From positions 1-29,137 of the IMG/VR virus record IMGVR_UViG_3300048582_000059: a DNA stretch of 29,137 bases; one strand, given 5' to 3'. The position numbers and the translations under genes are program-made. The first letter of the stretch is position 1, and each line of letters opens with the position of its first letter. The notes beneath the pieces were generated by a model. That model ran no database searches. It saw only the letters and a list, made by a program, of their open reading frames with translations, and was not told the origin of the DNA. The DNA comes from a virus. Shown in pieces: positions 1-29,137 of this stretch.

Positions 1-1
1 C

Positions 2-73
2 TCACGCAAGACCGAGGAGATCAAGCAGCCCCTGGGCGGCGGTGCTCGCAAGGTGGTGAAGCGGTCGCGCTAG
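2..73 (+). CDS. C-terminal end of an unknown upstream gene (partial)
   Basis: Only the last 23 codons are visible, ending in TAG at 71-73. The tail is basic (it ends ARKVVKRSR) and the codons are G/C-ended like the neighbouring genes, so it is probably a true coding end. A small terminase subunit or other packaging protein would be usual here, but nothing in this fragment proves that. The stop codon overlaps the -10-like box that precedes the terminase gene. Confidence 0.55.
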   Translation, partial: SRKTEEIKQPLGGGARKVVKRSR

Positions 74-76
74 TCT
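71..76 (+). promoter_or_regulatory. -10-like box TAGTCT before the terminase gene (leaderless-type)
   Basis: TAGTCT ends 7 bases before the ATG at 84, and no Shine-Dalgarno sequence lies between them. Actinobacterial leaderless transcripts typically start at the initiation codon, 6-8 bases after a TANNNT box. An almost identical arrangement occurs before the gene at 11535. No convincing -35 element is visible. Confidence 0.4.
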
Positions 77-83
77 GCGCGAC

Positions 84-1697
84 ATGCCGGTACTCATCCA
101 AGAACTCCCCGAGGAAGAGACTCCCCACCGGGTTGCCTACGACGAGTTCGAGAATGACGCAGGGGACTACACCGTCCCGGAGGACGAACTCGACGAGGAG
201 GACGCTCAGTTCGTCCACGAGATGATCTTGACCATCCTCGTCTTCATCGAAGACTTCGTCGGGTTCCCCCTCTACCCGTACCAACGGGAGATCGCCTACC
301 GGATCATCGAGTCGGTCATATTGAATGACGGCGAGGAGATCTCCGTCCTCTGCTCTCGACAGAGCGGAAAGACGGAGACCCTCGCCCAGACCATCGCCGG
401 TCTCATGATCCTCCTCCCACGGCTGGCGGTCGCCTACCCGAAGTTGCTCGGGAAGTTCTCCCGAGGGTTCTGGGTGGGGGTGTTCGCCCCCTCGGAGGAG
501 CAGGCCGAGACGGTGTGGAGCCGAGTGCTCGGGTACCTCACGGCCGAGCGGGCGGTCCAGTTCCTCGTCGACCCCGAGATCGACGACCGGGTGGGCAAGA
601 CCGGTGGCAAGGCCAAGACCGTGGCGCTCAAGAAGAGCGGGTCCCTGTGCCGTATGCAGACCTGCAACCCTCGGGCCAAGATCGAGTCGAAGTCGTACCA
701 CTTCGTGCTGATCGACGAGTGCCAGGACGCCGACGAGTTCACGGTCATCAAGTCGATCGAGCCGATGATGGCTGCGTACAACGGGACCATCGTGAAGACC
801 GGCACCTGCAACCGCACCAAGGGCCACTTCTACAAAGTCTGCAAGCGCAACGAACGGCGAGCGACGCACCGAGGGGCGCGACGCAACCACTTCGAGTTCA
901 ACTACAAGACGGTCATCAAGTTCAACCCCCAGTACAAGAAGTTCATCGACCGTGCCAAGGCTCGCATCGGCGAGGACTCGGACGAGTTCCAGTTGTCCTT
1001 CGCCTGCAAGTGGCTCATCGACCAAGGCATGTTCACCACCGACGAGGCGCTCGAAGGCCTCGGGGACAACCGGATGCAGTTGGTCGGGACGTGGTGGAAG
1101 ACGCCGGTCGTCGTCGGCGTGGACCCCGCCCGCACCAAGGACTCGACGGTCGTCACGGTCGTGTGGGTGGACTGGGACTACCCGGACGCCTTCGGCTACT
1201 ACGAGCACCGCATCCTCAACTGGCTGGAGATCACCAACAAGGAGTGGGAGGAGCAGTATTACGAGATGTACGACTTCCTCTCCCACTACAACATCCTGCG
1301 GATCGGGGTCGACGTGACCGGCATGGGTTCCGCCGTGGCCGACCGGTTGAAGCGCCTCTTCCCCGACGTCGAAGTCGTGGAGTGCTCCTCGGACTCGAAG
1401 AACCAGAGCGAGCGCTGGAAGCACCTCAAGACGCTGATCGAGCGCCGGGCGCTGGTCATCCCGTGGCACAGCAAGGCTCGGAGAGTTCGTTGCCACCGCC
1501 GGTTCCTACAGCAGATGTCGGACCTGGAGACGAAGTACCAGGGCAAGTACATGCTCGCCGAGGCCCCGGGCGAGAAGGATGCCCATGACGACTACCCGGA
1601 CAGCCTGGCCATCGCCTGCGCCATGACGCTCGACGAGGTCATCCCTGAGGTGGAGGAGTTCAGCGATCCCTTCCACCAGACCCGCACACGTAGGTAG
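84..1697 (+). CDS. terL: Terminase large subunit (DNA packaging ATPase-nuclease)
   Basis: This 537-residue protein has the full terminase layout. The ATPase has a Walker A motif CSRQSGKTE (residues 90-98, K96) and a Walker B motif FVLIDECQ (D211, E212). The RNase H-like nuclease has three acidic sites: GVDPARTKDS (D347), IGVDVTGMG (D410) and HDDYPDS (D502, D503, D506). It powers DNA translocation into the procapsid through the portal and cuts the concatemer. Its length is normal for the family and it appears intact. ATG 84 has no SD site but follows a TAGTCT box, suggesting leaderless initiation. The next gene starts 9 bases after its stop. Confidence 0.97.
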   Translation: MPVLIQELPEEETPHRVAYDEFENDAGDYTVPEDELDEEDAQFVHEMILTILVFIEDFVGFPLYPYQREIAYRIIESVILNDGEEISVLCSRQSGKTETLAQTIAGLMILLPRLAVAYPKLLGKFSRGFWVGVFAPSEEQAETVWSRVLGYLTAERAVQFLVDPEIDDRVGKTGGKAKTVALKKSGSLCRMQTCNPRAKIESKSYHFVLIDECQDADEFTVIKSIEPMMAAYNGTIVKTGTCNRTKGHFYKVCKRNERRATHRGARRNHFEFNYKTVIKFNPQYKKFIDRAKARIGEDSDEFQLSFACKWLIDQGMFTTDEALEGLGDNRMQLVGTWWKTPVVVGVDPARTKDSTVVTVVWVDWDYPDAFGYYEHRILNWLEITNKEWEEQYYEMYDFLSHYNILRIGVDVTGMGSAVADRLKRLFPDVEVVECSSDSKNQSERWKHLKTLIERRALVIPWHSKARRVRCHRRFLQQMSDLETKYQGKYMLAEAPGEKDAHDDYPDSLAIACAMTLDEVIPEVEEFSDPFHQTRTRR

Positions 1698-1700
1698 TGT
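1695..1700 (+). promoter_or_regulatory. -10-like box TAGTGT before the 2H-phosphoesterase-like gene
   Basis: TAGTGT begins at the terminase stop codon and ends 6 bases before the ATG at 1707. No SD site is present in the 9-base gap. The spacing matches the boxes before 11535, 14190 and 28831. It is a candidate leaderless promoter, with no clear -35 element. Confidence 0.3.
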
Positions 1701-1706
1701 CTGGAC

Positions 1707-2123
1707 ATGCCCAGTGTCGTCATCGTCGCCCTCCCTCGATACGCACCGCCGGAGGTGCATTGCACGATCGCCTACCTGGGGGACGTCGAGAGCGCTGTCG
1801 TACCCCCCAACCTTGCGTCGATCGTGCAGGCCGCTGCCTGGTTCCAGGTGCCCTTCACCGCTCGGGTGGTGCGCCCCAACCAGTTCGGCCCTGACGGTGA
1901 AGACTCCGTTGTCGAGATCGAGAGTATCCACCTGCGCTCTCTCCGGGACTCGTTCGAGTTCCTGAGCGCCAGCCGGTGGGGGTTCCGTCCGCACATCACC
2001 GAGCAGCCAGGGTGGCCCCTCCCGCAGCCGGGCACCACGATCGAGTTCGACCGCTTGGCCCTCTGGCATGGTGACGATCGGTACGTGTACGCCCTCGGCA
2101 CGGGTGCCCCTCGGAGCGCATAG
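1707..2123 (+). CDS. 2H phosphoesterase-like protein (LigT / 2'-5' RNA ligase superfamily fold)
   Basis: The 138-residue protein carries the two H-x-T motifs that define 2H phosphoesterases: HCT at residues 18-20, in HCTIAYLG, and HIT at 96-98, in FRPHITE. Their spacing of about 78 residues and the surrounding strands fit the duplicated fold. Known members hydrolyse or form 2',3'- or 2',5'-linked phosphodiesters. In phages they include RNA end-processing enzymes and the anti-CBASS nuclease Acb1, which degrades cyclic oligonucleotide signals. The substrate here cannot be read from sequence. The gene sits alone between terminase and a set of unknown genes, which suggests an accessory rather than structural role. 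ATG 1707 has no SD site but follows a TAGTGT box. Confidence 0.8.
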   Translation: MPSVVIVALPRYAPPEVHCTIAYLGDVESAVVPPNLASIVQAAAWFQVPFTARVVRPNQFGPDGEDSVVEIESIHLRSLRDSFEFLSASRWGFRPHITEQPGWPLPQPGTTIEFDRLALWHGDDRYVYALGTGAPRSA

Positions 2124-2148
2124 CCCGCGAACACTCTCTCCGTCGTAC

Positions 2149-2154
2149 TACTGT
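2149..2154 (+). promoter_or_regulatory. Possible -10 box TACTGT in the 71-base gap before the gene at 2195
   Basis: The intergenic stretch 2124-2194 holds TACTGT about 40 bases before the ATG at 2195, and an AAGGAG ribosome site at 2183-2188. A transcript starting near 2161 would have a leader of about 35 bases with a normal SD site. No good -35 element is present, so this is only a candidate. Confidence 0.2.
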
Positions 2155-2194
2155 CAGGTTCGTCCAGCAGCAGTGCACTCTCAAGGAGACCGTC

Positions 2195-2599
2195 ATGGGC
2201 ATCATCGCACCGAACCCCCTCTACCCCGAGCGCAGCCCGCAGGCCTTCGACCGCTCGGTGGCCCCCGACATCACGGGAAACCGTGGCCCCCTGCGTCACG
2301 AAGAGGGAGTCGCCACCGACACCGACGTCCCGTCGGACTTCATCCGTGGTGCGTTCTACGACACCACGTTCGCCCCCGGTCGCATCAACCACAACACCCC
2401 GGACGCTCAGTTCAAGCACGCCGACGAGACCATGCGTGAGCGTGCCCACGTCGGTTCGGCTGCTTGGGTCGAGGCCCCGCAGGTTCTCAGCGACTTCGTC
2501 CAGGGTGCCCAGAGCGGTCAGAGCATGCCGCAGTGGGAGCGGGTCATGAACGACGGCGGGTACCAGAAGCGCCCGGCGTCGACCATCGTCCCCGACTGA
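2195..2599 (+). CDS. Unknown protein, 134 aa
   Basis: The start is clear: ATG 2195 follows AAGGAG at 2183-2188, and codon use is strongly G/C-ended as in the capsid genes. The protein is hydrophilic, rich in Pro, Asp, Gln and Arg, with no membrane segment, signal peptide or recognised domain. It looks partly disordered in its first 60 residues. It begins a run of four small unknown genes (2195-3983) between terminase and portal. Its strong ribosome site suggests substantial late expression, so a minor virion protein is possible, but that is inferred from position only. Confidence 0.85.
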   Translation: MGIIAPNPLYPERSPQAFDRSVAPDITGNRGPLRHEEGVATDTDVPSDFIRGAFYDTTFAPGRINHNTPDAQFKHADETMRERAHVGSAAWVEAPQVLSDFVQGAQSGQSMPQWERVMNDGGYQKRPASTIVPD

Positions 2600-2614
2600 T
2601 CGAGGAGTCCCGCC

Positions 2615-3181
2615 ATGGGTTACGGAGCGAGCGGGTTCTACCCGAATCGTGCCACCTACGTTCCGCAGGTGGGGGAGGTGCGGGTCCAGCGACCGGCCAA
2701 CGACCCCGGGAGTCCCTTCGGGAACACCGCCCCGGGCCACAGCCAATACCCCGTCCGCAAGGGCGAGATCAACGCCGCTGCCGCTCGTGCCTACGGACAG
2801 ATGGCCTCCCCCTCGTCGACCGCCGGGGAGGCGAGGGCGGTCCTCGACGCCCCCGGAGTCACCAAGCACATCCGAGCACAACAGCATCGGGAGCAGAACC
2901 TCCTGCAAGGCACTCGGCACGCCTTGGACGATGCTGGGCTGTCCAAGTCGTCGCAGGGTGGTTCACAGCAGAGCGCCTCCTCCAGTTCTGGGTTGTGGAC
3001 TCCGGCCCAAGGAGACGATCCATGGGACTGGGGTGCTGCCGCCGCCGGTCCCGGCGGACGCAGCCCCGCCGGGGATGCTTCGACAGCCGCAGCCGCAGCC
3101 GCATCGGTAGCCGCTGTTCTGGGCGGAGCACACTCTGCGGTCAGCAGAGACCCCCGCTGGCGGAACTCCAGAGCCAGTTGA
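2615..3181 (+). CDS. Unknown low-complexity Ala/Ser/Gly-rich protein, 188 aa
   Basis: ATG 2615 lies 15 bases after the previous stop and follows a GAGGAG ribosome site. The N-terminal 110 residues are mixed and polar. The C-terminal part is low-complexity: a Ser/Gln stretch (SSQGGSQQSASSSSG), then runs of Ala around residues 140-170. No enzyme motif or membrane helix is visible. Its proline, alanine and glycine content suggests extended or disordered structure. I do not recognise the family; a virion-associated role is possible from position only. Confidence 0.8.
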   Translation: MGYGASGFYPNRATYVPQVGEVRVQRPANDPGSPFGNTAPGHSQYPVRKGEINAAAARAYGQMASPSSTAGEARAVLDAPGVTKHIRAQQHREQNLLQGTRHALDDAGLSKSSQGGSQQSASSSSGLWTPAQGDDPWDWGAAAAGPGGRSPAGDASTAAAAAASVAAVLGGAHSAVSRDPRWRNSRAS

Positions 3182-3232
3182 GTACAGAAGTCCTGACGTA
3201 GGATCTCCATCAAGGGAAAGAGGTACGTACCC

Positions 3233-3397
3233 ATGAACGACACCAACGCACAGCCGCAGGCAGGTCAGATCGCTCCGGGCGAAGAGGCCGGAAGCCGCCC
3301 CCAGGACACCCCGTACAACGGGTGGCAGCCGGGCGCTCACATCGGCTACCCCCTGAACGACTCCTTCTGGGTCGGAGCGCAGGCCGGTCGGTACTGA
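3233..3397 (+). CDS. Small unknown protein, 54 aa
   Basis: ATG 3233 opens a 54-codon frame ending in TGA at 3395-3397. A purine-rich GGGAAAGAGG ribosome site lies at 3213-3222. Codons are almost all G/C-ended, which supports coding. The peptide is polar, with Asn, Gln, Pro and Gly and several aromatic residues near its end (NGWQPGAHIGYP, then SFWVGAQAGRY). No domain is recognised. The next gene starts with GTG one base after its stop, so the two are probably translated together. Confidence 0.7.
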   Translation: MNDTNAQPQAGQIAPGEEAGSRPQDTPYNGWQPGAHIGYPLNDSFWVGAQAGRY

Positions 3398-3398
3398 C

Positions 3399-3983
3399 GT
3401 GGATCTCAGCCCTCAGTTCCAAGAGGCCAGCAGACGGCTGAGGGACCCCGAGATCAAGGGGTTCACGATGGACCAGCAGGGCAACTTCCTGGACAGCGGT
3501 TTCTCCGTCGGTGCCTATGCGGACAAGGAGCGCCGCCACCCCATCGAGGACACGGACGCCGCCGTCATCGGGGACTACCACGAGAACATCGGCCACCCGG
3601 ACCCGCTCGACACCACGGGCGGCTGGAACTCTGGTCAGCAGGGGGTGCTCGACGTCTCCCGGGTGTTCCCGGCCAGCCCACAAGGGCACGCCCAGTCACG
3701 ACGCCAGCAGATCCTCTCGGGGCAGGAGGCGTCGTACGTCCTCCACACCGACCAGGAGGAGTTCAACCCCTTCCACGAGGCCTCCATCGGCAGCCGCATC
3801 GCCGGAGCGCCCCCCACAGACGCCCAGAACCCGCACCCCTACCCGGAGTTCGTTCGAGCCGCCAAGGCGAACCCGAGAGCCGCTCTGGACCCCACCAAGA
3901 ACCCCGAGATCGCCGCCTGGGCCGACGGCCCTCTCGTCAGAGACCGCCGGAAGAAGCCAGACGCCGGTCAGACGCCCACCTGA
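3399..3983 (+). CDS. Unknown hydrophilic protein, 194 aa
   Basis: The frame begins with GTG 3399, one base after the previous stop. The codons from 3399 to the first internal ATG (3468, with an AAGGGG site upstream) are G/C-ended, so I keep the longer GTG form; ATG 3468 remains an alternative. The protein is polar, with Asp, Glu, His and Arg spread throughout and no membrane segment. The HPDPLDTTGGWNSGQQG region and the conserved-looking HTDQEEFNPFHEASIGSRIAG stretch do not match a family I know. Its 3' end overlaps by 47 bases the end of the opposite-strand gene at 3937-4125. Confidence 0.8.
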   Translation: MDLSPQFQEASRRLRDPEIKGFTMDQQGNFLDSGFSVGAYADKERRHPIEDTDAAVIGDYHENIGHPDPLDTTGGWNSGQQGVLDVSRVFPASPQGHAQSRRQQILSGQEASYVLHTDQEEFNPFHEASIGSRIAGAPPTDAQNPHPYPEFVRAAKANPRAALDPTKNPEIAAWADGPLVRDRRKKPDAGQTPT

Positions 3984-4125
3984 GGATCTCGTTCTCGGGA
4001 ACACCCAGGAGGCGCGAGACGACGCCCATCTCCTGCCGGGCGACAGGTACGTGACGGCAGCCGAGAGCCAGAGTGTCCAGGCGCTCCTGGACATCCTGCG
4101 GGAGAGATTCGAGAACAGCACTCAT
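3937..4125 (-). CDS. Putative small helix-turn-helix DNA-binding protein, opposite strand
   Basis: This 62-codon frame runs against all its neighbours and fills the only + strand gap of about 200 bases in the accessory block (3984-4187). Residues about 33-56 resemble the short winged-helix or helix-turn-helix of MerR/excisionase-type proteins: an E-x5-R first helix, then LLGVPENEILRWASDRRL, matching the usual pattern LLGV-x4-(I/V)-x-RW-x2-D-x-RL. The ATG (4125-4123) has no SD site but lies 8 bases after TATACT, a near-perfect -10 box on the same strand, as expected of a leaderless actinobacterial gene. Third positions are less G/C-rich (about 71%) than in the structural genes. The opposing + frame is open but has no start before GTG 4051. 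A regulator is inferred and unproven. Confidence 0.5.
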   Translation of the reverse strand: MSAVLESLPQDVQERLDTLALGCRHVPVARQEMGVVSRLLGVPENEILRWASDRRLASSGGL

Positions 4126-4133
4126 GGAGACGG

Positions 4134-4139
4134 AGTATA
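4134..4139 (-). promoter_or_regulatory. -10 box TATACT for the opposite-strand HTH gene
   Basis: Read on the minus strand, TATACT ends 8 bases before the ATG at 4125. It matches the bacterial TATAAT consensus at five of six positions, the best match among the boxes I saw. The -35 region is weak, as is common in actinobacteria. The box is within GTATAC, a palindrome, so a weaker TATACG box also faces the gene at 4188. Confidence 0.45.
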
Positions 4140-4187
4140 CGGTGGCCAGTCACCAGACACCAGGAAACACAGCGAGGGGCAGTGGCC

Positions 4188-5846
4188 ATGGCGGCGTCTG
4201 ACCACCTGAGTCCTGGCGTGTCCGGCCGGACACAAGCCGAGGCCGACTACGGCTCCGGCAGACGTGTCACGCCCCCACTGCTGCACGAGATGTCGCCGCA
4301 CAGCGAGCAGGTCGTGCGGGACGGGTTCGAGTCCGCCATGTCCGGGTGGAGGTCGCGAGAGGCCGAAATGCACGCCAAGGGTCTCGCCTCGGCACTCTCC
4401 CCCACTGTGATCGAGAGGCTCACGGACGCTCGTGTCGGCGTCCCTGAGGCGGCAGGCAACCTGGCCGGTGTGTGGGACCGGATGATGGACCACCCCGACC
4501 GCCCCGCCCCGGCGTGGTACTTCGGGCACAACCGTCGCCTGACGGCCGTCGCCGACAAGTACGGGATGCCGTCGGAGAAAGTGATCAACGCCTCTGCGGC
4601 CATGTCGCCGCAGAACGACCCCGACTCCGAGTACCGGGCGGCGTCAGCCATGACGGACGCCGTCGTGAACAAGCGCACCGTCCTCGACAAGAGGACAGGC
4701 AAGCGCCGCCGACTGACGTCCATGAAGCCGGACGAGGTGGCGGACATCACGTCCTCCGCCAACGTGAAGAACGTCTCCGCAGCCCCGGACTTCGACCTGG
4801 CCGGGTTCCGCAACGCCGGTACCAACCGAGTGGGCGGGTGGCGAACCCTGGCCGAGCCAGATCACGACGAGGTCGCCACCATGCAGTCGGCCAAGGTCCC
4901 CTTCTACGCCAAGTTGACATCGGAGTCGAAGGCAGACAGCCCGCTGCACCACGAGTACGAGGCCCGCTTCGGCGACCAGGTGGCGGCACGAGACGTTCGG
5001 AAGGGGCGCGAGGCGGACGCCGCCGCCGGTAAGACCGGCTCCGAGACCATTCGCGGCGTTCCCGACCGGGTGGACCTCTACGGCCTCATGGGCAAGGACG
5101 CAGCGGACGACGACCCCATCCACGACCACCACGTCCTCGGTCGTCGAGGAGGCTACGCCGTTCCGGACACGTGGATGTCTGCCATGCTCTCGGGCCAGGA
5201 CATGCGAGACATGCCCGGCAGCCCCTCCCCGGCGAAGATGGCCGGGTCGCAGACGAAGTCAACGTCCGCCCCCATTCCGGGCACGACGTTCCCCACCCCC
5301 GGCGAAGTCACGGGCGGCAAGCCTCTCACCGGCAACGCCGCCTGGGGCGTGGCTGCCGTGGGGGCGATCCAGGAGGCTGCCATCCGTGCGCGAGAGCCGG
5401 AGGCGCAGACCGACATCCCGCCCGTGATGATGCAGGAGATGACCTGGACCCACGGACGCCGGGAAGTCGCCGAGAGCACCCGAGCGGCCAACGAGGCCTC
5501 AGGCCGCAACCCAGGAGCAGCCGCCAACCGGGTGAAGAAACTCACCAGTGGTGATCTGGCTGGGCAGAAGGAGTTCCGACCGGCGACAGGTTCGAGGGAG
5601 CCGCAGCGGCTCGACACGCCGGGCCTGTTCCACAACGGAAACGACAACCCGCTCGACACCGACAGCGTGTCGCTGACCACCGCTGCTCCCACGAGAAGCA
5701 CTCTCCCCGGCGGCGGAACGACGATGGGCCGAGACCCGGCCCTGCACGGCTTCCACGATGCCGCCACGAGGGAGACCCCCTCCCTCGCCAAGCGTCGGGC
5801 CATCAAGGCGGCGATCGCCAGCACGAAGGACGAGCGGGGGTACTGA
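4188..5846 (+). CDS. Unknown protein with AMSPQND motif, 552 aa
   Basis: I start at ATG 4188 because GAGGGG at 4174-4179 lies 8 bases upstream; an in-frame GTG at 4182 is too close to that site. The N-terminal half (residues about 85-300) looks globular. It has WYFGHNRRLTAVADKYGMP followed by INASAAMSPQND (M139 to D144), a pattern I associate loosely with phage proteins of unknown function carrying an A(A/L/M)SPQ motif. The C-terminal half is low-complexity, rich in Pro, Thr, Gly and Arg, with no membrane segment or known catalytic motif. It may be a virion-carried or DNA-associated protein, but I cannot assign a function. The next gene starts one base after its stop. Confidence 0.85.
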   Translation: MAASDHLSPGVSGRTQAEADYGSGRRVTPPLLHEMSPHSEQVVRDGFESAMSGWRSREAEMHAKGLASALSPTVIERLTDARVGVPEAAGNLAGVWDRMMDHPDRPAPAWYFGHNRRLTAVADKYGMPSEKVINASAAMSPQNDPDSEYRAASAMTDAVVNKRTVLDKRTGKRRRLTSMKPDEVADITSSANVKNVSAAPDFDLAGFRNAGTNRVGGWRTLAEPDHDEVATMQSAKVPFYAKLTSESKADSPLHHEYEARFGDQVAARDVRKGREADAAAGKTGSETIRGVPDRVDLYGLMGKDAADDDPIHDHHVLGRRGGYAVPDTWMSAMLSGQDMRDMPGSPSPAKMAGSQTKSTSAPIPGTTFPTPGEVTGGKPLTGNAAWGVAAVGAIQEAAIRAREPEAQTDIPPVMMQEMTWTHGRREVAESTRAANEASGRNPGAAANRVKKLTSGDLAGQKEFRPATGSREPQRLDTPGLFHNGNDNPLDTDSVSLTTAAPTRSTLPGGGTTMGRDPALHGFHDAATRETPSLAKRRAIKAAIASTKDERGY

Positions 5847-5847
5847 C

Positions 5848-6615
5848 GTGGCCATCAAGCAGGGCAGGCTGTTCGACCCCAGTTCGGTGACCATGCGACA
5901 GTTCGAGCCGCCTGCCTGGGTGGCGGAAGGTGCCAAGAGGTTCGCCTCTGAACGAGGTATGGAGTGGAACCCCGAGGGCCTAGACAACATGCGGGTCGAC
6001 CCGCAGCGAGGACACGCCCAGTACCTCGCCTACAGGGACTCGTTGAAGCAGGCTCAGGCCGGGCAGGAGTCGCCGGAGATCCGGCCCTCGTACCACGCCA
6101 TGCGTTCCCACCTCAACGACCAGTACGACTTCCTCACTCGCCCACAGGAGGCTGGGGGTATGGGAGTCAAGGTGGAGGTGACGCCCCACGACCCCTACCC
6201 CGACGACCCGGCGGGGATGGCGAAGGATCTCGACACGAACCGAAGAATCCAGGTCATGTCCACAGCAACCACTGGCTCGCACGAGTTCTTCGCTGACTCC
6301 GAGAACGACAAGTTCCGGGCCGTGCATGACGTCTTCGGGCACGTGGCCACCGGCCGAGGGTTCAGCCGTGACGGCGAAGAGGCCGCCTACCGCAGCCACC
6401 GGCAGATGTTCCCGGCCTCAGCCCACGGTGCCCTGACCTCCGAGACCAGGGGGCAGAACTCGTGGCTCAACTACGGCCCTGGGGGGTTCGCCAGCCAGGA
6501 GGGGGCAATCGTTGGACTCCCTCGCTGGGCGCAGGAAGACGGCCCCCTGCCCGAGGCCCCTCGCGGTCGCGGACGAGGACCACGCCCGCAGCAGTTGGCG
6601 TTCCCGGGGGTCTGA
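5848..6615 (+). CDS. Unknown protein with HDVFGH / RGQNSWLNYGP domain, 255 aa
   Basis: GTG 5848 follows the previous stop by one base, with CGGGGG 8 bases upstream. The core (residues about 95-212) contains KFRAVHDVFGH (H160, D161, H165), EEAAYRSHRQMFPASAHGALTSE and ETRGQNSWLNYGP (E199 to P211). I recall this set of motifs as a conserved domain of phage and mobile-element proteins, sometimes within larger polyvalent proteins; its activity is unknown to me. The paired His/Asp residues could bind a metal. The C-terminus is a Pro/Arg/Gly-rich tail. It ends the accessory block just before the portal gene. Confidence 0.85.
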   Translation: MAIKQGRLFDPSSVTMRQFEPPAWVAEGAKRFASERGMEWNPEGLDNMRVDPQRGHAQYLAYRDSLKQAQAGQESPEIRPSYHAMRSHLNDQYDFLTRPQEAGGMGVKVEVTPHDPYPDDPAGMAKDLDTNRRIQVMSTATTGSHEFFADSENDKFRAVHDVFGHVATGRGFSRDGEEAAYRSHRQMFPASAHGALTSETRGQNSWLNYGPGGFASQEGAIVGLPRWAQEDGPLPEAPRGRGRGPRPQQLAFPGV

Positions 6616-6646
6616 CGTATGCCTCGCCCCACCCACCGGCTTCGTC

Positions 6647-6652
6647 TAGGGT
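6647..6652 (+). promoter_or_regulatory. -10-like box TAGGGT upstream of the portal gene
   Basis: TAGGGT ends 8 bases before ATG 6661, which opens a short in-frame peptide, and 43 bases before the portal ATG. It partly overlaps an odd palindrome, GGGTC-T-GACCC (6649-6659), which could be an operator. The portal gene has its own ribosome site (AAGGA 6681-6685). Confidence 0.25.
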
Positions 6653-6695
6653 CTGACCCCATGCAGGGCCAGCGGCGTAGAAGGATGTCTCCCCC

Positions 6696-8384
6696 ATGGC
6701 GTTGACGTTCTACCCACCCTCCGCCAGGGCGTCCTCCTCGGACCTCACCGTCGCCATCAGCCCCCTGGGCTTGACCGAACTGTCCGACGAGGAGTTCGAG
6801 GTCCACGGCCCCCGGATGACCCGGTACTCGACGCACGCCGCCTGGTACCTCGGTCATCACTGGGCCTACCGGCGCGAGGTCGGCGAGCCGCAGTTCGCCT
6901 TCAACTACACGAGGGCGTTGTCCGACTACATGGTCAACTTCTCCTTCGGCAAGGGCGTGCACTTCCGCACGCCGCAGGCGAACGCTGCTGTGATCCCCAC
7001 GGCGCTCAAGCGGGTGTGGGAGCAGGACAACTCGAAGGAGCGCCTGCTGTGGGAGATGGGCAACCTCGGCTCGGTGTACGGCGACGTCTTCGTCAAGGTC
7101 GCCTACGAGGACCCGTGGGTGGACCCCGCCGGTCGACTGCACAACGGCCGTGTCCGCATCATCCCGCTGAACCCGTCGTGGGTGTTCCCCGAGTGGCACC
7201 CGCACGATCGCTCACGCATGGTGCGGGTGAAGATCAAGTACCGCTTCTGGGGCACCGACCAGTCAGGCACGAGGACCGTGCACACGTACACGGAGATCCT
7301 CACCGAGGCGGAGATCCAGGAGTACGTCGACAACACCCTGCTCGACGCTCGCCCCAACCCGCTCGGCACCATCCCGGTGGTGCACATCCCCAACCTCCTC
7401 GTCCCCGGCAGCCCTTGGGGACTCAGCGACATCAGTGACGTCATCCCGCTGAACCGCGAGTACAACGAGAAGGCGCTCGAAGTCAGCGACATCGTCAACT
7501 ACTACTCCGCACCCGTGACGGTCATCGTCGGTGCGAAGGCGAGCAACCTGGAGCGTGGCGCACGCAAGACCTGGGCCATCCCGAACAAGGATGCCCGTGT
7601 CGAGAACCTCGCCGCCATCGACGACCTCGCTGGCCCCCTCGCCTACCTCCAGGTGGTGAAGAAGGGCATGCACGAGATGACCGGCGTGCCCGAGGGTGCG
7701 CTCGGACAGTCGCAGCCCATCAGCAACACCAGCGGCGTGGCACTGCACATCCAGTACCAGCCGTTGATGAACCGGGACCTCCAGAAGAAGATCACCTTCA
7801 CCCCGGGCCTCCAGAAGATCAACGAACTCGCCATCTTGACGCTCGCCCACCGTGAGCCGCAGATGCTCATGTGGGACCCGTACGAGTCCCCCGCCATGCC
7901 CAGCGGCTCGCTGCCGCAACTCGACCCGACGAACCCCAACACGTACGAGACGTCGGTCCACTGGCCCCCGCCCCTCCCCGTCGACCTCCTCGTCAAACTC
8001 AACGAGATCCAGACGAAGATGGCGCTGGGCCTGGAGTCGAAGCGTGGCGCTCTGCAAGATCTCGGGGAGGAGTTCCCCGACGCCAAGATGGCGGAGATCT
8101 TCGCCGAACTGGTCGTCGACCGCAAGGATCAGGGTGCGCTCGACCTCGTGTCGGCCACGATCCAGGCGGCGATCATGGCGGAGACAGGAATGACGCCGGA
8201 CGGCGCTCCGGCGAGTAGTGTCAACTCTGCGGGTGGTAGTGACGTATCATCCCCAGAAGCGGGAGGTCCCCTCCCAGGTGCTGTTGTCCCGGGTGGACCC
8301 GTCGACAACATGGTGAACGAGATTGTGACACGTGCGTTCGGTGGTCGACTGGCCCAGAACCGCAACCCTGAGAACGACGTTTAG
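6696..8384 (+). CDS. Portal protein
   Basis: The 562-residue protein is of portal length and sits between terminase and scaffold/capsid, where the portal belongs. Its sequence has typical portal features: an N-terminal clip/wing region with FNYTRALSDYMVNFSFGKGV, a central GTIPVVHIPN segment, then SPWGLSDISDVIPLNREYNE, and a helical stem/crown with EMTGVPEGALGQ and SNTSGVALHIQY. It forms the dodecameric DNA channel at one vertex, the docking site for terminase and later for the neck. The last 60 residues are Gly/Pro/Ser-rich and probably flexible. ATG 6696 follows AAGGA by 10 bases; a short peptide frame overlaps the start. Confidence 0.93.
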   Translation: MALTFYPPSARASSSDLTVAISPLGLTELSDEEFEVHGPRMTRYSTHAAWYLGHHWAYRREVGEPQFAFNYTRALSDYMVNFSFGKGVHFRTPQANAAVIPTALKRVWEQDNSKERLLWEMGNLGSVYGDVFVKVAYEDPWVDPAGRLHNGRVRIIPLNPSWVFPEWHPHDRSRMVRVKIKYRFWGTDQSGTRTVHTYTEILTEAEIQEYVDNTLLDARPNPLGTIPVVHIPNLLVPGSPWGLSDISDVIPLNREYNEKALEVSDIVNYYSAPVTVIVGAKASNLERGARKTWAIPNKDARVENLAAIDDLAGPLAYLQVVKKGMHEMTGVPEGALGQSQPISNTSGVALHIQYQPLMNRDLQKKITFTPGLQKINELAILTLAHREPQMLMWDPYESPAMPSGSLPQLDPTNPNTYETSVHWPPPLPVDLLVKLNEIQTKMALGLESKRGALQDLGEEFPDAKMAEIFAELVVDRKDQGALDLVSATIQAAIMAETGMTPDGAPASSVNSAGGSDVSSPEAGGPLPGAVVPGGPVDNMVNEIVTRAFGGRLAQNRNPENDV

Positions 8385-8432
8385 GGAACAAAGTAGTCAA
8401 CCCGGACACCTACACCAACAGGGAACGAAACC

Positions 8433-9278
8433 ATGAGCGGTAACACGTCAGCAGACCAGGTGGTCGCCGGAACAGCCCCGGCCTCCACGATCGCAACGGA
8501 GTTCGCAGAGGGGGTGGCTGGCGCACGAGGAGACTTCCTCAACGTCGAAATCCCCGGCGTCGTGAACGTCCCCGAGGGGCAGCCCGCCGGTACAGCCACC
8601 GGCCGAGTCATCCCCGAAGACGAGCACTGGAAGGCCGTCGAGAAGGCCCGCCAGCAGGAGCGTGAGAAGTTGCACCGCCGCCTGGAGGAGATGGAGCAGT
8701 CCATCTCGGGAGTCACCGCCGTCCAGCAGCAGTTGGAGGAAGCCAAGGCCCGAGAGGCCGAGGCGCAGCGACAGGCCGAAGAGGCAGCACGTCTGGCCGA
8801 GATGAGTGCGCTGGAGCGCATCACCGAGGTGGAGGCCAACCTCCAGCGTCGCCTCGAAGAAGAGCGAGAGGCTCGGCTCCGTGCCGAGGCCCTCATCGCC
8901 AAGGAGAGAGAGTTCCAGGAACTCCAGGACTACAAGGCCCAACAGATCGCCCAGAACGCTGCGGACATCGCACCGCAGTTCCTGGACTACATCGGTGGCA
9001 ACACCGCAGAGGAGATCGCCGCCTCGATCGACAGAGCGCGGCAGAAGACCGCCGAGATCCTCAACGAGGTCGAGGCACTCAGGACACAGCAGTGGCATGG
9101 CATGCGCGGCCCGTCCGTGACAGCGCCAGGTGGGTTGGGTCCTGCGGAGAACGAAACTGGGATGGTTCGGCAACTGTCTGATCAGGAGATCAGCGCCATG
9201 TCGATGGAGGAGTACGCAAGACACCGGGGTCCCCTTCGCCAGGCAGCAGCCCAGGCCTACTACGGCCGAGGCCGCTGA
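8433..9278 (+). CDS. Scaffolding protein (predicted)
   Basis: This 281-residue protein lies between portal and major capsid genes. Residues about 62-175 form a long charged coiled coil rich in Glu, Arg, Gln and Ala (REKLHRRLEEMEQ, AREAEAQRQAEEAARLAEM, RRLEEEREARLRAEAL), typical of internal scaffolds. The N-terminal 50 residues are small and flexible. The C-terminal tail has SDQEISAMSMEEYARHR and a basic end, like the capsid-binding tails of scaffolds. ATG 8433 follows AGGGAA. No capsid protease gene is recognised beside it, so how the scaffold leaves the shell is not visible here. Confidence 0.82.
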   Translation: MSGNTSADQVVAGTAPASTIATEFAEGVAGARGDFLNVEIPGVVNVPEGQPAGTATGRVIPEDEHWKAVEKARQQEREKLHRRLEEMEQSISGVTAVQQQLEEAKAREAEAQRQAEEAARLAEMSALERITEVEANLQRRLEEEREARLRAEALIAKEREFQELQDYKAQQIAQNAADIAPQFLDYIGGNTAEEIAASIDRARQKTAEILNEVEALRTQQWHGMRGPSVTAPGGLGPAENETGMVRQLSDQEISAMSMEEYARHRGPLRQAAAQAYYGRGR

Positions 9279-9332
9279 CCGGCACACGGAAGCAACGCAG
9301 ACACCATCAACACTCCGTAGGAGGAGAACCTC

Positions 9333-10472
9333 ATGCCTGACATCTCAGGAGCCGTATCCGGCACCGGCAACGCCTTCGCAGGCGCTTCCGGTGGCAACAA
9401 CCCCGGGGCCGTCGTCCCCGGCGGTGCATTCCTCGGCGTGCAAGCGCCGCCCGCCCCGAGCGGATTCGTGACCGCCGGTTACCCGCAGGGCACCGCCATC
9501 ACGGGTTCGACCGCCATGACCCCGGCCATCCAGGCCGTGTGGTCCAAGGAGATCCTCTTCGTCGCGATGCCGATCCTCCGGTTCGAGCAGTTCGCCGTGA
9601 AGAAGACGGAGTTGGGCGTGGCCCCCGGTCTCACCATCAACTTCATGAAGTACAACAACCTGCCGGTGGACGAGGACAACGGCGCTGCCCTCACCGAGGG
9701 CATCCGCATGACCACCTCGGCCCTGTCGGCGTTCCAGTACCGGATCACCGTCGGTGAGCGTGGTCACGCCATCGCCGTCACGGAGATGCTGCTGCACGCC
9801 TCGTTCGACGACGTGATGGCCTCGGCCTCTCGCCTGCTGGGTCGCCACATGGCCCAGTCGATGGACTTCGAGGCCCGCAACACCCTGCTCGCCGCCGCTG
9901 GCAACACCGCCTTCGGTTACCAGCAGGCTGCTCCGTGGCAGGGTTCGTCCACGAACATCTACGAGCCGGGCACCGCTGGCTCGTCGGTGTCCGACGTCAA
10001 CGCCCTGACCGGTGGCTCGGGCCAGGAGCCGTTCTACATGACCCCGCACACGGTCAAGGACGGCGTGGAGCAGTTGGCCTCGCTGAACATCCCCCGCCTC
10101 GGCGAGACCTACGTCTCGTTCATCCACCCGTCGCAGAGCCGCCGTCTCCGTGACACCCCGGAGTGGATCGAAGTGACCAAGTACGCCGCCCCCGGCAACT
10201 TCATGCTCGGCGAGATCGGCCGCATCAACGACGTGGTCTTCATCGAGACCACGCAGGTGAAGAAGGTCGCCGCCGCCGACCCGGGTGACATCCCGTACTA
10301 CCGCTCCCTGATGATCGGCGACAACGCCTTCGGCCACGCCGTGTCCCTGCCGGTGGAACTCCGCGACGGCGGCGTGCTCGACTTCGGTCGTGAGCACGCT
10401 CTGGCGTGGTACGCCATCTGGGGCTTCGGTGCCATCACCCCGCAGGCCGTCGTCGAGATGGTCACCAACTGA
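9333..10472 (+). CDS. Major capsid protein, N4-gp56-like (HK97 fold)
   Basis: The 379-residue protein follows the scaffold and has the strongest ribosome site of the window (TAGGAGGAGA before ATG 9333). Its codon use is extremely uniform and G/C-ended, as expected for the most abundant virion protein. The sequence fits the N4-gp56 major capsid family: KYNNLPVDEDNGAALTEG, then a spine-helix region with MLLHASFDDVMASASRLLGRHMAQSMD, and later FIHPSQSRRLRDTPEW. It forms the icosahedral shell. No separate decoration protein is recognised next to it. A large hairpin follows 20 bases after the stop. Confidence 0.95.
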   Translation: MPDISGAVSGTGNAFAGASGGNNPGAVVPGGAFLGVQAPPAPSGFVTAGYPQGTAITGSTAMTPAIQAVWSKEILFVAMPILRFEQFAVKKTELGVAPGLTINFMKYNNLPVDEDNGAALTEGIRMTTSALSAFQYRITVGERGHAIAVTEMLLHASFDDVMASASRLLGRHMAQSMDFEARNTLLAAAGNTAFGYQQAAPWQGSSTNIYEPGTAGSSVSDVNALTGGSGQEPFYMTPHTVKDGVEQLASLNIPRLGETYVSFIHPSQSRRLRDTPEWIEVTKYAAPGNFMLGEIGRINDVVFIETTQVKKVAAADPGDIPYYRSLMIGDNAFGHAVSLPVELRDGGVLDFGREHALAWYAIWGFGAITPQAVVEMVTN

Positions 10473-10491
10473 CCCACGGGTCACGCAAGAT

Positions 10492-10544
10492 CTGAGGAGG
10501 GGGCGGGCACAAGGGAACGCCGCACTCCCCCGCCCCCTCCTCAG
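10492..10544 (+). terminator. Hairpin terminator after the major capsid gene
   Basis: CTGAGGAGGGGGCGGG (10492-10507) and its exact reverse complement (10529-10544) form a 16-bp GC-rich stem around a 21-base loop. There is no U-tract. It could stop or attenuate transcription after the capsid gene, or protect the 3' end of the capsid mRNA. Confidence 0.75.
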
Positions 10545-10595
10545 CCGCACACCACAGCAAGCGCCCTCACGGGGAATCCACACTGGAGAACGAAC

Positions 10596-11102
10596 ATGGC
10601 AGCAACACGCACACGAGGTGGGGGCCGCACGACCCCCCGCAGCACCCCGGCCAAGACCAAGGCAGCGGCCCCCCCGGCCGTCGTCGTGGACGTCACGCCG
10701 GAAGGGGAGGTGCCCGATCTCTCGCACGAGGGCATCATCGACCTTCCCGACGATGGCACCGTCACCGACCTCGCCACCGGCCAGGTCATGAACTTCGCCG
10801 ATCGAGGCGACCTCATCCTCCCCGAGGACGTCGGCTTCGACGACTTCGAGGAAGAGGACGAGGTGGTCGCCGACCCCACGGAGTACCTGTCCGCCCGCCA
10901 CGAGGTGGTCGACGGTGTGCAGGATCTCGGCCCCGACGTCGAGACCCGCAACGGTGGCCTCGTCATCGTCCGTGTGGTCGAGGACATCGGCCCTGTCTAC
11001 TACGGCAAGAACATCATCGAGATGAAGCGTGGTCGCCGGTACCAGGTGACCCAGGACATCTACGACTGGCTTCTCTCGAAGAAGGCAGTCCTCGGACAGT
11101 GA
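10596..11102 (+). CDS. Unknown post-capsid protein, 168 aa, disordered N-terminus with small C-terminal domain
   Basis: ATG 10596 follows GGAGAAC. Residues 1-115 are low-complexity: a basic Thr/Arg/Ala N-terminus, then an acidic stretch (DDFEEEDEVV). The last 50 residues look folded: GGLVIVRVVEDIGPVYYGKN followed by MKRGRRYQVTQDIYDWLLSK. The gene at 11110 ends in a similar domain, which suggests a duplicated pair. Small proteins just after the capsid gene are often head-tail connector or capsid-associated components; that is a positional inference. Its mRNA probably depends on read-through of the hairpin at 10492 or on a promoter I do not see. Confidence 0.82.
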   Translation: MAATRTRGGGRTTPRSTPAKTKAAAPPAVVVDVTPEGEVPDLSHEGIIDLPDDGTVTDLATGQVMNFADRGDLILPEDVGFDDFEEEDEVVADPTEYLSARHEVVDGVQDLGPDVETRNGGLVIVRVVEDIGPVYYGKNIIEMKRGRRYQVTQDIYDWLLSKKAVLGQ

Positions 11103-11109
11103 GGACGTA

Positions 11110-11505
11110 ATGGCCCCCAGAAAGACTCCGTCAACGAAGATCGCCGCCGACTCCGAAGTCGTTGACGTCGAGTCTGCGGAACCCACCCAAGTAGCCACCC
11201 CACAGGTGACCGACGACCCGCCTGAGGGCGCTGCGCCGGATCTCACTCTCGCTGCGCTGGACGAGGTTCCGCACGAGGTGGGTGTCTCCTCCGCCCTCCC
11301 GGAAGAGGCACCCACCTCACCCCCTCCGCCCGAGTTCGACGTCTTCGCCGAACCGGGGGCTGGCGCTGTGCGCCTACGGTTCGTCAACCGGGTCACGGTC
11401 TTCGACGGCAAGCACCAGGTGATCGCCTTCCCAGGCGATCGCATCAAGGTGAGTGCCTCCCTCGCCACCGGACTGATCGAGCGGGGCGACGCCGTAGCCC
11501 TCTGA
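11110..11505 (+). CDS. Unknown protein, 131 aa, with C-terminal domain like its upstream neighbour
   Basis: The gene starts 7 bases after the previous stop (GAGG site in TGAGGACGTAATG). Residues 1-85 are Pro/Ala/Glu/Thr-rich and probably disordered. The last 45 residues are compact: VRLRFVNRVTVFDGKHQVIA, then FPGDRIKVSASLATGLIERGDAV. Both this and the previous protein pair a disordered N-terminus with a final beta-hairpin and helix ending in a hydrophobic segment, so they may be paralogues. A capsid- or connector-associated role is inferred from position. Neither has a known catalytic motif. Confidence 0.8.
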   Translation: MAPRKTPSTKIAADSEVVDVESAEPTQVATPQVTDDPPEGAAPDLTLAALDEVPHEVGVSSALPEEAPTSPPPPEFDVFAEPGAGAVRLRFVNRVTVFDGKHQVIAFPGDRIKVSASLATGLIERGDAVAL

Positions 11506-11522
11506 CCGTGACCGGCATGGCT

Positions 11523-11528
11523 TAGTCT
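11523..11528 (+). promoter_or_regulatory. -10-like box TAGTCT before the gene at 11535 (leaderless-type)
   Basis: TAGTCT ends 6 bases before ATG 11535 and no SD site intervenes. It is the same hexamer as before the terminase gene. A TCTGAC element lies 16 bases upstream (11501-11506) and may act as a weak -35 site. Confidence 0.4.
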
Positions 11529-11534
11529 GAGGCC

Positions 11535-11744
11535 ATGTCGGACGTAGGAGATCCCGAGGTCGAGCCGGAGCCGGAGGTCGTCGTCGAGCCGAACCCTGAG
11601 AAGGTGCTCCTGGACCTCCGCTCGGAGTATCTGCGGCCCACGAGCGACAACACCGACCCCGTGACCGGCCTGCCTCGATACACGGGGTACCCGCAGCGCA
11701 TGGTCTCCGGTGAGATCGTTGGCACCCTGATGGAGTGGGAGTAG
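11535..11744 (+). CDS. Small acidic unknown protein, 69 aa
   Basis: The first 24 residues are an acidic Glu/Pro/Val repeat (EPEPEVVVEPNPE). The rest is short and polar, with YLRPTSDNTDPVTGLPRYTGYP. Codons are G/C-ended. ATG 11535 has no SD site but follows TAGTCT by 6 bases, so initiation may be leaderless. The next gene starts 3 bases after the stop. I recognise no family; a small neck-region protein is possible. Confidence 0.7.
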   Translation: MSDVGDPEVEPEPEVVVEPNPEKVLLDLRSEYLRPTSDNTDPVTGLPRYTGYPQRMVSGEIVGTLMEWE

Positions 11745-11747
11745 GCC

Positions 11748-12605
11748 ATGGCCACGTACGAGTCGATCATGGAGGGCGCACGCCAGCAGTTGCGCGACTT
11801 CCCCAAGCACTTCTCTGCCGCCGCCTCCACCGGCCTCATCGCCGACACGTACCGGCTCCCCCACAACAAGGTTCTCGGTTACGAGATGCGGTGCCGTCTC
11901 ACCAGTCCCGATCTCGAAGACTCTGTTGACGGCTTCTACGTGCTGTCGGGGCAAGAGGTCACCGACAGCACCTTCCTCTTCAACGTCGATGAGCGCAACG
12001 GACTCCTCAAGATCGAGGAGTACCCGACCGGCACGTCGGCCGAGGACTACGCCGGGTGGGGCATGGAGGTCGAGGGCTACTTCGTCTCCTGGGTGACCGA
12101 CGACGAACTGCACTACCACGCTCAGACCATGGTGGCCCAGCACGCCTACCACCGCTCCGACTTCGTGCTGGAGGCCGTCTCCCATAACGAGGAGCGTGCG
12201 CTCATCCTGGGCACGTGCGTCGAGGCGTGCTACGCCCTGCTGTCCGAGTTCTCTCGCGACATCGACGTGAACACCCCGGAGGGGATCTCACTCCCCACCA
12301 CCCAGCGGTTCCGGCAGGTGCAACAACTTCTCCTCGGTCCTGACGGACTCCAGGAGAAGTACAAGCACATGGCCCTCATGCTCGGCATCGGTCTCGACCG
12401 GATCGAGGTCGGCGTGCTTCGCCGGGTCAGCCGCACCACGAACCGCCTCGTGCCGGTCTACCGCCCGAGGGAGTGGGACGACGCCTCTCGCCCGGCCCGT
12501 GTGTTCCCGCCCATCGACGACATCGGCCCGTCGACCCCTCCCGAAGACTTCGTTCCCGCTGCGTTCGTCACCGGGTACTACGAGATGCCCGAGGCGGGCC
12601 GCTGA
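11748..12605 (+). CDS. Probable head-tail connector/adaptor protein, 285 aa (function unproven)
   Basis: The gene follows the small gene at 11535 by 3 bases and overlaps the next by one base (TGATG). The N-terminal 110 residues look beta-rich (VLGYEMRCRLTSPD, DSVDGFYVLSGQEV). Residues about 125-230 are mostly helical with QTMVAQHAYHRSDFVLEAV and CVEACYALLSEFSRD. The C-terminus is Pro-rich. No enzyme motif is visible. Its place between capsid and sheath genes fits a neck or adaptor protein, but I do not recognise a family and the assignment rests on context. Confidence 0.8.
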   Translation: MATYESIMEGARQQLRDFPKHFSAAASTGLIADTYRLPHNKVLGYEMRCRLTSPDLEDSVDGFYVLSGQEVTDSTFLFNVDERNGLLKIEEYPTGTSAEDYAGWGMEVEGYFVSWVTDDELHYHAQTMVAQHAYHRSDFVLEAVSHNEERALILGTCVEACYALLSEFSRDIDVNTPEGISLPTTQRFRQVQQLLLGPDGLQEKYKHMALMLGIGLDRIEVGVLRRVSRTTNRLVPVYRPREWDDASRPARVFPPIDDIGPSTPPEDFVPAAFVTGYYEMPEAGR

Positions 12606-13543
12606 TGGTCACGGAGTTCCACCGCAAGGCGAACAGGTACGGGTCCACCTTCACGGCCGTGTCCGACCACGGTGGGTCCGAGGGGGCGGGGTACCCGTAT
12701 GCCAGCGTCGGCTATGAGCGCCCGAAGGAGGAGGCAGCCACGACCACGGTCCTCAACCCGCCGGGGGGCGCTGCGGCGTGGATGGACCACGGCCCCATCT
12801 CTCGTGAGGGGTTCCGTCAGCGAGAGATGTTCATGTCCACGCCCGGTGAAGTGACGAGCGCCTTCGCCCACCCCAGCATGAAGCACACCATGGGTGGGCT
12901 TCTCGGCATGGCGGTCGACGAGCATCGCCGCATGACGGGGTCATCAACTGCTGTGCCTGGCCACGACGCCAGCCTCAGCCCCGACAGTTCCCGGCTCGTG
13001 CAGAGGGTCCGCTCGACCGGAGTGGACGTCCCCGTCAACCCCAAGAACCCGGGGGCGGAGGACAACAACACCCTGAACAAGAACCGGGACAACCTCCGTA
13101 TGCGCCCTCACGAACTCCCGGGTCCGGACACCAGAGTCAGCCCCGACCTGTTCCGCCAGGGGGCGCAGACGACTCGCTCCCTGCTACGTGGGCCTGGGGC
13201 CGGTGGCCCCTCACCGCAACCGCATCTCGGCGGTGAGCAGTTGAAGATGTTCATGTCGCCCCGGGAGATCTCCAGCCAGTACGGACTGGGGGACATGATC
13301 GACCGCGAGGACAGCACGCCCTCCGCACTACTCGCTCGCAAGTACCGGGAGAGTGCTGGACCTCTCCGCTCCTCGATCGTCTCGAAGGGTATCGAGACCC
13401 CGATCGACATCTCGATGACCGACGCCGACGACCAGCCCAACCCGGTCGTCGCAGACGGCCACCACCGCCTCGCCGTGGGCCTCCGACACGACCCTGACCG
13501 TCTCGCCCCCGTGCGGCACGGTGAGACCTTCTGGGACCTCTGA
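12605..13543 (+). CDS. Protein with C-terminal ParB/sulfiredoxin-like domain, 312 aa
   Basis: ATG 12605 overlaps the previous stop (TGATG). Residues about 240-300 resemble the ParB/Srx fold: LARKYRESAGPLRSSIVSKG, then TPIDISMTDAD, then NPVVADGHHRLAV (D284, G285, H286, H287, R288), matching the (V/I)-x-DGHHRL motif that binds nucleotide or phosphate in ParB-like proteins. The first 230 residues are polar and low-complexity. They contain REMFMSTPGEV, and LKMFMSPREI recurs before the ParB-like part (about residues 75 and 216). The domain may bind or hydrolyse a nucleotide. Phage ParB-like proteins vary in role, and its presence among neck genes is unexpected. Confidence 0.8.
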   Translation: MVTEFHRKANRYGSTFTAVSDHGGSEGAGYPYASVGYERPKEEAATTTVLNPPGGAAAWMDHGPISREGFRQREMFMSTPGEVTSAFAHPSMKHTMGGLLGMAVDEHRRMTGSSTAVPGHDASLSPDSSRLVQRVRSTGVDVPVNPKNPGAEDNNTLNKNRDNLRMRPHELPGPDTRVSPDLFRQGAQTTRSLLRGPGAGGPSPQPHLGGEQLKMFMSPREISSQYGLGDMIDREDSTPSALLARKYRESAGPLRSSIVSKGIETPIDISMTDADDQPNPVVADGHHRLAVGLRHDPDRLAPVRHGETFWDL

Positions 13544-14151
13544 TGGACCTGGCACGGGAACTCTCCCTCATCCAAGACAAGGGCTACGGCTTCTTCGAGG
13601 AACACCTCGGAGAGGCTGTCTACTGGTGCGAGTTCGACGCAGTGAACAGCCAGTTCAACAAGGTCTACGACGAGGCCGGTCGGCGGTGGAAGGACCCGAT
13701 CCTCGTGCCCGCCCTGTGGGTCAACGTGCCCGAGGGGACCAAGGACGTCTCCCCTGACGGCCGACGGGTCGTGCCCTCGATTGCCCTCGCCGTACCCGTG
13801 GCCACCCTGCGCCAGACCGGCCTCTCCAACGTCGAGGACGCTGGCCGACACCTCAACGACCTTCTCTTCTACGACAACACCTGGTGGGAGATCGGCTCGT
13901 ACCAGGTACGCGGTCGACTCCGGCAGAAGTCGGTGATCGTCGGCGTGCAGGGCACCAAGTTCTTCCCGGACGAGGACGCCGTGTTCGACGTCCTGCCGTT
14001 CCGCGACGCCGACCGGGCCACCCGTCGCCCGCTTGGCGTGCCGAACGAGGAGGAGCCGGAGTTCCCCGAGCACGACGACGAGGCGTTCACGGCACTCTTC
14101 CCCGACCACCCAGTGCCGGAGGACGAGGAAGACCCCGACCCCGGCCCTTGA
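13543..14151 (+). CDS. Probable neck/head-tail joining protein, 202 aa
   Basis: ATG 13543 overlaps the previous stop (TGATG). Residues 1-150 look like a compact beta-rich domain: YWCEFDAVNSQFNKVYDEAG, VPALWVNVPEG, then HLNDLLFYDNTWWEIGSYQV and GRLRQKSVIVGVQGTKFFPDE. A small barrel with a WWEIGSYQVRG strand is common in head-tail stoppers. The last 40 residues are strongly acidic (PEDEEDPDPGP). The position between the adaptor-like and sheath genes supports a neck role; I cannot name the exact homologue. The following 91-base gap holds a promoter-like box and a 16-codon frame. Confidence 0.78.
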   Translation: MDLARELSLIQDKGYGFFEEHLGEAVYWCEFDAVNSQFNKVYDEAGRRWKDPILVPALWVNVPEGTKDVSPDGRRVVPSIALAVPVATLRQTGLSNVEDAGRHLNDLLFYDNTWWEIGSYQVRGRLRQKSVIVGVQGTKFFPDEDAVFDVLPFRDADRATRRPLGVPNEEEPEFPEHDDEAFTALFPDHPVPEDEEDPDPGP

Positions 14152-14177
14152 GCCACGGTTACCCCCGGACCTCGGAC

Positions 14178-14183
14178 TACTCT
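14178..14183 (+). promoter_or_regulatory. -10-like box TACTCT in the gap before the gene at 14243
   Basis: TACTCT ends 6 bases before ATG 14190, which opens a 16-codon frame ending at 14240. The next gene starts at 14243. If transcription begins near 14190, the short frame would be a leaderless leader peptide. The larger gene has its own CGGAG site upstream of ATG 14243. Confidence 0.3.
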
Positions 14184-14242
14184 CCGTAGATGAGAGACCG
14201 GACAAGCGACCGGCTCCCCCAGATGCCCAGACCGGAGTAGCG

Positions 14243-14605
14243 ATGGCCACCCAGCCGTTGTTCGGGGAAGCGTTCATCATGGACGTGTGCCTCGGAACAG
14301 TCGATGACGATGTCGCCGCCCGCATTCGGCGTGCGGCAGAGGCTGTGGGGGAAGACCTGTCGTTGGCGGTCACCGAGGCCATGGGGCGGGACTCGGAGAT
14401 GGCCGACTTCGCACAGTACGTGCAGGTGACCGCCGAAGATGGGGAACTGGTCGTGACTCTCCCCGAGGAGGTGGTCGACGAAGTGCTCGATCGCGAGTTC
14501 GGGGATGTCGACACGCCGCCCACGCCCGTCATCCGCTCCGCCGTGCGCCGGTCCCTGCTTCGCAGCCGGACGGTGTTCGACAGCGTCGTTCGAGGGGGTG
14601 AGTGA
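14243..14605 (+). CDS. Unknown neck/tail-completion region protein, 120 aa
   Basis: ATG 14243 follows CGGAG by 5 bases. Residues 15-45 are helical (VAARIRRAAEAVGEDLSLAV). They are followed by a short beta segment (YVQVTAEDGELVVTLP) and a helical C-terminus with basic residues (RSAVRRSLLRSRTVFDSV). The stop overlaps the start of the next gene, giving coupled translation. Proteins of this size just before the tail terminator gene are often neck or tail-completion proteins; the family is not recognised. Confidence 0.72.
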   Translation: MATQPLFGEAFIMDVCLGTVDDDVAARIRRAAEAVGEDLSLAVTEAMGRDSEMADFAQYVQVTAEDGELVVTLPEEVVDEVLDREFGDVDTPPTPVIRSAVRRSLLRSRTVFDSVVRGGE

Positions 14606-15285
14606 TGCCCGCCGTCGGGTTCCTGCTCGCCGAGGAGGAGGCCATGAAGGCCAAGTTCTCCGGCCTCACGCTTGCCGCCCCTCGCAAGGAGGACGGACAG
14701 GTCAAGGTCAAGGTGTGGTACCGGGGTGCCTCGCCCGAGCGCATCACCGAGTACCCGAACATCCTGATCGACCTCGTGGACATCGTCCCCGCCCTCGATC
14801 GAGCGCATTCGCAGGAGTACGTCAACTTCGACTACTGGCCCTCCTCGGCATCGACCAAGGCGGAGGCTCTGGAGTTCTTGGGCATGGACCCGCTGGGGGA
14901 AAGCGAGAGCGTTCTCGCAATGCGCTTCTTCCCGGTGGACCTGATCTTCCAGGTGGCCACCCGCACCCGCACCAAACTCCACGACGCCGCCCTGAGGGCG
15001 AAGATCATCACACAGATCGCCCCCTTCCGGTTCGGGTACCTCAACATCCCGGCCGACGGGTCCACCCGCCACCTCGACCTGCGCGGCTGGTCCTCGTCCA
15101 CCGACAACGAAGGGACCTCGGGCAAGTCCACCATCGTATTCACCACGCTGTACGAAATCTCCGTCACGGCCGAGATCCCGTTGGGCCTCCCCGAGGTCTA
15201 CGAACGTGTCCAGCAGATCCTCATCTCACTCGGTATCGAGGGGGATGCAGACACCGAGGACTTCGTCCTCAGCCCCACCCCCTGA
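14605..15285 (+). CDS. Probable tail terminator/completion protein, 226 aa
   Basis: I start at ATG 14605, which overlaps the previous stop and has GAGGGGG 6 bases upstream; ATG 14644 with GAGGAGGAGG is a strong alternative. The protein has mixed strands and helices: KVKVWYRGASPERITEYPNI, then LIDLVDIVPALDRAHSQEYV, RFFPVDLIFQVATRTRTKLH and TLYEISVTAEIPLG. The pattern and its position directly before the sheath fit a tail terminator, which caps the sheath and tube. I recognise no exact homologue. No nuclease or protease motif is present. Confidence 0.8.
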   Translation: MPAVGFLLAEEEAMKAKFSGLTLAAPRKEDGQVKVKVWYRGASPERITEYPNILIDLVDIVPALDRAHSQEYVNFDYWPSSASTKAEALEFLGMDPLGESESVLAMRFFPVDLIFQVATRTRTKLHDAALRAKIITQIAPFRFGYLNIPADGSTRHLDLRGWSSSTDNEGTSGKSTIVFTTLYEISVTAEIPLGLPEVYERVQQILISLGIEGDADTEDFVLSPTP

Positions 15286-15312
15286 TACCGCCCACTCCAG
15301 AGGAGAAACACC

Positions 15313-16875
15313 ATGCCCTTCCCCAGCGTTCAGTTCAGCGAGCAGGACTCGCAGTCCCCCGCAGCCGACCTCTTCCAGGCCAACCCCTCGGCGATCGGCG
15401 GCTTCGTCGGCCCGAGCGACCAGGGTCCTGTCGTCCCGACCGTGGTGTCCTCCTGGGCGCAGTTCGTGTCGGCGTACGGCCGCAACTACACCAGCCTCCA
15501 CTACGCCGTGTCGGACTTCTTCAACAACGGTGGTTCGCAGGCGCTGGTCACTCGCCTCCCCGGTGCTGACGCCGAGGCAGCCACGGTCGACATCGAGGCC
15601 GTCGGTGCCGAAGTTTCCGACCCTCCGATCTTCACGGTGACGGCGTTGTCGCCAGGCACGTGGGGCAACAACCTCCACGTCGTGGTGTACCCGCGAGACG
15701 CCACGGCGGGTCGTTTCGACATCGCCCTGTTCAACGTCCCGGCGGGCATCACCCTCGACGTCGCAGCCGGTGGCCAGTACCGACTGGAGCGTTGGAACGA
15801 CCTGTCGTTGTCGGCGAGCGACCCTCGCTACGTGTACGACATCGTCAACGCCCCGTCCTCCGCCGGGAGCCGCTACATCTCGATCTCCGGCCTCTCGCAG
15901 GCCCCAGGCGGGGACCTGTACCCGGTGACTGCGGCGGACAACGCCCTGGTCGATGGCTCGAACGGTACGTACGCCGCTCCGGATTTCGTGGCGGAGACTG
16001 CGTACACCTCCGCCGTGACGGCCATGCTGGCCACCGACCAGTCCCTCGTGATCAACCTCCCGGGCATCACCGACCCTGACACGATCGAGGCGGTCGTGTC
16101 GGCCGCTGCTGAGAAGGGCACCTCGTTCGTCGTCATCGACCCTCCGCTCGGTGACACGGCCAGCGAGTTGGCGGACTACCCCGGAGATCTCGGCCTCACC
16201 GCCCTGACCCCGCAGCAGCAGTCGTATGCGGGCGTCTGGGCACCCGCTCTGTACCTCCCCTCCCTGACCGGTGCCTCCGGGCGCACTGTTCTTCGTGGTC
16301 CGGGCGGGGCGGTGGTCGGCCTGATGCTGGCCGTGGATTCGAGCGTGGGCGTGTGGCGTGCCCCGGCCGGTACCCGCTTCCCCATCCGGGGTGCCTCCCA
16401 GGTGGAGACAGAGTTCACCGACGCCGAGTTGAGCCTCCTCAACGACTCCCACGTGAACGTCATCCGCCCCATCCGTGGCTACGGCATCGTCCCCATGGGC
16501 GCTCGGACCGTGAAGCGCTACGGCCAGGATCGCTACGTCAACAACCGGCGCAACATGATCTACATCAGGGAGTCCCTGATGAACGTCATCTTCCCGCTGA
16601 CCTTCGAGCCGAACGACAACCGCTTGTGGAACTCCATCCACACGGCCTGCGACCGCTTCCTGATGGGCCACTGGCAGCGCGGTGGACTCAAGGGCGGCAC
16701 TGCCCGAGAGGCGTACCGGCTGGTCTGCGACAGCACCAACAACCCGCCCCAGACGGCCGAGGCCGGAGAAGTCAACGTCACCATTGCCGTGGCTGTGTCC
16801 GCTCCTGCCGAGTTCATCAACATCAACCTCTCGTTCGCTGCGGGAGAGTTGGTGTCCTCGTCCATCGAGTCCTGA
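15313..16875 (+). CDS. Tail sheath protein
   Basis: This 520-residue protein is of sheath length and has the classic N-terminal pattern: IGGFVGPSDQGPVVPTVVSS, then WAQFVSAYG, HYAVSDFFNNGG and ALVTRL. The middle has DPDTIEAVVSAAAEKGTSFV and the C-terminal part has FPIRGASQVET and RGYGIVPMGARTVK followed by INNRRN-like VNNRRNMIYIRESL. These are typical of contractile sheaths, in which subunits interlock and contract to drive the tube through the cell wall. ATG 15313 has GAGGAGA upstream. It fixes the phage as a contractile-tailed (myovirus-type) phage. Confidence 0.97.
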   Translation: MPFPSVQFSEQDSQSPAADLFQANPSAIGGFVGPSDQGPVVPTVVSSWAQFVSAYGRNYTSLHYAVSDFFNNGGSQALVTRLPGADAEAATVDIEAVGAEVSDPPIFTVTALSPGTWGNNLHVVVYPRDATAGRFDIALFNVPAGITLDVAAGGQYRLERWNDLSLSASDPRYVYDIVNAPSSAGSRYISISGLSQAPGGDLYPVTAADNALVDGSNGTYAAPDFVAETAYTSAVTAMLATDQSLVINLPGITDPDTIEAVVSAAAEKGTSFVVIDPPLGDTASELADYPGDLGLTALTPQQQSYAGVWAPALYLPSLTGASGRTVLRGPGGAVVGLMLAVDSSVGVWRAPAGTRFPIRGASQVETEFTDAELSLLNDSHVNVIRPIRGYGIVPMGARTVKRYGQDRYVNNRRNMIYIRESLMNVIFPLTFEPNDNRLWNSIHTACDRFLMGHWQRGGLKGGTAREAYRLVCDSTNNPPQTAEAGEVNVTIAVAVSAPAEFININLSFAAGELVSSSIES

Positions 16876-16905
16876 TCCTCAGCCCCACCCAAGGAGATCC
16901 ACGCC

Positions 16906-17568
16906 ATGCCGCAGACTTCGTTCCCCACCCCCATCAAGGCGCACCCCAGTGCCCGAGATCCGCTCCGCAACTTCAAGTTCCGGGTGCGGTTCAGCCACCC
17001 CAACAAGAAGATCGACGCCATGTTCCACGACATGGGGTTCCTCTCCGTCGGCGGCTTGGCCGTGCAGACGGACGTGATCCCGTACCGCGAGGGCGGGGAC
17101 AACACCAACACCCGCAAGATGCCGGGCCTCACGGACTTCCCTCCGCTGACGCTGGTGGGGGGTGTGTTCCTCGCACCCCGCAACCCCCAGGTCGAGTGGA
17201 TGCGTCAGTTGTTCTCTGTCCAGTGGGGTGGAGGACGGTTCGGTGACCTCGCCACCGCCGTGCCCAACGACACCACCACGCGCAACTTCCGTTGCCAGGT
17301 GGACATCTCGGTCCTCCAGCACCCGGTCACCCGTTGGGGGCCGAACAACAGCCCCGACTCCGGCAAGCAGAACGGGGCCTTCTTCCGGGTGTACAACGCC
17401 TGGCCCGGCTCCGTCCAGTTCAACGACCTCAACGCTGGTGACAACAGCATCTTCATCTCCAGCATGACCCTGAACCACGAGGGCTGGGAGCCATTCTTCG
17501 GCAAGTACGCCAAGGAAGAGGCCCGTCTCTCGTGGGAGGAGGACGAGGACGAGGACACAGCGACCTGA
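16906..17568 (+). CDS. Tail tube protein
   Basis: This 220-residue protein follows the sheath gene, with AAGGAG before ATG 16906. It matches T4 gp19-type tubes: FKFRVRFSHP, FLSVGGLAVQTDVIPYREGG, then NTRKMPGLTDFPPLTLVGGV and a C-terminal FNDLNAGDNSIFISSMTLNHEGWEP-like segment. It stacks in hexameric rings to form the inner tube inside the sheath. The last 25 residues are acidic and may be disordered. Sheath and tube genes are adjacent, as in nearly all contractile phages. Confidence 0.95.
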   Translation: MPQTSFPTPIKAHPSARDPLRNFKFRVRFSHPNKKIDAMFHDMGFLSVGGLAVQTDVIPYREGGDNTNTRKMPGLTDFPPLTLVGGVFLAPRNPQVEWMRQLFSVQWGGGRFGDLATAVPNDTTTRNFRCQVDISVLQHPVTRWGPNNSPDSGKQNGAFFRVYNAWPGSVQFNDLNAGDNSIFISSMTLNHEGWEPFFGKYAKEEARLSWEEDEDEDTAT

Positions 17569-17569
17569 G

Positions 17570-17575
17570 TAGAGT
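17570..17575 (+). promoter_or_regulatory. Possible -10 box TAGAGT before the chaperone gene
   Basis: TAGAGT lies just after the tube stop, 36 bases before ATG 17612. A transcript from near 17582 would carry an AAGGAG ribosome site at 17597-17602. No -35 element is clear, so this is weak evidence. Confidence 0.2.
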
Positions 17576-17611
17576 TCGCCGAGAACCCACCACACAAGGA
17601 GAACACACCAC

Positions 17612-18454
17612 ATGGACGACACACTCACAGGGGAACACGAAGAGATCGACGACGGGGCGGAGGAACTACTCGCCCTCATCGCCAGCGGTGGGGTCGAGGA
17701 CCCCGGTGCACCTCCCAAGATCGACTCACCGATCGGCGGCACGGTGGACCTGCACTACGGGGTCGAGATCGACGGAACCCGGTACCGCCGATGCACCGTC
17801 CGGGAACTCAACGGCACCGATCAGGAGAAGATGGATCGCATCTCCTTGGACGAGGAGGGGTGGGCCATCCGTCTGCTCGACCTCGTCATCAACAGGGCGG
17901 TCCTCCAGATCGGACCGCACAACGTCGCCGACCACCCGGGCATCCTGGGCAAGATGCTCACAGGGGACCGAGACCTCCTGTGGGCCGAGGTGCTCTTCGC
18001 CACCTTCGGCGAGGTGCAGGAGTTCGACGAGATCGAGTGCCCGCACTGCAAGGCGAAGAACTTCTTCGAGGTCAACGTCAGGGACATGCTCAAGATCAGC
18101 GGCCTGATCAGAGAGGACGCCACCTTCGAGGTGACGACCCGTAAGGGTGACGTTCTCACCGGACGGTACCCCGTGGGAGACGACTACCTCGCCGCTCTGG
18201 CAGTCAAGGAGATCAACAACATCGCCGTGCTCGACACCTTCATCATGGCGAAGGTACTCCGCACGGTGAACGGTGCCCCGATCGCCGACCCCGACAGGTT
18301 CGCTCGCGAACTCGGGATCGTCGACAGGCGAACGGTCGTCACGGCGCTGAGGGATGCTCCCGCCGTCACCTTCGAGGAGGTGAAGGTGTCCTGCTCGGGA
18401 TGTGCGGAGATCATTCCGTTCATCATCGGTTGGGCGGACCTTCTACGGCTGTAA
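17612..18454 (+). CDS. Tail assembly chaperone, short form, with zinc-ribbon cysteines
   Basis: The gene sits between tube and tape measure, where tail assembly chaperones are found, and starts at ATG 17612 after AAGGAG. The product has 280 residues. Residues 1-45 are acidic. Four cysteines, C143/C146 (ECPHC) and C261/C264 (SCSGC), form a plausible split zinc ribbon. The end, IIGWADLLRL, runs into an open frame shifted by +1 that extends to 18629. A short and a long form that share an N-terminus is the usual design of these chaperones, which coat the tape measure during tail assembly. A T4 gp26-type role is an alternative. Confidence 0.85.
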   Translation: MDDTLTGEHEEIDDGAEELLALIASGGVEDPGAPPKIDSPIGGTVDLHYGVEIDGTRYRRCTVRELNGTDQEKMDRISLDEEGWAIRLLDLVINRAVLQIGPHNVADHPGILGKMLTGDRDLLWAEVLFATFGEVQEFDEIECPHCKAKNFFEVNVRDMLKISGLIREDATFEVTTRKGDVLTGRYPVGDDYLAALAVKEINNIAVLDTFIMAKVLRTVNGAPIADPDRFARELGIVDRRTVVTALRDAPAVTFEEVKVSCSGCAEIIPFIIGWADLLRL

Positions 18455-18629
18455 CTATCAGCGCCTCTACGAGGAGTACGCATTCCTCGCGGAGAATCAA
18501 CAGGGGTGGAGCCTGGACTCCATCAAGGACATGCCCGTCCGAGAGCGGCGGTACTGGATCAAACTCACTGAGTGGAAGGCTGCGAAATCGAGATGGACGG
18601 CAGCACAGACTCGACCGCAGGCTACGTAG
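17612..18629 (+). CDS. Tail assembly chaperone, long (frameshifted) form
   Basis: This is the predicted +1 frameshift product: residues 1-277 of the short form, then 61 residues read from 18444 to the TAG at 18627-18629, about 338 in total. The extension begins YGCNYQRLYEEYAFLAENQQ and has MPVRERRYWIKLTEW; both its composition and its G/C-ended codons look coding, while the part of that frame before 18440 does not. It overlaps the tape measure start. The exact slip point (CTT at 18440-18442) is inferred. An independent start at ATG 18402 in this frame is possible but would give an atypical N-terminus. Confidence 0.7.
18440..18446 (+). other. Predicted +1 ribosomal frameshift site (CTT-CTA-C)
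   Basis: In the chaperone frame the codons read GAC CTT CTA CGG. A tRNA-Leu on CUU could move +1 to UUC with only a first-position wobble, as in the RF2 gene's CUU-U slip. The following CUA is a rare codon in so GC-rich a genome and would slow decoding. The new frame then reads TAC GGC TGT. A -2 shift gives the same frame and cannot be excluded. Confidence 0.5.
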
Positions 18630-21600
18630 GCGGGCAGGACCCCTTCACCTCCAAGCAGAGCAAGTCCCGTCGCGGCAAGGCCAGCAAGGCAGTCACGGCG
18701 GGCACGGTAGGGGCCAGGGTGAACGTGGAGGCACTCAGCCCCCTCGTTCGCCTGGCCGAAGACCTCGGCCGGAAGTTCGGTGCAGTCCGTAAGGATCTGG
18801 AGGCCATCAACAACCTCTCCAACCGGATGGGGTCGGGAGGGGCGCACATCGGCTCGGCCCCCGGGGTCACTGCCACAGGGCAGAAGATCAACCCCGGGGT
18901 CCCGACCCCCACCAACCCCTTGGTGAGCGACCAAGGCTCCATCCCCCTGGGGATGCTCGTTCCCTCCCTCCGTGGCGCTGTGGGGGGAGCGGCCAACGTA
19001 CTCGGCAGGGTCGGGCAGTTCAATGCTGGGGCACGGAGCGCAGCCTTCGGCTCCGGCATGGCGTGGGTGGCGGACAAGGGGCTTGACGTCCTCTCCGATC
19101 GCTTCGGCAGGAACTTCACCGACTCGCTCCCCATCAGCGCCACGAGCAGCCTCATGTCGTCGATGTACGGGGCGGAGTATTCGACGATCGAGCGCAGGCG
19201 GCTGGTCGAACTCGGGAAGTTCGCTGGCAACCGCCAGGATGCGCTCGCAGCGCAGCAGATCGGCCTGTCCTACGGTCAGACGTACAACAACGCCTCCGGC
19301 AACTTCCTGAGGAACGTCGTGGCACCCATGGTGCAGGCCAGTGGTGGAACGATGTCTTCATCTCAGGCGGCGCAGTCTGCCGGTGCATTCCTCGACGCTC
19401 GCACCATGAACCAGGCTCTGGCCTTCGGCATCCGCCCGGGGAAGATGGCGGGCGTCGTGGGCAACCCGCTCCAGACAGGCCTCGGGTACGTCAAGAAGTA
19501 CGAGGAGATGCACGGCGTCCGCCTGAACGAGGCGGACTACGCCAACCTCCGCGACCCGGGCAACGGCCACCGCCTGGCCATGATGCGGATGTTCCAACTC
19601 GACGAGGCCGAGATGGACATGATCATTCAGGCAGGTCTCCAGAACAACCAGTTCCGCAGCACCCCCGCCTCCAAGGGGAGGGACATCAACTTCTCCAGCA
19701 GCGCCGACCTCAAGGCGATCGGCATGACGCAGTCCCGCCTCGGACTCAAGGCCATCTCGTACCTGAGCACGGTGAGTGGGCGAGAGTCGAACTTCTTCTC
19801 TCGGCAGGAAGACAACATGGTCGGCCGTCTCGGCACGGAGGAGAGTGTTCAGAAGGCACTCGGCTGGATGGAGGACGGACTCCAGGCCGTGATCGGAAAG
19901 TTGCACGAGTTCGAGCGGGTGATCACCGGAGTGATCACCGTCGTGGGCGGTCTCATGGCCGCTCGTGGGCTGTCCGGCTTCTTCGGTGGCGGGAGCGGCG
20001 CTGGCGGCTTCGGGGGTCTCCTGGGCGGCGCTGGGGGGAAGCCGTGGCACGCTGGTGGCGCTCCGGCCTCCATGCTCCCCGGATCGGGCCTCCTCGGCCC
20101 CAACGGTCAGCCGATCGCATCGGCGGCGACCGCTGCCGGTTCCGGCGGTGGTATGGGTGGCGGCATGCTCATGGGGGCTGCGAAGCAGATGGGTGGCGGG
20201 GTCATGGCCGCTGCCGGTACGTACGCCGCCGCCCACGGGGCGAAGATGGCCTATGCCGGAGGTTCCACCGGGGGCCTGGGCGTCGGGGTCGGTGCGTTCG
20301 GCGGCGCTGCGGCGGGTGCCGGTGTGGCTCTCATGGCGGGTATGGCCGTCCCTCCGTTGGCCATCGCCGGGGCCGTGGCCGGTGGGGCCTACGCCCTCTA
20401 TAAGTGGAACGAGGGGAAGAAGGATCGCGCTCGCGACTCCGGCGCTGCAAGCGCTCTCACCATGACGGAGAAGGAACTCCTTGCCGCCCTCTCCTCCTAC
20501 CACGACAAGGAGGGGGAGGGGACCCTCCTGAATACCCATGTGGCGGGCCTCGTCATGGTCACCGACAAGGACCGCGGGCGGATGGACACGCTCCAGCGCC
20601 GACGTGCCGCACTGATCGCTGCGGCGTTGGACGAAATCGCCAACGACACGGACTTCCTCGACAACACGCAGATGGTCAAGGACGGGGAAGAGGCCAAGGA
20701 GTTCGCCGACCTCCTGGCTTTCTTCCGCCAAGGGAACGTGCACGTAGACAAGGACTGGGACAAGAACGCCAACAAACTCCAGGATAAGTGGCTCCCCCGC
20801 CTTCGCAACCACTCGGCTTCGGTGTCCGTGCTTGACAAGTTCTTCGGACCGGCTATGAATCCCTTCGTGTGGGCACCGATCACCACGACTGAGGCGGACT
20901 CTCTCGTGCTGTCCAACAAGGAAGTCGCCATGGGAGTGAACCCCTCTCCGACAGGTGACGGTTCCTTCGCGATGAAGAGCGGCAAGACCTCCGTCTTCCA
21001 GTCCTCCTCGAAGTCTTCCTCCCCCTCCAGCAACCCCTCGTGGGACCGCCTCGACTCACGGATGAAGTCCCGCCTGGAGGCATTGATCTCCGCCAGCAAC
21101 GGGCAGGTCAGTTTCGGCGGTGGTTGGAGAAGCACCGAGAGCCAGCAGGCGATGTTCCTCGATCGCCACTACGTCGACCCGAACGGGTCGATCGAGTGGA
21201 ACGGGCAGAAGTGGTCCCTCAAGGCCGGGCAGGCTCCCGCAGCGCCCCCTGGACGCTCCATGCACGAGATCGGCCTCGCCGCCGACCTCCAGGGGCCTGG
21301 TGTGTGGAACGGTTGGCTGGACGCCAATGCCGGTCGCTTCGGGTTGAAGACTTTCACCAACGTGCCGAATAACAATGAGCGGTGGCACGTTCAGTTGGCC
21401 GAACTCCCGAACTCCCGCCGGGAGTACGAGGGGGCTGGCGGAGACGATGCCTTCGACGGGTGGGTGGGCGACGGCGGCACCTCCGGCACAGGGTCGAGCG
21501 CTACGTCGGGCGCAGGCGGTTCGGGAGGGGGCTACGGGGGCATCGCTGGCTCGGCATCGAGCGGCGTCAACTACAGCATCGCCAACTCCATGAGCATGGC

Positions 21601-22267
21601 CAGTGCCCTCGGCTTGGTCGGTGGCGGAACGTCGGCCCTCGGCAACACAGCAGCAGGGAACTCAGGCGGGTCGTCCTGGTCGGGCCAGGGGTCCATGACC
21701 ATGGAGCAGGTGGCCCAGGTTGCCTACAACGCTGGTTTCCGAGGAGTGGATCTCGTCAGGGCCGTTGCCATTGCCTGGAGGGAGTCCAGGGGCAACCCGA
21801 CCGCCCACAACCCGGACCGCTCGACCGGCGACGACTCCTACGGCCTGTGGCAGATCAACCTCCTTCCCGGGGCCTGGGACAAGTGGGCCGCAGAGCGAGG
21901 CATCACGGGGCAGGATCTCCTCGACCCGAACAAGGCCGCCGCCGCCACCTTCGCCATCTGGCAGCAGTCAGGGTGGCACCCGTGGGTCGGGTATCGCGAG
22001 GGCATCGGGTGGGACTCGGAGGCGTTGGCCACCAACCTGCCCCTGGCGCAGGCGGCAGTCACCAACGCCGGGCTGGGTGACGGTACGTTCGCCCTCACCG
22101 ATCGCGGTTCCCGCTCGGGTGGGGCCACACACATCCACGTGACCGTGCACGCCAACATCCAGGCCTCCGGCAGGCTGGAGTACGATGCGGCTGCGCTGAC
22201 CCAAGCGGCCGAGGCCGGTATCGGCAGGTCGGTGGAGACCATGAACAAGCGGAGAGGAGGGTTGTAG
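18593..22267 (+). CDS. Tape measure protein with M15 peptidase-like and lytic transglycosylase-like domains
   Basis: By far the longest gene (1,224 residues from ATG 18593; an in-frame GTG at 18572 adds seven). It sets tail length and is ejected through the tube. Hydrophobic Gly/Ala-rich stretches near residues 440-610 are typical. Two cell-wall domains follow. Residues about 815-940 resemble M15 D,D-carboxypeptidases: GGWRSTESQ (R846), SMHEIGLAAD (H891, D898) and ERWHVQ (H932), the expected zinc ligands. Residues about 1045-1150 resemble soluble lytic transglycosylases: AIAWRESRGNP (E1064 catalytic) and SYGLWQIN. Such domains locally open peptidoglycan during infection. Only GGAAGG, 13 bases upstream, is a possible SD site, so the start is uncertain. 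Confidence 0.93.
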   Translation: MDGSTDSTAGYVGGQDPFTSKQSKSRRGKASKAVTAGTVGARVNVEALSPLVRLAEDLGRKFGAVRKDLEAINNLSNRMGSGGAHIGSAPGVTATGQKINPGVPTPTNPLVSDQGSIPLGMLVPSLRGAVGGAANVLGRVGQFNAGARSAAFGSGMAWVADKGLDVLSDRFGRNFTDSLPISATSSLMSSMYGAEYSTIERRRLVELGKFAGNRQDALAAQQIGLSYGQTYNNASGNFLRNVVAPMVQASGGTMSSSQAAQSAGAFLDARTMNQALAFGIRPGKMAGVVGNPLQTGLGYVKKYEEMHGVRLNEADYANLRDPGNGHRLAMMRMFQLDEAEMDMIIQAGLQNNQFRSTPASKGRDINFSSSADLKAIGMTQSRLGLKAISYLSTVSGRESNFFSRQEDNMVGRLGTEESVQKALGWMEDGLQAVIGKLHEFERVITGVITVVGGLMAARGLSGFFGGGSGAGGFGGLLGGAGGKPWHAGGAPASMLPGSGLLGPNGQPIASAATAAGSGGGMGGGMLMGAAKQMGGGVMAAAGTYAAAHGAKMAYAGGSTGGLGVGVGAFGGAAAGAGVALMAGMAVPPLAIAGAVAGGAYALYKWNEGKKDRARDSGAASALTMTEKELLAALSSYHDKEGEGTLLNTHVAGLVMVTDKDRGRMDTLQRRRAALIAAALDEIANDTDFLDNTQMVKDGEEAKEFADLLAFFRQGNVHVDKDWDKNANKLQDKWLPRLRNHSASVSVLDKFFGPAMNPFVWAPITTTEADSLVLSNKEVAMGVNPSPTGDGSFAMKSGKTSVFQSSSKSSSPSSNPSWDRLDSRMKSRLEALISASNGQVSFGGGWRSTESQQAMFLDRHYVDPNGSIEWNGQKWSLKAGQAPAAPPGRSMHEIGLAADLQGPGVWNGWLDANAGRFGLKTFTNVPNNNERWHVQLAELPNSRREYEGAGGDDAFDGWVGDGGTSGTGSSATSGAGGSGGGYGGIAGSASSGVNYSIANSMSMASALGLVGGGTSALGNTAAGNSGGSSWSGQGSMTMEQVAQVAYNAGFRGVDLVRAVAIAWRESRGNPTAHNPDRSTGDDSYGLWQINLLPGAWDKWAAERGITGQDLLDPNKAAAATFAIWQQSGWHPWVGYREGIGWDSEALATNLPLAQAAVTNAGLGDGTFALTDRGSRSGGATHIHVTVHANIQASGRLEYDAAALTQAAEAGIGRSVETMNKRRGGL

Positions 22268-22269
22268 GG

Positions 22270-23361
22270 GTGTCACGTCGATCGACGAGTAGCGAGGATG
22301 AGGGACGTCGCGGAGAACCATTCGCCACGAACTTCTACGCCTACCCCAACGCCGACAGCCACCGGGCGTTCGGCAACAACACCCTCTTGCGGCGGGCGGT
22401 GTTGTGCGCTCTCCGGGAGGTGCAGGTCACCAAGCCTGTGCCCATCTCAACCGGGTGGGCGGGGGTCCCGAACGCTGTGCGTGATCTCACCGAGCCATCC
22501 ATCTCGACCGTGCGCCAGATCGACTGGCGCTACAGGAAGCAGTTCCAGTTCAACCCTCCCGACACCTTCCTCGCCATTCAGAACTCCGGCGTGGCTCGCC
22601 CCGAGACACAGAACCCCGAGGCGAATCTCGACACTGCCTTCGCCCTGGGGTTGGCCACCTCCTCCTTCGAGATGGCGTTCTCCCGGGAGCAGGAGGTGGA
22701 GTCCCACACCATGGCTCCGAAGTCCTTGAAGGGCACTGTCTTGGACGGGGTGCCGTGGCAGTACATCGGGGTGCAGAAGGACGTCTACGACGTGTTCCGT
22801 GTGCTCCTCGGCGGGGACGCCACTTTGTCGGAGGGACTCAACAAAGCCGCCAAGGCTGAACTGGAGAAGGCAGGCCAGCCGCAACCCTTGTCGTCTCACT
22901 ACTTCTCCATCCACAAACTGACGGGGGCCTTCTTCGACTACGCCAAGGCTGGTCAGTACATCTACTCCCGACCCGTGGCCGTCTACTTCTCCCGATCTCT
23001 CGTGTTCTACGGGAGGGTCACCGGGCTGAACGTGCGGTTCACAAAGTTCTCGCGAGAGATGGTGCCTACGCAATGCGTGATCGGGTTGGGGCTGGAGATC
23101 GCCAACGCCTCCAACTCCGCCGCCTCCTACGGGATCACAGGCGACGGCATCATCACCCCGACCACCCCCACCACCACCACGCACGACTCCCACACCTCCT
23201 CCTCCGGGGGCGGGGGGTCGACCCAACCCCCCGGCACGCACGACGCCCACACGCCGCAGGTACCTCAGGTACCGGACCCTTCCGATGGCGACGGCGGTGG
23301 CGGTACGGTACGGCTGATGCGCCCGGTGCGTCCAGGCGTGCGTCGAGGAAGAGGGGGTTGA
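22270..23361 (+). CDS. Baseplate/tail protein, 363 aa (family not recognised)
   Basis: GTG 22270 lies 8 bases after AGGAGGG. Residues 1-285 look folded, with alternating strands and helices (WRYRKQFQFNPPDTFLAIQ, LATSSFEMAFSREQEV, VPWQYIGVQKDVYDVFRVLL, YIYSRPVAVYFSRSLVFYGR). This matches nothing I can name, though its place just after the tape measure fits a baseplate or tail-hub protein. The C-terminal 70 residues are low-complexity: Thr/Pro run, two THD(S/A)HT elements, Gly runs and a basic RPGVRRGRGG end, probably a flexible linker and nucleic-acid- or partner-binding tail. The next gene starts 3 bases after its stop. Confidence 0.85.
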   Translation: MSRRSTSSEDEGRRGEPFATNFYAYPNADSHRAFGNNTLLRRAVLCALREVQVTKPVPISTGWAGVPNAVRDLTEPSISTVRQIDWRYRKQFQFNPPDTFLAIQNSGVARPETQNPEANLDTAFALGLATSSFEMAFSREQEVESHTMAPKSLKGTVLDGVPWQYIGVQKDVYDVFRVLLGGDATLSEGLNKAAKAELEKAGQPQPLSSHYFSIHKLTGAFFDYAKAGQYIYSRPVAVYFSRSLVFYGRVTGLNVRFTKFSREMVPTQCVIGLGLEIANASNSAASYGITGDGIITPTTPTTTTHDSHTSSSGGGGSTQPPGTHDAHTPQVPQVPDPSDGDGGGGTVRLMRPVRPGVRRGRGG

Positions 23362-23364
23362 TCC

Positions 23365-23646
23365 GTGCGTACTTCTTCAAGGCGCTACACCGACGGTGAA
23401 GACCTCCTCGTCCCACACCCAACAGAGGAGCGGGTGAGGGGCGTCTACCTGGCTGAGTTGTACTGGGAGAACATGCCTTTCACCGAGGTCGTGGCGGCTG
23501 CTGGAGATTCCTTCCACTCGATCTCCTACGTGCGCTTCGGGACACCTGTGTGGTGGTGGCTCATCGCTGAGATGAACCCCGAGATCGAGACTCCTGAGGA
23601 TCTGTCCTGGGGGATGACCGTCCGGGTGCCCCTGGTCCTGCCGTGA
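23365..23646 (+). CDS. LysM-like baseplate protein, 93 aa
   Basis: GTG 23365 follows GAGGGGG by 7 bases. Residues about 40-93 resemble the LysM-type domain of contractile-tail baseplates: AGDSFHSISYVRFGTPVWWW, then LIAEMNPEIETPEDL and a final GMTVRVPLVLP, matching the (D)-S-x2-x-I-(S/A)-x3-(F/Y)-(Y/W) ... NP-x4-P-x2-L-x2-G-x3-(V/I)-P pattern. In P2/Mu/T4-like phages this domain lies near the hub and helps tie it to the wedges. The stop overlaps the GTG of the next gene (GTGA). Confidence 0.85.
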   Translation: MRTSSRRYTDGEDLLVPHPTEERVRGVYLAELYWENMPFTEVVAAAGDSFHSISYVRFGTPVWWWLIAEMNPEIETPEDLSWGMTVRVPLVLP

Positions 23647-24755
23647 CCGGGTTCGTCATCGAGTGGGCGGCGGCGGGTGCGAGGGGGCGCGCCTCGCACC
23701 TCACTGTGGAGCAGCAGGAGGGGCTGATCGACGCCATCACAGTGGGTTTCAAGAACTTCTCGGACAGCAACACCCTGTCCAACGCCTCCGAGTCCCCCTG
23801 CACCGTCTCCGTCAGTGGCGGCTGGTCCTCCACGGTGGACCTGTGCGGCTACGTGGACAGCGTGCAGACCTCCCAGAGCCGAGCGCTTGCTGGAGACTCT
23901 ATCGTGTCAGTCCTCGGGTGCTCCGACGTCCTCCGCAGCGGGGAGCCTCGGGTGTTCTCGGAGGGGGCGCTCCTCAGCGAGATCGCCGCCTCTGTCGTAC
24001 GCCCCTACAGACTGGGCTTGGAGGTCGACGACGTGGAGTTGTCGAGAGCGCCCGAGCAGGGGGCAGCCGAGGGGGACTGGCAGTTCCTGGCGCGACTGGC
24101 GGCTGGGGCCGGTAGGTCGCTCGTCGAGGATTCCGGGGTTCTTCGGTTCGTGGACCCCGCCCGCGAGTTGGGGCGTTCATCGCAGTACCCCGTCATCCTC
24201 GTGAAGGCCCCGAGCACCCTCGGAGGGAACGTCGGTGGTGTGCGCGTGGTGGAGAACTCCACCCCGGCCGACACCATGCGAAGGAACCTGGTGTACCGGG
24301 GGGTGGACCCCCAGGGCAACGAGTTCACCGTGGATTCCCGCAAGATGCTCGGGCAAGTCAACAGGTTCAACAGGGCCGCACAACATGGGTCGGTAACCTC
24401 TGTGAGGCAGGCTCTCAATGACGTCCGCCGACTGTCTCAGACGAGACGCAAGGTGAAGACGATCTCCTTTACCGGCAACGGAGACTTCCGCATTCGTCCG
24501 GGAAGATGTATCGCCGTGGACTCTCCGGACTCCTCGATCTCAGGCGTGTGGTACGTCACCTCTGCCACGCACAGCCTGAACATCATTGACTCCTCGTTCA
24601 CCACGAGCGTCGTGGTCGACGACCTGACGGGGGATGCCCACCGCCCTGCCCCGATCCCCTACGGGGAGCGGGCCGCTGGGAGAACACCTCCCGCCCCCGT
24701 TCTCCTGGGCGATCGGTGGGTGCTCCCTTGGCAGTGGGAGAGGTTCAACGCATGA
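23643..24755 (+). CDS. Baseplate hub protein (gpD/gp27-like)
   Basis: GTG 23643 overlaps the previous stop, so translation is probably coupled. The 370-residue protein shows the gpD/gp27-type hub pattern: LCGYVDSVQTSQSRALAGDS, VLGCSDVLRSGEPRVF, LLSEIAASVVRPYRL, then DWQFLARLAAGAGRSLVEDS, and a C-terminal segment with WYVTSATHSLNIIDSSFTT. The 'WQFLARLAAGAG...' segment is a common hub signature. It links tube to spike and sits at the baseplate centre. Its stop overlaps the next start (ATGA). Confidence 0.82.
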   Translation: MTGFVIEWAAAGARGRASHLTVEQQEGLIDAITVGFKNFSDSNTLSNASESPCTVSVSGGWSSTVDLCGYVDSVQTSQSRALAGDSIVSVLGCSDVLRSGEPRVFSEGALLSEIAASVVRPYRLGLEVDDVELSRAPEQGAAEGDWQFLARLAAGAGRSLVEDSGVLRFVDPARELGRSSQYPVILVKAPSTLGGNVGGVRVVENSTPADTMRRNLVYRGVDPQGNEFTVDSRKMLGQVNRFNRAAQHGSVTSVRQALNDVRRLSQTRRKVKTISFTGNGDFRIRPGRCIAVDSPDSSISGVWYVTSATHSLNIIDSSFTTSVVVDDLTGDAHRPAPIPYGERAAGRTPPAPVLLGDRWVLPWQWERFNA

Positions 24756-25309
24756 GCGTGTACTCGGCCATTGAACTCTGCCAAGTCCAGCGGGTGGAGG
24801 CAGGGGGGCGCATCGGCGTATCCGTTCCGGCGGTGTACGGTCTCCGCGTCGTATCCGCTCGACCGGCCTTCCCCGGCCAGCAGGTGCCTGCCCTGGGCGA
24901 CACGGTCGCCGTGTTCTGGCCTTCGGGGGAGCGCAACCAGGCCGCTCGGTGGTTCTGGACCAAGACCCCTCCGGTGGACCCCCCGGACCCCGGCGAGGGG
25001 GGAGGGACGTATGTCTCCGCAACGACCACGACCACGGCACCGACCGTCCTCGACAGCGCCGTCACCACGTCCGTCAAGTACCTGATCGAGACCACTCGTG
25101 GGTCGGATCGGGAGTTCACCGAGATAGCCGGAGCGGTCGTGGGTTCGGAAGTAGATTGGGTCGAGTACGGCCTGGTCTCCAGCAACAACCCACGGTTGTC
25201 AACATTCACACTCTCTCTTGTTTCAGGGGAGATTCGCCTCATCACTACCCCCGGGTCTGCGTCGTCAACGACGTTCAAGGCCCAGAGACTGACCGCCGCA
25301 CCCGTGTAG
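24752..25309 (+). CDS. Small baseplate or tail-tip protein, 185 aa
   Basis: ATG 24752 overlaps the hub stop (ATGA) and follows GGGAGAGG by 8 bases. Residues 1-75 look like a small beta-barrel (GGRIGVSVPAVYGLRVVSARP, then LGDTVAVFWPSGERNQAARW), resembling the OB-like domain near hub/spike proteins. A Pro/Gly/Thr-rich linker (PPVDPPDPGEGGG) leads to a beta-rich C-terminal domain (TSVKYLIETTRGSDREFTEI, SEVDWVEYGLVSS). The end, STTFKAQRLTAAPV, resembles attachment domains of tail fibres. Probable role: spike-like or fibre-anchoring protein; not a recognised family. Confidence 0.75.
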   Translation: MSVYSAIELCQVQRVEAGGRIGVSVPAVYGLRVVSARPAFPGQQVPALGDTVAVFWPSGERNQAARWFWTKTPPVDPPDPGEGGGTYVSATTTTTAPTVLDSAVTTSVKYLIETTRGSDREFTEIAGAVVGSEVDWVEYGLVSSNNPRLSTFTLSLVSGEIRLITTPGSASSTTFKAQRLTAAPV

Positions 25310-25318
25310 GAGAGAACC

Positions 25319-27229
25319 ATGGCAGCAACGAAGTTCCGAGTCCCCGACGGTTTGCAGGCCGACGCTTCCGTCGTCATCTCTCCGACGTCGGTCCCTCACA
25401 TCGAGATGACCCCGCTGGCGTCGGACCCCGGAACCCTCACCGAGGGGGACCTGTGGGTGCACGACACGAGCGGTTTGTCGTTCCACACGGGCGCAGCAAC
25501 GAAGCGCATCGCCTACGCCGACATGAGCAACCTGTCGGGAACGCTGCCGATCGCCAACGGTGGTACCGGCGCTGCCACCACCTCACAGAACTTTGCCTTC
25601 GTCGGCCCGACGTCTGGCTCGGGTGCTCCGTTGTTCCGTGCCCTCGTGGCCGGAGACATCCCGACGCTGACGGCGGCGAAGATCAGCGACTTTGACACGC
25701 AGGTCCGCACGTCCCGTCTCGATCAGATGGCTGCGCCAACAGCGTCCGTGGCGATGGGGTCGCAGCGGATCACCGGCCTGGCCGACCCGACCTCGGCGCA
25801 GGATGCGGCGACCAAGGCGTACGTCGATGCGATCTCCGTTGGCCTAGACCCTAAGGGGTCCGTTCGCTTGGTCGCCACGACCAACCTCGACCTGAGCGGC
25901 AACGAGACGATCGACGGGGTTCTGACAACGAACGGCGATCGGGTGCTCGTTGTGGGGCAGTCAACGGCTTCGCAGAATGGCATCTGGCTTGCCAACTCTT
26001 CCTTGTGGACCAGGACATCGGACGCCGATACCTCGGCGAAGGTCACGGCTGGCATGTACGTGTTCGTGGAGGAAGGCACCACCTACGCCGACACGGGGTG
26101 GGTGCTCACCACGAACAACCCGATCACACTCGGCACGACGGCGCTCGTCTTCACGCAGTTCACAGGCGCTGGACAAATCACGGCGGGTGCTGGACTCACG
26201 AAGACCGGCAACACGATCGACGCTGTGGGCACGGCAGGTCGGATCTCGGTTGCTGCTGACGCGATCGACATCGACGCTGCCTACGTCGGCCAGGCGTCCA
26301 TCACGACGCTCGGCACAGTTGCAACCGGCACGTGGAACGCCACAGCAATCGCAGCCAACAAGGGCGGCACCGGGCAGACGGCCTACACCATCGGTGACAT
26401 CCTCTTCGCATCCAGTGCTTCGGCCCTGTCGAAGTTGGCTGCCGTCGCCACTGGCAGTGCACTGATCTCGGGCGGCGTTGGAGCGGCACCGTCGTGGGGC
26501 AAGGTCGGGCTGGCGACTCACGTCTCAGGCACGCTGGGCGTCACCAACGGCGGTACGGGCCTCACTGCGGTCGCAGCGGGTGACATTCTGTATGCGTCGG
26601 CGTTGAACACCATCGCCGCTCTGGCCAAGGGCACGGCGAACCAGGTTCTGGGCATGAACAACGGAGCCACCGCTCCCGAGTACAAGACGATCTCCGGCAC
26701 CGCAAGTCAAGTCGTCGTCACGCACGGCACAGGGTCCGTCACGCTCTCCACTCCGCAGAACATCGCGACCAACTCGAACGTCACGTTCGCCTCTGTAACG
26801 GCTTCCACGTCGGTCAACACAGACGCCGTTACCCTCAAAGACCCAGACGGCGATGCGACTTCTCAGTCGGTCGACGGGTCGGCGTATGTCCGAAACTTCG
26901 CCATCTACAACCCGTCAGGCACCGTGTCGAAGTTGGTGGAGATTGGCGCTGGCGGCGCTAACGCCGTTCGCATCACGGCCTATTACCGGTCCGCAGCCAA
27001 CCCGACCACCAACGTCACAGCGACGATGTACATCGTCGCTATCGGTAACACGACGGTCGATCACCAGGAGTTCGGTCGTCTCGACGTCGGCACGGGTGGG
27101 ATGGCCAACATCTCGTCGGTGACGTTCACCAACAACTCTGGCAACGTCCGGATGACAGTCAACTGCACCGGCTTGGTCTACGCCACCTTCTTGGTCGAGC
27201 AACTCTCGATCGCCAACATCGGTGCCTGA
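25319..27229 (+). CDS. Tail fibre protein, 636 aa
   Basis: ATG 25319 has TAGGAGAGA upstream. The protein has repeats typical of fibres: (I/T/K)-x-NGGTGxT elements at 25555 (NGGTGAATT), 26356 (KGGTGQTA) and 26548 (NGGTGLTA), the latter two each followed by GDIL(F/Y)AS. A DAATKAYVDA element lies near residue 162 (about 25803). Codons are less strictly G/C-ended than in the capsid or sheath genes. It probably forms a trimeric fibre for adsorption. Its N-terminus FRVPDGLQADAS resembles that of the next gene (FRVPALAADT), suggesting a shared attachment site. The stop overlaps the next start. Confidence 0.9.
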   Translation: MAATKFRVPDGLQADASVVISPTSVPHIEMTPLASDPGTLTEGDLWVHDTSGLSFHTGAATKRIAYADMSNLSGTLPIANGGTGAATTSQNFAFVGPTSGSGAPLFRALVAGDIPTLTAAKISDFDTQVRTSRLDQMAAPTASVAMGSQRITGLADPTSAQDAATKAYVDAISVGLDPKGSVRLVATTNLDLSGNETIDGVLTTNGDRVLVVGQSTASQNGIWLANSSLWTRTSDADTSAKVTAGMYVFVEEGTTYADTGWVLTTNNPITLGTTALVFTQFTGAGQITAGAGLTKTGNTIDAVGTAGRISVAADAIDIDAAYVGQASITTLGTVATGTWNATAIAANKGGTGQTAYTIGDILFASSASALSKLAAVATGSALISGGVGAAPSWGKVGLATHVSGTLGVTNGGTGLTAVAAGDILYASALNTIAALAKGTANQVLGMNNGATAPEYKTISGTASQVVVTHGTGSVTLSTPQNIATNSNVTFASVTASTSVNTDAVTLKDPDGDATSQSVDGSAYVRNFAIYNPSGTVSKLVEIGAGGANAVRITAYYRSAANPTTNVTATMYIVAIGNTTVDHQEFGRLDVGTGGMANISSVTFTNNSGNVRMTVNCTGLVYATFLVEQLSIANIGA

Positions 27230-28251
27230 TGCCCGAGCAGCCTTTCCGAGTACCCGCCCTCGCCGCCGACACGACGACTCTGTTCGTTGATGCGCCAAAC
27301 GACCGGGTAGGCATCGGCACGATCACGCCCGCCGTTCGGTTGGAGGTCGTCGGCCAGCACCTCGCCCGGGCATCTGCCGCATCCGACACGCCGCTCACCG
27401 TCCGTGGTGCAGCCTCGCAGACCGCAGACCTACAGGTGTGGGAAACGTCCGCTGGTACTGACGTGGCGGTCATGTCGAAGGATGGAACACTCACTGCAAC
27501 AGGTGGCGTCGTTGGTCTGACAACTGCTGGTGCCCCAGCGGTGTCGTTGGCCGACGGAGCGTTCGCTGTCGATACGACCAATCACGTTCCCTACTTCCGC
27601 TCTGGCGGAACATGGCGGAGCATCTCTGGCGGAAGTGGTGCGCCGTTCGCAGACGGTTCAGCCGCAGCGCCGTCGATCAACTTCTCCAGCAATACAGACA
27701 CTGGTCTGTTCTACGACGCTCTCGGCGTGCACATCTCCACTGATGGAACTTCACGGGTGCGTGTCGGACTCGGCGGCAACCTGGTTCCGTCGACCCATGC
27801 CGTGACCGATCTCGGTGCGAACACGGCACGGTGGAAAGACGGCTGGTTCAGTGGCAACGTCACTGCCTCGGGGGCGATGCAAGGGACATGGACGACCGGC
27901 AGCGCTGCCGGGGACATCGTGATGGCTGCCAACTGGACGCTGACGAACATCTACTGGGCGAAGATGGGCAATCTGCTTCAGTTCCGACTCACCGCAGTGA
28001 GAGCGAACTCCGCAATCAACTTCAACACCACGGGTGACATCGCCAACACGCTCGTCGGGACCCTGGTCGCCTCGTTGAGAGGCACCTATTCGATTGGACT
28101 CGGCTGTGCCCACGGAGTGAACGGTCGCCTTGTCTCTGGGATGTTCACTCCGTCCACGGGAGAGATCTACCTGACCGCCATCGGAGGAACGACCAACCTC
28201 GGGATCGGCGAGTCGGTCACCCTCGGAGGCATGTTCTTCCTCGGGAACTAG
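27229..28251 (+). CDS. Tail fibre / receptor-binding protein, 340 aa
   Basis: ATG 27229 overlaps the previous stop (TGATG). The protein is beta-rich with fibre motifs: DRVGIGTITPAVRLEVVG near residue 24, SNTDTGLFYDALGVHISTDG in the middle, then STHAVTDLGANTARWKDGWF, as in many fibre shafts. The last 120 residues (WTLTNIYWAKMGNLLQFRLT to the end, FFLGN) look like a compact distal domain that may bind the receptor. Codon use is more relaxed than in the capsid genes, in keeping with rapid fibre evolution. A strong hairpin follows the stop. Confidence 0.88.
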   Translation: MPEQPFRVPALAADTTTLFVDAPNDRVGIGTITPAVRLEVVGQHLARASAASDTPLTVRGAASQTADLQVWETSAGTDVAVMSKDGTLTATGGVVGLTTAGAPAVSLADGAFAVDTTNHVPYFRSGGTWRSISGGSGAPFADGSAAAPSINFSSNTDTGLFYDALGVHISTDGTSRVRVGLGGNLVPSTHAVTDLGANTARWKDGWFSGNVTASGAMQGTWTTGSAAGDIVMAANWTLTNIYWAKMGNLLQFRLTAVRANSAINFNTTGDIANTLVGTLVASLRGTYSIGLGCAHGVNGRLVSGMFTPSTGEIYLTAIGGTTNLGIGESVTLGGMFFLGN

Positions 28252-28252
28252 C

Positions 28253-28280
28253 GAGAGGCCCACCTCGCGGCGGGCCTCTC
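28253..28280 (+). terminator. Hairpin terminator after the fibre genes
   Basis: GAGAGGCCC (28253-28261) and GGGCCTCTC (28272-28280) form a perfect 9-bp stem with a 10-base loop, two bases after the fibre stop codon. The following bases (TCCGTGTTCCTG) are only weakly T-rich. It most likely ends the tail transcript. Confidence 0.8.
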
Positions 28281-28283
28281 TCC

Positions 28284-28379
28284 GTGTTCCTGACGCCGCA
28301 GTTCTGGCTCAACAACACGACCACGGCCTCGGCAGTCGAGGTCGTCATGTCACAGGCGACGGTGACCTCGCCTCGCTGA
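28284..28379 (+). CDS. Possible 31-aa mini-gene or gene remnant
   Basis: In the 171-base gap after the fibres, GTG 28284 opens a 31-codon frame to TGA 28377-28379. About 29 of 31 codons end in G or C, and the peptide (VFLTPQFWLNNTTTASAVEV at the start) looks protein-like. No SD site is seen; the hairpin at 28253-28280 ends just before it. It could be the remnant of a fibre gene's 3' end or a real small gene; evidence is thin. Confidence 0.25.
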   Translation: MFLTPQFWLNNTTTASAVEVVMSQATVTSPR

Positions 28380-28422
28380 GGCTTGTAGTCCCGTCGACAC
28401 CTGTGGGAACATCTTCTTCACT

Positions 28423-28803
28423 ATGAATGAGACGACCCAAGAGAACACTGTCACACTCCTCGAAGACGGCACGTGGAACGTGCCCGACTCCCTCCTCGCG
28501 CGAGAGTTGGAGGCTCTCCTCTCCCGGGAGAGGACGCAGAACGTGCGCCTCAACCTCATCGTCGCCGCCCTTCGTGGCGAGGTGGGGCGTCTGGCGGGGG
28601 AGGTCTTCTACGCCCAGAAGGAACTGGACGAGTCCAACGCTGCCTGGGGTGCCCTGCACGCTGAGAAGGAGAGCCTCCAGGAACGCCTGGAGGCCGTGAC
28701 CTCCGAACTTCACGCAGCGCTCGGCAAGAAGCGGGCCGTCCCGGCCAAGCAGGCCGCTCCCGCCAAGCAGGCCGCTCCGGTCAACAAGCCCAAGCCCGCC
28801 TGA
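28423..28803 (+). CDS. Coiled-coil protein with Lys/Ala/Pro tail, 126 aa
   Basis: ATG 28423 has only a weak upstream site. Residues 25-105 form a predicted coiled coil (LARELEALLSRERTQNVRL, EVFYAQKELDESNAAWGAL, EKESLQERLEAVTSELHAAL). The C-terminus has a Lys-Ala-Pro repeat (VPAKQAAPAKQAAPVNKPK). There is no signal peptide or membrane segment. Located just after the fibre genes and the hairpin, it may be an adsorption accessory, fibre-assembly or unrelated protein. I do not recognise it. Confidence 0.8.
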   Translation: MNETTQENTVTLLEDGTWNVPDSLLARELEALLSRERTQNVRLNLIVAALRGEVGRLAGEVFYAQKELDESNAAWGALHAEKESLQERLEAVTSELHAALGKKRAVPAKQAAPAKQAAPVNKPKPA

Positions 28804-28818
28804 CTTCCCGCCCCCAAC

Positions 28819-28824
28819 TACCAT
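28819..28824 (+). promoter_or_regulatory. -10-like box TACCAT before the last gene
   Basis: TACCAT ends 6 bases before ATG 28831, with no clear SD site in the 27-base gap. This is the same layout as before 1707 and 11535. The box matches poorly outside TA...T, so confidence is low. Confidence 0.25.
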
Positions 28825-28830
28825 GGGGCC

Positions 28831-29137
28831 ATGTCCTCAGCGCAGGGTGGTCTCCATGGTTGGTTGTGGGCGTACTGGCCCTCGGCCGACATCTACCAGA
28901 CCGAGCCGAAGTGGAGAGAGCGCTACGTCGCCCTCGGGCACGCCCTGACGGACGCCGACGAGATCTCGACCACCTCGAACCTCGTGATCCCCTACGGCCG
29001 AGATTGGGGGGCCACCCTCACCCTCGTGGACAAGGGCGACGACCTGGAGGACGAGGACGACGACACCGTGCCCACCGGGTACCTGCGGTCCGAGTCCCGC
29101 ATCTGGCGCTCGTGGGGGTTCGCCCAGCGTCTCCCCT
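28831..29137 (+). CDS. Unknown protein, N-terminal part only (runs off the window)
   Basis: ATG 28831 opens a frame that stays open to the end of the window (102 codons visible). The N-terminus is Trp-rich (LHGWLWAYWPSADIYQTEP), followed by polar, acidic sequence (VDKGDDLEDEDDDTVP) and a YLRSESRIWRSWGFAQRL stretch. Codons are G/C-ended. No signal peptide or known domain is clear; the rest of the gene is outside this window, so no function is proposed. Confidence 0.75.
   Translation, partial: MSSAQGGLHGWLWAYWPSADIYQTEPKWRERYVALGHALTDADEISTTSNLVIPYGRDWGATLTLVDKGDDLEDEDDDTVPTGYLRSESRIWRSWGFAQRLP

Follow-up and report, generated by a model that had tools for sequence, protein, structure and literature searches.

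Leaderless genes are numerous in M. tuberculosis (PMC3898074), where it is common for a TANNNT box to be centred 7-12 nt upstream of the start site, with no -35 motif (PMC3898074). Two further points of reference come from phages: the moron concept (Hendrix et al., 2000; Juhala et al., 2000, both as cited in PMC11087260) and the noncontiguous operons using antisense transcription that have been shown in the S. aureus phage 80alpha (PMC11087260). The locus considered here is a 62-codon open reading frame, m3937, lying on the opposite strand in the late region of an uncultured actinobacterial phage, and it can be compared with all three. The reading we favour, with moderate confidence, is that m3937 is a genuine moron-like accessory gene, separately expressed from a leaderless start and yielding a wingless helix-turn-helix (HTH) protein that probably binds DNA.

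The opposite-strand frame and its late-gene setting

The window, by which we mean the whole stretch of DNA analysed, is IMG/VR virus record IMGVR_UViG_3300048582_000059 (29,137 bases, GC 65.6%). Its portal is ~51-56% identical to those of the Streptomyces phages BRock, Alone3, pSt2308 and GiJojo and ~60-62% identical to portals from many uncultured viruses. All genes taken as real around m3937 run on the + strand (Table 1), leaving a + strand gap of 204 nt between the g3399 stop and the ATG of g4188; the start of the latter gene is listed as GTG 4182, but its best start is ATG 4188, with GAGG 7 nt upstream. No relatives of g4188 were found in the genome contig collection, and no reading frame scores as coding in the divergent stretch that separates it from m3937. 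An earlier note on this DNA had placed a complete 62-codon minus-strand frame in the gap, antisense to the end of g3399 and preceded by TATACT 8 nt before its ATG, and each of these elements is borne out at the positions given in Table 1. The predicted product (6.8 kDa, one Cys) is slightly acidic, with a pI of 5.7, and the base composition of the frame is like that of the rest of the phage.

Table 1. Positions of the features discussed, in window coordinates.
Feature	Positions	Strand	Remark
terL	84-1697
g3233	3233..3397	+	small gene just before g3399
g3399	3399..3983	+	divergent late-gene family; precedes the slot in relatives
m3937	3937..4125	-	62-aa ORF; ATG at 4125, stop 3937-3939
m3937/g3399 convergent overlap	3937..3983		47 nt, at the g3399 end
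HTH helix pair of m3937	3949..4047	-	residues 27-59: helices 27-40 and 44-59, turn 41-43
m3937/g4188 divergent intergenic stretch	4126..4187		62 nt; candidate promoter region and g4188 RBS
TATACT, candidate -10 box	4134..4139	-	8 nt before the m3937 ATG
g4188	4188..5846	+	next late gene; homologues in L082-L089
Portal gene	6696-8384

Other frames in the window and its relatives may be recorded here. After terL lies g1707 (1707-2123), whose 138-aa product weakly matches RNA ligases among the PHROGs (E 0.013 at best) and which has a homologue in L086. A 354-aa + strand ORF at 14505-15569 has a GC content by codon position of 0.86/0.63/0.48, which suggests a real gene in another frame. Two more minus-strand ORFs of gene-like composition (164 and 306 aa) occur at 1709-3120 of L082, between terL and the g2195 homologue. 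The cultured Streptomyces phages Alone3 (L090, 4713-4958) and pSt2308 (L092, 4024-4275) each carry a lone opposite-strand membrane-protein gene just before the terminase, a further late-region site with a gene on the opposite strand.

Start region and coding evidence

No TATANT other than the TATACT upstream of m3937 occurs in the 29 kb window. Across the window an ATG lies 6-8 nt after a TANNNT nine times, against ~1.2 expected from a background of ~0.4 per offset taken at more distant offsets. Those that open long frames belong to terL (84), g1707, the frames at 11535 and 28831, and m3937; the first four are of the form TANNNT-N6/7-ATG (71-86, 1695-1709, 11523-11537 and 28819-28833), and several genes of this phage, terL included, may on this pattern be leaderless. 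No Shine-Dalgarno sequence was found upstream of the m3937 ATG, and the TANNNT box has its centre 7-12 nt upstream of the start codon, with neither a -35 consensus nor a sigma-70 consensus pair upstream. The enrichment of this spacing and the M. tuberculosis precedent therefore make a leaderless start of m3937 credible, and the prediction in the earlier note of such a start agrees with the TATACT-N8-ATG arrangement. No terminator for m3937 was found by T-tract consensus, although GC-rich phages may use other kinds.

Since the window, at 65.6% GC, contains 57 ATG-initiated ORFs with 62 or more codons on its minus strand, an ORF of this size is by itself no evidence for a gene. Over 3984-4125 the GC content by codon position in the m3937 register is 0.81/0.38/0.72, low at the middle position; the composition is thus gene-like in register, and it does not settle the strand. 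Codon usage slightly prefers the codon-aligned + frame, by ~5:1 (0.28 vs 0.20 bits per codon, with a likelihood ratio for the minus frame of 0.18), and a strand difference of this kind is untypical for genes of this phage in either direction. It is the predicted fold that points to the minus strand. Single-sequence AlphaFold2 models the m3937 product with a pLDDT of 90.7 and a pTM of 0.74, as against 57.6 and 0.28 for the codon-aligned + product, a contrast that is strong but uncalibrated because there is only this one control fold.

These results bear on whether m3937 could be the mirror shadow of + strand coding, either by a small + gene or by a +1-frameshifted extension of g3399 reaching 4209. 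The + frame stays open between 3511 and 4209 and has the higher codon score. Its product nevertheless lacks a confident fold and any homologue at the site; past the g3399 stop, the first start codon of the frame, GTG 4051, has no clear Shine-Dalgarno sequence; and in L082 and L088 the g3399-type proteins are of about the same length as that of g3399, with no such extension. The relatives' protein lengths and the poor fold led us to reject the frameshifted extension, and we regard coding on the + strand as a whole as very unlikely to account for m3937.

Searches for homologues of m3937 gave nothing by tblastn against phages and plasmids, in the viral contig and genome contig collections, or in 36 related records, none of which encodes it; PADLOC and PHROGs likewise returned no match. 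A weak match in the L086 record (E 0.09) was rejected, as it crosses a stop codon on one strand and is antisense to another frame, and so were an NCBIfam glutamate racemase match (E 0.014) and matches to leucine-rich designs in the PDB, all short local resemblances.

Occupants of the site behind g3399-type genes

Profile searches recovered g3399-type genes in 31 records, window included, and in 29 of these the gene directly precedes a portal or g4188-type gene; the other two (L059 and L065) were set aside, having a gap of similar size with a small + gene next after the g3399-type gene. The g3399-family alignment is too divergent for a scan of the collections. The following gap measures 13-86 nt in 20 of the 29 loci and 204-751 nt in nine. 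All nine long gaps (window included), but none of the 20 short ones, contain an opposite-strand ORF that extends over the end of the g3399-type gene. Because several of the loci are near-identical, the nine represent about five distinct occupants, that of the window included, and the eight relatives about four. In this phage group, a long gap behind a g3399-type gene is a reliable sign of opposite-strand genes, which annotation could miss.

One occupant, type A (L017, L033 and L067; L021 and L023 carry a variant), spans 66-67 codons from stop to stop, has a Shine-Dalgarno sequence and encodes a CxxC...CxxH motif; it is also present in L027, whose g3399-type gene was not recovered. Between the type A copies of L096 and L099, pS is 0.26 and pN 0.03; of the 16 changes, 12 fall at third positions, and all three frames of the opposite strand contain stops. 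L032 encodes another small C2-CH protein. The occupants of L082 and L088 (263 and 179 aa; 52% identical over 161 residues; pS 0.55, pN 0.28) both begin at TAGATT-N6-ATG. In relatives the occupants are evolving as proteins of the minus strand: close copies differ mainly by synonymous changes. Most are of a putative zinc-binding type. Some relatives lack such a gene: L083 and L084 have none at the site, and in L086, where the g3233 homologue is followed directly by that of g4188, neither g3399 nor an opposite-strand gene is found there.

Like m3937, the C2-CH genes of L017, L021, L032, L033, L067, L082 and L088 occupy this slot on this strand, overlap the end of the g3399-type gene and are separated from the next late gene by a short divergent spacer, and those of L082 and L088 share its leaderless-type start. 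They differ from it in their CxxC...CxxH products, a motif absent from m3937, and, for type A, in the Shine-Dalgarno sequence; m3937 does not align with the L088 protein and is unrelated in sequence to the other occupants. That no gene had been described at such a place, as the earlier note supposed, holds for the open-access papers searched, which contain no description of the slot, but the site itself is used in eight related loci. In a separate observation, the portal gene of L017, L021, L033 and L067 is preceded by a conserved minus-strand sequence, TGTATAAATTGTAGCC. L014, where no opposite-strand gene is present, has this sequence too, and it may serve as a promoter element for one strand or the other.

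The slot also bears on the possibility that neither strand codes, the gap being a promoter or spacer and the ORF a chance product of high GC. The 57 similar minus-strand ORFs, the lack of homologues and the untypical codon usage would all fit this; set against them are the confident single-sequence fold, the low GC of the middle codon position and the occupation of the slot in every relative with a long gap, and we consider it unlikely. Taken together, the fold, the opposite-strand genes recurring in relatives and the box-to-ATG spacing enrichment place the ORF beyond chance. We conclude that m3937 is likely a real gene and, as the earlier note had proposed as one option, is predicted to be expressed separately from the late genes. 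A less probable extension is that the lineage keeps a dedicated opposite-strand slot for interchangeable small regulators that bind nucleic acid (zinc-binding proteins in relatives, an HTH protein in the window), which would be transcribed against the late genes, partly from leaderless promoters, and would tune late or host transcription.

Predicted product and comparison with described systems

The structure prediction proposed in the earlier note yields a confident HTH-type fold for this orphan 62-residue protein. The model consists of four helices (residues 3-6, 10-22, 27-40 and 44-59) with no wing strands, and the chain stops 3 residues past the last helix. The helix pair LLGVPENEILRWASDRRL had been likened to those of MerR/excisionase proteins, winged HTH proteins represented by Pfam HTH_17. 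An HTH-type pair is indeed present in the model, but membership of that family is rejected because residues 36-58 score only 13 bits, far below the curated cut-off of 27 bits, and no beta wing follows the recognition helix. The nearest solved folds are homeodomains, IS3-OrfA-like proteins and the TnpE HTH, with Z ~5 at best, values that are tied with unrelated helical chains, the arrangement being a common one; Foldseek gave weak matches (E ~1) and none at E <=0.001 against the PDB and BFVD. On the model, m3937 is probably a small wingless HTH protein that binds DNA, and a small DNA-binding regulator would be its most economical reading, against which the weak fold matches and the slightly acidic pI count.

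According to this reading, m3937 would sit opposite the packaging and head genes as a small accessory gene, in a recurrent slot that in relatives holds other opposite-strand genes, mostly C2-CH. Its transcription from TATACT would probably be carried out by the RNA polymerase of the host, with a housekeeping-type sigma factor, giving a leaderless mRNA from ATG 4125 independently of late transcription. The HTH product would then bind DNA and regulate phage or host promoters, with late promoters of the phage, promoters of the host or that of m3937 itself as potential targets. We infer transcription, leaderless translation, DNA binding and regulatory role alike. If correct, the regulator reading would provide a small control element open to experiment, one that acts on late transcription or against it, in a genome that points to leaderless starts, terL included.

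A different emphasis would make the gene or its transcript chiefly an antisense control of g3399, the protein being secondary or acting on RNA. The convergent overlap, the lack of a detected terminator, the slightly acidic product and the 80alpha precedent (PMC11087260) are compatible with this, and by analogy the overlap might affect g3399. An overlap as short as 47 nt is, however, no positive evidence, in relatives it is as proteins that the occupants are conserved, and the HTH-type architecture favours DNA, so that a chiefly antisense role appears distinctly improbable. The tha-1/ith-1 noncontiguous operon of 80alpha (PMC11087260) resembles the proposed m3937 gene in having a small gene opposite an operon under its own promoter, for m3937 a candidate one; there the gene lies in the cI-controlled region, whereas m3937 has its 47-nt overlap in the packaging/head region.

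With the leaderless TANNNT genes of actinobacteria, as described in M. tuberculosis (PMC3898074), m3937 shares a -10 type box centred 7-12 nt upstream and the lack of both a -35 motif and a Shine-Dalgarno sequence, although the start of m3937, unlike those of M. tuberculosis, is a prediction. It differs from phage morons in its lack of a detected terminator, its phage-like base composition and its orphan HTH-type product. As with morons, it is a small extra gene inserted between late genes that in relatives lie next to each other (20 loci with a gap of 13-86 nt), and it has an apparent promoter of its own, with TATACT-N8-ATG and the TANNNT enrichment but no sigma-70 consensus pair. On this comparison m3937 likely works like a moron.
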